Part shown: positions 1-64,000 of the stretch, piece by piece | How the letters are laid out: the number at the start of each line of letters is the position of its first letter | How positions within the stretch are numbered: position 1 is the stretch's first letter | Origin: Cohaesibacter marisflavi | GTDB taxonomy: Bacteria > Pseudomonadota > Alphaproteobacteria > Rhizobiales > Cohaesibacteraceae | Direction of reading: 5' to 3' | NCBI RefSeq assembly: GCF_900115225.1 | Contig: NZ_FOVR01000007.1 | Location: forward strand, 124,001 to 188,000 | DNA length: 64,000 bases | Notes under the pieces: model-generated | Database searches by the model: none | What the model was told of the DNA's origin: nothing | What the model saw: only the letters and a program-made list of their open reading frames with translations | Position numbers and translations under genes: made by a program

Positions 1-1
1 G

Positions 2-1690
2 GGGCAGATGGTGGCACGCGAGATCGAGGCTGCCGGTGGCATCGCCAAGGAAATGAACACCATTGCTGTGGATGATGGCATCGCTATGGGCCATGACGGC
101 ATGCTCTATTCGCTGCCCTCTCGCGAGATCATCGCAGACAGCGTCGAATATATGGTCAATGCCCATTGCGTTGACGCCATGGTTTGTATTTCCAACTGCG
201 ACAAGATCACCCCGGGCATGATGATGGCGGCCATGCGCCTCAATATTCCGGCTGTCTTTGTCTCTGGTGGCCCTATGGAAGCTGGCAAGGCGGAAGGCGT
301 CGATCACAAGCTCGACCTCATCGATGCCATGATCATGGGCGCTGACCCTCAGGTCTCCGATGAGCAGGTGCAGAAAGTGGAAGAATTCGCCTGCCCGACT
401 TGTGGCTCTTGCTCGGGCATGTTTACGGCCAACTCCATGAACTGTCTGGCTGAATCTCTGGGCTTTGCCTTGCCGGGCAACGGGACCATCGTGGCAACCC
501 ATGCTGATCGCAAAGAGCTGTTCCTTGCAGCAGGCCGCAAGGCGGTGGAACTGTGCAAACGCTATTACAAAGAAGAAGACGAAAGCGTTCTGCCGCGTAA
601 CATCGCCAACTTCAAAGCGTTCGAGAATGCCATGACGCTTGATATCGCCATGGGCGGCTCCACCAACACGGTGCTGCATCTGCTGGCAATTGCGCAGGAA
701 GGCGAAGTGGACTTCACCATGGGTGATATCGACCGCTTGTCGCGCATCGTTCCAAACGTTTGCAAACTGGCACCGATGACCCAGAAATATCATGTTGAGG
801 ATTGCAACCGCGCCGGTGGCATCTTCGGTATTTTGGCCGAGCTGGATCGTGCCGGTCTTATCCATCGTGATTGCGGCACCGTGCATTGCAAGACCCTCGG
901 GGAAGCGATCGATACCTATGATATCATGGGCGCGCCGAGCGCAGAGGTGGAAAATCTCTACAAAGCCGCTCCGGGTGGGGTGCGCACCACCGAGGCTTTC
1001 TCTCAGGCAAGTCGTTACAAGGAACTGGATAAGGACCGCGCAGAAGGCTGCATCCGCGCCAAGGAGCACGCCTATAGTCAGGATGGTGGTCTTGCGGTGC
1101 TGTTTGGCAATATCGCGCTGGATGGCTGCATCGTGAAAACCGCCGGCGTGGATGAAAGTATCCTCAAATTCTCCGGTCCGGCTCGCATCTTCGAAAGTCA
1201 GGAAGCTGCTGTGAAAGGCATCATCGGTGGCAAGATCCAGTCTGGTGACGTGGTCATCATTCGCTATGAAGGGCCACGCGGTGGTCCGGGCATGCAGGAA
1301 ATGCTCTATCCGACCTCCTACCTCAAATCCATGGGGCTGGGCAAGGAATGTGCGTTGATCACCGATGGTCGTTTCTCGGGCGGTACCTCGGGGCTTTCCA
1401 TCGGTCATGCGTCTCCGGAAGCTGCCGCCGGTGGCGCCATTGGCCTCATCGAAGAAGGGGATGCCATCGAGATCGATATCCCGAACCGTTCGATGAATGT
1501 CGCTGTTTCCGATGCCGTTCTGGCTGAGCGCCGTGCGGCCATGGATGCCAAGGGGGCTGATGCCTGGCAACCGGCTGAAAAGCGTGAACGCATTGTTTCC
1601 CGCTCCCTTCAGGCCTATGCCCTGATGGCAACATCTGCTGACAAAGGCGCCGTGCGGGACCTGACAGGATTAAGACGCTTTGATGATTAG
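2..1690 (+). CDS. ilvD: Dihydroxy-acid dehydratase (5' end cut by window)
   Basis: Dehydrates 2,3-dihydroxy-isovalerate and 2,3-dihydroxy-3-methylvalerate to the 2-keto acids in valine and isoleucine synthesis. The visible ~562 residues match IlvD closely throughout, including the cysteine motifs [12 protein letters not shown] and [11 protein letters not shown] that hold the iron-sulfur cluster, the block [15 protein letters not shown], and the C-terminal [10 protein letters not shown]. Family members have about 610 residues, so roughly 50 N-terminal residues lie upstream of the window; the reading frame is open to base 2 and the ATG at 8 is internal. A strong terminator follows at 1731-1762, so this is the last gene of its transcript. 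Confidence 0.97.
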
Positions 1691-1730
1691 TCATCAATAA
1701 CTTCTATATTTGTTGATCTAATCAATCCCG

Positions 1731-1762
1731 AAATCCGGAAGCAATGCTTCCGGATTTTTTTT
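1731..1762 (+). terminator. Rho-independent terminator of ilvD
   Basis: A 12-bp perfect stem (AAATCCGGAAGC with its complement GCTTCCGGATTT, loop aat) runs into eight T residues. It explains the ATG at 1744 as part of a terminator and not a start codon. Confidence 0.9.
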
Positions 1763-1836
1763 GGTGCTTTCTTCATATTTCTTGGTATAAATGGGTTTTA
1801 GTTCTTTCCTTTTATTTATTGGTCCGGAGTGTTCGA

Positions 1837-2850
1837 ATGCATCGACCTCAACGTTTTAGTTTTGGCTTGCTTGTTTTTGTAGGATTGTTCTGCCTGTCTT
1901 TTACGGCGAATGCGTCTTCTCAACATTTGGCAGCATTTGTGAATTTCGTGAAAACGAAGAATTTTACGCAGGCAAACTTCTATTTGCGGCAGGGATATCT
2001 GAAGCAAGAGGACCTGGATACATCGCAAATCTATTTTCGCATTGCAGTCGCACATGATGAAAGTGATGTTGAGGTTCTGCCGCAGGTCTATCACTATCTG
2101 AACGCACTTAAGACGATTGATCTCAATCGGCAGTTTCTTTGCAAGTCTTCCGGAAGCAATAAATACGAGAAGCCCTGCTACATGGTGAATCTGCTCGCTC
2201 GAGGACAATCGGTCGACAAATTTCAATTCTATGCGGAGCGTGGTCTCAATCTCAATGCTGTGTTCGCGGACGCGATTCCGGCGCCGTTCCTAATTATAAA
2301 CCGATTGGGGACGAATTATTACAGCCTTGCCAATATCAACCAGCTTACTGCTATGGGAATGGTCTTTGGTGATGAACTCTATGACCCTAGCCTGATGCAG
2401 GATTCTGGTTTGAATCGGGTCGTGCTGCCTCTTGATACAGGGGCCGTGACCTCATTCCATTTCATGGATATGCTAACCATTTCTCTGGGTAACGTAGATG
2501 AACAGCATCAGGGTGTTTATAACCGGTTTGGCATGAGTGAGCTACAGCTTAGTCGGCGGGACGAACTCATGTGTTCGTTCATCTCACATTCTGCGCAAAA
2601 GTTTGCTCCAAGCTTTGACTATCTTCGTTACTTGATGGATATGCGTCAATCATTTCGCGCAGAGAACTTGAGAGCGCAGCCAGATCCTCATAGTCGAATT
2701 TACTTCAGGGCATTTCCTAATGCTTGCGTACAGTTGGTTTCAGCGTTGGCGCGGAGCCATCCTCATCTGGAAACGATGGTTTCCGAGTTTGCTGCCAAAG
2801 GGGATGTTGAAACAGCCCAGTGGCTTCTGACTTTCCAGCAGCAGCGCTAA
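1837..2850 (+). CDS. Secreted protein of unknown function
   Basis: I do not recognise the family. The 337-residue product opens with a basic n-region and hydrophobic core (MHRPQRF, then FGLLVFVGLFCLSF) ending near AnaS, a probable Sec signal peptide. The mature part is mostly helical in appearance, with no catalytic motif I can name; the segment around residues 30-130 may be repeat-like (TPR/ankyrin-like), but this is weak. The start at 1837 is chosen because GGAG lies seven bases upstream; the frame is open further back but overlaps the ilvD terminator. It lies 25 bp before the peptidoglycan-binding gene, so the two probably form an operon. Base composition is more AT-rich than its neighbours. 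Confidence 0.75.
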   Translation: MHRPQRFSFGLLVFVGLFCLSFTANASSQHLAAFVNFVKTKNFTQANFYLRQGYLKQEDLDTSQIYFRIAVAHDESDVEVLPQVYHYLNALKTIDLNRQFLCKSSGSNKYEKPCYMVNLLARGQSVDKFQFYAERGLNLNAVFADAIPAPFLIINRLGTNYYSLANINQLTAMGMVFGDELYDPSLMQDSGLNRVVLPLDTGAVTSFHFMDMLTISLGNVDEQHQGVYNRFGMSELQLSRRDELMCSFISHSAQKFAPSFDYLRYLMDMRQSFRAENLRAQPDPHSRIYFRAFPNACVQLVSALARSHPHLETMVSEFAAKGDVETAQWLLTFQQQR

Positions 2851-2875
2851 CCAAGAGTTTTGATAGGAGCGTTTT

Positions 2876-4222
2876 ATGAAGAAACTTATGGTGCTTGCCA
2901 TTGCCTACACACTCGGAAGTACACAAATGACCGCACCTGTCTATGCGGGGAGTGGTGACTTTTTTGCTGGTGCGCTTGTTGGTGGTGCTGTTGGTCTTAT
3001 TGCCGGAGGTGCCAATAAGGCAAGGGCAAAGAGTAATCGCAGCCATAAGGGCACGTCCTCACGGTCTAGGATCGACCCTACGCAACGGGAAAATAACCGG
3101 GATTTGCAACGCCGATTGAACGAGCTAGGCTATGATGCCGGCACGCCTGATGGGGTCTTGGGGCGTAGGTCAAAGGCCGCGATTTCCGCTTTTCAGCGAG
3201 ACAATGGTTTGCCGCCTACGGGTAAACTATCCAATGAGCAGACCGCCTTGCTTTATCAACTGTCCGAGGGGCAGGCTATGGGGATGAATGGTGGCATGGG
3301 CATGCAGGCTCCTGCCATCCCTGGGGCCGCCGGTCCCGCTTTCCCATCTATCAATAACGGTATGAACAATGGCGGTACACTCAATGGTCCCGCTTTCCCT
3401 GACATCGGTGGCGGCAATGTCAATCAGATGCAGATTGGTACGCCCTCTGGGGGGCAGTTTGACAATGCGATGCCAAGTTTTGGTACGCCGGCGGCTTCCT
3501 TTGGAAAGCCGATGGCTGGCGCAGCGGCGGGAACTGGAACTGCGGCTGCTGTGACTGGCATGCCTGCTGTCTCAAACATGAACGAGGCTGCGCTTGATGA
3601 TGGGGCTGCCGTCAGTACTGCCAATACCGATCTGAGTTTTGCTTCAGGACAACCATCTATTCTTGGAATTGAATTGGGCGAATCCTTCAAGAGCGGTTTG
3701 AGTAAACTGGAAGAAAATGGATATCAGAATTGCGCTGGGCAGGAAGAATTCATTACCTGCTCTGCTCAGAAAACAGGCGTGACTGAAACCATACGTATCG
3801 CACGCGGATTGGAGCAGGCTGATGTTCCTGTTTACCTAATGGACAGAACGACCCTATTGAAGGTTGATGTTGACCAGTCTGTCATTGATGCAAAAATCGC
3901 TGAAGCCTATCCAGAAATAGCTGCTGCTCCCCATCATATTCTAAGCAACAGTGCTGAGTGCGCAGCCTATATGAGTGATCTGAACAATATTGATGGCTTC
4001 GTGAATGCTTTGGACCAGCTTCGTCAACAAGAGAAGTCGGTAAATGAATGGCTTGAGAAATCTCTCGAGGTTTGCCACAGCTTCTACAAGCTCAATGTTA
4101 ATCACGACGGCGAGCAGTATCGGGTGAGAGTCATTCTGTTTGATGGCAGTTACTTGGACAATGAAGTTGCCAGATTTGGACAAAAAAATATCGACAAGGT
4201 CAATAGTGCTTTGAAGTTCTGA
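2876..4222 (+). CDS. Secreted protein with peptidoglycan-binding domain
   Basis: The 448-residue product has a signal peptide (MKKLMVLAIAYTLGS, cleavage near VYAGS), a glycine-rich segment GALVGGAVGLIAGGA, then a PG_binding_1-like domain at about residues 75-125 (NRDLQRRLNELGYDAGTPDG, GRRSKAAISAFQRDNGLPPTG). Residues 135-250 are low-complexity Gly/Met/Ala/Pro linker. The last 190 residues form an unrecognised domain with paired cysteines (NCAGQEEFITCSAQK). Such proteins anchor to the cell wall in the periplasm; the C-terminal role is unknown. AGGAG lies properly before the ATG. Probably cotranscribed with the preceding secreted protein. Confidence 0.8.
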   Translation: MKKLMVLAIAYTLGSTQMTAPVYAGSGDFFAGALVGGAVGLIAGGANKARAKSNRSHKGTSSRSRIDPTQRENNRDLQRRLNELGYDAGTPDGVLGRRSKAAISAFQRDNGLPPTGKLSNEQTALLYQLSEGQAMGMNGGMGMQAPAIPGAAGPAFPSINNGMNNGGTLNGPAFPDIGGGNVNQMQIGTPSGGQFDNAMPSFGTPAASFGKPMAGAAAGTGTAAAVTGMPAVSNMNEAALDDGAAVSTANTDLSFASGQPSILGIELGESFKSGLSKLEENGYQNCAGQEEFITCSAQKTGVTETIRIARGLEQADVPVYLMDRTTLLKVDVDQSVIDAKIAEAYPEIAAAPHHILSNSAECAAYMSDLNNIDGFVNALDQLRQQEKSVNEWLEKSLEVCHSFYKLNVNHDGEQYRVRVILFDGSYLDNEVARFGQKNIDKVNSALKF

Positions 4223-4257
4223 TTGATCAGGCTTTGAGCCGTCGCAATATTCAAAAG

Positions 4258-4290
4258 AAAACCCGGAGCTGGCTGAGCCCCGGGTTTTTC
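4258..4290. terminator. Terminator shared by the secreted-protein pair and prfC
   Basis: ACCCGG-a-GCT-ggctg-AGC-c-CCGGGT forms a stem with flanking A run on the left and T run on the right, so it can stop transcription from both converging genes. Confidence 0.8.
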
Positions 4291-4322
4291 TTTGCTTTGT
4301 TGCTATGCGCGGATTGTCTGGC

Positions 4323-5909
4323 TCAGGCTTCAGCCTGCACCAGTTCGCGTGTCTTCATGAAGGTGATGTCCGGATGCCGCTCCTTGGTGAAGTCGATTTC
4401 CCACTGGCTTTTTGCCAGAAAGACCGGGCTGCCTTCGCGGTCATGCACGATATTGTTGACGTTGGCCGACAGGAAGGTTTTCATCTTGGCCTCGTCATCG
4501 CATTTGACCCAAACCGCCATATTGTAGGTAATGGGTTCGAAGTCGATTTCGACGCCATATTCGGCTTTGGCGCGGGATTTGAGAACGTCGAGCTGCAAGA
4601 TACCCACCAGACCGATGATCCAGTTGGAGCCGATGTTTGGCTTGAAGACCTGTGTGAGGCCCTCTTCAGCCAAGTCTTCAAGGGCACGACGCAGCTGTTT
4701 AACCTTGGTGCCATCGGGCAGGCGCACACGGCGCAACACTTCCGGCGCAAAAGCGGGTAGGCCGGTGAACTGCATTTGCTCGCCTTCCGTGAAGGTATCG
4801 CCAACGCGAATGGTGCCATGGTTGGGAATGCCGATCACGTCGCCGGGGCCGGCTTCCTGCGCGATCTCGCGATCCTGTGCGAAGAACATGATGGGGCTGT
4901 GCACCATGATGTCCTTGCCGGTGCGGACCTGACGTAGCTTCATGCCGCGTTTGAAGTCGCCCGAGCAGATACGCATGAAGGCCACGCGGTCGCGATGGTG
5001 GGAATCCATATTGGCCTGCACTTTGAAGACGAAGCCGGAAACCTTTTTCTCTTCTGGTGAGACCGTGCGTTCGGTTGTCGGGGACGGGCGTGGCATGGGC
5101 GCGATATCCGCGATGAGATCAAGCAGGGCGGTTGGTCCAAAATCTTTCAGCGCCGAACCGAAGATGACCGGCGAGAGATGGCCCTCGCGATAGCTTTCCA
5201 GATCGAAATCGGAATAGCCAACAGACGCCAATTCGATCATCTCACGGCTTTCTTCCAGCAACTGGCTGTCGACCAGATCATCGAGCTTGGCATCATCGAT
5301 GCCGGAGGTTTCAACGATCGTGTCGAAGGCATCCCCTTTGGTCTTGGCGGTGTAATAGTCGCCATTGGTCACGTTATAGCAACCATGGAAGGTGGAGCCG
5401 GAGCCGATGGGCAGAACCATGGGGGAGACATCCAAGGCGAGCGTCTCCTGAATTTCATCCATCAGCTCGAACGGGTCTTTGGCCTCACGGTCGCATTTGT
5501 TGACCAGCGTAATGATGGGAATGTCGCGCAGGCGACAAACCTCGAATAGTTTCAGCGTCTGGGCCTCGATACCCTTGGAGGCATCGATGACCATGATGGC
5601 GCTGTCGACGGCGGTCAGCGTGCGGTAGGTATCTTCGGAAAAGTCTTCATGGCCCGGGGTGTCGAGCAGGTTGAAGATCAGATCCTTATGCTCGAAGGTC
5701 ATCACCGATGAAGTGACCGAGATGCCGCGCTCCTGCTCGATCTTCATCCAGTCCGATTTGGCGCGACGTTTCTCGCCACGCGCCTTGACCTGACCGGCCA
5801 TGCGGATGGCGCCGCCAAAATAGAGAAGCTTTTCAGTAAGAGTGGTCTTACCGGCATCAGGGTGCGAGATGATCGCGAAGGTGCGGCGGGTTTCATGAGA
5901 TGATGGCAT
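4323..5909 (-). CDS. prfC: Peptide chain release factor 3
   Basis: A translational GTPase that recycles RF1/RF2 from the ribosome after termination. The 528 residues match the usual RF3 length (about 529 in E. coli). The G domain shows G1 SHPDAGKTTL, the switch region with RGISVTSSVM, G3 DTPGHEDF and G4 NKCDRE; the downstream part carries the RF3-specific domains (FKVQANMDSHHRDRVAFMR). The start MPSSHETRRTFAIISHPDAGK gives a short N-terminus as in the family. It stands alone, converging with the upstream pair at a bidirectional terminator. RF3 is distinguished from EF-G by length and by the 'MDSHHRDRVAF' block. Confidence 0.96.
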   Translation of the reverse strand: MPSSHETRRTFAIISHPDAGKTTLTEKLLYFGGAIRMAGQVKARGEKRRAKSDWMKIEQERGISVTSSVMTFEHKDLIFNLLDTPGHEDFSEDTYRTLTAVDSAIMVIDASKGIEAQTLKLFEVCRLRDIPIITLVNKCDREAKDPFELMDEIQETLALDVSPMVLPIGSGSTFHGCYNVTNGDYYTAKTKGDAFDTIVETSGIDDAKLDDLVDSQLLEESREMIELASVGYSDFDLESYREGHLSPVIFGSALKDFGPTALLDLIADIAPMPRPSPTTERTVSPEEKKVSGFVFKVQANMDSHHRDRVAFMRICSGDFKRGMKLRQVRTGKDIMVHSPIMFFAQDREIAQEAGPGDVIGIPNHGTIRVGDTFTEGEQMQFTGLPAFAPEVLRRVRLPDGTKVKQLRRALEDLAEEGLTQVFKPNIGSNWIIGLVGILQLDVLKSRAKAEYGVEIDFEPITYNMAVWVKCDDEAKMKTFLSANVNNIVHDREGSPVFLAKSQWEIDFTKERHPDITFMKTRELVQAEA

Positions 5910-6061
5910 TGATATCTTGTCTTTCTGGCCAGTGCTCTGGCTGCTTTTTATTCGGTGCTCAGCGCGTATGCATCAGGGCAGGCGCGATCTACCATAAACA
6001 AGGGATCCGATTTGGGCCGGACCATAGGGGATACAAGGGAAAATTTCCATAGAAAAAGCAG

Positions 6062-6970
6062 TCAACCTTTATAGCAGCGATCAGTGCGTCGCATTTTGCG
6101 GTTGGCTGCGAAAAGCAGCTTCTCGATAGGGCGTTGCTGCACGATGGCAAAGGCCGCCAGAATGATGATACCTGCCCCCAAAAGAGTGCTGCTATCGGGA
6201 TATTCGCCGAAAATGAAATAGCCGAACAGGGCGGCATAGATCAGCGAGATATAGTCGACGCTCTTGACCAGCCCCGCTTCACCAAGTCGCAATGCTCGAA
6301 TGCCGATCCAGTTGCCCGCTGCCGATAAGCACCCCATACCCAGAAGAAGGATGAGGTCTGTCAGGTCTGGTTGCCGCCAGAGCCAGATCATGGGAATGCC
6401 CGATAAAAGGCCAATGAAAAGAGCCTGATAGGAGAGCAGGGTGGTGGTGGATTCGGTCTGGGACAGCTTTCTTACCGAAAGCGCTGCCAGAGAGGCGCCA
6501 AAGGCAGCTGCAAGGGCAATCAGGCTGAAGCCGTCCAGAAAGCTTTCTGGCGTCGGTTTGATGGCGATAAAGACGCCGATAAACCCTGAAACAATGGCGA
6601 CCAGACGGAATGGGCCAAGCCTTTCGCCAAGAAACTGGTGCGCGAGCAAAGAAACAAAGAAGATATTGGCAAAGCCAAGGGTGGTTGCGGTGGTCAATGG
6701 CAGACCGCTCACAGCCAGAATGCCAAGAGATAAGGCAGCGAAAGCGCCGGAAAGGCGTAAGGAGTGAAGCCCCGGATGGCTGGTCTTGAGCGCGTTTGGG
6801 AAATCTTTGACGAGGAGCGGCAGGGTTGAAAGAAGAATGACGATCTGTCGGAAGAACAGGATCTGGAGCACGTGATAGTCATGCGCGGCCAGCTTCGCCA
6901 AGCTTGCTGTTGCCGTCATCAGGGCAGTTGAACACAAAGCGAGGAGGACGGCTTTTTGATTGCTGGTCAT
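6062..6970 (-). CDS. EamA/DMT-superfamily transporter
   Basis: An inner-membrane exporter-type protein of the drug/metabolite transporter superfamily; the substrate cannot be deduced. The 302 residues show the two-fold repeat of five hydrophobic segments each, starting AVLLALCSTALMTATASLAKLAA and repeating from about residue 150 (GFSLIALAAAFGASLAALSVRKL), with a charged C-terminal tail. It is transcribed away from the small gene at 7105, and a tandem TGGTACCA palindrome lies 28 bp upstream of its ATG, suggesting that expression is controlled by a dedicated repressor. Confidence 0.88.
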   Translation of the reverse strand: MTSNQKAVLLALCSTALMTATASLAKLAAHDYHVLQILFFRQIVILLSTLPLLVKDFPNALKTSHPGLHSLRLSGAFAALSLGILAVSGLPLTTATTLGFANIFFVSLLAHQFLGERLGPFRLVAIVSGFIGVFIAIKPTPESFLDGFSLIALAAAFGASLAALSVRKLSQTESTTTLLSYQALFIGLLSGIPMIWLWRQPDLTDLILLLGMGCLSAAGNWIGIRALRLGEAGLVKSVDYISLIYAALFGYFIFGEYPDSSTLLGAGIIILAAFAIVQQRPIEKLLFAANRKMRRTDRCYKG

Positions 6971-6997
6971 GACACTCTACCCGTATTCTTAGTAAAA

Positions 6998-7013
6998 TGG
7001 TACCATGGTACCA
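6998..7013. promoter_or_regulatory. 16-bp palindrome, candidate operator
   Basis: TGGTACCATGGTACCA is a perfect palindrome made of two tandem copies of the 8-bp palindrome TGGTACCA. It sits between the EamA transporter and the small plus-strand gene. FCD-type GntR repressors are known to favour TGGT/ACCA half-sites, so such a regulator is an inference. Confidence 0.5.
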
Positions 7014-7104
7014 AAATAAAGATAAGTAAAGTGCCTTGTTGTCACAGGTGGTGAGAGAGTGGCATCTTGAATGCGAATCAGAATGATGGGAGAGAGGCGC
7101 GGCC

Positions 7105-7347
7105 GTGGCGAAAAAAATTGAGCGAGTACAGACTGGCGTTCGTCTGGAAAAGAATGTCCTGAAGGTGATGAAGGCTCTGGCGGCGCATCTGGAAATCGGT
7201 CTGGGAGACCTGATCGAGGGGATTGTGCTGCATAGTTTTGAAGGCAAGGCGCCCTTCAGTCCAGAGACGCTGGACTTCATCGAGACCTTACGCAAAGCCT
7301 ACGGGCTTGAGCTGACCGCAGCTGATAGCCACAAGCTGGAAGAATGA
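7105..7347 (+). CDS. Small ribbon-helix-helix-like protein
   Basis: An 80-residue protein of a type widely conserved in alphaproteobacteria but without a firm function. The segment QTGVRLEKNVLKVMKALAAHLEIGLGD resembles a ribbon-helix-helix fold (a beta strand, then two helices), which would suggest DNA binding; the tail LRKAYGLELTAADSHKLEE is acidic. It starts with GTG, preceded by GAGAGG at a suitable distance; no in-frame ATG is available before residue 14. Divergent from the EamA gene, and possibly the regulator of the shared palindrome, although no direct evidence supports that. Confidence 0.7.
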   Translation: MAKKIERVQTGVRLEKNVLKVMKALAAHLEIGLGDLIEGIVLHSFEGKAPFSPETLDFIETLRKAYGLELTAADSHKLEE

Positions 7348-7399
7348 TGCAAGGCAGATGGGCGCAGATGGTCTCTGTTTGTAACCGGGCTCAGCCAGA

Positions 7400-9223
7400 T
7401 CAGCTTTCTCCCAGTTCTTCCTGCAGGATTTCCAGCTCCAGCCATTTTTCTTCGGCTTTTGCCAGCAGTTCTTCCTGCGCTTCCAGTGCCTTGGCGGCCT
7501 TGTTGAAGGTCTCGGGATCCTTGCTGAACAGGTCGGGGTCTTCCAGACGGGCGCGCAGGCGATCGATTTTGCCTTGAATATCGTCCATCTTGGCCGGCAG
7601 CGTCTCGAGCAGATGCTTGTCCTTGAAGGTGAGGCCCTTTTGCTGTCTGGGCGCCGATGTCTCCTCCGTGGAGGTGGATTGGGCTTTTGATGCCTTTTCC
7701 TTCTTGGCGGCTTTGCGTGCGGTGACGCCCGAGCCACGCTGGGCAATCATGTCGGTGTAGCCACCAGCATATTCGGTCCAGCGGCCATCGCCTTCCGCAT
7801 AGAGGGTGGTGGTACACAGACGGTCAAGGAAATCACGATCATGACTGACGAGCAGCACTGTGCCTGAATAGTCGTCGATGACTTCCTGCAACAGATCAAG
7901 CGTCTCCAGATCGAGGTCGTTGGTCGGTTCGTCCAAGACAAGGAAGTTGGACGGCTTGGCAAGGGCGCGGGCCAGCATCAGCCGACCGCGTTCGCCGCCG
8001 GAAAGCACTGATATCGGGCTTCGGGCCTGTTCAGGGCGGAAGAGGAAGTCCTTCATATAGCCGACCACGTGGCGGGAGCTGTCGCCCACCTGTACCATGT
8101 CACCGTCATGGGTGGTGAGGGCTTCCTTCAGCGTCCAATCGGGATTGAGGCTTTCGCGCTTCTGGTCGAGGGTCACCATCTGCAGGTTCGTACCCAGCTT
8201 GACCGAGCCGCTATCAGGCACAAGGCCATCGGTGAGCAGGTTGATGAGGGTCGATTTGCCTGCGCCGTTGGGGCCGACAATGCCAATGCGATCACCGCGC
8301 AGGATTTCCATGGAGAAATCCTTGACGATGGTGCGCCCGTCAAAGCTCTTGGAAATATTTCTGGCCTTGATGACCGACTTGCCGGAATTTTCCCCTTCTG
8401 TCGCGCTCATCTTCACATCGCCCTGCGGGCGGTTCTGGGCCATATGCTGCTTCTTCTCGCGCAGGGCACCCAGCTCGCCAAGGCGGCGCACGTTGCGTTT
8501 GCGTCGGGCTGTGACGCCATAGCGAATCCAGTCCTCTTCGGCCAGAATCTTCTGCTTGAGCTTTTGCTCTTCAATCTGCTCTTGCTCGAAAACTTCATCG
8601 CGCCAGGCTTCGAAATTCGCGAAGCCTCGGTTGGACCTGCGTGCGGTGCCGCGATCGATCCAGACCACGTTGCGTGTCAGATTCTCCAGGAAGCGACGGT
8701 CATGGCTGATGATCACCTTGGCCGAGCGGATCAGCTTGAGTTCGCTTTCCAGCCATTCGATGGCGGGTAGATCGAGATGGTTCGTTGGCTCATCCAGCAG
8801 CAGGATATCAGGTTCCGGTGCCAGAACACGGGCGATAGCGGCCCTGCGGGCTTCGCCGCCGGAGATGTCACTTGGGTTTTCCTTGCCAGTAAGGCCCAGC
8901 TCTTCGAGCAGATATTGCGCCCGATAGTGGGCGTCGCCGGGGGCGAGGCCTTCCTCGACATAATCCAGCACCGTATCAAAGGCGGTAAGATCCGGCTCCT
9001 GCGGCAGGTAGCGCAATGTGGTGCCCGGCTGGAAGAAGCGGTCCCCTCCATCGGGTTCGACTATAGCTGCTGCGATTTTCAGAAGCGTGGATTTGCCAGA
9101 CCCGTTCCGGCCGACCAACGCGATGGAATCCCCTTCATGCACGGCCAGTTCGGCGCCAGCCAGAAGAGCCTGTCCGCCAATTGCCAGATGAATATCCTGA
9201 AGGTGAAGGAGCGGTGGTGCCAT
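7400..9223 (-). CDS. uup: ABC-F family ATPase Uup
   Basis: A cytosolic ABC-F protein with two ATPase domains and no membrane part; Uup members act on ribosomes or ribosome assembly and affect transposon excision in E. coli. Domain 1 has Walker A GRNGSGKST, signature DISGGEARRAA and Walker B DILLLDEPTNHLD; domain 2 has GPNGAGKST, LSGGERGRL and FLVLDEPTNDLD. A charged linker lies between, and the C-terminal 80 residues form the coiled coil typical of Uup (KMDDIQGKIDRLRARLED). The frame extends 31 codons further upstream, but MAPPLLHLQDIHLAIGG at 9223 matches family starts. 607 residues against 635 in E. coli. Confidence 0.93.
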   Translation of the reverse strand: MAPPLLHLQDIHLAIGGQALLAGAELAVHEGDSIALVGRNGSGKSTLLKIAAAIVEPDGGDRFFQPGTTLRYLPQEPDLTAFDTVLDYVEEGLAPGDAHYRAQYLLEELGLTGKENPSDISGGEARRAAIARVLAPEPDILLLDEPTNHLDLPAIEWLESELKLIRSAKVIISHDRRFLENLTRNVVWIDRGTARRSNRGFANFEAWRDEVFEQEQIEEQKLKQKILAEEDWIRYGVTARRKRNVRRLGELGALREKKQHMAQNRPQGDVKMSATEGENSGKSVIKARNISKSFDGRTIVKDFSMEILRGDRIGIVGPNGAGKSTLINLLTDGLVPDSGSVKLGTNLQMVTLDQKRESLNPDWTLKEALTTHDGDMVQVGDSSRHVVGYMKDFLFRPEQARSPISVLSGGERGRLMLARALAKPSNFLVLDEPTNDLDLETLDLLQEVIDDYSGTVLLVSHDRDFLDRLCTTTLYAEGDGRWTEYAGGYTDMIAQRGSGVTARKAAKKEKASKAQSTSTEETSAPRQQKGLTFKDKHLLETLPAKMDDIQGKIDRLRARLEDPDLFSKDPETFNKAAKALEAQEELLAKAEEKWLELEILQEELGES

Positions 9224-9363
9224 GAAAAGTCTGTCCGAAAATGGGTTGGAAAGCTTGCAGGAATAGCCAAGCGATTGCTCGTCCTTGGCTTTAAACAAAG
9301 CCGGAGCTGTTGGCAAGGCCTGCGGTGGATTGCGCGCTTGCCTTTCATCCGGTCAATGAGGTG

Positions 9364-10782
9364 CTAGTTGGAGCTTTTTTCCAGCTCCCGCACCTGATCA
9401 GCAAGAGAGAAAACTTGCGACCACGGGTCCTGTTTTGCGCTTTTGGGGTCCGGGCGTTGGTCAGACGCATCATCCGAATTTTCGTCGGAGCTGTCGTCGT
9501 CGGTGTTTGAGGCTTCAGAATTTGACGCCTCAGACGCATTCTGCAGGTTGGCTGCCGTTCTCTCGACCCTTTCGCTGATCTGGGATGCCCGGATCACTGT
9601 TGCCTTGATCGCTTCGGCCTTTACCGAGGCGGTATCTTCACTGTCATCGTTGGCGTCTGCCTTGGGAGTGGTGAACTCGGACAGGCGGCTTGCGATCTGT
9701 TTGATTTCGTCACGAAGTATCTGCTCACGCGTGGTGAGAGGGCCACTGGGTATTTCCTCTCCCTTGTTGTCTTGGAGCTGTTTTTCGAGAGCATCAAGAC
9801 GTGTTGCAAGATCCTCGTTGTTGGCGAGCGCTTTATCCAGTTCGTCCTGTAGCACCTGCTTTTCCTTTTCGAGGCCATTGATGACGTTAGACAGATTTTC
9901 TCCGTCTTGCAGTTTCTGTTGGGTTTCCAGCTGCATGGCCAGATTGGCGATCTTGGCTTCTGCCTCCAGACGACGGGTTTCTGCTTCTGCCAGAAGGGTG
10001 TCGCTGTCGCTGCCTCTTTCTGACGTTTGCTGACTGGCGCGATCAAGCTGAATGGACAGCGTGTCGATTTTGCTGTCTCTGTCGGCAAGGTCGGCTTGCA
10101 AGCCATCGACTTTGTCCTGCAGAGCCGCGAGGCGTTCCTTGGTGCGGTCCAGCTCATTGGTGCGCTGCCCAAGCAGGGATTCTGTCTTGCTGCGCTCATT
10201 GGTCTGTGATGTCAGCTGGCTGGAGAGGCTTGAAATCTCGTCCCTGAGATTTTCTATGCGGGCCATCTGGGCGGCCAACTCGACCTTTTGTTCGTCGACA
10301 TTGGTTTCCAGATAGTAGATTTCCTTATTGAGGTCGACCTTGTCCGTTTCCAGATTTGCGATCGCCTGTCGGGCTTCAGCCAGCAGGGCTTTCGTGTCCT
10401 GCAGTAGGTCAGAGATCTGGTCGGTTTCTGCCTTTTGATCGGCCAGCGTGCTCTTGAGGCTTTCGATTTCCTCTTCATGCTGCTCGATGGTGGTATCGCG
10501 CTTCTCGAGAGTGGCGTTGAGGCGGTCGATCTTGATGGTCTGATTGGTCAGTTCATCTTGCCGGCGGTTGGATATGACCTCTAGTCGGCGCATGTCGACG
10601 GCCATCTCGGCGCGGATATGGTCCTTCTCGGCCTGAAGCTCGTTGTAGCTTATGGGAATTTCCGCCACGAGCCTTTTTTGGGTCAAGCGGACGGCCCGGC
10701 GCCAGATCATCGGAACCACAAGCAGCATCAGCAGCAGAGTGACAAATACCCCGAGCAATATGTACATGATGATTGCGATCAC
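9364..10782 (-). CDS. Membrane-anchored coiled-coil protein, unknown role
   Basis: One N-terminal transmembrane segment (YILLGVFVTLLLMLLVVPMIW) is followed by a basic stretch and about 300 residues of heptad-rich coiled coil (for instance RLNATLEKRDTTIEQHEEEI and LNKEIYYLETNVDEQKVEL), ending in an acidic, Asp/Ser-rich tail (SNSEASNTDDDSSDENSDDA) and a final short helix. Similar unnamed proteins occur across Rhizobiales; no enzyme motif is visible. GTG at 10782 is preferred because AAGGAAG lies upstream; ATG at 10767 is an alternative that removes five residues. Possible structural or scaffolding role at the inner membrane is inference only. Confidence 0.75.
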   Translation of the reverse strand: MIAIIMYILLGVFVTLLLMLLVVPMIWRRAVRLTQKRLVAEIPISYNELQAEKDHIRAEMAVDMRRLEVISNRRQDELTNQTIKIDRLNATLEKRDTTIEQHEEEIESLKSTLADQKAETDQISDLLQDTKALLAEARQAIANLETDKVDLNKEIYYLETNVDEQKVELAAQMARIENLRDEISSLSSQLTSQTNERSKTESLLGQRTNELDRTKERLAALQDKVDGLQADLADRDSKIDTLSIQLDRASQQTSERGSDSDTLLAEAETRRLEAEAKIANLAMQLETQQKLQDGENLSNVINGLEKEKQVLQDELDKALANNEDLATRLDALEKQLQDNKGEEIPSGPLTTREQILRDEIKQIASRLSEFTTPKADANDDSEDTASVKAEAIKATVIRASQISERVERTAANLQNASEASNSEASNTDDDSSDENSDDASDQRPDPKSAKQDPWSQVFSLADQVRELEKSSN

Positions 10783-11009
10783 GGTGTTTTTCTTCCTTGC
10801 TGGCGTGCCTTGGCAAACTTGAAATCTATGCGCCCATCAGATGGTCTTGTCAGCTTTCCAGATACAGACCGGCCAAACGGTGTGCAGCCGAAACCTCGAC
10901 ATTCAAACATAATCTCATATAGGCAGACAATCTGCCTTTCATGAAAAGAAAGGCTGTTATCGCCTAGATAGCAGCCAATCTTGCTTAGCGGAATTAAAAA
11001 ATAGCGTGA

Positions 11010-11052
11010 CACTGCGCTTTCTGACCGGAAATGCCGGTTGGAAAGAGCAGTG
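11010..11052 (-). terminator. Long imperfect hairpin downstream of eipA
   Basis: CACTGC/GCAGTG, CTTTC/GAAAG and ACCGG/CCGGT pair in order around the loop aaatg, with only single or double mismatches between blocks. Read on the minus strand it is followed after seven bases by a TATTTTTTAA run, as expected for the eipA terminator. The rest of 10783-11078 shows only a short AGGCAGA/TCTGCCT inverted repeat near 10922-10938 and no gene. Confidence 0.65.
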
Positions 11053-11078
11053 TCTATACAGTGTCTATGCAATCACAA

Positions 11079-11684
11079 TCAAAACGGGTTCCAGGTGGCT
11101 TTGCGTGTGAATTTCAAATAGCCGATATTCACGCCCAGCCTTGCGCCTACGCCGGAGCGAATGGGAACAATGTAATATTGCTGGTCAAGGCTCAGAACGG
11201 TAACACCGAAGCCGCCAACCAGATATGCTGAGCCATTGACCCCGACCCAGCGGCGATAGAGATAGTCAACGCTGGGTAGATGATAGACCAGCATCATGGT
11301 GCGGTTGCCATCACCGCCAAAATCCCAGCCGATCGAAGGCCCCTGCCAGAAGACTTTGTGTGTACCCATATTCTTGGTGTAGAGATCGCCTTCGCCATAA
11401 CGTGCGCCGGCAACGAAAGCTCCGCTACCTTCCTGGCCAAGAATGTAGCCGTTTGGCAGGCCATATTTCGAGACGGCTTTTTCAACCGCAGATGCCAGGC
11501 CGCCGGTGACAGTTCCAAAGAATTTGTGGCCAGTGGCCACGATTTCGTTCGTCGTGTAATGCTGGTTTGTCTGTGCGCGTGCTGTTGATGCGAAGACCGT
11601 CAGGGCCGCGATGGTGAACGCAAGCAAAAGCAATTCCTTGCCTTTGTTTCTCAGTTCGTTTGACCAGGCCAGATTTGCCATCAT
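11079..11684 (-). CDS. eipA: Envelope integrity protein EipA (DUF1134)
   Basis: A periplasmic protein of the DUF1134 family. In Brucella, EipA is a small beta-barrel needed for envelope stress resistance and is activated by CtrA. The product begins with a signal peptide (KELLLLAFTIAALTVFAST, cleavage near ARAQT) and then the conserved family blocks TNEIVATGHKFFG, GGLASAVEKAVSKYGLPNGYILG, FWQGPSIGWDFGGDG and the Gly-rich VGVNGSAYLVGGFGVTVL. Two adjacent ATGs (11684, 11681) follow AAGGAT; the frame is open another 20 codons. The gene is divergent from the YHS gene and its 3' side carries a strong hairpin. Confidence 0.9.
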   Translation of the reverse strand: MMANLAWSNELRNKGKELLLLAFTIAALTVFASTARAQTNQHYTTNEIVATGHKFFGTVTGGLASAVEKAVSKYGLPNGYILGQEGSGAFVAGARYGEGDLYTKNMGTHKVFWQGPSIGWDFGGDGNRTMMLVYHLPSVDYLYRRWVGVNGSAYLVGGFGVTVLSLDQQYYIVPIRSGVGARLGVNIGYLKFTRKATWNPF

Positions 11685-11994
11685 GAATATCCTTGTAATG
11701 CTGTGGCAGCTTTTCCACCGATCATCCTTCATTCTGCTTGCCATTTTTTACAGGAGTGGCCTCACTTGCAAGTGAAAATGAAAAGCTTTTGTTTACATTG
11801 ATCGTTGGATGACACTTTTATTTAACGGAAAGACTCACAATCTGATTTTAACTCGAAATAAGAGCAAAAAAGTGATTGCCATTGCATCTCATCCACTGTT
11901 GCCCCTTTTTTGTGATAAAAAGGCGGATGCATTGCTTCAGAAACGAGTAATACGATGCGGGCGCTCCATGGTTGGTCGACAAGGATTTCTCTGT
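11685..11994. promoter_or_regulatory. Divergent control region eipA / YHS gene
   Basis: Holds no gene. It contains the 14-bp perfect palindrome TCACTTGCAAGTGA at 11762-11775, close to the eipA side, and two TTAAC half-sites (11822-11826 and 11848-11852) of the kind CtrA recognises, although not in the TTAA-N7-TTAA arrangement. The AT content is high from 11775 to 11880. Confidence 0.45.
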
Positions 11995-12465
11995 ATGCGT
12001 CTTCTCCTTATTCTGCTTGCTCTTGTCTTTTCAGCAACGGGCATGAGTTCGACTGCAGAGGCGTCAGCGCAGTCACGCAGGATTGTGACTGATTCCCGTT
12101 CGGGCTATGCCATCTACGGGTATGACCCGGTTGCCTATTTCACGGAGCATTCGGCCGTCTTAGGCCTTAGAGAGCATGAATATGTCTGGAACGGGGTCTC
12201 GTGGATCTTCTCTACCAGAGCCAACAAAGCCGTATTCATGCAGAACCCGGATGTTTACGCGCCTCAATATGGCGGGCACGGTGCGTTGGCGATGGCCCGG
12301 GGCTATGCATCGGACAGCAACCCCAATGTCTGGGCGATTTACAGGAACCGGCTGTTTCTTTTCTATTCCTATACTGCGCGTGCGGCCTGGGCTGAGGCGG
12401 TTGACCTGCATGTGGAACGTGCCGATGGCGAATGGCCCGCGATCGAGGGCACCTTGTCGCGCTGA
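11995..12465 (+). CDS. Secreted YHS-domain protein
   Basis: A 156-residue exported protein with signal peptide (MRLLLILLALVFSATGM, cleavage near AEASA) and a YHS-type domain: GYAIYGYDPVAYFTE, then the aromatic EYVWNGVSWIFST, NPDVYAPQYGGHGALAMARG. This variant is common in alphaproteobacteria; YHS domains are proposed to bind metal, but the usual cysteines are absent here, so its ligand is unknown. AAGGA precedes the chosen ATG by about nine bases; the frame is open 62 codons further back but the upstream part has no protein-like character. Confidence 0.82.
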   Translation: MRLLLILLALVFSATGMSSTAEASAQSRRIVTDSRSGYAIYGYDPVAYFTEHSAVLGLREHEYVWNGVSWIFSTRANKAVFMQNPDVYAPQYGGHGALAMARGYASDSNPNVWAIYRNRLFLFYSYTARAAWAEAVDLHVERADGEWPAIEGTLSR

Positions 12466-12720
12466 ATTGTGTAAAAGCGTGTCTAATCTTTTCAATCTGC
12501 GTTGCTGGCTGCGTGAAAATGCGCAAGCGTCTGTGAAACAGGTCGATTGTGCGGCTTCTGGCCTTGGCAGCGGGGGGGCTAAAAGGTAATGCTTCCAATT
12601 GTGCGAAAGGTTGATTCGTATTCTAATAAATCTGCTAACCTTTGGGGTCCGTTGAGTATCAGGAACCAGAGCTGGTGTTGAACCGAGCCCAAAGCTATGC
12701 CGCTGCTTTTAGAGGGTGCA

Positions 12721-13431
12721 ATGTCTGGTATTGATACACTGTCTTCGATGGATTTGGCCGCGCTGCTTTGCAGCCGTGTTTGTCACGATATCATCAGTCC
12801 TGTCGGGGCCGTCATCAACGGTCTGGAAGTTCTTGAAGAAGATAATGGCGAGGAGATGCAGACCTTCGCCATGGAGCTTATTACCAAGAGCGCCAGCACG
12901 GCATCTGCCAAACTTCAGTTCGCACGCCTCGCATTCGGTGCAGCAGGCTCTGCCGGGGCGGAGATCGATACCGGGGATGCAGAAAGTGTTGCGCGTGGCT
13001 ATATGAACTCCGAGAAGGCTGAAATAGAGTGGGAAGGCACCCGCGTATTGATGCCGAAAAATCTGGTCAAGCTGCTGCTCAACCTGATCATGATCAGCAT
13101 TTCAACCATTCCTCGCGGGGGGACCATCAAGGTATCTCATGAGGGCGATCCCAAATATCCGACCTTCAAACTGGTTTCCGAAGGCAAGAATGCCCGCATC
13201 CCGGCAAGCCTTGATCGGCTGCTGCGCGGTCGTCCGGCTGACGAACAGGGATTCACTGCCAACTCAATCCAGCCTTATTATACCGGCCTGCTTGCGCGGG
13301 AAGCCAAAATGGACCTCGCGTTTGATTGGGTTGATGACACCATCACCATTCAGGCCAAGCCGGTTCACATTCCAAGTGCCGATGAAATGATCGGTCAGGC
13401 GATCCCGAGCGAGGAGCCTTCCGAAGCTTGA
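12721..13431 (+). CDS. chpT: Histidine phosphotransferase ChpT
   Basis: Relays phosphate from the hybrid kinase CckA to the regulators CtrA and CpdR in the alphaproteobacterial cell-cycle circuit. The 236 residues contain the phosphotransfer helix with LCSRVCHDIISPVGAVINGLE, whose His is the expected phospho-acceptor, followed by a degenerate ATPase-like fold (KNLVKLLLNLIMISISTIPRGG) that lacks nucleotide-binding boxes, as in ChpT. MSGIDTLSS is taken as the start, with GAGGG ten bases before. Its presence near ctrA and sciP in one window is notable. It ends 262 bp before cheA. Confidence 0.93.
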   Translation: MSGIDTLSSMDLAALLCSRVCHDIISPVGAVINGLEVLEEDNGEEMQTFAMELITKSASTASAKLQFARLAFGAAGSAGAEIDTGDAESVARGYMNSEKAEIEWEGTRVLMPKNLVKLLLNLIMISISTIPRGGTIKVSHEGDPKYPTFKLVSEGKNARIPASLDRLLRGRPADEQGFTANSIQPYYTGLLAREAKMDLAFDWVDDTITIQAKPVHIPSADEMIGQAIPSEEPSEA

Positions 13432-13693
13432 GGTGATCCGTAGAGTTACTTATCGTAAACGGATAATATTCTGGACAGAACTGTATCCAGACTATTGAAT
13501 TTATTCTACATTAATCAAGTATAGTCATTCATACCAAAGTCGCGAAACTTTTATAAACAGATGCCCCGAGAATTGCATCAAGTTTGAATGTTTGTGTGCT
13601 TTGCTTCAGCTTAAATTAACGCTTTGGCCCGAGACTGAAGCGGAATAACTGTCTATTCGGACCGGTTTCCGCCAAGAATCAGGGTTTTAGGCC

Positions 13694-16525
13694 ATGGATG
13701 ATCTTTTACGTGAATTTATCGAGGAAACGAATGAAAGCCTTGACGTTGTAGACGTTGAGCTTGTCAAATTTGAGCAAGAGCCAAATAATGCTCAGATCCT
13801 CGATAACATCTTTCGTCTCGTACATACTATCAAAGGGACTTGCGGTTTCTTGGGGCTTCCAAGACTAGAAAGCCTTGCGCATGCCGCCGAGACCTTGATG
13901 GGCAAGTTCCGAGACGGGGCTCCTGTGACAGGAGAAGCTGTTTCCATCATTCTTGTCTCGCTTGATCGAATTAAGGAGATCGTCGGAGAGCTGGAGGCGA
14001 ATGAGGCGGAACCAGAAGGCTCTGATGATGATCTCATTGATCAGTTGGATCGCTTGTCTGGCGTAGGAAAGTGGGCCGGGCAGGGAACCTCTGTGGTGGA
14101 TCAGGCCAGTGGCGGCGGCGCTGAAGCGCCCGCAGCAGACGTTGCTGAAGAAACCCCGGCAGCAGAAGCGCCATCCGAAGGCGAACCCGCTCACGAAGTT
14201 TATCAGGTTCTGGAGCGTGAGCTCAAGGCCGGTGAGGTTTCTCTGGATGAGTTGGAACGCGCTTTCCGCGAGGCCGACGGTCCAGAAGATTTCGACGTAG
14301 CCCAGAGCGCAAAGGAAGCTGCCGAAGCTGCCGTTGCCGATGCTGCTGCGCAGAAACGTCTAGGCAAGGTGCCAACGACCAAGGCTCCTGCCGAAAAGGC
14401 GCCTGTGGCCAAAAAGAAAAAAGAAGAGCCCAAAGCCGAGAAAGAGCAGAAATCGGGCGGCGGGGCACATCAGTCCATCCGCGTGAATGTCGAAACGCTC
14501 GAACATCTCATGACCATGGTTTCCGAGCTGGTGCTGACCCGCAACCAGTTGCTCGAAATCGTGCGCCGTCATGAAGATTCCGAATTCAAGGTTCCGTTGC
14601 AGCGTCTCTCCAACGTCACCGTTGAACTGCAGGAAGGGGTCATGAAGACCCGTATGCAGCCAATCGGTAACGCCTGGCAGAAACTGCCACGTATCGTTCG
14701 CGATCTGGCCAACGACCTGCACAAGGAAATCGATCTGGTCATGATCGGTCAGGATACTGAACTTGACCGCCAGGTTCTAGAACTGATCAAAGATCCCCTG
14801 ACCCACATGGTCCGCAACTCTGCCGACCATGGTCTGGAGAATGGTGAAGAACGTGTTGCCATGGGCAAGCCGGCCAAGGGCACTGTGACCCTTTCCGCTT
14901 ATCATGAAGGCGGGCATATCATCATCGACATTTCCGATGACGGGCGCGGTATCAACACCGAGAAGGTCAAGGAAAAGATCCTCAAGAATGAGCTTGCGAC
15001 TGAAGCTGAGCTGGACAAAATGTCCGAACAGCAGATCAACAAGTTCATCTTTGCGGCTGGCTTCTCTACTGCCGAGAAAGTGACCAACGTGTCCGGTCGC
15101 GGTGTCGGCATGGACGTTGTTCGCAACAACATCGAACTGATCGGTGGGTCCGTTGATCTGAAGTCCATTCCGGGCAAGGGGTCGACCTTCTCCATCAAGA
15201 TCCCACTGACGCTGGCCATCGTTTCCACATTGCTGGTCGAGGCATCGGGTGATCGTTTTGCGATCCCGCAGCTCTCCGTTGTAGAGCTGGTTCGTGTCCA
15301 GAATAATTCCGAGCACAAGATCGAACGGATCAAGGATACGCCGGTGCTGCGCTTGCGCAACAAGCTGCTGCCGCTCATCCATTTGAGCAACCTGCTTGGC
15401 ATTGATAACAAGGGCGAGACCAACGATATCGAACTGGATGACAATGGCTTTATTGTCGTCATGCAGGTTGGTGCCCAGACCTTCGGCGTTGTTGTGGATG
15501 CTGTCTTCCATACTGAGGAAATCGTGGTCAAACCTATGGCGACCATGCTGCGCCACCTGACCATGTTCTCCGGTAACACCATTCTGGGTGATGGTTCCGT
15601 GATCATGATCCTTGATCCCAATGGTGTGGCTCAGGCCTTCGGTAGCCATGTTGGCACCGATGTGGAAGCCAGCACTGAAGCTGCAGAAAAAGAAGCGCTG
15701 CCAGAGGAACAGAATACTGTTTCGCTGCTCATCTTCCGCGCCGGTTCGCCAGAACCGAAAGCTGTGCCGCTTTCACTGGTCACGCGTCTGGAAGAATTCG
15801 AAATCGAACAGATCGAATTCTCCAATGGTCGCGACATGGTTCAGTATCGAGGCAGCCTGATGCCGCTGGTTCAGGTCAACGACTTCGTGCAGCGTCGCAC
15901 CGAAGGATCCCAGCCGATGCTGGTCTTCTCTGATGCAGGGCGCTCCATGGGTCTGGTGGTAGATGAAATCGTCGATATTGTCGACGAACAGCTCAATATC
16001 GAGGTGTCCTCAGAAGTTCCGGGCATTCTTGGTACGGCAGTGATCAAGGGCAAGGCAACCGAGATCATCGATGTGGGGCACTTCTTGCCACAGGCTTTCG
16101 AGGACTGGTTCCATCGCAAGGAAATGAGTGACGAGGATCTTCTGACCAAGAAACTGCTGTTTGTTGATGACTCCAGCTTCTTCCGTAACATGCTCGGCCC
16201 AGTGTTGAAAGCGGCCGGTTATGAAGTGACGATTTGTTCGTCCGGTTCAGAGGCTCTGTCTGTTCTTGAGAGAGACCCGAGCTACGAGATCGTCGTATCG
16301 GATATCGAAATGCCCGAAATGAACGGCTTCGAGCTTTGCGAGGCAATCCGCCGTCAGCCAGCGACCCGCGATATTCCAATTATCGCCCTGTCATCGCTGT
16401 GCACGCCGGCTGCTATCGAGCGCGGTCGTCAGGCTGGCTTCAATGACTATGTTGCCAAGTTTGACCGTCCTGGCCTCATTGCCTCTCTGAAGGAACAACG
16501 CATTGAATTGGGAGTTGCAGCATGA
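13694..16525 (+). CDS. cheA: Hybrid chemotaxis kinase CheA with receiver domain
   Basis: Central kinase of the chemotaxis complex: it takes signals from receptors through CheW and phosphorylates CheY and CheB. Domains in order over 943 residues: HPt (His44 in LVHTIKGTCGFLG), an Ala/Glu/Lys-rich linker (about 120-255), dimerisation and ATPase (RMQPIGNAWQKLPRIVRDLA, ADHGLE, DDGRGIN, GRGVGMDVV), a CheW-like regulatory domain, a second CheW-like segment (VSLLIFRAGSPEPKAVPLSL onward), and a C-terminal receiver (KKLLFVDDSSFFRN, VVSDIEMPEMNG). The C-terminal receiver is known in alphaproteobacterial CheA proteins and may act as a phosphate sink. First gene of cheA-cheW-cheY-cheB-cheR; its stop overlaps the cheW start by four bases. 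Confidence 0.95.
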   Translation: MDDLLREFIEETNESLDVVDVELVKFEQEPNNAQILDNIFRLVHTIKGTCGFLGLPRLESLAHAAETLMGKFRDGAPVTGEAVSIILVSLDRIKEIVGELEANEAEPEGSDDDLIDQLDRLSGVGKWAGQGTSVVDQASGGGAEAPAADVAEETPAAEAPSEGEPAHEVYQVLERELKAGEVSLDELERAFREADGPEDFDVAQSAKEAAEAAVADAAAQKRLGKVPTTKAPAEKAPVAKKKKEEPKAEKEQKSGGGAHQSIRVNVETLEHLMTMVSELVLTRNQLLEIVRRHEDSEFKVPLQRLSNVTVELQEGVMKTRMQPIGNAWQKLPRIVRDLANDLHKEIDLVMIGQDTELDRQVLELIKDPLTHMVRNSADHGLENGEERVAMGKPAKGTVTLSAYHEGGHIIIDISDDGRGINTEKVKEKILKNELATEAELDKMSEQQINKFIFAAGFSTAEKVTNVSGRGVGMDVVRNNIELIGGSVDLKSIPGKGSTFSIKIPLTLAIVSTLLVEASGDRFAIPQLSVVELVRVQNNSEHKIERIKDTPVLRLRNKLLPLIHLSNLLGIDNKGETNDIELDDNGFIVVMQVGAQTFGVVVDAVFHTEEIVVKPMATMLRHLTMFSGNTILGDGSVIMILDPNGVAQAFGSHVGTDVEASTEAAEKEALPEEQNTVSLLIFRAGSPEPKAVPLSLVTRLEEFEIEQIEFSNGRDMVQYRGSLMPLVQVNDFVQRRTEGSQPMLVFSDAGRSMGLVVDEIVDIVDEQLNIEVSSEVPGILGTAVIKGKATEIIDVGHFLPQAFEDWFHRKEMSDEDLLTKKLLFVDDSSFFRNMLGPVLKAAGYEVTICSSGSEALSVLERDPSYEIVVSDIEMPEMNGFELCEAIRRQPATRDIPIIALSSLCTPAAIERGRQAGFNDYVAKFDRPGLIASLKEQRIELGVAA

Positions 16526-17013
16526 GCAACCATCATATGACACCAGAGCTGGAAGATGACAGCGTCAATGAAACTATCCAGTATGTGACGATCTTCATCT
16601 CCGGCCAGCTGTTTGGCTTGCCAATCAACCGCGTTCACGACGTTTTCGTTCCCGAATCTGTTACCCGCGTTCCTCTGTCTCAGGTGGAAATTGCCGGTGT
16701 GCTGAACCTCCGTGGACGGATCGTGACGGCAATTGATATGCGCAAGCGTCTTGGTCTGCCCCCTCATGAACATGAGGGAAGCATGATGGCTATCGGAATC
16801 GAGTTCAAGGAGGAATCCTACGGCCTGATTATCGATAGCGTTGGGGAGGTTCTGGATTTGAGCGAGACGAGCCGTGAGGCCGTGCCAAGCAATCTTGATT
16901 CCCGCTGGGCTGACATTGCAGCTGGCGTGCATCGCTTGGACAGGGAACTCATGGTTATTCTCGATGTTGATCGTGTTCTGGGCGATATGGTTACAACGGG
17001 CGTTGCTGCCTAG
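16522..17013 (+). CDS. cheW: Chemotaxis adaptor CheW
   Basis: A 163-residue adaptor that couples CheA to methyl-accepting receptors. The CheW fold is plain: QYVTIFISGQLFGLPINRVHDVF, then VAGVLNLRGRIVTAIDMRKRLGL-type core (here EIAGVLNLRGRIVTAIDMRK) and SYGLIIDSVGEVLDL. The ATGA overlap with cheA means translational coupling. The last line of the protein, ELMVILDVDRVLGDM, matches the typical CheW end. Confidence 0.95.
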   Translation: MSNHHMTPELEDDSVNETIQYVTIFISGQLFGLPINRVHDVFVPESVTRVPLSQVEIAGVLNLRGRIVTAIDMRKRLGLPPHEHEGSMMAIGIEFKEESYGLIIDSVGEVLDLSETSREAVPSNLDSRWADIAAGVHRLDRELMVILDVDRVLGDMVTTGVAA

Positions 17014-17050
17014 TTGATCCCGCTCGGCGGTACCTTTGGAGACAAAGAAT

Positions 17051-17416
17051 ATGAAAACGTGTCTGGTAGTTGATGACTCCAGTGTGATCAGAAAAGTTGC
17101 TCGTCGCATTCTTGAAGATCTCGACTTCGAGATCTTCGAGGCGGAAGATGGCAAGGAAGCTCTTGAGAGCTGTGCGGCTCAAATGCCTGATGCCGTGCTG
17201 CTTGACTGGAATATGCCTGTCATGGACGGTCTGGATTTTCTTATGGAGCTTCGCAAACTGGAAGGCGGAGCAAATCCGAAGGTTATCTTCTGTACCACTG
17301 AAAATGATGTTGCGCACATAGCAAAGGCGATCCGTGCTGGGGCAAACGAGTATATTATGAAACCGTTTGACCGCGACATCGTGGAAGCCAAGCTTCAAGA
17401 AGTCGGTCTGATTTAA
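17051..17416 (+). CDS. cheY: Single-domain response regulator CheY
   Basis: A 121-residue receiver with no output domain: acidic pair in CLVVDDSS, phospho-acceptor Asp52 in LLDWNMPVMDG, Thr in FCTTEND and Lys in IMKPFDR. Phosphorylated CheY binds the flagellar switch to change rotation. The ATG at 17051 is chosen over a TTG 15 bases upstream because GGAG lies at a proper distance. Position within the che operon supports the assignment. Confidence 0.93.
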   Translation: MKTCLVVDDSSVIRKVARRILEDLDFEIFEAEDGKEALESCAAQMPDAVLLDWNMPVMDGLDFLMELRKLEGGANPKVIFCTTENDVAHIAKAIRAGANEYIMKPFDRDIVEAKLQEVGLI

Positions 17417-17446
17417 GTCAGTTTTCCTCTTGTGTGAGTTTTTAAT

Positions 17447-18688
17447 ATGGGTCTGATGTCCGCTGAGGCTACTGTTGCGAAATCTCCTTCACGACAAGTG
17501 AAAGTGATGGTAGTCGATGACTCTGTTGTCATTCGTGGTTTGATTAGTCGGTGGGTCAGCGAGGATCCGGCGCTTGAACTGGTTGGATCGCATCGCAATG
17601 GCCGTTTGGCTGTTGAGGATATCGCCAAGTCAAAACCTGATATCGTTGTTCTGGACATCGAAATGCCCGACATGGACGGGCTCACTGCGCTGCCTCTGCT
17701 TTTGAAAAACTACTCAAAAGCGAGAATTCTGATGGCTTCGACGCTAACCCGTCGTAACGCCGAAATCAGTTTGCGTGCGCTTTCGCTGGGCGCTACCGAT
17801 TACGTGCCCAAGCCGGAATCGAACAGCCAGATCACCACATCCCGTGAATTCCGCACAGAGCTGCTGGCCAAGATCAAGGCTATTGGCGGCGCTGTTGAGG
17901 ATGGCCCTGCGCAGTTTCGTGCATCGCGTGCTACGGCTGGCCGTCTAGGCGCAGCACCGACCGCACGCGCACAGCAAAGCCGACAGGCCCTTGCTGCCGA
18001 TACTGCCGCTGGACGCAAGCCTGCGACTGCAACGGCTGCTTCGGCTCCAGTAGGGACTGTTGCGGGTCCAAACGGGATCATGCTGCGCAAGATGGGGTCT
18101 GCTCGCCCTCGTGCGTTGTTGATTGGCAGCTCTACTGGTGGGCCACAGGCTCTTGAAAAGCTGCTTCAGGAAATCGGGCCACAAATGCGTTCGGCGCCAA
18201 TTCTGATCACCCAGCACATGCCGGCGACCTTTACGGCCATTCTAGCCGATCATTTGGCCCGGGCTTCCGGAATGCCTTCAGCGGAAGCGCAGGATGGAGA
18301 GGTGGTGCAGAACGGGCATATCTATGTTGCCCCTGGTGGCAAGCATATGGAATTGACCAAACAGGCCGGCCAGGCTGTTATCAGGCTCACCGATGGGCCG
18401 CCGGTGAATTTCTGCAAGCCAGCAGTTGATCCATTTTTCGAAAGTGCTGCTCAGGTCTATGGTGCAGCCGCTCTCGGTGTCATTCTGACCGGTATGGGCC
18501 ATGATGGCGCTGCAGGCGCTCGCCACATTGTTGATGCCGGTGGCAGTATATTAGCTCAAGATGAAGCAAGCAGTGTTGTTTGGGGCATGCCAGGAGCCGC
18601 CGCACAGGCTGGTGTCTGCGCTGCCGTCATACCGCTCAATCAGATTGGCTCCAAAGTAATGCGTGTATTTAGGGGGGAGCGGACATGA
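17447..18688 (+). CDS. cheB: Chemotaxis methylesterase/deamidase CheB
   Basis: Removes methyl groups from receptors to give adaptation. N-terminal receiver (MVVDDSVVIRG, phospho-acceptor Asp70 in IVVLDIEMPDMDG) joined by an Ala/Thr/Arg-rich linker (about 150-215) to the esterase domain with the triad elements LLIGSSTGGPQ (Ser), ILITQHMP (His) and LTGMGHDGAAGA (Asp). 413 residues, slightly longer than enteric CheB because of the linker. The Shine-Dalgarno region is weak. The stop overlaps cheR by four bases. Confidence 0.95.
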   Translation: MGLMSAEATVAKSPSRQVKVMVVDDSVVIRGLISRWVSEDPALELVGSHRNGRLAVEDIAKSKPDIVVLDIEMPDMDGLTALPLLLKNYSKARILMASTLTRRNAEISLRALSLGATDYVPKPESNSQITTSREFRTELLAKIKAIGGAVEDGPAQFRASRATAGRLGAAPTARAQQSRQALAADTAAGRKPATATAASAPVGTVAGPNGIMLRKMGSARPRALLIGSSTGGPQALEKLLQEIGPQMRSAPILITQHMPATFTAILADHLARASGMPSAEAQDGEVVQNGHIYVAPGGKHMELTKQAGQAVIRLTDGPPVNFCKPAVDPFFESAAQVYGAAALGVILTGMGHDGAAGARHIVDAGGSILAQDEASSVVWGMPGAAAQAGVCAAVIPLNQIGSKVMRVFRGERT

Positions 18689-19656
18689 CGCCACAGGAAT
18701 ATTCTTTCTTGCAGGGCTTCTTGAAGGAAAAATCAGGGTTGGTGCTCTCGAATGACAAGCAGTATCTCATTGAGAGCCGCTTGATGCCGATCGCACGCAA
18801 GGCCGGATTGCAAACCATCAGCGAACTGATTGGCAAGCTGAAAGGGTTTGGCGATCGCACATTGCAGACGGCTGTCGTCGAAGCGATGACCACCAATGAG
18901 TCCTTCTTCTTTCGTGATAAAACACCCTTCGAGCATTTCGTTGATACGATTGTTCCGCATCTGGTTGAAACCCGTAAACGGGGCCGTGTGCGCATTTGGT
19001 GTGCTGCCGCTTCCACAGGGCAGGAACCCTATTCTCTGGCCATGAGCCTCAAGGAAAATGCGTCGAAATTGGGTGGGCTGAGCTTTGAAATCATCGCAAC
19101 CGACATTTCTCACGAGGTGTTGGAAAAGGCGAAGGCCGGATTTTACAGCCAGTTTGAAGTGCAACGCGGTCTGCCTGTACAGCTGCTGTTGAAATATTTC
19201 ACACAGCATGGGGAAATGTGGCAGATTGCACCGGAAATCCGGTCTATGGTTACGTACAAGCCTTTCAATTTGCTGGAGAGTTTCTCCGCCATGGGGCAAT
19301 TCGATGTCATCTTTTGCCGAAATGTGCTGATCTATTTTGATCAGGCAACAAAGACAGACATCATGCAGCGGCTGGCCAAGCAAATGCCTGATGATGGCTA
19401 CTTGCTTCTGGGGGCTGCCGAAACCGTAGTTGGCCTGACAGACGCCTTTCAGGCAGTGCCCGGCAAACGAGGGCTCTATTGCAACGCTCGTGGTGCAGCA
19501 GGGAAAACCGCCAGCCCGACGCAACCAAAGATTGCCGTTGGACAGAGTGCCCAAAGCAATTTTGGGTCTCGTGCCTTGGGAGCGGGGCAAACCGTTGCGA
19601 AGCCTTCCGTGTTTTCGTCCTCGAGACTGTCCAGCATACCCGGTGGACGCAAATAA
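18685..19656 (+). CDS. cheR: Chemotaxis receptor methyltransferase CheR
   Basis: S-adenosylmethionine-dependent methylation of receptor glutamates. N-terminal helical domain (YSFLQGFLKEKSGLVLSNDK), then the Rossmann domain with RIWCAAASTGQEPYSLAM (SAM site), IIATDISHEVLEKAKAG and FDVIFCRNVLIYFD. The last 55 residues are a low-complexity Ser/Gly/Ala tail after the usual CheR end (GLYCNARG). It is the last gene of the che operon and is followed by a terminator. Confidence 0.95.
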   Translation: MTPQEYSFLQGFLKEKSGLVLSNDKQYLIESRLMPIARKAGLQTISELIGKLKGFGDRTLQTAVVEAMTTNESFFFRDKTPFEHFVDTIVPHLVETRKRGRVRIWCAAASTGQEPYSLAMSLKENASKLGGLSFEIIATDISHEVLEKAKAGFYSQFEVQRGLPVQLLLKYFTQHGEMWQIAPEIRSMVTYKPFNLLESFSAMGQFDVIFCRNVLIYFDQATKTDIMQRLAKQMPDDGYLLLGAAETVVGLTDAFQAVPGKRGLYCNARGAAGKTASPTQPKIAVGQSAQSNFGSRALGAGQTVAKPSVFSSSRLSSIPGGRK

Positions 19657-19696
19657 CCAGACGCAGCGGAAAATTCCCTTCGCTATAGAAAAAGAA

Positions 19697-19727
19697 ACCG
19701 CTCTGATAGGCATCAGGGCGGTTTTTC
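19697..19727 (+). terminator. Terminator of the che operon
   Basis: ACCGC-t-CTGAT, loop aggc, ATCAG-g-GCGGT, followed by TTTTTCTTT. Confidence 0.88.
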
Positions 19728-19831
19728 TTTGTGTGATCCAAGTGGCTTCCTGGCTTTATTGGCAGGGGCCCCTAGCTTAAGCCAAAGAAACCGGAAAAGA
19801 ACCAAAGTGAATAGGGACGATTGTGCCAAAG

Positions 19832-19860
19832 AAAAAGCCGCCCGTAAGAGGCGGCTTTTT
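19832..19860. terminator. Terminator of ctrA, bidirectional
   Basis: AAAAAGCCGCC and GGCGGCTTTTT pair around the loop cgtaaga. It lies downstream of ctrA on the minus strand and can also stop read-through from cheR. Confidence 0.88.
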
Positions 19861-19938
19861 CTAAAGAGGATGTGGATTGCAATACTGATCGATAACCCGG
19901 CATTTGGCGGCCGGGCCTAATCAGTCATCAGTGTCTTT

Positions 19939-20640
19939 TCAGGCGCTTTCTCTCATACCCTCTTCGTCAGGTTCGCGCAGCACATAGCCACGGCCCCATA
20001 CGGTTTCGATATAGTTGCGCCCGCCGGTCGCTGTTGCGAGCTTTTTGCGCAGTTTACAGATGAACACGTCGATAATTTTCAACTCTGGTTCATCCATGCC
20101 ACCATATAGATGGTTCAGGAACATCTCTTTGGTGAGGGTCGTTCCCTTGCGCAAGCTGAGAAGCTCAAGCATCTGGTATTCTTTGCCTGTCAGATGAACG
20201 CGCTGGCCTTCCACTTCGACAGTCTTGGTGTCGAGGTTTACGGTCAACTCGCCAGTCGTGATAACAGACTGTGCATGGCCCTTCGAGCGTCTTACGATCG
20301 CATGAATACGGGCTACCAGCTCATCCTTGTGGAATGGCTTGGTCATATAGTCATCTGCACCGAAGCCTAGCCCACGAACCTTGTCCTCAATGCCGGCCAG
20401 ACCGGAAAGGATAAGAATCGGAGTTTTCACCTTGGAAACGCGCAGAGTACGAAGTACCTCGTAACCGCTCATATCCGGCAGGTTCAAGTCCAGTAGAATA
20501 ATGTCGTAGTCGTACAGCTTACCAAGGTCAATGCCTTCTTCACCGAGATCGGTTGTGTAGACATTGAAGCTTTCAGACTTAAGCATCAACTCGATGCTCT
20601 GTGCTGTGGCGCCGTCGTCTTCAATTAGCAAAACGCGCAT
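19939..20640 (-). CDS. ctrA: Cell-cycle response regulator CtrA
   Basis: Master transcription regulator of the alphaproteobacterial cell cycle, controlling flagellar, division and chemotaxis genes. 233 residues: receiver with [20 protein letters not shown] and phospho-acceptor Asp51 ([16 protein letters not shown]), then an OmpR-type winged helix ([36 protein letters not shown] with the frame GRGYVLREP). Sequence identity to known CtrA is evident across its length. Start at 20640 follows AGAGGA. It ends in ESA; Caulobacter CtrA ends in two alanines that matter for ClpXP turnover. Divergent from fliI. Confidence 0.97.
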
Positions 20641-20817
20641 GCCAATCCTCTTTGTTTGCCTATTCTGGGCTCGGAGCAATCTGCAGGGTCGCAGCCGACA
20701 AGAACCAAATTTTTAACCCAGATTCCGAGGCTAGTACATAATGGTTAACAAATACTGATTCCACTGCGCAAGCCTGACGTTGGAACTTCACAAAGAAAAG
20801 TGATATCCCATTGAATC

Positions 20818-20836
20818 CTAGGAAAATTGTTCCCAG
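20818..20836. promoter_or_regulatory. CTAGG dyad, copy 1 (one mismatch)
   Basis: CTAGG, nine bases (aaaattgtt), CCCAG: same spacing as the exact copies at 20912 and 31933, with a single mismatch in the right arm. Confidence 0.45.
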
Positions 20837-20911
20837 TACCAGACGTAAAGTTTCACATTAAGAAAAATTATTAAGTGATACTCTGTATCTGGCGTTGTCG
20901 GTTTTGACCTA

Positions 20912-20930
20912 CTAGGAAGAATTTCCCTAG
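20912..20930. promoter_or_regulatory. CTAGG dyad, copy 2 (exact)
   Basis: CTAGG, nine bases (aagaatttc), CCTAG. It lies 78 bp before the fliI start codon. The same dyad with the same 9-bp spacing is found before fliF. Confidence 0.55.
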
Positions 20931-21008
20931 CAAACCCACTAGAGATAATAATTAACCAATCGGGTAAACGAATCATTACCATGGAAAAGAATTATTAAAG
21001 GCTTGGCA

Positions 21009-22349
21009 ATGGTACAGGAACTGATCAGTAAACTGGAGGACATAAACCCGCGGCATTCCTTTGGCCGGGTTGCGTCGATTCAGGGCCATCTGGTGGAAGT
21101 GGTGGGGCCGCTCTTCGAAATGAGCGTGGGCTCCATGTTGCATATCCATGTGGATGGACGCGAGCCGATCAAATGTGAAGTGGTGGGGTTTTCCTCAGAT
21201 CGGGCTCTCTGTCTGCCCTATTCGGAGTTGGATGGGATTCGCCTGGGTAGCCGGGCAGAGTTGCATGGGCCAGCGGTCGTGCGTCCGACGAAAGGCTGGC
21301 TGGGGCGCATGATCAATGCCTTTGGCGAGCCGATTGATGGCAAGGGGCCTTTGGGGCGCGGGCATGACACCGTATCCCTGCGCGGAAAGCCTCCAGCTGC
21401 GCACAAGCGCATGCGCGTAGGTGGCCCTATGGATCTTGGGGTGCGGGCACTCAACACCTTTGTCACGCTTTGTGAGGGCCAGCGCATGGGTATCTTTGCC
21501 GGCTCGGGTGTTGGTAAGTCGGTTTTGCTCTCGATGTTGGCACGCAATGCCAGTTCCGAGGTCAATATTATCGGCCTGATCGGTGAACGTGGACGTGAGG
21601 TGCAGGAATTTGTCGAGGATGATCTGGGCGAAGAGGGCCTCAAACGCTCGATCGTTGTGGTTGCCACGTCAGATGAAATGGCGTTGATGCGCAGACAAGC
21701 GGCCTATCTGACGCTGGCTCTTTCCGAGTTTTTCCGCAAACAGGGCAAACAGGTTCTCTGCATGATGGATTCGGTGACACGCTTTGCCCAGGCACAGCGC
21801 GAAATCGGTCTGGCGGCCGGTGAACCTCCGACTTCCAAGGGATATACCCCCACAGTTTTCGCAGAATTGCCTAAATTGTTGGAAAGAGCGGGGCCGGGCG
21901 AAAAAAATGAGGGTGCCGTTACAGGTCTTTTTACTGTTTTGGTGGAAGGTGATAATCACAATGAGCCCGTAGCGGATGCTGTTCGTGGTATTCTGGATGG
22001 ACATATCGTTATGGAAAGGGCCATTGCTGAGAGGGGAAGGTACCCGGCGATAAACATTTTGAAATCTGTTTCGCGTACTCTCCCCAAGGCTGCCGATCCG
22101 GCCTTCTGGCCTGATGTGCTCAAGGCTCGGCAATTTATGGCGACCTATTCGGATATGGAAGAGTTGATCCGGTTGGGAGCCTATAAACAGGGAAGCGATC
22201 CAAATGTGGATTTGGCTATCGCTCTTCATGAACCACTGGAAACCTTCCTGACGCAAAACAAGGGGGAGGCCACCAGCATCGAAGAGGGATACCAAGCGTT
22301 ACAGTCCATTTTGGGAACGCAGACCGCAACGGGTAATTCGGGGCTTTAA
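21009..22349 (+). CDS. fliI: Flagellar export ATPase FliI
   Basis: The hexameric ATPase of the flagellar type III export apparatus. 446 residues with an N-terminal beta-barrel domain, Walker [15 protein letters not shown], the block [13 protein letters not shown], Walker B region [27 protein letters not shown] and the C-terminal helical domain. ATG at 21009 is preferred over the TTG at 21003; AAAGG lies upstream. Followed 13 bp later by fliJ. It does not belong to F-type ATP synthases because it has the GxxGE(R)GREV and AREIGLA(A)GEPPT blocks of FliI/YscN. Confidence 0.96.
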
Positions 22350-22362
22350 GGAGTATTGAGTA

Positions 22363-22776
22363 ATGAAGTCGCGTGAAAGTCTTATTCGCCTGAAACGGTT
22401 TCAAGTCGATGAGAAACGTCGTCAGGTCGGGCAGATTGAACTGATGGTCACTGAGTTCGAAGGCATGATCCGTGATCTCGATGCGCAAATTGCGTTCGAG
22501 GAGGAAAAGGCCGGCATCAGTGATATCGCTCACTTTGCTTATCCAACCTTCGCGAAAGCTGCTATTCAACGCAAGGAAAACCTTCAGGTTTCGATCGATG
22601 ACCTCAACGAACAGCTGGAACGGGCGCAGGACCAACTGCGTGAAGCTGTCGCTGAGATGAAAAAGGTCGAAATGCTTGAAGAGCGCGATCATCATCGTGA
22701 GCAGGCCGCCAGAGATCAGGCCGAGCAGGATGAACTTGATGATTTTGCGATGATTGGCCATCGCCGCGGGCACTAG
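22363..22776 (+). CDS. fliJ: Flagellar export chaperone FliJ
   Basis: A 137-residue, almost wholly coiled-coil protein (MKSRESLIRLKRFQVDEKRRQ, DDLNEQLERAQDQLREAVAEM) directly after fliI with AAGGAG before its ATG. FliJ is poorly conserved in sequence; the assignment relies on length, heptad pattern and position. In the export gate FliJ acts as the central stalk of the FliI ring. Confidence 0.85.
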   Translation: MKSRESLIRLKRFQVDEKRRQVGQIELMVTEFEGMIRDLDAQIAFEEEKAGISDIAHFAYPTFAKAAIQRKENLQVSIDDLNEQLERAQDQLREAVAEMKKVEMLEERDHHREQAARDQAEQDELDDFAMIGHRRGH

Positions 22777-22847
22777 TCCTGACGAATCTGGTTTCAGGAG
22801 CTTTGGGCCCGCTTTCTGTCGGGCTCGTGCGCTCTTGTATACTCCTT

Positions 22848-22881
22848 TTCGGATTTGCCACCATCCATTGGCAAATCCGAA
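22848..22881. terminator. Strong hairpin after fliIJ
   Basis: A perfect 13-bp stem (TTCGGATTTGCCA and its complement) around the loop ccatccat. There is no proper T run on the plus strand, so it may be a terminator or an mRNA 3'-end stabiliser. It is the only structured element in the 210 bp between fliJ and hemG. Confidence 0.6.
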
Positions 22882-22986
22882 CCCTATTTGTGACTTTGTC
22901 ACATATGGGCCTTTCGAGCGGTGGTCTCTTGCCGGGATATCGGGTAAAGCTGTTGCTGCATTGATCACATAAGCAGCAGTTTTCTA

Positions 22987-23523
22987 ATGGCAAAAATCGC
23001 TCTTTTCTTCGTTAGCCAGGATGGCCAGACGAACAAAATCGCCCACACGCTTTCCAGTCATCTTACCAGTTCAGCCCATCGGGTCACTCTGTTTGATCTC
23101 AGGGACACTGCTGTGTCAGCCTCTGATATCGAGGAGGCTGATCTGGTGATTGTGCTTGCAGCAATCCGTTATGGCTTCCATCTCAAGCCTGCGGAGCGCT
23201 TTCTTTCGACATATGGGGATAAGCTGTGCAAGAAACCGCTTGTCATGCTGTCGGTCAATCTTACGGCCCGCAAACCACATAAGCGGACCATTGAGCATAG
23301 CGTCTATTTGCAGAAATGGCTCAAGCGCCATCCGCTTGAACCGCGAATCGTGCGGGCCATCGCCGGAAAACTTGATTATCCCAGCTATCGCTTTTTTGAT
23401 CGCTTCATGATCCAGCTGATTATGCGGATCACCAAGGGGCCGACCGATCCGAGCGTGACGGTCGAGTTTACAGACTGGGATCAGGTAAAAGAGCTGGCCG
23501 AAGAGATCTCCCAGCTTGTATAA
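22987..23523 (+). CDS. hemG: Protoporphyrinogen IX oxidase, flavodoxin type (HemG)
   Basis: Oxidises protoporphyrinogen IX to protoporphyrin IX in haem synthesis with menaquinone or ubiquinone as acceptor at the inner membrane. 178 residues of flavodoxin fold: FMN loop FVSQDGQTNKIA, VIVLAAIRYGFHLKPAE, and the HemG-specific SVNLTARKPHKRT and FFDRFMIQLIMRITKGPTD, all closely matching E. coli HemG (181 residues). It probably forms a pair with the pqiA-like gene, whose start lies 6 bp behind its stop. Most alphaproteobacteria use HemJ, so this choice is somewhat notable. Confidence 0.92.
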   Translation: MAKIALFFVSQDGQTNKIAHTLSSHLTSSAHRVTLFDLRDTAVSASDIEEADLVIVLAAIRYGFHLKPAERFLSTYGDKLCKKPLVMLSVNLTARKPHKRTIEHSVYLQKWLKRHPLEPRIVRAIAGKLDYPSYRFFDRFMIQLIMRITKGPTDPSVTVEFTDWDQVKELAEEISQLV

Positions 23524-23529
23524 GGGAAT

Positions 23530-24042
23530 TTGAGTGCAGGAGCCTCGGGTGCATTTCGCGCGTTTAAAGCTTCATGTGTTCAGTTTCTTGATGTCGGGAG
23601 CCTGTTTGTGAGATCTTTCCTTCTGCCAATCCTGCTGGCGATCGCTGCCTTTTCTTTCGGCTTGGGCCTCACATTGCCGCTGGTTTCTCTCGACAAGCTG
23701 CTTTTCTTTACAGAAACCCCATCGCTCAGAACCATCATTGCAGGGCTCTGGGAGCAGGACGAGCGGATTCTGGCACTGGTGATTCTGGCCTTTTCGGTGC
23801 TTCTGCCCGCAACCAAGATCTTGCTGCTGCATGTTGCCGTTTACAGGGGCAAAAGATCCCGTTCGCTGGCCGTGCTTTCCGTGGTGAGCAAATGGTCCAT
23901 GATGGACGTGCTGCTCGTGGCCCTGGTCATCTTTTCAGCCAAGACCAGTGGCCTTGCAACGGCCTCGGCGATGCCCGGAATCTGGTTCTATGGTGCGGCC
24001 ACGCTGGCCTCTGTGATCGCCTCTGTGATGGTCCGGAAATAG
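23530..24042 (+). CDS. PqiA-like (paraquat-inducible protein A) membrane protein
   Basis: An inner-membrane protein of about 170 residues with four hydrophobic segments (LLPILLAIAAFSFGLGL, LALVILAFSVLLPATKILLLH, WSMMDVLLVALVIFSAKT, GAATLASVIASVMV), matching one half of PqiA, including the motif KWSMMDVLLVAL. PqiA-type proteins belong to lipid-transport (Mce/Pqi) systems, but single-module versions have no defined job. The start is uncertain: TTG at 23530 keeps AAGGGAAT three bases away, while GTG at 23608 is preceded by GGGAG. It lies directly behind hemG. Confidence 0.8.
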   Translation: MSAGASGAFRAFKASCVQFLDVGSLFVRSFLLPILLAIAAFSFGLGLTLPLVSLDKLLFFTETPSLRTIIAGLWEQDERILALVILAFSVLLPATKILLLHVAVYRGKRSRSLAVLSVVSKWSMMDVLLVALVIFSAKTSGLATASAMPGIWFYGAATLASVIASVMVRK

Positions 24043-24047
24043 CCGTC

Positions 24048-24081
24048 AAAAGGCCCCAATGGTTACTTTTTGCGGCCTTTT
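24048..24081. terminator. Terminator between pqiA-like gene and flhA
   Basis: AAAAGGCC and GGCCTTTT pair across an 18-base loop; A run on one side and T run on the other let it serve both converging genes. Confidence 0.5.
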
Positions 24082-24139
24082 GTTAAGTGGCCCTTTCGCA
24101 AAAAGCCGCAGCCTTGATTATCCATTTTAGCCCGCTGTG

Positions 24140-26305
24140 TCAAATTGACCCAACAGTCTTAAGACGGACCCGCGTATGGACCTCATTCTGGCTCAGAACC
24201 GTGGTGTGAGCCCGGAAGCGTTCGATGATGGAGCGGACATAGGGCCGGATGGCTGGAGAGGTTAACAGCACCGGAATTTCCCCTACCTGTGCTGCATCTT
24301 CATAGCCATCGCGCACGAGGCCTACGAACTCTTGCAATTTGCTAGGCGCCATTGCCAGCTGCTTCTCATCGCCTTCACCAATGAGCGCGTTGCTGAATTC
24401 CCGTTCCCATTTGGGGGAAAGGGTCAGGATGGGCAAATAGCCTCCGGGGGCTTGGTTGGCAGCGCAAATCTGCAAAGACAAACGGCGACGCACATGTTCG
24501 GTCATGGTCTGGATAGAGCGGGTGAAGCCCGAGGCATCGGCGACGCCTTCCAGAATTGCCGACAGATCGCGGATGGAAATCCGCTCGGCCAGCAGGGACT
24601 GAAGCACGCGCTGAATGCCGGAGATGGTGATCTGACCGGGAACGATGTCGTCGATAAGCTTTTTCTGCTCGGCAGGCAATTCGTCCAGCAGACCTTGTAC
24701 GACCGCATAGGAGAGCAGCTCGCCCATGTTGGCCTTGATGATCTCTGTCAGATGGGTGGAAATGACCGTGGCCGGATCGACTACCGTCAAGCCGAGAATC
24801 GCAGCCTCTTCACGCAAGGAGCCGTCAATCCAGACTGCAGGCAGGCCGAAGGTCGGTTCCTGCGTCTTGATGCCCGGCAGGGAGATATCGGCACCGGTCG
24901 GGTCCATGGTCATGAACTGGTTCGGATAGACGACGCCGCGCCCGACTTCGACTTCCTTGACCTTGAGGACATAATCATTGGCCTGCAGCTGGACATTGTC
25001 CATGATGCGTACCGCAGGCATGATGAAGCCCATTTCGGAGGCCAGCTGTCGACGCAGGGCTTTGATCTGGTCAGTGAGTGCCTGAGACGCATTGCCATTG
25101 GCCATGCTGATCAGGCCATAGCCGAGCTCGAGGCGTAATTCGTCCATTTTCAGCACTTCACTGATCGGCTCTTCCTTTGGAGGCTCGGCTTCCTTCAGTT
25201 CTTGCTGCTTCTTCTCGATCACTTCCTTGAGGGCCTGTTGCTTGTGCTTCTGGCTGGCCTTGTAGGAAAGGTAGCCTGCACCAACGCCAAGGGTGAGGAA
25301 GGGGATGATCGGCATGCCGGGCAGGAAGGCCATGACGACCATCACTGCCGATGACATGCCCAGCGCTTTGGGATAGCCCGAAAGCTGATTGACCAGTGCC
25401 TTGTCTGCAGACCCACTTACACCGGCCTTGGAGACCAGAATACCGGCCGCAGTGGAGACAATCAGCGCCGGAATCTGGGAAACCAGTCCGTCGCCGATGG
25501 TCAGCAGGGTGTAGGACTGGGCCGCATCGGTGAAGGCCATGTCCATCTGAGCAACGCCGATGATGATGCCGCCGAGCACGTTGATGAAGGTGATGATGAG
25601 ACCGGCGATGGCGTCACCACGCACGAACTTGCTGGCACCGTCCATGGCGCCGAAGAAGGTGCTTTCGTCAGACAGGTCCTTACGGCGCGTCTTGGCTTCT
25701 TCCTCATTGATGAGCCCTGCGGAAAGGTCCGCATCAATGGCCATCTGCTTGCCGGGCATGGCATCGAGGGTGAAACGGGCGGCGACCTCTGCGATACGGC
25801 CAGAACCCTTGGTGATAACCACGAAGTTCACCGTCACCAGAATGGCAAAGACGATGACACCGATGACAAAGTTGCCGCGGGTCACGAAACTGCCGAAGGC
25901 CTGAATGACATTGCCCGCCGCGCCGGGGCCTTCATGGCCATAGGCCAGAATGAGGCGGGTGGACGCAAGGTTCAGCGCCAGTCGCAACATCGTGGAGACC
26001 AGCAGGATCGTCGGGAAAGACGAGAATTCCAGCGGGGCCCGGATGAACAGCGAGGTCATTAGAATGAGCACGGAAAAGATGATGGAGATTGCCAGAAACA
26101 TATCCATGAAGGCAGACGGCAACGGCAGGATCATGACCACGAGAATGGTCATGACGCCGATGGCGAGCCCTAGATCACCTTGCCTGAGGAAGGTAATGAC
26201 ATTGCCCAACTGGTCGAGCGGAGACGGTCCCCGAGGGCCGTCGGCTGCCGGAGCTTCTGTGGCGCTCGCTGGTTCCGCCGTCATTGTTGCGTCTGCATCA
26301 CTCAT
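24140..26305 (-). CDS. flhA: Flagellar export gate protein FlhA
   Basis: Inner-membrane component of the flagellar type III export gate. The first ~330 of 721 residues carry the transmembrane segments and the conserved FHIPEP-like region (STMLRLALNLASTRLIL, AFGSFVTRGNFVIGVIVFAILV, DAMPGKQMAIDADLSAGLI), then a charged linker (KHKQQALKEVIEKKQQELKEAE) and the cytosolic domain with GVADASGFTRSIQTMTEHVRRRLS. The N-terminal 30 residues are an Ala/Asp/Pro-rich extension. Last gene of the minus-strand fliF operon, 78 bp after flbD. Confidence 0.96.
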   Translation of the reverse strand: MSDADATMTAEPASATEAPAADGPRGPSPLDQLGNVITFLRQGDLGLAIGVMTILVVMILPLPSAFMDMFLAISIIFSVLILMTSLFIRAPLEFSSFPTILLVSTMLRLALNLASTRLILAYGHEGPGAAGNVIQAFGSFVTRGNFVIGVIVFAILVTVNFVVITKGSGRIAEVAARFTLDAMPGKQMAIDADLSAGLINEEEAKTRRKDLSDESTFFGAMDGASKFVRGDAIAGLIITFINVLGGIIIGVAQMDMAFTDAAQSYTLLTIGDGLVSQIPALIVSTAAGILVSKAGVSGSADKALVNQLSGYPKALGMSSAVMVVMAFLPGMPIIPFLTLGVGAGYLSYKASQKHKQQALKEVIEKKQQELKEAEPPKEEPISEVLKMDELRLELGYGLISMANGNASQALTDQIKALRRQLASEMGFIMPAVRIMDNVQLQANDYVLKVKEVEVGRGVVYPNQFMTMDPTGADISLPGIKTQEPTFGLPAVWIDGSLREEAAILGLTVVDPATVISTHLTEIIKANMGELLSYAVVQGLLDELPAEQKKLIDDIVPGQITISGIQRVLQSLLAERISIRDLSAILEGVADASGFTRSIQTMTEHVRRRLSLQICAANQAPGGYLPILTLSPKWEREFSNALIGEGDEKQLAMAPSKLQEFVGLVRDGYEDAAQVGEIPVLLTSPAIRPYVRSIIERFRAHTTVLSQNEVHTRVRLKTVGSI

Positions 26306-26383
26306 TTTGAGGGTCCATCACACGAAGGATAGTCTATGCATTTATCTCTTGATTCTCGGCAATTCCAAACGGGAGTTTGATAC

Positions 26384-27757
26384 TTATCCCGCTTGTCTGG
26401 CTTCGCCCGGCTGAGGGATGTCGACACCCTCGTCGGAATATTGCTTGAGCTTGTTGCGCAGGGTGCGGATGGAGATGCCCAAAATGTTGGCCGCATGGGT
26501 GCGGTTGCCAATGCAATGATCCAGCGTATCCAGAATGAGGTCCTGCTCTACTTCAGCAACGGTGCGGCCAACAAGCGTGCGGGTCACCCCTTCTGCTGCG
26601 ATAACGGCTTGTGCTGCCGGTCCGCTGGCCATGCCGATGATGGTGTCATCCATGCGGCTGCCGTCCGGCATGCGCAGGGCTTCGGCTCCGATTTCCACGC
26701 CCGTTGCCAGAAGCACGGCGCGATGGATGGTGTTTTCCAGCTCACGCACGTTGCCCGGCCAATTGTTGGCGTGCAAATGGCGGTGGCATTCGGTGCTCAG
26801 CTTGCGCTGGGGCAGGCCGTTGGCTTGCGCATATTTGTCCGCGAAATGAGCGGCCAGCAGATCGATATCCTGCGGGCGTTCGCGCAGCGGCGGGATCTGC
26901 AGATTGATCACGTTGAGGCGGAAGAGAAGGTCTTCGCGGAAGGTGCCCGCACGTACTTCGTCTGACAGATTGCGGTTCGAGGTCGCCAGAATGCGGATGT
27001 CGACCGGTACAGGCTTGGTGCCGCCGACCCGGTCAATGACACGTTCCTGAATGGCACGCAGCAATTTTGCCTGCAGGCGGATATCCATTTCTGAAATCTC
27101 GTCCAGCAGCAGGGTGCCGCCATTTGCTTCTTCAAACTTACCGATACGACGGGCAACTGCGCCGGTGAAGGCGCCCTTTTCATGGCCGAACAGTTCGGAT
27201 TCCAGGAGGTTGTCCGGAATGGCCGCACAGTTGACAGAGACAAAAGGTTTTGTTGCCCGGCGGGAATGCTGGTGCAGGTGGCGGGCAAGAACTTCCTTAC
27301 CTGTGCCGCTCTCACCAGTGATGAGGACCGATGCGTCGCTTGGGGCAATCTGGTTGGCCAGCTGTACCACATTGTTCATGGCCGGATCACGATGGATCAG
27401 ATCGCCCTGATCCTTGGAAACAGCTTCCAGAACAGCAGCGATGATTTCCGGATCTGGTGGAAGAGGAATATATTCCTTTGCACCGGCCCGAATGGCGCTG
27501 ACTGCCGCGCGGGCATCATTTTCAACGCCGCAGGCAATCACCGGAATGGTAATATGCTCCTCTTCCAGAGACCGGATCAGGCTGGCGATGTCGAGTTTCA
27601 CGTCGATCATCATCAAATCCGCACCGCGTCCAGCGCGCAGGTGGCTTACGGCCATTTGCGCGGTTTCAGCGTGGGAAACCTGAGCTCCACGGTCCAGAGC
27701 AATTTTGGTTGCCTGGGAAAGCTGGCCATTCAGGGTACCGGTAATAAGCAGGCGCAT
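26384..27757 (-). CDS. flbD: Sigma-54-dependent flagellar regulator FlbD
   Basis: Activator of late flagellar genes. 457 residues: a degenerate receiver (MRLLITGTLNG lacks the acidic pair, while an Asp remains in LMMIDVKLD), an AAA+ domain with Walker A GESGTGKEVLARHLH, the sigma-54 contact loop GAFTGA, Walker B GGTLLLDEISEMD and R-finger region FREDLLFRLNVI, and a Fis-type helix-turn-helix (RTHAANILGISIRTLRNKLKQ-like end). Loss of the receiver pocket agrees with Caulobacter FlbD, which is tuned by FliX. Position after fliN repeats the Caulobacter fliF operon order. Its targets include, by inference, the sigma-54-type promoter before fliK. Confidence 0.95.
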   Translation of the reverse strand: MRLLITGTLNGQLSQATKIALDRGAQVSHAETAQMAVSHLRAGRGADLMMIDVKLDIASLIRSLEEEHITIPVIACGVENDARAAVSAIRAGAKEYIPLPPDPEIIAAVLEAVSKDQGDLIHRDPAMNNVVQLANQIAPSDASVLITGESGTGKEVLARHLHQHSRRATKPFVSVNCAAIPDNLLESELFGHEKGAFTGAVARRIGKFEEANGGTLLLDEISEMDIRLQAKLLRAIQERVIDRVGGTKPVPVDIRILATSNRNLSDEVRAGTFREDLLFRLNVINLQIPPLRERPQDIDLLAAHFADKYAQANGLPQRKLSTECHRHLHANNWPGNVRELENTIHRAVLLATGVEIGAEALRMPDGSRMDDTIIGMASGPAAQAVIAAEGVTRTLVGRTVAEVEQDLILDTLDHCIGNRTHAANILGISIRTLRNKLKQYSDEGVDIPQPGEARQAG

Positions 27758-27771
27758 CGTTTTCTTCCAAC

Positions 27772-28113
27772 CTATTTTTCAGATTTGATGATTTCAGTCA
27801 TGGTCACGCCGAGCTTCTCCTCGACGAGTACGACTTCGCCACGGGCAACGAGGCGTGAATTGACATAAATATCGACGGCTTCACCGACCTTGCGGTCGAG
27901 CTCAAGCACATTGCCGACATCAAGTTCGAGCAGGTCGCTCACGGGCATTTTGGCGCGCCCCAGAATGGCGGAAACCTGCACGGGAACATCGAAGACCGCT
28001 TCCAAATCGGCTGCGTTCTTCTGGTTTGCATCCTCTGCGGCGCCAGCATCGGCGATTGCCTTGGCGTTTTGTTCCTGCAAAGTGAGGCCTTCATTTTCTT
28101 CATTATCGCTCAT
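27772..28113 (-). CDS. fliN: Flagellar switch protein FliN
   Basis: C-ring protein of the flagellar switch. 113 residues with a disordered acidic N-terminus and the SpoA domain: VFDVPVQVSAILGRAKMPVSDLLELDVGNVLELDRKVGEAVDIYVN and VARGEVVLVEEKLGVTMTEI (quoted in part). Overlaps fliH by four bases and lies 14 bp before flbD, so translation is likely coupled. Confidence 0.96.
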   Translation of the reverse strand: MSDNEENEGLTLQEQNAKAIADAGAAEDANQKNAADLEAVFDVPVQVSAILGRAKMPVSDLLELDVGNVLELDRKVGEAVDIYVNSRLVARGEVVLVEEKLGVTMTEIIKSEK

Positions 28114-29078
28114 TCATTTTCTCCCTTTGCGGTGGGGGGAGCTGCATCGGTGTCAGTGTCAATGTTGATGACCTCTTGATCGAGTGCAGCCTCTGTGCTT
28201 TCAGCTGGCGAACCCGACATGGCGTCGGCGGGTTGTGTCAACTCCTGGCTATTCGGGTCCAGTTCGCTGACAGGGGCGCCTGATTGTTCGCTGTCTGTCG
28301 GGTTCGCCGCTGTCGCAGTCTCTTGGTCTTCTGCATCTGCCGATGCTTCGTTCTTCTCTTCAGCCTCTTCAGTGTCGCTTGCCGTGGCGTCCTCTGCGGG
28401 CGTGTCGTCTTCGTCCTCATCCTGCTCCGGGTCTTCGGACACATGAGAGAAATGGTCTTCGAGCAGTTGCTCGACCTGACGCACGGCAGCACGCAGGTTT
28501 CTGCCAATGCCACCATCGACCCATTCAACTTCGCAGTCACCGGGCATGACAACCGGATCGGGCAGAATGGTCAGCTTGCCGGTGAAGCCGAGTTCGGCCA
28601 TCTGCTCATCAACCGCCACCTTGATGTCGTCGGCAACAGCATCATTAAGCCGGATCGAGATGTGCGGCGTTTTGCGCAAGGGGGCTAGAATCTGGTTCAA
28701 AAGCCCCATGATTTCCCCTTTGGGTTCCTGCGCAACAAGCCGTTCGGCAAAGCGGGAGGCGAAGGCGAAAGCCAGATTGCTCGCATCGCGCTCCAGACGT
28801 TGCATCAACAGGCCGACCTCGGTGTAGACCATCGAAATTTCTTCGATGATCTGCTTTTCCAGTGCCAGATTCTGCTCGCTTGCCAGTTGCTCGCGATCTT
28901 CGCGGGCCTTGGCTTCCCCTTCGGCAAAGGCCTGGGCTTTCGCTTCGGCAAGCAGGCGCTCATGCTCGGCAACCGTGATCATCGGTTCGGGCGGAATTTC
29001 CTCGATCTGTTCCTCTACTTCCGGTTCCGGCGGGGCCGAAAAATCCAGATCGAAGAGATAACGAGCTGCCTGTGCCAT
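28110..29078 (-). CDS. fliH: Flagellar export regulator FliH (FlbE-like)
   Basis: Binds FliI and regulates the export ATPase. The 322-residue product starts AQAARYLFDLDFSAPPEPE, as alphaproteobacterial FliH/FlbE does, then has a coiled coil (HERLLAEAKAQAFAEGEAKAREDREQ), the FliH core to about residue 215 (IRLNDAVADDIK, GDCEVEWVDGGIGRNL), and a 110-residue acidic, Glu/Asp/Ser/Thr-rich tail. The tail is far longer than in enteric FliH (about 235 residues in total). ATG at 29078 follows GGAA; a start 19 codons upstream is open but less likely. Its assignment rests on sequence plus its place between fliG and fliN. Confidence 0.87.
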   Translation of the reverse strand: MAQAARYLFDLDFSAPPEPEVEEQIEEIPPEPMITVAEHERLLAEAKAQAFAEGEAKAREDREQLASEQNLALEKQIIEEISMVYTEVGLLMQRLERDASNLAFAFASRFAERLVAQEPKGEIMGLLNQILAPLRKTPHISIRLNDAVADDIKVAVDEQMAELGFTGKLTILPDPVVMPGDCEVEWVDGGIGRNLRAAVRQVEQLLEDHFSHVSEDPEQDEDEDDTPAEDATASDTEEAEEKNEASADAEDQETATAANPTDSEQSGAPVSELDPNSQELTQPADAMSGSPAESTEAALDQEVINIDTDTDAAPPTAKGENE

Positions 29079-29187
29079 TCTTTGGTTCCAATTTGCCGTT
29101 TCTATTTGTCGGCGGTTTCGGTTGTCTCTCTGCAAAGCGGGGCGCTATGCCGATCCGGTTTGCTTTATTTTAAGCGAGAAGGACGGC

Positions 29188-30249
29188 CTAGTAGACCAAC
29201 TCGTCTTCACCATTGCCTTTGGCGATCATGATTTCGCCGCGCGCGGCCAGATCCTTGGCCATGTTGACCATTGCGCCTTGCGCTTCGTCGACGTCGCGCA
29301 GACGAACAGGACCCATACCTTCCATGTCTTCCTGCAACATGGCACCAGCGCGCTGGGACATGTTGTCCATGAACAGGGTTCTGATGGTTTCGTTGGCACC
29401 CTTGAGGGCAAGGGCCAGAATGTCCTTCTCGATATTCTGCAGCAGCGACTGAACGCCGGTGGAATCCAGCTTGCTGAGATCTTCGAAGGTGAACATCAGC
29501 TGCTTGATCTTTTCCGCCGACTCGCGGTTTTCTTCTTCCAGAGCAGCCAACAGGCGTGCTTCGGTCTGGCGGTCGAAATTGTTGAAGATGTCGGCCATGA
29601 CTTCGTGTGCATCGCGGCGTTGGGTGGTCGACAGGTTCGACATGAATTCCACGCGCAGGGTCTGTTCGACTTTCTCCAGCACTTCCTTCTGCACAGCTTC
29701 CATTGACAGCATGCGGTTGATGACTTCCAGGCCGAAATCTTCCGGCATGATGGAAAGCACTTTTGCGGCATGATCGGACTTGATTTTGGACAGCACCACC
29801 GCGACGGTCTGCGGATATTCGTTCTTGAGATAGTTTGCGAGCACATTCTCCTGAACGTTGGACAATTTCTCCCACATGTTGCGACCGGCTGGACCGCGAA
29901 TTTCTTCCATGATGGCGTTCACGCGCTCTTCAGGCAGGAAGGACGCAAGCAGGCGTTCGGTTGAATCGAAGTTGCCCGTAACGGCCCCCTTGGAGGATAG
30001 GCGCGAGACGAATTCAATGATCAGATTGTCCAGCATGTTGGGCGTAATGCCGCCCAGCTTCGACATGGAAATGGACACCTGTTTGATTTCGATATCATCA
30101 AGACGACTCCAGATCGGCCCGCCGTGCTCATCTCCGAGCGCAAGCAGAATGATAGAAGCCTTTTCCGCGCCATTCAGCTCGCGTTCTTCGTGTTCTGTTG
30201 ACACGGACGCATTTGCGTTTGCCATGTTTGTTAGGGCTGTTGCCGGCAT
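29188..30249 (-). CDS. fliG: Flagellar motor switch protein FliG
   Basis: Rotor protein that interacts with the stator. 353 residues with N-terminal FliF-binding domain ([18 protein letters not shown]), the middle domain ([26 protein letters not shown]-like motif changed to EYPQ) and C-terminal charged domain with torque helix ([41 protein letters not shown]). GTGAGG precedes the ATG, which begins eight bases after the fliF stop. Confidence 0.96.
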
Positions 30250-30257
30250 TGCTTACC

Positions 30258-31895
30258 TCACGCTGCGTCTTGCAGCCAAAGACGGATAATCTTGGCAGCT
30301 TCTTCTGGGTTTTCTTTTACGAGGTCACCAACTTTGACCAGTGTGTCGGACTGCAAAGCGCCCTGGAGCTGAGCCAGCTCGATGGCTTCCATGGTCGGAT
30401 GCTTCGGATCATCTTCTCTTAGTGGCGCGGGGATCAATTCCCCTGTTTCACTTCGGATCATCGCTACCCCATCCGGGCCGATGATGACGTCCAGGTCGTC
30501 TTTTTGTTCGTCTGCTTTTTCGAACATGCGTTTCATCAGCGGACGGACGACCATGAGCAGTACGAGTAGAGTCATAATGAACATGACTCCGAGTTCCGTA
30601 AAGCGCATGTAATCATCTTTGGTAAACGCAAAGAGTTCATCGCCTGTATCGTCGAAGATCGTTTGCGGTCCTTCGGCGAATTGCAGGTTGATCACCTCAA
30701 CCCGGTCACCACGTGTCTGGTCATAGCCAACGGCAGAACGAACGAGGGTTGCGATCTGTTCAAGCTGTTCTGGGCTCCTTGGAGAATAGACCAGTTCACC
30801 ATTCTCGTTTCTCTCGTATGTGCCGTCCACGAGCACTGCGACCGACAGGCGTTCGATGCGTCCGCCCTGCACGACTTCAGTGGTCGTCTTGCGCGAAATC
30901 TCGTAGTTGATCAGCTCTTCTGTGGTGGCTGAATTTTCTTGTGTGCCAGCGGGATTTTCATCGGCATTCGCATCTGGCAATTCATTGCCGACTGTCACGC
31001 CACCAACTTCACGATCCTGGCTATTGGCATTCTCTGTGCGGGTCTGGGTGGAGCGTACGACCTGTCCGTCCGGATCATACATGTCGGAGGTTTCGGTCAC
31101 CTTGTTGAAGTTCATCTCTGCGGAGACTTCAATGCGGGCGCGGCCCTGGCCGACGACGGAGGAGACGATGTCATCCACCTGATCGCGCAGACGGCTTTCC
31201 ATCTGCACCTGACGTTCTTCCATATGAGCGGCAAGATAACCTTCGTCATTGCCGCGACCGGATGCCAAAAGGCGGCCGCGCTCGTCAACGATGGTCACGT
31301 TCTCCGGATTCAAACCTTCAACGGCCGAGCCAACCAGATGTTGGATGGCCTGAATCTGTACTGTGTTCAGATTGCCTTGCAGCTTGACGGCGATGGATGC
31401 GGTCGGTTCCTTCTGGTCGCGTTTGAAAAGCTGGTCTTTGGGAATGACCAGATGAACACGCGCTTGACGAACGTTGCGAATGGTCCGTATGGAGCGGGAA
31501 AGCTCGCCCTCAAGAGCCCGAAGATGGTTGACATTCTGCACAAAACTCGTGGTGCCCAGAGTTTCGCTTTTGTCAAAGATCTCATAGCCGACATTGCCGC
31601 CCGTTGGCAGACCGCTCTCAGCCAACTGCATGCGCAGCTTCAGGATGTCTTCCTTTGGTGCTAGGATGACAGCGCCTTCGTCGCGGATTTCATGTTTGAT
31701 ATTTTGAGCTTCGAGCAGTTTGGTGATCTGAATGGAGTCATCAAAGGACAGGTCTGTATAAAGCGGGGAAAGCGTAGGTTCGGTCACCCGCATCATGATG
31801 AATGCGAAAAATCCGATCAAGACAGCCGTCACCACGCCCATAGCGGCCAGACGGGCAGGGCCAAGCGTTTTGAAAAATTCGAATAGACCGTTCAC
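30258..31895 (-). CDS. fliF: Flagellar MS-ring protein FliF
   Basis: Forms the membrane MS-ring of the basal body. Two transmembrane segments (LAAMGVVTAVLIGFFAFIMM near the start, LGVMFIMTLLVLLMVV near residue 440) enclose the periplasmic YscJ-type domain (LSFDDSIQITKLLEAQNIKH, PKEDILKLRMQLAESGLPTGG). The cytosolic C-terminal part binds FliG. The start is set at GTG 31895 (VNGLFEFFKTLGPARL) with AAGG in front; the frame is open to a TTG at 31940, but that would run into the CTAGG dyad. First gene of fliF-fliG-fliH-fliN-flbD-flhA. Confidence 0.95.
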   Translation of the reverse strand: MNGLFEFFKTLGPARLAAMGVVTAVLIGFFAFIMMRVTEPTLSPLYTDLSFDDSIQITKLLEAQNIKHEIRDEGAVILAPKEDILKLRMQLAESGLPTGGNVGYEIFDKSETLGTTSFVQNVNHLRALEGELSRSIRTIRNVRQARVHLVIPKDQLFKRDQKEPTASIAVKLQGNLNTVQIQAIQHLVGSAVEGLNPENVTIVDERGRLLASGRGNDEGYLAAHMEERQVQMESRLRDQVDDIVSSVVGQGRARIEVSAEMNFNKVTETSDMYDPDGQVVRSTQTRTENANSQDREVGGVTVGNELPDANADENPAGTQENSATTEELINYEISRKTTTEVVQGGRIERLSVAVLVDGTYERNENGELVYSPRSPEQLEQIATLVRSAVGYDQTRGDRVEVINLQFAEGPQTIFDDTGDELFAFTKDDYMRFTELGVMFIMTLLVLLMVVRPLMKRMFEKADEQKDDLDVIIGPDGVAMIRSETGELIPAPLREDDPKHPTMEAIELAQLQGALQSDTLVKVGDLVKENPEEAAKIIRLWLQDAA

Positions 31896-31932
31896 ACCAG
31901 TTGCCTTGTCGTTCCAGAGATGTACCAAATCA

Positions 31933-31951
31933 CTAGGCAATATTTTCCTAG
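31933..31951. promoter_or_regulatory. CTAGG dyad, copy 3 (exact)
   Basis: CTAGG, nine bases (caatatttt), CCTAG, located 37 bp upstream of the fliF GTG and eight bases from a CtrA box. Same dyad and spacing as at 20912. Confidence 0.55.
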
Positions 31952-31958
31952 GAGATAG

Positions 31959-31973
31959 TTAACAACATGTTAA
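31959..31973. promoter_or_regulatory. CtrA box 1 of fliF (TTAA-N7-TTAA)
   Basis: Exact match to the known full CtrA site, TTAA, seven bases (caacatg), TTAA. Confidence 0.8.
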
Positions 31974-31981
31974 GGGTTTAG

Positions 31982-31997
31982 TTAACGAATGGTTAAC
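31982..31997. promoter_or_regulatory. CtrA box 2 of fliF (TTAA-N7-TTAAC)
   Basis: Exact match TTAA, cgaatgg, TTAAC, placed 23 bp from box 1, so both lie on nearly the same helical face. A further TTAATTAAC follows at 32015-32023. The remaining part of 31896-32255 contains no gene. Confidence 0.82.
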
Positions 31998-32184
31998 GGC
32001 CCATTATGCAAGGGTTAATTAACGGAAATTTCCTGAGAAATTGTCTGTATATGTCTGAATTTTCTGTGGGATGTTGATAGATGCCGTCTGTTGCAGCAGC
32101 TTGCGTCGTGCTTGTAAGTGATTGTGCTGATTAGAATTTCAAGGCAAATGCAGCCTGGTCAAGCGGCGAGGATGCAGAATAAAG

Positions 32185-32217
32185 AAAAAAGGCCGAGGAC
32201 AAAGCCCTCGACCTTTT
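32185..32217. terminator. Terminator of sciP
   Basis: GG-c-CGAGG pairs with CCTCG-a-CC around the loop acaaagc, flanked by A and T runs on either side. It lies downstream of sciP on the minus strand. Confidence 0.82.
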
Positions 32218-32255
32218 CTTATGCACTACAGAGAGGAAGCCCTCTCTGCAAATGT

Positions 32256-32528
32256 CTAGCGATACTGTTGAACCCGCGTCGCTCTCAAACCTGCCAGTCC
32301 ATGCTGATCGATGGAACTCTGCCAACTGAGGAATTCCTCAACTGTCAGGGTATATTTCTGGCAAGCCTCTTCGAGGCTTAGCAGGCCACCGCGAACGGCA
32401 GCAACAACTTCCGCTTTGCGCCTGATAACCCAACGCCTGGTATTGGCAGGAGGAAGATCAGCCACAGTCAAAGGACTCCCATCAGGGCCGATGACGTATT
32501 TTACTCTAGCACGTATTTGATCGGTCAT
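32256..32528 (-). CDS. sciP: CtrA inhibitor SciP (DUF1153)
   Basis: In Caulobacter SciP binds CtrA and stops it from activating target promoters in G1 cells. The 90-residue product is almost identical in pattern to the DUF1153 family: VKYVIGPDGSPLTVADLPP, TRRWVIRRKAEVVAAVRGGL, SLEEACQKYTLTVEEFLSW and GLAGLRATRVQQYR. The trihelical part includes a helix-turn-helix of the transposase-like type. It stands alone between the fliF operon and flgD, a position in the flagellar cluster seen in other alphaproteobacteria. Confidence 0.93.
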   Translation of the reverse strand: MTDQIRARVKYVIGPDGSPLTVADLPPANTRRWVIRRKAEVVAAVRGGLLSLEEACQKYTLTVEEFLSWQSSIDQHGLAGLRATRVQQYR

Positions 32529-32718
32529 TGTACTCTCACACTCAACCTGACCTCATCGAAGTTGAGAATAGGACAATGCCTTTAAAAAAGAGCTAAGCCA
32601 CTGGATAGATTTTAGTAATAGTTTTTATCAATATGAAGCAGTCCTTGCAAAACGACAGGGATCGCGGGCTTTTGGACGGTGTTTTTCGGAATTCGAGTTT
32701 GTTGCAATATGGTTAACG

Positions 32719-32737
32719 CGCCGGGCCCAAGGCCCGG
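32719..32737. terminator. GC-rich hairpin downstream of flgD
   Basis: GCCGGGCC and GGCCCGGC pair around caa. No T run follows, so it may be a weak terminator of fliK-flgD or only a 3'-end barrier. 32529-32794 holds nothing else evident. Confidence 0.5.
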
Positions 32738-32794
32738 CTTCGTGCACATTGCAATCATGTCAAACAGGGGGAGATTGCGCTCGTCTGGCGTCTT

Positions 32795-33466
32795 TTAAGC
32801 GTCGGGATCAATGCCAACGGACTTGATCTGCGATGTCTGAATGGCCTGTCCATTGACCATCAACATGGGCACACTGGATGAGAGATCGACATCTGAGACG
32901 ACGCCCACCGTATCCGTATCAATCGTCACTTCGGTGCCACCGTCTTCGTTGGCGGTATCGAAGTGGATGACATAGGTGCCTTTGGGAAGACGGTTTCCGG
33001 AATTGTCGGTGCCGTTCCAGGTGAAGGTTTGCTCGCCCTCGGTAATGTTCACATCATTGGTAGTATAAACGGTGTTGCCATCCAATGTACGGATGGAAAT
33101 GTCTGCCGTTCCGGCTGCATCCGAGCTGAAGCTGTAGCTCGTGCTGCCAAAATCATTGAGATAGCTCTGGGAGCCATCGACCTTGACTGTGGTGCCGACG
33201 AAATTGAGCACACCAAGCGCATTGGACGACGTCATCATGGAGGCGAGATTTTCCAACTGTTCGTTGGACTTGATCTGCTGTTCCACGCCGGAAAACTGCA
33301 CGAGCTGCTGGGTGAACTGGCTGGAATCCATCGGATCCATGGGGTCTTGATGCTGTATTTGCGTCGTCAGGACAGTCAGGAAAGTCTCATAATTCTGAAT
33401 GAGACTCGAGCTGTCCGCTGATGCGCTTGTGACGGCTTGCGATGTGATCGATCCAATCGAGGTCAT
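32795..33466 (-). CDS. flgD: Flagellar hook cap protein FlgD
   Basis: Scaffold required for hook assembly. 223 residues: N-terminal part with the hallmark FLTVLTTQIQHQDPMDPMDSS and FTQQLVQFSGVEQQIKSNEQL, then an Ig-like/FlgD domain (EGEQTFTWNGTDNSGNRLPKGTY, quoted in part). It follows fliK by 22 bp and is probably cotranscribed from the sigma-54-type promoter upstream of fliK. Confidence 0.95.
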   Translation of the reverse strand: MTSIGSITSQAVTSASADSSSLIQNYETFLTVLTTQIQHQDPMDPMDSSQFTQQLVQFSGVEQQIKSNEQLENLASMMTSSNALGVLNFVGTTVKVDGSQSYLNDFGSTSYSFSSDAAGTADISIRTLDGNTVYTTNDVNITEGEQTFTWNGTDNSGNRLPKGTYVIHFDTANEDGGTEVTIDTDTVGVVSDVDLSSSVPMLMVNGQAIQTSQIKSVGIDPDA

Positions 33467-33488
33467 CGTCTAAACTCCAAAACCGGGG

Positions 33489-36122
33489 TCAGATTACCAA
33501 ATTGAGGCCGCTCGTCGCGGCATAATTCTGTGCGGCGCGTTGCTGGGCTTGTTGAAGCGAAGAGGCAGCGCCGTCCGCTACAGGGTCGGACGAGGAGGCT
33601 CTGTCGGAATAGTAGTTCGGCTCCTGCCCCGACTGGTCCTGCCCGGCCATCTGGCCGCCCTGTTGCCCCTGATTGCCCTGATCCATCAGGGAATATTCCA
33701 GACCACCCTTATCCTGAAGGTTCAGGCCGCTCTGTTGCAGGCTGCGTTCCAGAAAGCGCTGGTCGCGGGACAGCATGTCCAGTGTCTCAGGCCGTTCGAC
33801 GATCAGATGGGCATGGGTTTTGCCATCATTGCCGATTGTCATGCGCACATCGATCTTGCCCAGATCTGCCGGATCGAGGCGGATTTCAAAGCGGGTCTCT
33901 CCCTTCTTGACGAATTTGGAGATTTCCACGGCAAGCGCATTGGCGTTGGCGAGGCTCATCTGTTGCGGCGTGTGACCTGCCGTCATCATGCCGTGCATGC
34001 CGGTAAGGCGCACCGAAGCACTGGCTGCGGCGATTGATGAACCGGCCACATCTGACGAGTTGGTCGTGTTGCTGGCCAGCACGGAGTTGTCATCCGCCAT
34101 AGCCATCATCTTTGAGAAGGCATCACCCTTTGGCGCGTTGCGGGCTGCATTCTTGGACTCTTCGGATTTTGATGCGCTGGCATCGGCCTCAGATGTGTTG
34201 CCATCCTGATTGGCCGTCTGGTTCTGAGCGTCGGCTGTGCTTGCCACACTGTTGGGCTGGTTGGCGGCAGGTGCAGCAGCATTGGCGTTGGCTGGTTGTG
34301 GAGCTCCTTCAACGCGGCCCTGAACCTTGTTGACCTGCTGGCCAGCTTCAGAGGTGGCTGCCATCTGGGGCTGCTGAGTGTTGGCCGGATCGGCAACGGC
34401 TTGTTTTGCGCTCTGTTGCGTGTCCTGCGCCCCATCATCGGACTTGGCTGCTGCAGCAAGGGCTGCGGCTTCTGCAGCAAGGGCTGCGGCTTCTGCAGTC
34501 TTGGCGGTTGCCTTGGTCTGATCGGCAGATTGGGCGTTGACGGCTTTTGCGTCTTTACCATCAGCATTGAATGTCTCGGTGGGTACTCCAGAAGCATTCT
34601 GGGCTGTCTGGGAGTCTTGCGAGGCTTTTTCCGTGACGATCTTGCCATCCGCTGACTTTATCGCCGTAGCGACCTCGGGCAATGTCTGCTCGGCATCCGT
34701 TTGAGGGGACGATGCGGCGGCTTGGCTGCTTCGGGTACCATCGATCACTGCCTGATTGGCTGCGTTTGTGCCATCGGCTTTGGCGGCTACCGAATTTGCT
34801 GCGGTGCTCGCTGACTGGTTGGCTGCGTCTTTGGCTGCGCCTGAGGTTGCAAGATTATCGTTGTTCGCCACAGCCTGGCTTTCGGCGGCGTTACCGCTCA
34901 CTGTCTGTGCTGACAGCGTCGCTGCGTCAGAGCGACCGGTACTTGCATTTGGACGAGCGGAATCTGGCGCTTCAGTCGATTGGGACTGAGCGGAAGGCTG
35001 GGGTGATACAGGCTTTTGGGCGGCATCTTCTGCGTTAGAGCCTTGGATGCCTCCTGCCACTGAAGCTTGAGAGGCTGTAGCGCTGGCCTGTTGCGCAGCA
35101 CTGGCCTCGGCGTTGGTCTGTCCTGCTTGAGCATTTGCCTGAGACTGAGAGTTGGTTTGGGCTACCTGCCCATTGCCATTCACGGCCCTTTCATAGCCGG
35201 AAGTGGTTTGCGTTGCAGGGCTTGCGCCATGGCCATCTACAGGCTTTGCCGCGCCTGCTTCCACACCCTCAAGCAACGGTGTCCGAGCGGCTTGTGTTCC
35301 ATTGGAGACCGCGCTGTTGCTTGTCGATGCTGTCTCGCCAGCCACAGACGCGGCCGTCTGTCCGGTCGTTCCTGCTGCTTCAGGGGTTGCTGCCAATCCC
35401 GCTACGCCTTGCGTCTGATTTGATACGGCTGCCTGACCTGCCATCTGACCGGCTATCTGACCTGCCATCTGACCTGTCGACTGGCTTGCCGTTTGGCCGC
35501 CAGATTGCGCGACATTCTGCTGGGCAGAAGCTGCTTCGCCCGTCATCGGGGTGGCTGAAGGACCGGCGGGGCGTGATAGGGCATCCACTCCATCCGTGCT
35601 ATTCCCAGAAGCAGAGCTGCTCGCGCCAGCTGCTGCGGCAGGGGCGCCCGAGGCAGCCAGCAGGATGTCCTGCGGAGATTGAACCTCATAGTTTGCAGCG
35701 GCGCTGCTATCGCCTGATGCTTCGGGCTTTTTGTCTGAGCTTTTGCCGCCACTGGCTGTTTCATCTACAGCAGCTGTGCGATCATCGCTGGCTGTCTTGC
35801 CGTTGGCTTTTTGCTGTGCGCTGGCAACCGCGCTCTCTTCAGCAGCTGCCTTGGCAGCGGCTTTTTGACTGGATTTGTTTTGAGCCTCGGTCGCGGCGGG
35901 AGCCTTGGAGGCGGCATTCTGGCCTGCATCGTTCGTTTGTCGGGTACTGGTCTCGCCTCTGGCTCTTTCTGCGTTCAACTGTTTCTGAAAAGAAGACAGG
36001 CCATCCGAAGAGCTGATTGAGGTGCTGCTGGATTTGCTTCCCGAATTGCTTTGCGATCCGAACGCACTTTTGGCGTTGGGAGCGGGAATCATGTTCATAA
36101 TTGAAGAATACTGGGAAGCCAT
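33489..36122 (-). CDS. fliK: Flagellar hook-length control protein FliK
   Basis: Secreted ruler that sets hook length and switches export specificity. The 877 residues are mostly Ala/Gln/Ser/Thr/Asn low complexity (residues 15 to about 690), twice the length of enteric FliK. The C-terminal FliK domain is clear: FVKKGETRFEIRLDPADLGKIDV, THAHLIVERPETLDMLSRDQ and LERSLQQSGLNLQ. Internal protein repeats include GQMAGQIAGQMAGQ near residue 220 and AEAAALA duplicated near 545. ATG at 36122 follows GTGAGG; a GTG four codons upstream is part of that ribosome site. Repeat-rich length may vary between strains and would be expected to affect hook length. Confidence 0.92.
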   Translation of the reverse strand: MASQYSSIMNMIPAPNAKSAFGSQSNSGSKSSSTSISSSDGLSSFQKQLNAERARGETSTRQTNDAGQNAASKAPAATEAQNKSSQKAAAKAAAEESAVASAQQKANGKTASDDRTAAVDETASGGKSSDKKPEASGDSSAAANYEVQSPQDILLAASGAPAAAAGASSSASGNSTDGVDALSRPAGPSATPMTGEAASAQQNVAQSGGQTASQSTGQMAGQIAGQMAGQAAVSNQTQGVAGLAATPEAAGTTGQTAASVAGETASTSNSAVSNGTQAARTPLLEGVEAGAAKPVDGHGASPATQTTSGYERAVNGNGQVAQTNSQSQANAQAGQTNAEASAAQQASATASQASVAGGIQGSNAEDAAQKPVSPQPSAQSQSTEAPDSARPNASTGRSDAATLSAQTVSGNAAESQAVANNDNLATSGAAKDAANQSASTAANSVAAKADGTNAANQAVIDGTRSSQAAASSPQTDAEQTLPEVATAIKSADGKIVTEKASQDSQTAQNASGVPTETFNADGKDAKAVNAQSADQTKATAKTAEAAALAAEAAALAAAAKSDDGAQDTQQSAKQAVADPANTQQPQMAATSEAGQQVNKVQGRVEGAPQPANANAAAPAANQPNSVASTADAQNQTANQDGNTSEADASASKSEESKNAARNAPKGDAFSKMMAMADDNSVLASNTTNSSDVAGSSIAAASASVRLTGMHGMMTAGHTPQQMSLANANALAVEISKFVKKGETRFEIRLDPADLGKIDVRMTIGNDGKTHAHLIVERPETLDMLSRDQRFLERSLQQSGLNLQDKGGLEYSLMDQGNQGQQGGQMAGQDQSGQEPNYYSDRASSSDPVADGAASSLQQAQQRAAQNYAATSGLNLVI
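34451..34498. repeat. 21-bp tandem duplication inside fliK
   Basis: A 21-bp unit (beginning ctgcagcaagggctg) occurs twice without change and then starts again with ctgcag. It encodes the repeated peptide AEAAALA in FliK. Confidence 0.85.
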
Positions 36123-36429
36123 TACCAACCTCACTACACACTGACGAAACTATGTATTCAAGAATTGTGCCAAATTGTTTCTGGGGTGAAATGAGCCCAA
36201 AATGGCTTGTTTGTGCGATTCTGAAAGGTTTTTTGGATGGGGGTGTCCCAACAGATCGGGGCTAAACTTGCCGGGTTATGGCAAAAAATGCCGGGTGGCA
36301 TCTGCAGTCTTTTCCAGTTTATACTTTTCAACAGACCAAAAGACGCTATATAAGGGCTAAAACTAGTGTCGGCAGCTCAACAAGCAGGACCAGAGCTTGC
36401 TGCCGAATGGAAAAGAGAAAGATCGATTG
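36123..36429. promoter_or_regulatory. Divergent fliK / mnmA control region
   Basis: Holds no gene. The fliK side has a sigma-54-type promoter (36157-36174, minus strand). The mnmA side has an AT-rich stretch with a possible -10 TATAAG near 36350. Nothing else evident. Confidence 0.55.
36157..36174 (-). promoter_or_regulatory. Sigma-54-type promoter of fliK-flgD
   Basis: On the minus strand TTTGGCACAATTCTTGAA gives TGGCAC, five bases, TTGaA, against the consensus TGGCAC-N5-TTGCA. The -12 element lies 35 bp before the fliK ATG, a fitting distance. FlbD in this window is the likely activator. Confidence 0.68.
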
Positions 36430-37608
36430 ATGCTAAACAGTCTCGATTTGCCTGGTCGCCCCGAAGACACCCGTGTTGTTGTTGCCATGTCTGGCGGCGT
36501 TGACTCGTCCGTCACTGCAGCGCTCTTGAAACATCAGGGCTATGATGTCATCGGCGTGACCATGCAGCTATATGATCATGGCAAGGCCATGCACCGTGTT
36601 GGCGCCTGCTGCGCTGGAACCGATATTCAGGACGCGCGCCGCGTGGCTGAACATCTGGGTATTCCCCATTATGTGCTCGATTATGAAAGCCGCTTCAAGG
36701 AAGCGGTGATTGATCGCTTTGCAGAAAGCTATCTGGCGGGCGAAACGCCTGTTCCGTGCGTGACCTGCAACCAGACGGTCAAATTCGAGGATCTTCTGGA
36801 AGCAGCCAAAGAGTTCGGGGCCGACTGCATGGCGACCGGCCACTATATTTCGTCCAAGATGGTGGGCAACCGCCGGGTGCTGTTCCGCCCTTCCGATGAG
36901 GATCGTGACCAGACCTATTTCCTGTTTGCCACCACTCAGGAACAGATCGACTTCCTGCGCTTTCCGCTGGGCGGCATGTCCAAGCCGGAAGCCCGCCAGC
37001 TCGCTCATGAGCTGGGGCTTGTGGTTGCGGACAAGAAGGACAGTCAGGATATCTGTTTCGTGCCAACGGGCAAATATACCGACATTATCGAACGCCTGCA
37101 TCCGGGGGCGGCCGAGCCAGGCAAGATCGTGCATATCGATGGCACGGTGCTGGGTGATCACAAGGGGATCATTCATTACACCGTCGGTCAGCGTCGCGGC
37201 CTTGGGGTTTCCTATGGGGGCGGACCGCTCTATGTGGTCAAGCTTGATCCGGAGCAGAAGCATGTGCTTGTCGGACCGCGCGAAGCGCTGGTTACCCGTC
37301 GGCTGAAGCTGCGCGATGTCAACTGGCTCGGTCTACAGACCTTTGCCGAATTCCCCGAAAGCGGGCTTGAAATCTATGCCAAGGTGCGCTCAACCCGTCC
37401 GCCCAAGGAAGCTTTGCTCTATGCTCTGCCCAACGGTGAGTTCGAAGTTGAACTGCTCGATGGCGAAGAAGGGGTTGCGCCGGGGCAGGCATGCGTCTTC
37501 TATGAAGGCCTTGCCAAGGAAGCTCAGCTTTGGGGCGGCGGCTGGATTGATCGCACCGTAACCGAGCTGGCCATTCCTGAAACGATTGGCGTTTCTGCCG
37601 CCGAGTAG
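36430..37608 (+). CDS. mnmA: tRNA-specific 2-thiouridylase MnmA
   Basis: Adds sulfur at position 2 of U34 in tRNA-Lys, -Glu and -Gln. PP-loop [17 protein letters not shown], first catalytic Cys in [18 protein letters not shown]-type block (MATGHYI), second catalytic Cys in [13 protein letters not shown], and the C-terminal barrel domain. 392 residues, a little longer than E. coli MnmA (368). ATG at 36430 (MLNSLDLPG) is preferred over a TTG at 36397. A strong terminator follows. Confidence 0.96.
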
Positions 37609-37628
37609 GGCTTTGGGTATCTGAAATC

Positions 37629-37663
37629 AAAAAAGGCCGGTCCTGATGGGACCGGCCTTTTTG
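37629..37663. terminator. Terminator of mnmA, bidirectional
   Basis: AAAAGGCCGGTCC and GGACCGGCCTTTT around tgatg, flanked by A and T runs. Confidence 0.92.
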
Positions 37664-37689
37664 TTTGCTTGCTTTGGAATGTGCCTGCC

Positions 37690-38805
37690 TCAGGCCAACG
37701 TTGCCAGATGGGCGCGCTCGAAGGAGCTGATTGCGTCGATGCGATTGGTGCGCACTTTCGCCGCCCAAGCGGCATCGCTGATGAGCGCCCGTCCAACGGC
37801 AATGAGGTCGAATTCGTCGCGTTCCATGCGCCCGATCAGCTTTTCAAGGCCCGTCATGGTGGCATCTTCCCCGCCAAAGGACGACAGGAAGTCAGTGCTG
37901 AGGCCGACTGAGCCGACGCTGATGGTTGGCTTTCCGGTAAGCTTCTTGGCCCAGCCAGCAAAGTTGAGACCGTCTTCGCCATCCGCATCGGGGAATTCCG
38001 GTTCCCAGAAACGGCGCTGAGAGCAATGGAATATGTCGACACCAGCGTCAGCCAAAGCGGTCAGCCAGCTTTCCATCTCTGCCGGACTTTTGGCCAGCTT
38101 GGCTGTATAATCCTGTTGCTTCCACTGGCTGATACGCAGTATCAGCGGGAAAGCAGGGCCAATCGCCGCGCGACAAGCTTTGACGACTTCTAGCGCGAAG
38201 CGGGAGCGATCCAAGAGGCTATCGCCACCCCATGCATCGGTGCGCTTGTTGGTGCCTTCCCAGAAGAACTGGTCAATGAGATAGCCGTGGGCGCCGTGTA
38301 GCTCTGCCACGTCGAAGCCAAGATCCTTGGCACTTTTGGCTGAGGCAGCATAAGCGGCAATGGTGTCGGCGATATCGGCATCGCTCATGGTGTTGCCGCG
38401 CGGATCTCCCGGGCCAACCAGCCCTGAAGGGCTTTCCACCGGTGCACCGGGATCCCAATCACCACTGCGGGTAGAGCCCGTGTGCCAGATCTGCGGGCCC
38501 ATCGCGCCGCCAGCATCATGAACAGCGTCTATCACCTTCTGCCAACCGGCCAGGGCGTCTTTGCCGTGGAAAAAAGGAATATGAGGCTGATTGCGAGAGG
38601 CCGGGCGGTCGATCACGGTGCCTTCGGAAAGGATGAGGCCCACTTCTCCTTCAGCTCGGCGGCGATAATATTCCGCATTCTTCTCGTTGGGGACGCCCTC
38701 TGGGGCAAAATTGCGGGTCATGGGGGCCATGACGATGCGGTTTTTGAGATTGAGGGAGCCCATAGAGAAGGGGCGAAACAGGCTGCTTGTATCAATATCT
38801 GTCAT
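37690..38805 (-). CDS. NADH:flavin oxidoreductase (Old Yellow Enzyme family)
   Basis: FMN-dependent ene-reductase type enzyme; the substrate is unknown. 371 residues of TIM barrel with LFRPFSMGSLNLKNRIVMAPMTR at the start, PQIWHTGS (active-site His), ELHGAHGYLIDQFFWEGTNKR and the phosphate-binding GSVGL and AVGRALISDA. ATG at 38805 is chosen because MTDIDTSSLF is the usual start; the frame is open 25 more codons. No clear Shine-Dalgarno. Converges with mnmA on a shared terminator. Confidence 0.9.
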   Translation of the reverse strand: MTDIDTSSLFRPFSMGSLNLKNRIVMAPMTRNFAPEGVPNEKNAEYYRRRAEGEVGLILSEGTVIDRPASRNQPHIPFFHGKDALAGWQKVIDAVHDAGGAMGPQIWHTGSTRSGDWDPGAPVESPSGLVGPGDPRGNTMSDADIADTIAAYAASAKSAKDLGFDVAELHGAHGYLIDQFFWEGTNKRTDAWGGDSLLDRSRFALEVVKACRAAIGPAFPLILRISQWKQQDYTAKLAKSPAEMESWLTALADAGVDIFHCSQRRFWEPEFPDADGEDGLNFAGWAKKLTGKPTISVGSVGLSTDFLSSFGGEDATMTGLEKLIGRMERDEFDLIAVGRALISDAAWAAKVRTNRIDAISSFERAHLATLA

Positions 38806-39330
38806 CGTATCATAACTGTCTGTGGGGTTTGAAAGGCGTTGCGGGAGGAAAAGGGCAACGGGAAACCTTACTTCTTCCATAAGGTATTCACTGTATGGCC
38901 GGTTTCAATAGGTGGTCTGATGGGCGTTCTGTTTTCGCGGCGAGCCATCCTGCCATGAGGCGTCCACTGAGGGTAGGGTGTTGATAGAGGTATTTCGCAT
39001 GCGCCTTTTTTGCAACAAGCCACAAGATCTGGCAGGCATGGTAGTGCGGATGGTTGCTCTTTTCTCTCTCCGGCTGTATGAAGCCGCGAAACCAACCAAA
39101 AAGGGGTGTTTTTTGTCGCGCTATTCCGCATCAGAGAATGTAACCAGCGCCGCATCGGCTTTCATCAAGCAGATGCGGAACGGTCGTCCTGTGCGTTGAT
39201 CAGCCGCTCCTAAAGCTTGCTGCTGTCATACCAGGTCGATCTGGCTGGCAGCAAAATCTCCAACTTCCAAACATTCGGTCGAGATTTTGTCCTGCCCAAT
39301 CATCTATTCCAAGATGTTTGGCAAGACCTC
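38806..39330. other. Region without a convincing gene
   Basis: 525 bp between the divergent Old Yellow Enzyme and RNHCP genes. Short frames exist (for example 38978-39199 plus) but lack a ribosome site or a recognisable pattern. No tRNA, hairpin or repeat stands out; presumably promoters for both genes. Confidence 0.5.
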
Positions 39331-39870
39331 ATGTTTTACGACAAAAAAAACCACGGGCGGAGCAGCTTCCGCACCGATGACACCCCCTATCGCAAGAAAA
39401 GACAACACAAGACCAAACGGTGGCAGAACTCGGACAGGGAATTTCGATGCGCGCACTGCAAGCAGATGGTTTTTCTGACCTCTGACATGGGCACGGTTCA
39501 TCGCAACCATTGCCCCCATTGTTTGCATTCCCTGCATGTCGACACCAAACCGGGCAACCGTGCCTCCTTATGTCGGGCACGCATGGAACCGGTTGGCTTG
39601 ACCTGCAAGCATAATGGCTTTGACAAATATGGCCGGGAGCGGGGAGGCGATATCATGATCGTTCACCTGTGCACCGGCTGTGGCACGGTGAATATCAACC
39701 GCATAGCGGCTGATGATTGCTGTGAGTTGATCCTTGCGCTGTTTGAACAGTCCCTGATCATGGACCAGAGGCAGCGGCGTCTTATAAATGAAGCCGGTAT
39801 CCGGCTGCTGGACAGCCATGATGAGGAGCTTCTTCACATAGCTCTATTCGGCAAGAGATGGTCGCCATGA
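39331..39870 (+). CDS. RNHCP domain zinc-binding protein
   Basis: Named for its signature: here VHRNHCPHCLHSLHVDTKPGNR occurs at about residues 59-80 (quoted in part), with a preceding knuckle RCAHCKQMVF and a later one LCTGCGTVNINRIA, giving three CxxC-type pairs for zinc. RNHCP proteins are small and mostly known from Firmicutes; function is not established. The product has about 179 residues, with a basic N-terminal arm (KKRQHKTKRWQN) that may bind nucleic acid. The start is uncertain: the frame runs 38 codons further up, and the Shine-Dalgarno of ATG 39331 is weak. Confidence 0.78.
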   Translation: MFYDKKNHGRSSFRTDDTPYRKKRQHKTKRWQNSDREFRCAHCKQMVFLTSDMGTVHRNHCPHCLHSLHVDTKPGNRASLCRARMEPVGLTCKHNGFDKYGRERGGDIMIVHLCTGCGTVNINRIAADDCCELILALFEQSLIMDQRQRRLINEAGIRLLDSHDEELLHIALFGKRWSP

Positions 39871-39949
39871 GTTGGATGGGCAGCGTGGAGGATAGACCAA
39901 TGCGTTGCCCGTCTGTCAAACCGATCAATGGTATCGGAGCAGACCAAAG

Positions 39950-39975
39950 AAAAAGGCCGGGAAACCGGCCTTTTT
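39950..39975. terminator. Bidirectional terminator RNHCP gene / argE
   Basis: AAAAAGGCCGG, loop gaaa, CCGGCCTTTTT. Confidence 0.92.
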
Positions 39976-39995
39976 GTCGTGTCATACTGTGTTGT

Positions 39996-41201
39996 TCAGC
40001 CTTTATGAGGCTTTTCAAGCTCGTGTGTCAGCTCGTCAAGAAAGCCGAGGCAGAGATCCAGCTGATCGATATCAACGAATTCATTCGGCTTGTGTGCCTG
40101 CTTGATGGAGCCTGGACCAACGATGACCGACGGGATCTTGCCAATGGTCTCGAACACACCGCCTTCGGAGCCATACGACACCTTGCCGCCCCATTCGGGC
40201 ATAAGATGAGCGTGGCGTTCAAAGGCATCGGTGCCTCGTGCATCGCCCATGGCGGGATAGGCAAAGATCCTTTCCCACGTCACGCCGCTATTGGCCGCTT
40301 TGGAGGTCATCTTGGTCGCGATGTCGGCTTCAATGCCTTCAAGCAGCGCCTTCATGTCGCCTTCAGCATCCATACCACTGATCGAACGCAGCTCGAAGGT
40401 GAAGCTACAGTCGCTCGGCGTCACGTTGGTTGCCACGCCCCCCGTGATCATGGTGGTCAACATGGTGGCATGAGGCACTGTGAAATCCTTGTCAAACGGA
40501 CCTTCGACCTGATAGCGGTCTGCGCGTTCTGCGATGGTGCTGATCATACGTGAGGCATATTCCACCGCATTCACATGTTCTGGTGCGAAAGAAGAATGCC
40601 CCGACGTGCCCTTCACATGGGCGCGCATGGCGATTTTGCCTTTCTGGCCGGTGATGAGCTTCATTTCGGATGGCTCACCGATGATGGCTAGCTCGGGAGG
40701 CACATCCAGATCGGCCAACCAGCGCGCGATGGCAGGGGCTCCCAGACACCCTACTTCTTCATCATAGGAGAAGCAGATATAGATCGGGCGTTTGAGGTCA
40801 GCCGTGGCAAAGGAAGCCGCCGCCGCCAGCACGCAAGCGCCAAAGCCTTTCATGTCGCAGGCGCCGCGTCCATAGATGCGACCTTCTCTCTCATCGGCTG
40901 AGAAGGGGGGGGTCACCCAGCTGTCTTCTGTGGCCGGAACCACATCTGTATGGCCTGACAGCACCACACCGGGCACATCGGCCGGGCCAAACCGGGCAAC
41001 CAAATTGGCCTTGGTTCCTTCTTCATTGGGCAGGATCGTAACCTCTGCGCCCAATTTCTCGAGAGTTTCGGCTGCGTAGTCGATAAGCGCTCTGTTTGAA
41101 CGACTGGATACGGAATCATATCCAATCAAAGCCCCCAGATGCGCCTTGGCCTGTTCAAGGGCAGGATGCTGGAGCGCGGGGGCTTCGATGGTGAGGCTCA
41201 T
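39996..41201 (-). CDS. argE: Acetylornithine deacetylase-like M20 peptidase
   Basis: Hydrolyses the acetyl group from N-acetylornithine (arginine synthesis) or a related N-acyl amino acid. Zinc-site motifs of M20 enzymes are all present: VVLSGHTDVVPA, GRIYGRGACDMKGFGA, FSYDEEVGCLGA, IGEPSEM and the C-terminal VGPGSIKQAHKPNEF, typical of ArgE. 401 residues. It follows tctA by five bases, so it is translated from the transporter transcript. That context makes scavenging of an imported N-acyl compound as likely as a biosynthetic role. Confidence 0.88.
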   Translation of the reverse strand: MSLTIEAPALQHPALEQAKAHLGALIGYDSVSSRSNRALIDYAAETLEKLGAEVTILPNEEGTKANLVARFGPADVPGVVLSGHTDVVPATEDSWVTPPFSADEREGRIYGRGACDMKGFGACVLAAAASFATADLKRPIYICFSYDEEVGCLGAPAIARWLADLDVPPELAIIGEPSEMKLITGQKGKIAMRAHVKGTSGHSSFAPEHVNAVEYASRMISTIAERADRYQVEGPFDKDFTVPHATMLTTMITGGVATNVTPSDCSFTFELRSISGMDAEGDMKALLEGIEADIATKMTSKAANSGVTWERIFAYPAMGDARGTDAFERHAHLMPEWGGKVSYGSEGGVFETIGKIPSVIVGPGSIKQAHKPNEFVDIDQLDLCLGFLDELTHELEKPHKG

Positions 41202-41206
41202 TGGTC

Positions 41207-42688
41207 TCAAGCCTTTCTATTTCGGGATTTAAGGAATTCACGTCGGACAGTGAGCCCGACGACGAGGATAATCAGTGCGGCGAAAATCATCGTGATCGGA
41301 GAGGAAATCAGGACAGATGGATCTCCACGGGAAATTGCCAGTGCACGGCGCAGGTTTTCCTCGATCATCGGCCCGATGATGAAGGCGATGAGGAAGGGTG
41401 CTGCAGGGATGTTCAATAGGAACATGATGAAGCCGGTTACGCCCATGATGAGCAGAATGGCAACATCGAACATGCTGGAGGCGATGGAGTAGATGCCAAA
41501 CAGGCAGAGCAGCAGGACCACCGGAGCCAGCAGGGATTGTGGAACGCGGGCAACATGGGAGAAGCCGCGCATGATGACCTTCCCGGCAAAGAACAACAGT
41601 ACCGAGGAGAAGAGCATGCCGATGAACAGCATATAGACTTCGTGGATGTTGGTCTGGAACAGCAGCGGCCCGGGAGTGAGGCCCTGGATCATGAAGGCGC
41701 CGAGCATGACGCCGGTGATGACATCGCCGGGCACACCCAAGGCAAGCAGCGGGATCATGGTTGCACCGCAAGCCCCATTGTTGGCGGATTCGGAGGCGGC
41801 GATGCCTTCCAGCTCGCCCTTGCCGAAATTGTCACCATTCTTGGAGGTACGCTGCGCTTCGCCATAGGAGAAGAAAGCCGCAGCTGAAGGCCCGATGCCG
41901 GGGATTGCGCCCAGTACAGCACCGATGACGGAGCCGCGCAAAATGGATTTGACCGAGCCGATGAACTCGCTCCGGCTCACTTTCTGGTCGCCCAGCTTGG
42001 CGGCCTCATTCTTGTGCGCGGCGCGGAAGACGATGAGTTTGAGCAGTTCTGGCAGGGCAAACAGGCCGATCAGAACCGGTGCAACCGAGAGGCCAGCCTG
42101 CATGTCATCCGTGAAGGCAAAGCGGAAGGAGCCATAAAGGTCTTCGCCTGCGGTTGCGAGCAACAGGCCGAAGGTTGCCGAGATGAGGCCGAGCAGCAGA
42201 GAATTGCCCGAAACGCCAGCAACTGTGGTGAGGGCAAACAGCATCAGCATGAAATATTCCGGCGGTCCGACGCGCAGAGCCAGAATGGCCAGTGGGGCTG
42301 CCAGAAAGATCAGCGACAGGTTGGAGATGAAGTCGCCGATAACCGAGGAATAGAGCGCCATATTGAGCGCCTTGCCCGCCTTGCCCTGACGGGCAAGGGG
42401 ATAGCCATCAAGGGCGGTGCAGGCAGCTGAAGCGGTGCCGGGGGTCTTGATCAGGATAGCGGATACCGAGCCGCCATAGGTCGAACCCTTGTAGAGGGCG
42501 ACCAGCAGCAGGATGGAGGGAACCGGTTCCATATAGAAGGTAAAGGGCAAGGCGAGAGTAACTGCCATTGTGCCGGTCATGCCTGGAATGGCGCCAATGA
42601 TCACGCCGCCCCAGATGCCTGCGGCCATGATCAGGAGATTCTGCCAGGTAGCTACAGCCTGCAAGGCATAGAGAATGTCGTGTGCCAT
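41207..42688 (-). CDS. tctA: Tripartite tricarboxylate transporter large permease TctA
   Basis: The 12-helix inner-membrane permease of a TTT-family, binding-protein-dependent secondary transporter. 493 residues with both signature glycine-rich repeats: GVIIGAIPGMTGTMAVTLALPF near the start and GSVIGAVLGAIPGIGPSAAAFF near residue 265 (quoted in part), plus GACGATMIPLLALGVPGD. Operon tctC-tctB-tctA-argE. Substrate not evident from sequence. Confidence 0.95.
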   Translation of the reverse strand: MAHDILYALQAVATWQNLLIMAAGIWGGVIIGAIPGMTGTMAVTLALPFTFYMEPVPSILLLVALYKGSTYGGSVSAILIKTPGTASAACTALDGYPLARQGKAGKALNMALYSSVIGDFISNLSLIFLAAPLAILALRVGPPEYFMLMLFALTTVAGVSGNSLLLGLISATFGLLLATAGEDLYGSFRFAFTDDMQAGLSVAPVLIGLFALPELLKLIVFRAAHKNEAAKLGDQKVSRSEFIGSVKSILRGSVIGAVLGAIPGIGPSAAAFFSYGEAQRTSKNGDNFGKGELEGIAASESANNGACGATMIPLLALGVPGDVITGVMLGAFMIQGLTPGPLLFQTNIHEVYMLFIGMLFSSVLLFFAGKVIMRGFSHVARVPQSLLAPVVLLLCLFGIYSIASSMFDVAILLIMGVTGFIMFLLNIPAAPFLIAFIIGPMIEENLRRALAISRGDPSVLISSPITMIFAALIILVVGLTVRREFLKSRNRKA

Positions 42689-42700
42689 GAGTGTCTCCGA

Positions 42701-43210
42701 TCAGAAGCCAAATTGTTTGGTCAGAATGCCAACAGGGAATTGTGTGCCGAGCGCCGAGTGGAACACCAACTGAAGCACAATCGGCCCCAGTAGCGTCAGG
42801 CCAATGGCCCAATAGCGATAGTTCTTTTCGCCGGTCAGAAGGATCATCGCACCGGTCAGGGCCATCGAGGCAATCAGGAAACCGACATAGGGCAACAGCA
42901 GAACATAGGCGATAAAGACGACCATTGCGCCAATGAAGCGGGTGATCAGAACGCTTTTCGGGGCATGGTCGGTTTCAAGTGCCTCGCTCTCTACCGCACG
43001 CCCGAGAAGAGCCAGAACGAAGAGAAGCAGACCAAGGGCACAGCCGATTATGGAGACGGTGCGGGGCCACATATCCGGCGGTGGCGCAAAGCCTGGAATG
43101 AAGGCCGGGCGCGGTACGTACACCGGGATGAGGGCAAAAATGACAAAGGCGAAGAAGGCCGCAATCAGCAGCCCGCAGAACCATGGGCTACGAAGAAAGG
43201 AAGTGTGCAT
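42701..43210 (-). CDS. tctB: Tripartite tricarboxylate transporter small permease TctB
   Basis: 169 residues with four transmembrane segments (FCGLLIAAFFAFVIFALIPVY, SIIGCALGLLLFVLALLG, FIGAMVVFIAYVLLLPYVGF, IGLTLLGPIVLQLVFHSAL), the size and layout of TctB. 12 bp before tctA; an intercistronic hairpin separates it from tctC. Confidence 0.9.
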   Translation of the reverse strand: MHTSFLRSPWFCGLLIAAFFAFVIFALIPVYVPRPAFIPGFAPPPDMWPRTVSIIGCALGLLLFVLALLGRAVESEALETDHAPKSVLITRFIGAMVVFIAYVLLLPYVGFLIASMALTGAMILLTGEKNYRYWAIGLTLLGPIVLQLVFHSALGTQFPVGILTKQFGF

Positions 43211-43232
43211 GGCGGGAAGTCCCCAACAAAGG

Positions 43233-43259
43233 GCGTGGCCCTAATGGAAAGGGCCACGC
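43233..43259. terminator. Intercistronic hairpin tctC / tctB
   Basis: A perfect 10-bp stem (GCGTGGCCCT with AGGGCCACGC, loop aatggaa) without a T run, placed just before tctB. It probably protects the tctC message or reduces read-through, giving more binding protein than permease. Confidence 0.7.
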
Positions 43260-43315
43260 TTGCTGTCAGATGATGTAGAGTTTTTACTCTTCTTGTTCAG
43301 CAGATAGAGCGTTTC

Positions 43316-44290
43316 TTATTCCGGCAGGTAGCCGAATTTCTTGGCAAGGCCATGGAACAGGTCATACTGTTCTTTGGCATATTTGGTCATGTCAATTTTG
43401 CCCACGGTGGAGATGGAGCCACGACGGCCAGCCAGCTTCAACCAGGTTTCATCGGTAGCCACTTTGCCAAGAACTTCGTCCCATTTGGCGATGACGTTTT
43501 CTGGCAGACCCTTCGGCGCATAAAGAGCACTCCAGCCGGTGACCTGACCAGCCTGCTCATAGCCCAGCTCTGCTGCAGTCGGAGTATCTGGCAGTTTTGC
43601 CATGCGCTCCGGAGCAAAGACCATCAGGGCTTTCATGTCGCCGCTTTCGATATGCGGGATGAGGGACCCGGCAGAAACGGCAAGGAAGTCAACATGGCCA
43701 CCGAGCAGGGCGGTTGCCAGTGCGCCGCCACCTTTGTAAGGCACCAGAGTGGCTGCGGTCAGTGGGTCCATACCAGCATCAGACAACAGGGCCTGAGAGG
43801 TGAAACCGTCGATAGCCGTCGCGCCGGAAGCGGCATAGGTCATCGCACCATTGCTGTCTTTGACGGCTTTGAGAAGCTCTTCAACGCTGTTGTAAGGGGA
43901 ATCGCCCTTCACTGCGAGAATCATCGGGGTTGCTTCAAGCGCACCAAGGAAGGTGTAGGCGTCCCAGTTGACAGAAGCCTGCGGGTTGACAGCTGGGGTC
44001 AGTGCCATGCCAACGCGAGCCAGCAGCAGGGTGTAGCCATCTGGCTCTGCTTCTGAAACAGAACGGGCCCCGTTCATGCCGCCTGCGCCGGGTTTGTTGA
44101 CCACGGTGATCGGCTGTCCGAGATAGGTTTTGGCGGTTTCAGCAAGAGCGCGACCGGCAAGGTCGGATGCGCCACCCGGGCCATAAGGAATGGTGAGGGT
44201 AACAGCCTGGGTCGGGTAGCTGTCTTCGGCCATAGCTGCGCCAGTGAAAAGAGCGGTCGCCATCGCGAGGGCGGAAACAATTTTTTTCAT
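43316..44290 (-). CDS. tctC: Tripartite tricarboxylate transporter binding protein TctC
   Basis: Periplasmic solute receptor of the TTT transporter. 324 residues: signal peptide (MKKIVSALAMATALFTGAAMA-E), then Bug-family features YPTQAVTLTIPYGPGGASDLAGR, VVNKPGAGGMNGARSV, PDGYTLLL and MVFAPERMAKLPDTPTAAELG. Bug receptors bind carboxylates such as tricarballylate, citrate or amino acid derivatives; the ligand here is not determined. First gene of the operon, divergent from the LysR gene. Confidence 0.94.
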   Translation of the reverse strand: MKKIVSALAMATALFTGAAMAEDSYPTQAVTLTIPYGPGGASDLAGRALAETAKTYLGQPITVVNKPGAGGMNGARSVSEAEPDGYTLLLARVGMALTPAVNPQASVNWDAYTFLGALEATPMILAVKGDSPYNSVEELLKAVKDSNGAMTYAASGATAIDGFTSQALLSDAGMDPLTAATLVPYKGGGALATALLGGHVDFLAVSAGSLIPHIESGDMKALMVFAPERMAKLPDTPTAAELGYEQAGQVTGWSALYAPKGLPENVIAKWDEVLGKVATDETWLKLAGRRGSISTVGKIDMTKYAKEQYDLFHGLAKKFGYLPE

Positions 44291-44398
44291 GTTTTAATGA
44301 ACCTCTTAGACTGCGGTCCGAAAAAGACCTTTGGAAGGTGTTGGATAATCCACAAAAACTTTCTTTCACAGTATTCCCTTTTTTGCAAGAAAATAAGA

Positions 44399-44421
44399 CA
44401 GTATGCATATTTGTAATACTG
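44399..44421. promoter_or_regulatory. LysR-type operator
   Basis: CAGTAT, eleven bases, ATACTG: a perfect inverted repeat with the T-N11-A core of LysR-type boxes. A third CAGTAT half-site lies at 44369-44374, 30 bp away. It sits 12 bp before the regulator start codon and 109 bp before tctC. Confidence 0.7.
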
Positions 44422-44433
44422 AGGCAGATCAAA

Positions 44434-45345
44434 ATGATGAAAATCCGCGAATTGCAGGCGTTTGATGCTTATATCCGACTGGGCGGCATGCGCAGTGCTG
44501 CAGACGAGCTAGGGTTGAGCCAGCCGATGATCAGCCGGTTGTTGATGGCGCTTGAAACGCGGGTGGGATTTGCCCTGTTTTTGCGCAAGCGGAACAAGTT
44601 GATCCCTACGCCGGAGGCTTTCCAGTTTCATCAGACGGTGGTTCGGGGGCTGGAAAGCATCAGTGCCCTTTCCGAAGAAGCCAGCGCCATCGCCAACAAC
44701 CAGCGCGGGCATCTGGTCATCGCCGCGCAGCCCATTTTCTGTGACACATTTCTCATTGATGCCATTGCCGAGTTTCAGAAGACACATCCACATGTGAGCG
44801 TCAGACTGCGTGATACCGGCATGAGCGAAATCATGCGCATGGTGGCTGAGCGCAGCTGCGATTTCGCTCTCGGAATCACGCTGGATGCCGACCCCTATGG
44901 TGCTGATGTGACATCGCTGGCGATCTGTGAAGCGCGCTGTCTCATGCCCAAGGGGCACAAGCTGCAGCATCTGTCGGAAGTGTCCCTGCAGAATCTGAAA
45001 AGGGAAACCTTTGTGGATCTGGCGCCTGGCAGCCCACTGCGCACGCGTATCGACTATATGATGCAGTCCATCGAAGTGGAGCGGGCGATTGTTGCCGAAA
45101 CGCGCACCTTGCACGGGGTCGTGCGTTTGGTGGAGATGGGGGGGGGGTTGGCCATTGTTGACCCTGTTGCCTGTCTGCTGCTTGATGAGGACAAGGTCGT
45201 TGATTGTCCGTTGCTGCCATCCATCCGTTGGGATATCGCACAATTCGTGCCCAAGGATCGCCCCTTGAGCGGCATCGGTCTGGCCTTTGCGGAGGTGGTG
45301 GCTACCGAGATCGGGCGCTTGAAGACGGCCGGTGTGATCCTCTAG
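44434..45345 (+). CDS. LysR-family transcriptional regulator
   Basis: 303 residues: N-terminal winged helix-turn-helix (KIRELQAFDAYIRLGGMRSAADELGLSQPMISRLLMALE, quoted in part) and a periplasmic-binding-like effector domain (GHLVIAAQPIFCDTFLIDAIAEF). Divergent from tctCBA-argE, which it most likely controls in response to the imported compound or a product. Two adjacent ATGs at 44434/44437 follow GAGG. The inverted repeat CAGTAT-N11-ATACTG overlaps its ribosome-site region, suggesting autoregulation. Confidence 0.92.
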   Translation: MMKIRELQAFDAYIRLGGMRSAADELGLSQPMISRLLMALETRVGFALFLRKRNKLIPTPEAFQFHQTVVRGLESISALSEEASAIANNQRGHLVIAAQPIFCDTFLIDAIAEFQKTHPHVSVRLRDTGMSEIMRMVAERSCDFALGITLDADPYGADVTSLAICEARCLMPKGHKLQHLSEVSLQNLKRETFVDLAPGSPLRTRIDYMMQSIEVERAIVAETRTLHGVVRLVEMGGGLAIVDPVACLLLDEDKVVDCPLLPSIRWDIAQFVPKDRPLSGIGLAFAEVVATEIGRLKTAGVIL

Positions 45346-45385
45346 CCTTGAGCGTCCCGTGCCCGGTGCCACGGAACCGGAGAGA

Positions 45386-46870
45386 TCAGTCCGGATTTCC
45401 CGGCTCGGTCTGGACGCCCAGATCCTTGAGCGTAACGATACGGTTGCCGCGCAGATCGTTGGCGCAGACCAGATAGCCGCGTTCTTCCATATAGGTCAGC
45501 AGGAAGCGGGCGCGAGAGGGAGAGCGGGTTCCATAGGCAGTTGCCAGTTCCAGATTGGTGGGGCAGGGCTTCTTGCCAAGGGCAGCCTTGGCGAGCAGCA
45601 GATACACTCCGCGCATGTCTTCGGGCAACTGGTCGGCTATGATGCCTGCCTGTTTCCACTGGTCTTCGTCGAGTGTCTCTTCCTTTGCGTCAACGCCAGC
45701 GCGGGCAACGGCCAGAAGCTGGCGGAATTCCTGCAGGTCTGGCGTTGTCTTGAGGGTCTTTTCGATGCGGCAGCGCACCTGAAAATCCTGATAGAGCACG
45801 GATACCGGCTGATAGGCTGCGTCCGGATCATCCAGCAGATCGGTAAGGATCTGATGCAGAATTGCTTCGCGCTCTTCGGCACTAAGGCCCGGGTCGAGAT
45901 CAAGCTGCGGCTCGGTTTCGCCACCGAATTCGCGATCCAGCCTCAGATTGGCCAATTGCTGCATGACCTCTGCCGTGGTCGGGGGCGGAGGAGCCATGGC
46001 GGGTCTTGGGTCTTCATCTGAACCGGGCTTGAACAGGAGCTCATCGATATTGTCATGCGGCACATCGGGCAGCGGCATTAGCTTGGGGCTTGAGGAGCGT
46101 GCCGAGGTTTCCACTGCGCCGATGGTGACCGTTTCCGAGCGGCGGTAAAGCGCAGGGCCCAAGGCAACGAATTGACCGCGATCCAGATTGCGGAAGGTCT
46201 CAGCCTGACGGCGCTCAAGGCCAAGCAGATCGGCTGCGCGGGCCATGTCGATATCAAGGAAGGTTCGACCCATCAGGAAGTTGGAGGCTTCGGCGGCGAC
46301 GTTCTTTGCCAGCTTGGCAAGACGCTGCGTGGCGATGATACCGGCAAGACCGCGTTTTCGGCCACGGCACATGAGGTTGGTCATGGCACCAAGAGAGGAC
46401 CGGCGGGCCTCTTCGCTGACTTCACCGCCAGCTGCGGGGGCAAAAAGCTGGGCTTCATCGACGATGACAATGGCCGGATACCAATATTGCCGGTCGATAT
46501 CGAACAGGCCATTGAGGAAGGCCGAAGCGGCGCGCATCTGGCGGTCGGCATCAAGGCCTTCCAGATTGAGCACGGCGGAAATGCGATGTTGGCGCACGCG
46601 GGCGGCGATCATGGTCAGGTCGGCTTCTGTGCCGACAGCATCCACCACCGCATGGCCGTATTTCTCGGCCAGCGTGACGAAATCCCCTTCCGGGTCAATG
46701 ATGATCTGCTGAACCCATTTGGCGCTCTGCTCGAGGATGCGGCGCAACAGATGGGATTTACCCGATCCGGAGTTGCCCTGCACCAGAAGGCGGGTGGCCA
46801 GCAGTTCTTCCAGATCCATTTGGGCCGGCTGGCCCAGTTTCATGGTCCCCAGATCAATGCTGACGGTCAT
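45386..46870 (-). CDS. HerA-like (DUF87) ATPase
   Basis: A 494-residue P-loop ATPase of the HerA/FtsK class. Walker A is VQGNSGSGKSHLLRRIL, Walker B is AIVIVDEAQLFAPA, and sensor region GLAGIIATQRLAKLAKNV follows, as in HerA. The C-terminal 200 residues include a helical segment and a winged-helix-like end (ELATAYGTRSPSRARFLLTYMEERGYL). HerA ATPases move DNA or feed nucleases. Start at 46870 (MTVSIDLGTMKLG) is chosen since the upstream extension is not protein-like. It lies 102 bp after the exonuclease fusion on the same strand. No NurA-like gene is present. Confidence 0.82.
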   Translation of the reverse strand: MTVSIDLGTMKLGQPAQMDLEELLATRLLVQGNSGSGKSHLLRRILEQSAKWVQQIIIDPEGDFVTLAEKYGHAVVDAVGTEADLTMIAARVRQHRISAVLNLEGLDADRQMRAASAFLNGLFDIDRQYWYPAIVIVDEAQLFAPAAGGEVSEEARRSSLGAMTNLMCRGRKRGLAGIIATQRLAKLAKNVAAEASNFLMGRTFLDIDMARAADLLGLERRQAETFRNLDRGQFVALGPALYRRSETVTIGAVETSARSSSPKLMPLPDVPHDNIDELLFKPGSDEDPRPAMAPPPPTTAEVMQQLANLRLDREFGGETEPQLDLDPGLSAEEREAILHQILTDLLDDPDAAYQPVSVLYQDFQVRCRIEKTLKTTPDLQEFRQLLAVARAGVDAKEETLDEDQWKQAGIIADQLPEDMRGVYLLLAKAALGKKPCPTNLELATAYGTRSPSRARFLLTYMEERGYLVCANDLRGNRIVTLKDLGVQTEPGNPD

Positions 46871-46972
46871 CGTGATACAATTATCCTGTGAGGAAAAAGA
46901 AAGATCGGCGGCGAACTTTTCAGATTCGGCGCTCCAGATCAATAGAGTTTCGTGCGATCGGGCCAAACTGAG

Positions 46973-49132
46973 TTAATAGCGGGCCTGTTGGCGGCGGATA
47001 GCCTCGGCTTTTTTCTCCGCAGCTACTGCATCGCGCAGGGTTTGGACACCGGATGCTTCCAACAGATCGATCAGGCGGAGCAGGAGCTGGGCCGTTGCCA
47101 GCGAGTCGCCCAGCGCCGTATGGCGCATTTGGGCAGGGATCTCGATGTCGAATTGCTCGGCCAGCGCATCCAGCGTCAGGCTGCCTGTCTGGCCTTGGAG
47201 ATGGGCGGCGAGCAGCACGGTATCCAGAACCGGATTGGTGAAGCGGATGCCGGTTTCATCCTGTTTCAGCGACAGGAACTTCATGTCAAAGGCGGCATTA
47301 TGCGCCACGAGTACGGCATCGCTGACAAAGGAATGAAAGCGAGGCAGTATGGTTTGAATTGGTGGTGCATCGGCCACCATCTCGTTGCTGATATGGTGGA
47401 TTTTGGTTGAGGCGGGCGGAATGCTTCGGCCCGGATGAACATACTGGTCAAAAATCTCGCCATGCATGATGCGCCCGTTGACGATGCGTACGCCCGCAAT
47501 GGAAATGATCTCATCGCCACCGGATGGATCAAGGCCGGTTGTCTCGGTGTCGAAGACCACGAAATCCAGCTCCCGCAAGGGGCGGTCTTCGAGGGCGCCG
47601 AGATATTTGCGCTCCATCAGCTCAAAATCATAAAATTCCAACCGCTCAGGCAGCAGAAGCATCTGCTCGTCCTGTGGCTGGTTCGTGTGATGGTCGCGGG
47701 GAAGACTGAGCGGCAGGCGCAGATGGGCCGTGCCATCGGGAGCCGGTGCACTCCAGAAATCGGATTTGTGGCGTTGGAGCACGTCGCGGCTGGTGATGCC
47801 CCCCAGATCGGGATCAAGCGGATCATCGAGCCAGCCATTGATAGCGGCAACGCTGAGCGGTGCTCCATGCCAATGCAGATCGATATAGATCTTGTGATCC
47901 TGTTCGCTGGCCCGCAGCAGGAAGGCTCTTTGTCCGGTGATCTCGGCCACCTTGCGCAGGGCATATTCGATGAGTTCGACAATGGTGATGGAATCACAAT
48001 GCAGCCAGACAGGATCGCCGATGAACTCGCAAGTCAGGTGCAGGTCTTCCGAACTGTTGCGTCGCAGGACCGAGTTGAACAGGGATGAGGAATAGACATC
48101 ACTCATGGGCCACGCGCTGGTCAGCATGTCATGGGAGCGCTTGTCATATTGCTCAAGGCGCGTTGAGAGGCTATTGGCTTCTTCTGCCAGCATTTTTTCA
48201 AGGGTAAGACGCGCTTCCGGCGCAAGCGCATAGTCACCGGCCAGTATCTCGGCTGAGGCCAGAAGGTTGGCGGCCGGATGACGCAGATCACTGAGGGCTG
48301 ATTGTAAAAGGCTGTCGCGCTCGACATTGTCTGCAAGCTGGCGGGTCATGTCATCAAAGGTCACAATGAAGCCGGTGGGGCTTTGTTGTGCATCGTCAAG
48401 TAACAGCGTGACACGGCCTTGCAGCGTGTGTTTGCCATCGGCCGTAGCGCAGATGACAAGCTGGCTGAGCCCTTCCCTGTGATGCTTGTGGCGGCCTTCC
48501 TGTAAGCGGTGGCCCAGCCGTTCCAGAGCATGGCGAAAAGGGGCCGCCGAGACAATGGAAAATAACGAGCGCCCAAGGCCGATTTCGCCTGATACATGCA
48601 GGATCTTCAGGGCGCGCTTGTTATAGAGTGTGATCTTGTGATCCAGCGAGCAGATCAGCACACCCTGCTCAAGATTGCTGATGACGCTTTCAAGCCGTGC
48701 TGTCTGCTTGTGGGTTTCCTCTGTGGCGTCTGCGATCTGCTTTTCTGTCTCGTCTCGGGCCTCGGTCAGCGCGTTGGTGATTTCTCTGATGGCCGGATTG
48801 AGCAGGCCGAGATATTTGCCGGTTTCCTGATCCATCCCACGAGAGGCGCCAGCATGGACGAGGGAGCGTACATCCTTGGAGATATGCTCGATGGGCTGGG
48901 CGACATTGAGATCGAATTTCTGCCAAACCCAACCGGTGACAAAGAGGATCGCAAAGGCAGCAATGCCTCCAAACAGAACCAGATGTGGCGTGGCCTCCGG
49001 GCCTATGCGCTGAAGAGCAAAATAGAGACTGGCTGCGATGATGACTAAGGCGCTTGCGGCAATCAGCGCGAAAAACAAGAAGATGCGAAGCCTCAGGCTC
49101 AGTCGTTCCAATTTGTTTGTCGGTGGTGCCAT
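46973..49132 (-). CDS. Membrane sensor / degenerate kinase fused to DnaQ exonuclease
   Basis: A 719-residue fusion. Residues about 14-36 and 50-72 are transmembrane; a HAMP-like and coiled segment leads to a PAS domain (about 145-265, LESVISNLEQGVLICSLDHKI). Next comes a histidine-kinase-like part in which the usual HELRTP reads SDLRHP: the acceptor His is Ser and the ATPase N-box is not recognisable (SITIVELIEYALRKV), so kinase activity is doubtful. Residues 525-690 are a DEDDh exonuclease with complete motifs: FDTETTGLDP (Asp528, Glu530), VAHNAAFDMKFL, and HTALGDSLAT (His671, Asp676). First downstream of the lone receiver (18 bp gap). Role unknown; a sensor-controlled nuclease is inferred. 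Confidence 0.85.
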   Translation of the reverse strand: MAPPTNKLERLSLRLRIFLFFALIAASALVIIAASLYFALQRIGPEATPHLVLFGGIAAFAILFVTGWVWQKFDLNVAQPIEHISKDVRSLVHAGASRGMDQETGKYLGLLNPAIREITNALTEARDETEKQIADATEETHKQTARLESVISNLEQGVLICSLDHKITLYNKRALKILHVSGEIGLGRSLFSIVSAAPFRHALERLGHRLQEGRHKHHREGLSQLVICATADGKHTLQGRVTLLLDDAQQSPTGFIVTFDDMTRQLADNVERDSLLQSALSDLRHPAANLLASAEILAGDYALAPEARLTLEKMLAEEANSLSTRLEQYDKRSHDMLTSAWPMSDVYSSSLFNSVLRRNSSEDLHLTCEFIGDPVWLHCDSITIVELIEYALRKVAEITGQRAFLLRASEQDHKIYIDLHWHGAPLSVAAINGWLDDPLDPDLGGITSRDVLQRHKSDFWSAPAPDGTAHLRLPLSLPRDHHTNQPQDEQMLLLPERLEFYDFELMERKYLGALEDRPLRELDFVVFDTETTGLDPSGGDEIISIAGVRIVNGRIMHGEIFDQYVHPGRSIPPASTKIHHISNEMVADAPPIQTILPRFHSFVSDAVLVAHNAAFDMKFLSLKQDETGIRFTNPVLDTVLLAAHLQGQTGSLTLDALAEQFDIEIPAQMRHTALGDSLATAQLLLRLIDLLEASGVQTLRDAVAAEKKAEAIRRQQARY

Positions 49133-49149
49133 GGTTGCCGGTTTCTTGC

Positions 49150-49515
49150 CTATGTCAGATAGTCTTTGATGGTCTTTGCCGCCGTGGCGAGCGAGAAAGG
49201 TTTGGTCAGGGCACCGTTCGCGCCGCAGGCCCGCCCCTTTTCCAGCTCGATTGGTCGGCTGGATGTGTTCATCATGATGATGGTGACATCTTCGTTCGCT
49301 CCATCCTTGCGGATGGTCTGGCAGATGTCATAACCATCCCTGTCTGGCAGGGAGCTATCGAGCAGGATGAGGTTCGGGTGGTCCTTGCGGGCACAGTCCA
49401 GAGCGCTTTGGCCGCTGCTGGCGGTTGTCACCTGATAGCCTTCAGCCTTCATGAGCTGCTCAAGCGCAAAGGCCATGGTTGGTTCATCATCCACCACCAA
49501 TATCGATTTCGTCAT
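49150..49515 (-). CDS. Single-domain response regulator
   Basis: 121 residues, receiver only: ILVVDDEPTMAFAL, phospho-acceptor Asp53 in LILLDSSLPDRDGY, the switch Thr/Ser region IIMMNTSSRP and Lys in ALTKPFS. With no output domain it must signal by protein contact. Its neighbour is the degenerate kinase/exonuclease fusion, so the phosphate donor is probably encoded elsewhere. Confidence 0.92.
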   Translation of the reverse strand: MTKSILVVDDEPTMAFALEQLMKAEGYQVTTASSGQSALDCARKDHPNLILLDSSLPDRDGYDICQTIRKDGANEDVTIIMMNTSSRPIELEKGRACGANGALTKPFSLATAAKTIKDYLT

Positions 49516-49554
49516 GATGCTCCTCCCAGATCCCTCCTTTATGGTGTTTCTGTC

Positions 49555-50076
49555 CTAGTTCTCACAGGCGGCGTCAAACAGCGGATCACTCTCTTCAAGC
49601 TCGTACCATTTGGCTTGCCCCTCGAGGTCTTGCATGGTTGGTGGCATGGTGTGGGTCCAATCGGCGCGGCGCTTGCCCGGACAATCGATCAACTGCCAGA
49701 TAGAGGTTGTCGGGCCATCCTTTTCTGCCTGAAACAATTCCGCCAGCTTGATACCGGGCAGATTGTCGTTGCTTCTCATGCTGGCCTTGTTCAAGGCAAG
49801 GAAGCGGTCCGTGCGGGGGATGATGTAGGAGAGAGGCTGCAGCAGACTTGTGCCCTCGGCGGTTCGCAGCACCACGACATCATCGCCGAAATCCGCAGTT
49901 GCGCGGGAATACCAGCCATAGTCGAGCACGATCTGCAGAAGGATCATGGCGACACCAGCGGAAATGGGAATAGCCCCCTTGGGGCGCGGGCGGCGCAGGA
50001 TGAATTTATAGACGACGACGGCTGCCCCCGCTGCGCCGATGCCAGCTATGAAGGTTCCAAGCAAAATGAACAACAT
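49555..50076 (-). CDS. Membrane protein of unknown function
   Basis: I do not recognise the family. 173 residues: a hydrophobic start (MLFILLGTFIAGIGAAGAAVVVYKFIL), a second hydrophobic segment (GAIPISAGVAMILLQIVLDYGWY), then a soluble part with a possible periplasmic domain ending in AACEN. ATG at 50076 has AAGGAG eight bases before. It sits between the receiver and the DUF294 protein, so it is likely part of the same system. Confidence 0.75.
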   Translation of the reverse strand: MLFILLGTFIAGIGAAGAAVVVYKFILRRPRPKGAIPISAGVAMILLQIVLDYGWYSRATADFGDDVVVLRTAEGTSLLQPLSYIIPRTDRFLALNKASMRSNDNLPGIKLAELFQAEKDGPTTSIWQLIDCPGKRRADWTHTMPPTMQDLEGQAKWYELEESDPLFDAACEN

Positions 50077-50237
50077 ACAGAAGGGCTCCTTGCGGGTTGA
50101 ACTTGAAGGGGGCTGCGTCGCTGACGTCAGGGCGGCGGGCATTCCTGTCCATGCTTTCTTGTGACACGGAATACAGCCCTGTGATAAGGCAGCATTTCGT
50201 AGGCCACCCAATGGCTTAGACGCCGGTATGGGGCAGG

Positions 50238-52079
50238 CTAGATGTTGGCACCCTGCGCGTGACCAAGGGCGGATTGCTGGGTCTTGATTATGATGAAAGC
50301 ATCCTTGAGATGGTTGCGTTCCAGTTCACTGAGGCTCGCGGGAGCGAGGAAATTGTCCGGTGTCTTGCCCTCGCGGATCTGACGGGCCTGATGTTCCAGC
50401 CGTATGGTGGCGATCAGGTCATAGGCATCGATCAGTCCCAGTGCGCCTTCCTGGCTGATGGTGCCCTGATCTCTTGCCTGAATGAGACGCTCGCGGGTGT
50501 TGGCTGCCGTGATTGCTCCTTGCAGGGCATAGGCGCGGGCGAGATCGACGATGGGTACGACACCATTGAGCTTGAGGTCAACGGTGTCCTTATGCTCGCC
50601 CTTGCGGATCAGCGCAAAGCCACGAAAGAAGCTGAGCGGAGGGGTATGTCCCAGCGAATTGGAGATCATGTGCGCCCTGAATATGCTGTTCTTCTTCGCC
50701 TTCTCCAGCGTTTCCTGATAAAGGCCAGCAAAGAGGCTTTCATTGCCCGTGATGGGACGTAAATCAAACATGACACTGGCCAGCATCTGGGCCATGGGGT
50801 CGGGGCGGTCGATCCATTTGTCGAAATAACCGCGCCAGACGGAGACGGGCTGCCGCCAGCGGTGATTGGTGGCCATCATCTCGCCGGGGCAATAGTAGAA
50901 ACCTGCCGCATCAAGCCCATCGGAGACGAAGCGGGCAAACTGTTCAAAATAGGCACCATGTTCGGCCTCGATAAAGCCCTCATCCAGAATGAGGCAATTG
51001 TCCTGATCGGAGACGCCGGTCTGCTCCTGTCGTCCTTGCGAGCCACAGGCCAGCCAGAGATAGGGCACGGGAGCGGGGCCGAATTTTTCTTCAGCCAATT
51101 GCACGAGACGCCGGGTCAGACTGTCGGTAACATTGGTGACGATGCGGCCGATATTATGGGCATCTACGCCGGAGCCTACGAGCTGGGCCAGCATTTGCGG
51201 CACCTTGGCGACGATGGTCGCAAGGCTTTCAAAATCATTCTGCCGTTGCAGGTCGCGAATGAGGAAGGGCGCGGAGACAGCCTGACGGTGCACCAGATTG
51301 GTGTTGGTCAGGATGCCGACCAGCTTGCCGTCTGCCACAACGGGCAGATGGGTGTGGGTGCGTTCCATCATGGAGAGGAGGGCGTCAAAGCCCAGAGCGT
51401 CAGGCCCCAGCGTAAAGGGATCGGCTGTCATGACGGCGCGCACGGGTGTGTCGAGCCCAAGGCCAGCGGCAACGACCCGATGAGCCATGTCGCCTGTGGT
51501 CAGGATGCCGATCAGGCGATCCTCTTGGGTGATCAGCAGACAGGAGATATTCTTGGCTCGCATCAACTGTGCAGCTTCCGTGACCGGCATGTCCGGACCG
51601 ATGGTGATCGGATCGGGGGTCATCAACGCGCCGATGGTGATCGAGATGAGATCGGTGGTCGAATCGCTCTGTCCTGCGGCTGCTGCGCGTTTGATGAGGG
51701 AGCTATCGAAAAAGGCGTGAAAAGACGGCAGGGTCTCCGTCAGGTCGAGAAATTCAGATTTGGGGATGACAAACAGGGTGCAATCCTGATTGGCAACGGC
51801 GCGGTTAGGGGCATGGCCATCGCTCAGCATGGCGCGCTCGCCAAAGCAGTTGCCCACCGTGAGATGCAGAAGCAGTGTATCCTCAGGGGTAATAAGATCC
51901 ACTTCGCCAGACTGGATGAGATAGAGCCCTTCCACCTTCTGGCCAACGGACAAAATGGTCTCCCCCTTGGCAACCTCGATTTTGAGAGTGTTTCGGGCAA
52001 GCACTGCAAGACGGCTCATCTCGATGAGATCAAACGGATGCCTGTGGCTGGCGAATTCTGCAAAATCCGGTAGGCTCAT
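50238..52079 (-). CDS. cNMP-binding / CBS / DUF294 nucleotidyltransferase
   Basis: A 613-residue cytosolic sensor-enzyme. Order: cyclic-nucleotide-binding domain (about 15-130, GLYLIQSGEVDLIT and NCFGERAMLSDG), CBS pair (about 155-275, MTPDPITIGPDMPVTEAAQLM and TADPFTLGPDALGF), DUF294 nucleotidyltransferase (ACGSQGRQEQTGVSDQDNCL, with GS and DxD-type acids), and DUF294_C helical domain. Such proteins are GlnD-like and often accompany acetate-type symporters; their target is not settled. Start at ATG 52079 has AGGA five bases before; TTG at 52109 is an alternative. A terminator separates it from the symporter upstream. Confidence 0.9.
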   Translation of the reverse strand: MSLPDFAEFASHRHPFDLIEMSRLAVLARNTLKIEVAKGETILSVGQKVEGLYLIQSGEVDLITPEDTLLLHLTVGNCFGERAMLSDGHAPNRAVANQDCTLFVIPKSEFLDLTETLPSFHAFFDSSLIKRAAAAGQSDSTTDLISITIGALMTPDPITIGPDMPVTEAAQLMRAKNISCLLITQEDRLIGILTTGDMAHRVVAAGLGLDTPVRAVMTADPFTLGPDALGFDALLSMMERTHTHLPVVADGKLVGILTNTNLVHRQAVSAPFLIRDLQRQNDFESLATIVAKVPQMLAQLVGSGVDAHNIGRIVTNVTDSLTRRLVQLAEEKFGPAPVPYLWLACGSQGRQEQTGVSDQDNCLILDEGFIEAEHGAYFEQFARFVSDGLDAAGFYYCPGEMMATNHRWRQPVSVWRGYFDKWIDRPDPMAQMLASVMFDLRPITGNESLFAGLYQETLEKAKKNSIFRAHMISNSLGHTPPLSFFRGFALIRKGEHKDTVDLKLNGVVPIVDLARAYALQGAITAANTRERLIQARDQGTISQEGALGLIDAYDLIATIRLEHQARQIREGKTPDNFLAPASLSELERNHLKDAFIIIKTQQSALGHAQGANI

Positions 52080-52111
52080 GTTTCCTGTCTCCGGCTGATT
52101 TGCGGACAAAA

Positions 52112-52136
52112 ATCCCGCCGCGATGTGCGGCGGGAT
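52112..52136 (-). terminator. Terminator after the symporter genes
   Basis: ATCCCGCCGC, loop gatgt, GCGGCGGGAT; on the minus strand it ends in TTTTT. A second hairpin, GCGAGGA/TCCTCGC (52162-52186), lies between it and the symporter stop. The stem ends 32 bp before the DUF294 start, so part of the downstream expression must come from read-through or another promoter. Confidence 0.85.
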
Positions 52137-52197
52137 CTCTCGAATTGTCTTGTTTCAGGTCGCGAGGACTCTTAAGAGATCCTCGCAGCCAGAGCCT

Positions 52198-53970
52198 TTA
52201 GTGATCAATTGCAGCGCCTGCGCCTTTTGGCACGCGGATGCTTTCGACCAGTTCCTGAATCTCCTTGGGAGGTTCTGCGGACATGGAGGAGACCACATAG
52301 GCAACTGCGAAGTTGATGATCGCTCCAATGGTGCCGAACGCTTCTGGTGCGATGCCAAGGAAATGATTCTCCGTGGTGTTCGCCAGCATGTTGGTGCCCG
52401 GAATGAAGAACCAGCCCTTATACATGAAGATGTAGAGCAGGGTCGACAGGATGCCGGCCAGCATGCCGAAGATGGCGCCCTTGGAGTTTACCCGTTTGGA
52501 GAAAATCCCCATCATCAGAGCCGGGAAGATCGATGAGGCTGCCAGACCGAAGGCCAGAGCCACAACCTGAGCGGCGAAGCCCGGAGGATTGAGGCCGAGA
52601 TAGGCGGCAATCACGATTGCAACGGCCATGGCGACACGGGCATAGAGCAGTTCCTGCTTCTCGGTGATGTTTGGTGTGAAGGTGCCCTTCATCAGGTCAT
52701 GGGAAACGGCTGACGAAATGGCCATCAACAGACCGGCAGCAGTGGAGAGCGCGGCGGCAAGACCACCGGCTGCGACCAGTGCAATCACCCAGTTTGGCAG
52801 TTTGGCGATTTCCGGGTTGGCCAGAACCATGATGTCACGGTCTACGAACAACTCGTTGCCTTTCCAGCCAAATTCGTCAGCTTTCGCTTGGAAGTCTGCG
52901 GATTTGTCATTGTAATACTGGATGCGGCCGTCGCCGTTCTTGTCTTCGAATTTCAGAAGACCGGTGGTTTCCCAATTCTTGAACCAGTCTGGACGGTTTT
53001 CATATTGCAGGTTGCCGTCTTCCGCACCAATGGTGCCGGTCTGGATGGTGTCCATCAGATTGAGGCGAGCCATGGCGCCAACGCCAGGAGCGGTGGTGTA
53101 GAGGATCGCGATGAAGACCAGAGACCAGCCTGCGGTCCAGCGTGCGTCGGAGACCTTCGGCACGGTGAAGAAGCGGATGATCACGTGGGGCAGGCCTGCG
53201 GTGCCGATCATCAGGGACATGGTATACATGAACATGTTGAGCGGGTTGGATGTAAAGGCGGTATATTCGCCAAATCCGAGGTCGGTAACCACCTGATCAA
53301 GCTTGGTGAGCAGCGGGGTGCCGGAAACATGGTCGGAGAACAGGCCAACCTGCGGCAGGAAGCTGCCGGTCAGTTCCATGGAGATGAAGATTGCCGGAAT
53401 GGTGTAGGCAAGGATCAGAACGCAATATTGGGCGATCTGGGTGTAGGTGATGCCCTTCATGCCGCCCTGAACCGCATAAAGAAACACGATTGCGGTACCG
53501 ATCAGCAAGCCGGTGGATGCATCCACTTCGAGGAAGCGGGAGAAAGCAACGCCAACGCCCTTCATCTGGCCGATAACATAGGTGATCGAGCAGATGATGA
53601 GGCAGGCCACGGCCACGATGCGTGCGGTGGAAGAATAGAAGCGGTCACCAATGAATTCCGGAACGGTGAATTTGCCGAATTTGCGCAGGTAAGGCGCCAG
53701 AAGCATGGCGAGAAGCACATAACCGCCGGTCCAGCCCATCAGGAACACCGATGCGCCATAGCCGTTGAAGGCAATCAGACCCGCCATGGAGATGAAGGAT
53801 GCAGCCGACATCCAGTCAGCCGCCGTTGCCATGCCGTTGGCAACCGGATGGACGCCGCGACCGGCGGCATAGAATTCACCGGTCGATCCGGCGCGTGCCC
53901 AGAAGGCAATCCCGATGTAAAGCGCAAAGGACGCGCCCACAACGATGTAGGTAAGAGTTTGAAGATCCAT
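52198..53970 (-). CDS. Sodium:solute symporter (VC_2705-type, acetate-like)
   Basis: A 590-residue inner-membrane Na+/solute symporter with about 13 helices. Features of the SSS family: YAAGRGVHPVANGMATAADWMSAASFISMAG at the first helices (quoted in part), GGMKGITYTQIAQYCVL, and GLAAALSTAAGLLMAISSAVSHDLMKG, the Na2-site region. The subfamily is related to ActP and usually carries short-chain carboxylates. A hydrophilic insert of about 90 residues (320-410) is typical of this subfamily. Paired with the DUF4212 protein 20 bp upstream. Confidence 0.93.
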   Translation of the reverse strand: MDLQTLTYIVVGASFALYIGIAFWARAGSTGEFYAAGRGVHPVANGMATAADWMSAASFISMAGLIAFNGYGASVFLMGWTGGYVLLAMLLAPYLRKFGKFTVPEFIGDRFYSSTARIVAVACLIICSITYVIGQMKGVGVAFSRFLEVDASTGLLIGTAIVFLYAVQGGMKGITYTQIAQYCVLILAYTIPAIFISMELTGSFLPQVGLFSDHVSGTPLLTKLDQVVTDLGFGEYTAFTSNPLNMFMYTMSLMIGTAGLPHVIIRFFTVPKVSDARWTAGWSLVFIAILYTTAPGVGAMARLNLMDTIQTGTIGAEDGNLQYENRPDWFKNWETTGLLKFEDKNGDGRIQYYNDKSADFQAKADEFGWKGNELFVDRDIMVLANPEIAKLPNWVIALVAAGGLAAALSTAAGLLMAISSAVSHDLMKGTFTPNITEKQELLYARVAMAVAIVIAAYLGLNPPGFAAQVVALAFGLAASSIFPALMMGIFSKRVNSKGAIFGMLAGILSTLLYIFMYKGWFFIPGTNMLANTTENHFLGIAPEAFGTIGAIINFAVAYVVSSMSAEPPKEIQELVESIRVPKGAGAAIDH

Positions 53971-53990
53971 AGTCTAGCCTCTCGCGTTCC

Positions 53991-54251
53991 TTATTCTTCA
54001 ACGCCGAATTTCTTGTCGATCGCGTTCATGCGGATCGCATAGAAGAAGATGAGTCCCAAAAAGACCCAAATAGAGCCCTGCTGGGCGAACCAGAATCCCA
54101 GGTCGGATCCACCGACAGCGATGCCGGATAGGGCAGGACGAAGAAGCAGACCAAACCCGAAGGATGCGACGAACCAAATGACAAGGCAGATCGCGATCAG
54201 ATTCAGGTTGGCTTTCCAATAGGCATGTCCGGAGTCAGTATTCTCGGTCAT
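53991..54251 (-). CDS. DUF4212 small symporter subunit
   Basis: 86 residues with two transmembrane segments (LIAICLVIWFVASFGFGLLL and GSIWVFLGLIFFYAIRMNAID), typical of the DUF4212 protein always found before VC_2705-type symporters, probably a small partner subunit. ATG at 54251 has GGGGGA before; the ATG at 54263 would add four residues. Confidence 0.9.
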   Translation of the reverse strand: MTENTDSGHAYWKANLNLIAICLVIWFVASFGFGLLLRPALSGIAVGGSDLGFWFAQQGSIWVFLGLIFFYAIRMNAIDKKFGVEE

Positions 54252-54795
54252 ATTTCCCCCCATGGTGCTGAACCGCTCTGCGGCTCATGTTCCATTCTGA
54301 AAGGTCTGTTTTGGACGGCTATGTCTGTTTCGGTAGAGTTCCTCAGCTGCACCGCGACATTTTTTATTCCGACTTATGACAAGACCCTGTGAGTTGTAAG
54401 ACACAGATAACCTGAATATAGGCATCTATCCTTGCTGTGATCTAAAATGAGAGGGTGGGGTAATTCAATTGATGTTTCGTATAATTCCTTTATCCTTTAG
54501 TCTCTTGATGTGTAAAAGGGATTTATACTGAAGTGTTGGGTCGGTTGGGTGGTTTTGACTGGTCTTTTTACTTTAGTTTTATTTATAGGAAAGTCTAATT
54601 TTGAAGCTTTGTTTTGCATGCGCGAAGCCGCGTGAGCGGACTTTGTTGCGCTGCGGTATCGATTGCTGTTTGGTGTGCTACGGGCTGGTTTTGGGCGGGA
54701 AATCCCGTCTTTTCAAATGCGGTTGTTGGGCTCTTGAAAGGGGGGCGAGCCGTTAGGTGATTGACCTTGCCGCCGCGCTCATGCATATGAGAGCC
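54252..54795. other. Region without a gene: divergent promoters
   Basis: 544 bp between the symporter unit and the pseudouridine synthase. It is AT-rich from about 54400 to 54610. I see no reading frame with a ribosome site, no RNA gene and no strong hairpin. Confidence 0.5.
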
Positions 54796-55479
54796 ATGTC
54801 ACATCCGCCCAGCCTGACCCCGCCTCTGGTCAATTACAGCCCGCCCACGGAGCCCTATCTCGAAGTGCTCTATGAGGACGCGCATTTTGTGATCATCAAC
54901 AAGCCATCGGGCCTGTTGAGTGTGCCGGGCAAGGCTGAAGAGCATTGGGACTGTCTGGATTACCGTGCGCGACAGCATTTTGGCGATACGCGAATCGTTC
55001 ACCGGCTGGATATGGATACCTCAGGCATCATGGTGCTGGCGCGCACTGATGACTGCCATCGCAATCTGGGACGGCAATTTGAAAAGCGCAAGGTCGAGAA
55101 GAGCTATGTGGCGCGGGTCTGGGGCGCAATGGCCGAGGATCGGGGCACGGTGGATCTGCCGTTGATCTGCGATTGGCCGAACCGGCCCAAGCAGATGGTG
55201 TCCTTCGAGCATGGCAAGAAGGCGGTGACCGACTGGCAGGTGATCGACCGCGATGCGGTCAGCACGCTGGTGCGGCTGTTCCCCCACACGGGGCGTTCCC
55301 ATCAGCTGCGCGTTCATATGCTCAGTCTGGGGCATGTCATCATGGGGGATCGCTTCTATGCCCAAGGCGAGGCCTTGGACGCTGCAGACAGGCTGATGCT
55401 GCATGCCGAAACGCTACGTTTCATTCATCCAGACAAGGGGGAATGGATGGATTTCATCAGCCCTTGTCCGTTTGGCTAG
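54796..55479 (+). CDS. RluA-family pseudouridine synthase
   Basis: Isomerises uridine in rRNA and possibly tRNA. Motif II HRLDMDTSGIMVLART with the catalytic Asp, VIINKPSGLLSVPG in front and LFPHTGRSHQLRVHML behind fit the RluA subfamily (E. coli RluA acts on 23S U746 and tRNA U32). 227 residues, near RluA length (219). Several close ATGs exist (54781, 54787, 54796); MSHPPS is chosen by family fit, while the Shine-Dalgarno is poor in all cases. Stands alone. Confidence 0.88.
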   Translation: MSHPPSLTPPLVNYSPPTEPYLEVLYEDAHFVIINKPSGLLSVPGKAEEHWDCLDYRARQHFGDTRIVHRLDMDTSGIMVLARTDDCHRNLGRQFEKRKVEKSYVARVWGAMAEDRGTVDLPLICDWPNRPKQMVSFEHGKKAVTDWQVIDRDAVSTLVRLFPHTGRSHQLRVHMLSLGHVIMGDRFYAQGEALDAADRLMLHAETLRFIHPDKGEWMDFISPCPFG

Positions 55480-55531
55480 CGAAGTCGTCTGTTAAGTCTG
55501 GCCGTTTGGTTAGCCAAGCGGTTCGGGGCAT

Positions 55532-56035
55532 TCAGGCGCTACGCCGTTTCAACTGTTCCAGTGTTTCATGCAGACTTGAAAGAAAGCGTGAGCGATCGGC
55601 CTTGGAGAAGGGGGGCGGACCGCCGCCGATGTCGCTGGTCTCACGTAAATCCGCCATCAGGTTGCGCATGGCGACTGCCGAGCCGATGGAATTTTCCGTA
55701 AAAGGCTTGCCGGTGGTGCCGATGACGCTGGCGCCCTTTGTTATGCAGCGTTGGGCGAGCAGAATGTCGGCTGTGACCACCACCGCCTTCGGGTGGGCAA
55801 TGTCGGCGATATGGTCGTCGGCCACATCCGGTCCATCCTCCACCTTGACGAAAGAGATGGGCACCGCCCATTCGTCTTTGCGCGGCAGGCGCATGAACTG
55901 GTTGGCCACAAGCGTAACCGGAACGCCATGGCGCTCGGCTACCTTGTAGACCTCTTCCTTGACGGGGCAAGCATCGGCGTCGACCAGAATTTCGACCGGT
56001 CGGGAGGTTGCTTGCTCCGATTGTTCTTCACTCAT
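55532..56035 (-). CDS. yaiI: YaiI/YqxD family protein (DUF188)
   Basis: 167 residues matching UPF0178: EILVDADACPVKEEVYKVAERHG at the start, VTLVANQFMRLP, IAHPKAVVVTADILLAQRCI and FTENSIGSAVAMRNLMADLRE. The fold is PIN/NYN nuclease-like with conserved Asp residues, but no activity is established. The start overlaps the glycerate kinase stop by four bases, so it is translated from that transcript. Confidence 0.92.
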   Translation of the reverse strand: MSEEQSEQATSRPVEILVDADACPVKEEVYKVAERHGVPVTLVANQFMRLPRKDEWAVPISFVKVEDGPDVADDHIADIAHPKAVVVTADILLAQRCITKGASVIGTTGKPFTENSIGSAVAMRNLMADLRETSDIGGGPPPFSKADRSRFLSSLHETLEQLKRRSA

Positions 56036-57330
56036 TTGTCTTTGTCCACCAGACAGATCTGAATATCTGCGACGTTGGTGCCCGTGGCGCCGATCATCAG
56101 GTGATCACCGGCAAGTTCAAGGGCCTTGTAGCTGTCATTGTTGGCCAGAAGCGCCTGTGGTCTTTCGCCGGTCTGGCGAATGCGGTGGAGGGTTTCGGCA
56201 TCCACCAGCCCTCCGGCGCTGTCTGTTGGTCCATCGCGTCCATCGGTGCCGCCGGACAAGAACACCCAGTCCCCTTCAATCGGGTTGGCTTCATTGGCGG
56301 CTGCAAAGCGCAGGGCCAGTTCCTGATTGCGTCCGCCCTTGCCATCGCCCTTCAGGGTGACAGTGGTTTCGCCGCCCCAGATATAGACAGTCTTCTGCTC
56401 TTCGGGCGCGTTTCTGGCGGCTTCGAGCAACTGGGGGGCGATCTCTTCCACGTCGCCTTCGAGCAGGTCGTCCAGAATGAGACCGCGCCAGCCCATGGGC
56501 AGGGACTCCAATATGGCATCAAGACTGAGCCGGTTGGAGCCTATGAGCAGGTTGGTCGTATTGGAGAAATCGATCTCCGCCTCTCCTCCGTCTGCCTCCA
56601 GTGCGGCTTTGACTGATGGGGGCAACTGATCCACAAGGCCCTTGGCTTCAAACAGGGCCAGAGCGTCTTTCTTGCTGCCAAGCGGCGGATTGGTCGGGCC
56701 CGAGGCTATGACGCTGAGATCATCACCGACCACGTCGGAGAGAATATAGCTCTGAACAGGGGCAGGCGCTGCCAATTGGCTGAGGCCGCCGCCTTTGAGC
56801 AAAGACAGGTTTTGGCGAACCAGATTCATTTCCTGAATATTGTAGCCATTTGCGAGCAGCAACTTGTTGATAGCGATTTTATCGTCAAGGTTGAGGCCTG
56901 GGAGCGGCGCAGGTAGGAGAGCTGAGCCGCCGCCACTGATCAATACGATGACGCGGTCTTCAGGGGTGGTCGTTGCCAGCAGATCCATGATGGCCTTGCC
57001 CGCTTTCAGGCCGTTTTCATCGGGAACCGGATGGGCTGCCGCATAGCAGGTTGCTCCCTCAATGGGGGCGTCATTTTCGTAGTTGGTGATGACAAGACAT
57101 TCATAGGCAGTGTCCGCTGGCAGGGCCTTGAGGCATGTTTGCGCCATGGCGCCCGCCGCTTTGCCAAGGGCAATGATCAGATATCGCCCTTCTTGCAGGG
57201 GAACCAGAGGGGTTTGTTCGAATGTCTTTTCCAGAGCCAGACGTGGATCTGCCGCCGCAACGCCTGCCTCAAACAGGGCTGTTGCCAGATCGCGCAATTG
57301 TTCGATGTCATTTCCGGTGTCTGTCACCAT
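56032..57330 (-). CDS. Glycerate 2-kinase (MOFRL family)
   Basis: Phosphorylates glycerate to 2-phosphoglycerate in serine-cycle, glyoxylate or tartrate metabolism. 432 residues with the DUF4147 N-terminal domain (LIIALGKAAGAMAQ, VLISGGGSALLPAPLPG) and the MOFRL C-terminal domain (GGETTVTLKGDGKGGRNQELAL, SGGTDGRDGPTDSAGG). Usual names are gckA or ttuD; the choice cannot be made here. In an operon with yaiI. Confidence 0.92.
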   Translation of the reverse strand: MVTDTGNDIEQLRDLATALFEAGVAAADPRLALEKTFEQTPLVPLQEGRYLIIALGKAAGAMAQTCLKALPADTAYECLVITNYENDAPIEGATCYAAAHPVPDENGLKAGKAIMDLLATTTPEDRVIVLISGGGSALLPAPLPGLNLDDKIAINKLLLANGYNIQEMNLVRQNLSLLKGGGLSQLAAPAPVQSYILSDVVGDDLSVIASGPTNPPLGSKKDALALFEAKGLVDQLPPSVKAALEADGGEAEIDFSNTTNLLIGSNRLSLDAILESLPMGWRGLILDDLLEGDVEEIAPQLLEAARNAPEEQKTVYIWGGETTVTLKGDGKGGRNQELALRFAAANEANPIEGDWVFLSGGTDGRDGPTDSAGGLVDAETLHRIRQTGERPQALLANNDSYKALELAGDHLMIGATGTNVADIQICLVDKDK

Positions 57331-57790
57331 CGCCTCCCGCGTTTGTTTGGTATGACTATAGTGGTGCGGCGGGAAAAGGACCAGTCATGTCTCCTTGTTG
57401 AGGGCATGCAAGCAGAGGGCTTGTGAAAAAGCAGGTCCTTTCTTTCAAGGATCGTCTTTCAGGGCTGTCTTGTTGCATGTCTCGGGGAAGGCGAAAGGAG
57501 TGTTGGCACAAAAAAGATGCCCTGTCCCAGACGGATCTGGGACAGGGCATGATTGCCACTTGGGCGGGGGTCGAATCTCATGCAAAATCGGGGAGGAGGC
57601 AGCATGAGACTAGAGGGGGTCCCCGTCGCAAATGACCTCGCCTCTTTGCAGAGGCTTCGTTGGCTCACTTACAAGGGACAGTTTAAGACTTTCGTCTTAT
57701 GCGCAAAAGAGGTTTTATCGCCTACCAGCCTTGATGGGACTGCATGACTAGGCCCTAAATTGCGGATTTTCTTAGATATTTTTACGTATT
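57331..57790. other. Intergenic region with orphan terminator
   Basis: 460 bp without a convincing gene. It contains the strong hairpin at 57517-57550 and a second stem GCCTCT-ttgc-AGAGGC at 57640-57655. The arrangement could mean a small RNA read on the minus strand ending at 57510, but no promoter is identified. Confidence 0.4.
57508..57550 (-). terminator. Strong minus-strand terminator
   Basis: A perfect 14-bp inverted repeat, ATGCCCTGTCCCAG and its complement, loop acggat; on the minus strand it ends in CTTTTTTG. Confidence 0.8.
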
Positions 57791-57925
57791 TTAGTTGTCT
57801 CTGTGGTCGTAGAAGGTCATGGCGTCCCATTCGCGCGGGTTTGGATGAACGCGCGGCTCTGAGGATCCAAGATTCTGGAAAATCTTCAGGGCGAGGGAAA
57901 AGGGGTTGAGGCTTTTTTCGGACAT
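57791..57925 (-). CDS. Small protein of unknown function
   Basis: A 44-residue frame: MSEKSLNPFSLALKIFQNLG, then SSEPRVHPNPREWDAMTFYD and HRDN. The C-terminal HPNPREWDAMTFYDHRDN has a composed, conserved look, and GTGGAA precedes the ATG, so it is probably real. I do not recognise a function. The frame is open much further upstream, but that part is unlike protein. It is divergent from imuA, with the LexA box 190 bp away, and may end at the 57508 terminator. Confidence 0.45.
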   Translation of the reverse strand: MSEKSLNPFSLALKIFQNLGSSEPRVHPNPREWDAMTFYDHRDN

Positions 57926-58114
57926 GGGTTCCACTTTCTCGTCATCATGTGTGGTTCGTATCGTACGGCGTCTTGATGCATATTTTGGCGGTTTTCTGCA
58001 GATTTTGAAGAGACAAGTTTGCGACTCATTTATGCACCATATGCATATCTTCAAATTTGATGATGCAAATATGTGATGTCGAAGGGCGCTGACAAGGGAC
58101 AAAAAACGTGATAT

Positions 58115-58129
58115 GTTCCTGTTATGTTC
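58115..58129. promoter_or_regulatory. LexA box of the imuA-imuB-dnaE2 operon
   Basis: GTTC, seven bases (ctgttat), GTTC: exact match to the direct-repeat SOS box of alphaproteobacteria. It ends 16 bp before the imuA ATG. Confidence 0.9.
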
Positions 58130-58145
58130 TTTTTCGGAGTGAGAC

Positions 58146-58814
58146 ATGTATGAGCGGTTTGATGAAGCCTTTCCTCTAAGAGGGGGACGAGCGCATGAGG
58201 TGACCGGACAGGGCGCCGCTGTCTTTGCCGCGATTGCTTGCGGGGTTGGGGTGCGAATGGATAAGCGGCCAGCCATGTGGCTGGTTGAAGAGTGGCGGGC
58301 GGAGGGGCTCAATCCGGATGGATTGGCGCTGTTTTGTGATCCGCGCCATGTGCTGCTGGTGCGGGTGTCTGATCAAAAAGCCATGTTGGCCGCTGCCGAA
58401 GAAGCTTTGCGGTCTGGCGCTGTTTCGACAGTGGTGGCTGAGGTGCCGCGTGATCTCACCTTCACGGCGGGGCGACGCCTGCAATTGGCCGCAGAGGAAG
58501 GCAAGGCTACGGGCATTTTGATGATCGGCGAGGGGATGGGCAATAATGCGGCGGAAAGTCGCTGGCATTGTACACCGCTCTTCTCCCCGAAATTCCGGCA
58601 AAATCAGGTGGCTATGCAGTCGCTTCAGACTCCCGACTCGACTCTTCAGCGTTGGCAGCTTATAAAGAACAAATCAGGAACATTAGGGTGTTGGGATCTT
58701 GTTTGGGATGCAGAGACGCGTCGTGTCATTGTGGTTTCCGAGGCTGGCGAGCGACCGCATTCTGCGGCGCGCGGTGGGGACGACTCCTTTTGCCCTCACG
58801 TTGCAGCAGAGTAA
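58146..58814 (+). CDS. imuA: SOS mutagenesis protein ImuA
   Basis: RecA-related protein of the SOS mutasome; joins ImuB and DnaE2 in error-prone lesion bypass. The 222 residues follow the ImuA pattern (GGRAHEVTGQGAAVFAAIACG, LALFCDPRHVLLVRVSDQKAMLAAAEEALRSG, DLTFTAGRRLQLAAEEG, quoted in part, and SRWHCTPL) without Walker motifs. GGAGTGA precedes the ATG. The 3' end overlaps imuB by 107 bp. Regulation by LexA is supported by the box at 58115. Confidence 0.93.
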   Translation: MYERFDEAFPLRGGRAHEVTGQGAAVFAAIACGVGVRMDKRPAMWLVEEWRAEGLNPDGLALFCDPRHVLLVRVSDQKAMLAAAEEALRSGAVSTVVAEVPRDLTFTAGRRLQLAAEEGKATGILMIGEGMGNNAAESRWHCTPLFSPKFRQNQVAMQSLQTPDSTLQRWQLIKNKSGTLGCWDLVWDAETRRVIVVSEAGERPHSAARGGDDSFCPHVAAE

Positions 58815-60429
58815 TGCCGAGCGGCTTTATTGCCTGAATGAGAGCGCCGAGCGGGAAGGGCTTCAGCGCGGTATGGGGCTGGCAGATGCCCGGGCCCTGT
58901 GCCCGTCCTTGCAGACCATGCCGGCAGATCGTGAGGCGGACGCGCATTTCCTGCAATTGCTGGCGCGTTGGGCCGGACGCTTCTGCCCCTGGGTTGGGTT
59001 GGATGGCGACGACGGCCTGTTGCTGGATGTGACGGGCTCCACTCATCTGTTTGGTGGCGAACTGGCGCTGCTGGAGGTCATCGAGGAGCGTTTGGCGCGA
59101 GGCGGAATTTCCGTGCAGCAGGGGCTTGCGGATACGCGCGGTGCGGCTTGGGCGCTGGCCCATTATGGCGGCTGGATGCCCGATGAGGCCCGGGGGGATG
59201 CTTCCGGTTCTGGACATGTTGAGACGGAGGCCAGCACGGCGGCGCATGAGAAAAGATCTTCCGGCCTTGCGGTGCGGCTGGCTCTTTCGGGCAAGGCACT
59301 TGCTGCTATCGGGCATTTGCCGGTTGCTGCCTTGCGGCTGGAAGAAAAGGTCTGCACGGGGCTGATGCGGCTTGGGGTGCGCACCATCGAGGCGCTTTAT
59401 GCCCTGCCACGGGCGACGGTGACCCGCCGCTTCGGGTTGGAGCCCTTGATGCGGTTGGATCAGGCGCTGGGGCACAGGGAGGAGGCCATCTCTCCTCTGT
59501 CCGAGGCGCCCCATTACGGGGTGCGGATGAGCCTGCCCGAACCGATCGGGCTGGCCGATGATGTCATGGCGGTGGCGGCCAAACTGCTGGACCGGCTTTG
59601 CAACAAGCTGGACCGGCAGGGCGCCGGAGCGCGGGTGTTGCAACTGACCATGCGGCGCATGGATATGGAGGCCAGTCAGGTGGAATTGCGGCTGGCGCGT
59701 CCGATGCGGGAAGCGGCGCGGATTCTGCCTCTGTTCGAACGCAGCGTGGGCGAGGTGGATGCCGGTTTCGGGATCGACATGATGCGGCTGGAAGCCACTG
59801 TTGTAGAACCCATGGCCGATGACCAGATGACGAGCGTGGTGTTGAGCAATGGGGGCCGTGAGGCGGACAGGGAAGCCGCATCAAGGGGCGAAGATCACGC
59901 GCTAGATGATCTGGTCTCCCGGCTTGGTAGTCGCATAGGGCTAGAGAATATCCTGCGCTTTGTTCCTGCCGACAGCCATATTCCAGAGCGTAGTTTTTCT
60001 TTGCAACCTGCTGCATGGACCAAAGCGGTTGCCGCCTGGCCGGGGCTTGGAGGAAAAAAGGGGGCTGATCGGGACGCCCGCAAAGAGGGGACGCAGAACG
60101 AAGAGGCCAGCGGTCCCCGCTCACCGCGCCCTGTGCGGCTGTTTCCGCCTGAGCCCATCGTGCTGCCTTTATCCTCGGAGCCTGATCCTGTGCGCCGTGA
60201 GCCGCCAGCACATTTTCGTTGGCGACGGATGCAGCTGTCCGTGGCCTATGCGCGCGGGCCGGAACGGATTGCGCCGGAATGGTGGTGGGAGGATCCTGCA
60301 TGGCGGTCTGGCATTCGGGACTATTGGTGGGTGGAGACGCGGCAGGGTTGGCGTCTCTGGCTGTTCCATACGCCACAAAACCGTTTGACCCATCTTTCCA
60401 GTTGGTTCGTGCAGGGTGAATTTGCATGA
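58708..60429 (+). CDS. imuB: Y-family-like protein ImuB
   Basis: Non-catalytic Y-family relative that bridges the beta clamp, ImuA and DnaE2. 573 residues begin MQRRVVSLWFPRLASDRILRR (quoted in part), where the catalytic FDxFFA motif is replaced, and GDDGLLLDVTGSTHLFGGE replaces the second acidic motif, as usual for ImuB. The little-finger region and a C-terminal domain (YWWVETRQGWRLWLFHTPQN) follow. ATG at 58708 is preferred over TTG 58699. The stop overlaps dnaE2 by four bases. Confidence 0.94.
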   Translation: MQRRVVSLWFPRLASDRILRRAVGTTPFALTLQQSNAERLYCLNESAEREGLQRGMGLADARALCPSLQTMPADREADAHFLQLLARWAGRFCPWVGLDGDDGLLLDVTGSTHLFGGELALLEVIEERLARGGISVQQGLADTRGAAWALAHYGGWMPDEARGDASGSGHVETEASTAAHEKRSSGLAVRLALSGKALAAIGHLPVAALRLEEKVCTGLMRLGVRTIEALYALPRATVTRRFGLEPLMRLDQALGHREEAISPLSEAPHYGVRMSLPEPIGLADDVMAVAAKLLDRLCNKLDRQGAGARVLQLTMRRMDMEASQVELRLARPMREAARILPLFERSVGEVDAGFGIDMMRLEATVVEPMADDQMTSVVLSNGGREADREAASRGEDHALDDLVSRLGSRIGLENILRFVPADSHIPERSFSLQPAAWTKAVAAWPGLGGKKGADRDARKEGTQNEEASGPRSPRPVRLFPPEPIVLPLSSEPDPVRREPPAHFRWRRMQLSVAYARGPERIAPEWWWEDPAWRSGIRDYWWVETRQGWRLWLFHTPQNRLTHLSSWFVQGEFA

Positions 60430-63400
60430 CGAGTAATCCCACCCGCGCACAAGGCGCGGCCACGCCACCTGCAAAGGGGCCGACGCCGAATTCCGGTGCC
60501 GTGTCGCCCGAGCAGTTGGCCACGATGCGGCCGACCGCTTATGCGGAACTGTGTGTCGCGTCCAATTTTACCTTCCTTATGGGGGCGTCTCATCCTGAAG
60601 AGTTGGTCATTCGCGCAGCCGAGCTTGGGTTGGAGGCGATTGCCATCACAGACCGGAATTCTCTGGCTGGTGTGGTGCGGGCTTTTTCCGCACTCAAGGA
60701 GTTGAAACGCCAGATCGAGGAGCAAGCCGACAAGCAGTTGGAGGCGATCAAGCTGCGCTCTAGCCAGCGGATCGATCCGTCCAGCCGTCAACCACTGGAC
60801 GCCGAGGGAACTGCTGAGCTATCGGCTGCTGGGGTGGTCAAGCTGCCGCGCCTTATTACCGGGGCGCGTCTGGTGCTTACCGACAGCTCCCTTGATTGGG
60901 TGGCGCTGCCCACAGATCGGGCTGCCTATCAGCGGCTGACGCGGCTGTTGACCCTTGGCAAGCGGCGGGCCGAGAAGGGGGAATGCCTTCTTCATTTTGC
61001 CGACCTGCTGGAAGCCGGATCGGGGATGATGCTGATTGCTCTGCCGCAGGCAGGGCTGGAATACCCCGATGTCGAGCCGCAGATCAGGCGGGCGGTGGCC
61101 CAGTTCCCCGGACGTGTTTTTCTGGGGGCCGCGCCTGCCTATAATGGGTCGGATCAGGCCTGGTTTGATGCCTGTTCTGCCCTTGCCTACAAGTTGGCTG
61201 CTCCCATGGTGGCGGTGGGGGATGTGCTTATGCATCACGGGCGGCGGCGGCAGTTGGCCGATGTGCTGACCTGCTTGCGCGAACATATCACCATTGATGA
61301 TATCGGCTCCCGCGCTCTGCCCAATGCTGAGCGGAGGCTCAAGGGAGCGGCGGATATGGTGCGGCTTTATCGGCGCCATCCGGCGGCGATCCGGCGCGCC
61401 ACTGAGATTGCCATGCGCTGTAGCTTCATCCTTGATGAGTTGAGCTATCAATATCCCGATGAGGTGGCGGGTGAGGAAAGTCCGCAGGCGCGGCTTGAGC
61501 GGCTGACCAATGAGGGGCTTGCCCGGCGCTATCCGCAAGGGGTGCCGGAGAAATCCCGTTCTTTGGCCGATAAGGAACTGGCGCTTGTCGGTAAGCTCGG
61601 GTTCGCTGCCTATTTCCTCACCGTGCATGACATCGTGGCTTTTGCGCGCAGCAAGGATATCCTTTGTCAGGGGCGCGGCTCTGCGGCCAACTCGATCCTC
61701 TGTTTTGCTCTCGGGATTACCGATGTGGCGCCGGAAACCATCACCATGGTGTTCGAGCGCTTTGTCTCTGAGCATCGTGGCGAGCCGCCTGATATCGATG
61801 TGGATTTCGAGCATGAGCGGCGCGAAGAGGTGATCCAGCATATCTATGAGCGCTATGGCCGTCACCGTGCTGGCCTTTGCGCCACGGTGATCCATTTCCG
61901 TACACGCTCGGCCATTCGCGAGGTGGGCAAGGTGATGGGCCTGTCGCAGGATGTGACGGCGGCACTTTCCGGCCAGATCTGGGGCTGGTCGACCGATGGG
62001 GTGGACATGAAGCGGATGCGCGAGCTGGGGCTTGATCCGAGTGACCGGCGGTTGATGCAGACTATCGGCCTGATCGCTGAAATTATCGGTTTCCCGCGTC
62101 ACCTCTCTCAGCATGTGGGCGGTTTCATCATTACGCGCGGGCGGCTGGATGAGCTTTGCCCGATCGAGAATGCTGCGATGGAAGACCGTACCATCATCGA
62201 GTGGGACAAGGATGATATTGATGCGCTGGGCATCCTCAAGGTGGATATTCTGAGCCTCGGCATGCTGACCTGCATCCGTAAGAGCTTCGATCTGCTCAGG
62301 GAGCATGAGGGGCTTGTGCATAGCATCGGCTCGGTGCCGCAGGAGGACGGGGCGACCTATGACATGCTGTGCGTGGCCGATGCGGTGGGGGTGTTTCAGG
62401 TGGAGAGTCGGGCGCAGATGAACTTTCTACCCCGCATGCGCCCGCGCACCTTTTACGATCTGGTGGTCGAGGTGGCCATCGTGCGGCCCGGCCCCATTCA
62501 GGGGGGGATGGTACATCCCTATATCAACCGACGGCAGGGGCGGGAGAAGGTCTGGTTCCCCTCCACGGCGCTGGAAGAGGTGCTGGGAAAGACGCTCGGA
62601 GTGCCTTTGTTTCAGGAACAGGCAATGCAGATTGCCGTGGTGGCTGCTGGCTTTAGCCCCGAGGAAGCCGACCGGCTGCGGCGCTCGCTTGCCACCTTCC
62701 GGCGGATGGGGACTATTCACAGCTTCAAGGAGAGGTTCGTGAGTGGCATGCTGGAGCGAGGCTATGACAAGGATTTTGCCGAGCGCTGCTTTTCGCAGAT
62801 CGAGGGTTTTGGTGAATATGGCTTTCCGGAGAGCCACGCGGCGGCTTTTGCCATGCTGGCCTATGTGTCGGCATGGCTCAAATGCCATCACCCTGCGGTT
62901 TTTGCTTGTGCCCTGCTCAACTCCCAGCCGATGGGATTTTATGCGCCGGCACAGATTGTGCGGGATGCACGCGAGCATGGCATCGAGATTCGGCCCATTT
63001 GCGTCAATAACAGCGCTTGGGACAATATGCTCGAGCGGCGGCTGGATGGGGCGCTGGCCATCCGGCTCGGCTTTCGCCAGATCAAGGGCTTTTCCGCCGA
63101 GGATGCCGACTGGATCGTGGCAGCAAGAGGCAACGGCTACCCCGATCCGCAAAGCGTCTGGCAGCGGGCAGGCCTTAAAGGCGGGGCGATGGAGCGACTG
63201 GCCGAAGCGGATGCCTTTGTCAGCATGGAGATGGGGCGACGCGAGGCGCTCTGGCAGGTCAAGGCCCTGTCTGGCCTCAAGCCGTTGCCGCTGTTCAACG
63301 ATCCGATTGATGGCGAGTGCATCAATGAGCCCTCGGTCTCCTTGCCGCAGATGCATCTGGGGGAAGAGGTGGTAGAGGATTATGTTTCCATGCGCCTGTC

Positions 63401-63893
63401 CCTGCGGGCGCACCCGATGGAACTGCTGCGCCCCTCCATGCCGGATCTGACCACCCATGGCGATCTGATGGTCACTTCGCTCAAGAGAGTGACCGTCTGT
63501 GGTCTGGTCATCACCCGGCAGCGCCCCGGTACTGCGTCGGGGGTCATTTTCGTGACACTGGAAGATGAGACCGGCGTTGCCAACGTCGTTGTTTGGCCCA
63601 AGATCTACAAGGCATTCCGGCGGGCGGTGATTACGGGGCGATTGCTCAGGGTGCATGGTACGCTGCAGAAGGAGGGCATTGTGGTGCATCTGATTGCCGA
63701 GCGGGTGGAAGATCTGTCGCACCGGCTCTCCGAGTTGGGACATCCGCTTGATGATGCTGTCGGCATCACCAATCCGCAGGCAGATGAGGCGCCACGGGGG
63801 CGTCCGGCCAAGGGGCTAGAGCGCGTACCATCGCGGGCCCGACACCCCCGCGAGCAGGCCAAGAAACTATTCCCGAGCCGTGATTTTCACTAG
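60426..63893 (+). CDS. dnaE2: Error-prone DNA polymerase DnaE2
   Basis: Catalytic polymerase of the SOS mutasome. PHP domain ([37 protein letters not shown]), palm with [25 protein letters not shown] (catalytic acids), [17 protein letters not shown], and the OB-fold near the end ([28 protein letters not shown]), all as in DnaE2. 1155 residues is within the usual 1070-1170. A non-conserved 33-residue N-terminal tail precedes MRPTAYAEL. Coupled to imuB by the ATGA overlap. Confidence 0.96.
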   Translation: [1155 protein letters not shown]

Positions 63894-63924
63894 CGGATTT
63901 CGTGTGCGGATTTCGTGTGCGGAT
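63893..63924. repeat. Short tandem repeat after dnaE2
   Basis: GCGGATTTCGTGT occurs twice in tandem and then starts a third time (GCGGAT). It begins at the last base of the dnaE2 stop codon. The last 76 bases of the window show nothing further. Confidence 0.7.
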
Positions 63925-64000
63925 GCGTGCCGGATATCGGTTTTGGCAGGTCAAAAGTCTGTTTTCCCCAGAGGTGGATAGATTGCGCCGGAGCCTTTCG

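Follow-up and report, generated by a model that had tools for sequence, protein, structure and literature searches.

Symmetric dyads upstream of fliF and between ctrA and fliI in Cohaesibacter marisflavi as predicted binding sites of the flagellar regulator FlbD

NtrC-family activators other than FlbD carry a Fis-type helix-turn-helix (HTH) and recognize a two-fold symmetric site, which is placed in tandem copies roughly 100 bp before sigma-54 promoters. The partner of FlbD in Caulobacter is FliX. As described in two reports (PMC3930126, PMC3096577), Caulobacter FlbD represses fliF through the element ftr4 and activates later genes. The dyads considered here resemble the ftr elements of Caulobacter crescentus (ftr4 at fliF and the sites at middle and late genes) in that the fliF site has no sigma-54 promoter, that further sites lie near sigma-54 promoters of later flagellar genes, and that FlbD, FliX, and CtrA are all present. 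They differ in that the outer bases in Cohaesibacter are an AT-rich CTAG, the likeness being one of layout and genes and not of compared site letters, and in that there is an additional pair in the ctrA-fliI region. With the sites of the other NtrC-family activators they share the Fis-type HTH protein, the symmetry, and the tandem placing, but the fliF dyad overlies a CtrA-type promoter, where only repression is expected. The dyads appear to be a known kind of site, an assignment well supported by comparison; the placement at fliF is ordinary for FlbD, whereas that of the ctrA-fliI pair is unusual.

The window, a 64-kb stretch of DNA (C15:124001-188000), belongs to a genome of 5,339,722 bases (5.34 Mb) that was scanned in full. 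Inspection of the sequence locates exact copies of CTAGG-N9-CCTAG at 20912-20930 and 31933-31951 and a copy with one mismatch at 20818-20836, all as given in the initial annotation. The copy at 31933-31951 precedes fliF (30258-31895, reverse strand, TIGR00206), reads CTAGGAAAATATTGCCTAG in the fliF direction, and is centered about 48 bp upstream of the predicted GTG start. Just upstream of it is a CtrA box, TTAA-N7-TTAA (31959-31973, reverse strand), which is conserved in the genus alignment, and further upstream a second box of the same type (31982-31996, reverse strand). The gap between the dyad and the nearer box, put at eight bases in the annotation, is 7 bases. The dyad itself contains no TTAA and is thus not a CtrA box but the neighbor of one, as had been proposed. 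In all 18 Cohaesibacter genomes of the genus set, the order before fliF is CtrA box, short gap, and an identical 19-mer, CTAGGAAAATATTGCCTAG.

For comparison across the order, 300 bp upstream of fliF were taken from 60 further genomes and the window, giving 61 regions from 29 families. These genomes were drawn from 70 that, counting the C. marisflavi genome, matched FliF closely (E values up to 1e-120); G006 and G008, which were treated with the genus, and G024, G025, G026, G069, G070, G084, and G105 were left out. Of the 61 regions, 58 contain the strict core GGNAANNNTTNCC; after first-order shuffling, the number that contain it averages 0.56 and never exceeds 3. It should be noted that some of the cores counted belong to a second dyad further upstream (e.g. 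at −202 in G112). The three regions that miss it (G021, G029, and G067) have, as judged by eye, versions of the dyad with a few core changes. The loss in relatives that had been named as grounds for rejecting the fliF dyad was thus found in neither set. The dyad begins 5–7 bp past the last TTAAC/TTTAC-type element in 54 of the 58 cases, and the fliF site stands apart from any sigma-54 promoter with a CtrA-type box adjoining it (58/61 order genomes). Variation is found in the outer bases, in many cases on both sides together (CTAGG/CCTAG, CTGGG/CCCAG, or CCGGG/CCGGG); at the position of the fliF dyad, Rhodopseudomonas faecalis and R. palustris, which lie outside the genus, carry ATAGGCAATATTTGCCTAG. 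The exact form CTAGG-N9-CCTAG occurs in only 5 of the 61 regions. Of the motif as first proposed, the symmetric core is kept and the arms are variable; by comparison of these sites, the motif has the core GG-N-AA-NNN-TT-N-CC, and CTAG is no more than a local variant of its outer positions. A scoring matrix was built from the 58 fliF sites, and the scores of the order fliF sites are not independent of it because it was trained on them.

The number of copies in the genome is unexceptional. The exact pattern occurs at two places, both those already reported, compared with 19 for a reversed-pattern control and about 5 expected by arithmetic from ten fixed bases and even composition; with up to two mismatches, the window contains 16 against 13.2 expected. 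The extended 19-mer with up to three mismatches has 21 places in the genome versus 29 for the backwards control, so that these loose matches are not above chance; those with no more than two mismatches were inspected. The core GGCAAWWWTTGCC, very common across 41 genomes, has a single place in the C. marisflavi genome, on contig C12. Every genus genome (18/18) has at least one exact copy of CTAGG-N9-CCTAG. Thus the two exact copies are no excess over composition, and it is in location and conservation, not in number as the initial annotation had argued, that the dyads exceed chance. The many additional hits that would have counted against the motif were absent from the genome scan for the exact pattern. 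Chance as the origin of the dyads is ruled out by their conservation in the genus and the order.

When the matrix was applied to the rest of the same order regions, 37 further sites were found, of which 16 lie 2.9–4.0 kb before fliF, at the fliK-flgD promoter. The sequence TGGC-N7-TTGC follows 13 of these 16 in the same direction, 69–113 bp downstream, the chance of such a motif near a matrix site being 12% (either strand, within 250 bp). Conversely, there are 31 strict sigma-54 motifs at fliK-flgD in 29 genomes, and 50–130 bp upstream of them a matrix score of at least 9 is reached in 19 and the core with at most one mismatch is present in 26, versus 3 and 7, respectively, of 75 other sigma-54-like motifs. 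With 300 column-shuffled matrices, the mean number of hits at the fliK-flgD sigma-54 promoters was 0.04 and the maximum 2. Nearness to sigma-54 promoters of middle and late flagellar genes therefore holds order-wide, but it is weaker in the C. marisflavi genome itself. There, fliK (33489-36125, reverse strand, PF02120; translated from 36125, with a likely ATG at 36122) is preceded on the reverse strand by a weak dyad-like site, CCCGGCATTTTTTGCCATA (36277-36295, score −0.6), a dyad, CCCGGCAAGTTTAGCCCCG (36257-36275, score 11.2), 20 bp from the first, and about 103 bp on from this a sigma-54-like promoter, TGGCACAATTCTTGA (36158-36172), in which A replaces the last base of TTGC. The same layout, including TGGC-N7-TTGA, is found in two other Cohaesibacter loci, L272 and L298, with weak scores (6.9/4.3 and 1.5/−2.1). 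The gene divergent from fliX, which from its gene start is probably flgI, has TGGCACATGCTTTGCA upstream, preceded at a distance of 114 bp by a weak dyad (score 4.3). The low scores of the sigma-54-linked sites in this genome, at fliK (with TTGA for TTGC) and flgI, are contrary observations. In the flagellin cluster on contig C19, two dyads 31 bp apart precede flgD in all 7 of the genomes compared, and two others separated by 21 bp, the second of which scores at most 3.3, precede an ECF sigma gene in all 6 compared; no sigma-54 promoter is visible by inspection at either pair, which is likewise contrary. The spacings of 20–21, 31, and 94–95 bp (the last in the ctrA-fliI region) are near whole helical turns and would fit cooperative binding on the same face. 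A stretch with sigma-54-like sites on another contig (C28:530001-570000) contains, by eye, apparent nitrogen-fixation genes, and no flagellar link was seen in it.

The proposed binding protein is encoded within the fliF cluster itself. The flbD gene (26384-27757, reverse strand) specifies a sigma-54-dependent regulator that matches the NCBIfam equivalog NF050807 at 823 bits (cut-off 750), and its product has a profile match to the Fis-type HTH PF02954 at residues 400–440, within which residues 425–432 and 434–437 are invariant in all 59 FlbD sequences of the order set. The fliX gene is on contig C12 of the same genome. In a class-wide survey, FlbD and FliF were searched in 142 genomes, and regions upstream of fliF were retrieved from 40 of the 84 other FliF-bearing genomes; G182, with a stretch of 314 bases, was excluded. 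Genomes were taken as FlbD-bearing with a best match of 636–808 bits or with FlbD split over two contigs (G234), and the curated cut-off was passed by 16 of the 30 FlbD-bearing genomes retrieved. At a score of 14, the motif precedes fliF in 24 of 29 FlbD-bearing genomes, in 0 of 7 that lack FlbD, and in 1 of 3 intermediate ones (G175). By a score of 13 or the strict core, it is present in 27 of the 29, the exceptions being G271 and G276. Contrary cases are thus these two FlbD-bearing genomes and G257, which lacks FlbD but has the strict core with a score of 13.1; that site is probably inside the gene, since the FliF model match is 34 bp beyond it. The recurrence at fliF and the link to sigma-54 promoters match the known behavior of FlbD, and the dyads are probably FlbD binding sites of the ftr type, as predicted from sequence comparison. 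The initial annotation had proposed an operator common to the ctrA/fliI and fliF regions for an unnamed regulator; the shared operator stands, but the evidence points to a named protein, the FlbD of the same cluster.

The class-wide comparison also bears on SciP, a DUF1153 helix-turn-helix protein whose gene (32256-32528, reverse strand, NF051866 equivalog) adjoins fliF in the window, and for which the dyad might be the operator. SciP and the dyad do co-occur: the motif, judged by a score of 13 or the strict core, is present in each of the 23 genomes tested that encode FlbD and SciP together. An operator of SciP should, however, be present wherever SciP is, with or without FlbD, and the motif is absent from the three genomes that have SciP without FlbD (G148, G158, and G193). 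Where FlbD occurs without a SciP match, the motif is present in 4 of 6 genomes (G176, G245, G254, and G268) and absent from G271 and G276. Class-wide, the motif tracks FlbD better than SciP, and SciP leaves the sigma-54 promoter link unexplained; that it is the binding protein is therefore very improbable.

The rigid gap of 5–7 bp to a TTAAC-type element in 54 of 58 fliF regions places the dyad over the presumed −10 region and would be expected if the dyad belonged to the core promoter or to the CtrA-dependent promoter as such. However, the motif also occurs 50–130 bp upstream of sigma-54 promoters, and it is kept as a two-fold symmetric sequence while its outer bases change. A core-promoter element, offered as an alternative in the initial annotation, is consequently not supported and seems highly unlikely. 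It could also be supposed that an unrelated, unnamed regulator binds the dyads and that FlbD merely co-occurs with that regulator. The late-gene pairs on C19 would suit such a protein, but the sigma-54 promoter link and the co-occurrence with FlbD weigh against it, and we consider this explanation improbable as well.

The other two of the three annotated dyads lie in the region between the divergent genes ctrA (19939-20640, reverse strand, NF045991 equivalog) and fliI (21003-22349, forward strand, TIGR03498). Dyad 1, CTAGGAAAATTGTTCCCAG (20818-20836), and dyad 2, CTAGGAAGAATTTCCCTAG (20912-20930), are 94 bp apart in the window and resemble FlbD sites, each with one core mismatch, which for the genome studied is a contrary observation. 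The retrieved stretch held the region in 15 of the 18 genus genomes, and in all 15, when aligned, both sites are present with at most one core mismatch, 94–95 bp apart, and with altered outer bases; matrix scores range from 14.1 to 26.6 for dyad 1 and from 10.9 to 19.4 for dyad 2. All 21 other genomes of the order that were compared, including G018 of the same family, likewise have the two genes in divergent orientation, but in these the best matrix score in the region is 10.0 and no pair exceeds chance; the strict core is found in one (G060) and the core within a mismatch in five, compared with a shuffle average of 3.9. Conservation of the dyad at ctrA/fliI thus holds for the genus and does not rise above chance in these order-mates. 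In G083 this region contains two sites with low scores (9.7 and 8.5) separated by 96 bp; they may represent a second case or be due to chance. No match to the ctrA-fliI region was found among plasmid records. Between the two dyads, the genus alignment shows a conserved TTAA-rich stretch at about 20858-20874; if this is a ctrA promoter, dyad 1 would follow it in the direction of ctrA, placed as a repressor site would be. The pair may also serve fliI. It is possible, though on present comparisons rather doubtful, that in Cohaesibacter FlbD binds the two dyads, separated by about nine helical turns, and controls ctrA, perhaps by looping, in which case a flagellar assembly checkpoint would feed back on the master cell-cycle regulator. 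A literature search over titles and abstract openings yielded no report of FlbD sites either at ctrA or in Cohaesibacter; its scope did not extend to the list of FlbD binding in Caulobacter that PMC12421884 cites.

From the observed position, symmetry, and conservation of the dyads and their co-occurrence with FlbD, we infer a sequence of switching by CtrA and FlbD. CtrA would bind its box at the −35 region and turn fliF on. After completion of the early structure, FlbD, an NtrC-family sigma-54 activator from the fliF cluster that would bind ftr-type dyads, would in its active form occupy the dyad 5–7 bp beyond the box, covering the presumed spacer and −10, and turn fliF off. At fliK-flgD, it would bind the tandem dyads, which lie about 100 bp before the sigma-54 promoter, and turn that promoter on. 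The Cohaesibacter regulon would have gained two more sites, those 94–95 bp apart in the ctrA-fliI region, through which, most simply, fliI and/or ctrA would answer the same signal.

The comparison provides a sequence rule for candidate FlbD sites in a large order and outside it, and it connects two steps in building the flagellum, that of CtrA and that of FlbD, through a single layout of the fliF promoter. It also identifies Cohaesibacter as a genus in which the flagellar checkpoint may reach ctrA, which makes such feedback directly testable.

Strong matches to the matrix built from the 58 fliF-upstream sites of the order also occur in other genomes of the order (for example, G076, G046, G100, and G120), about 5.3–6.8 kb past the start of fliF, where the cluster carries flbD and flhA, and on the reading used, no sigma-54 motif lies within 250 bp of them. 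The ctrA-fliI region of genome G083 (L312) contains two weak dyads (scores 9.7 and 8.5) 96 bp apart, so the ctrA-fliI pair may have a further instance in a different family.

Matches to the extended motif are also found elsewhere in C. marisflavi. One with a single mismatch (C28:338200–338218, in stretch L024) lies between genes that, by eye, encode a LuxR-type regulator and a methylmalonyl-CoA-mutase-like protein, and no flagellar gene was seen around it in that stretch. Another, with two mismatches, is in an intergenic gap at 6034–6052 of the window, before a gene that appears by eye to encode a translation-GTPase-like protein, and is probably a chance match.

On contig C19 of this genome, putative FlbD-type dyads are present upstream of an ECF-type sigma factor gene (C19:236627–237283; L070:11627–12283) that immediately precedes three flagellin genes; GCCTGA is common to the ECF and flgD upstream regions, being downstream of the dyads in both. 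The same contig encodes an additional, distant FliF (C19:192603–193829) and FliI (C19:200369–201550), and C. marisflavi therefore probably has a second flagellar system.
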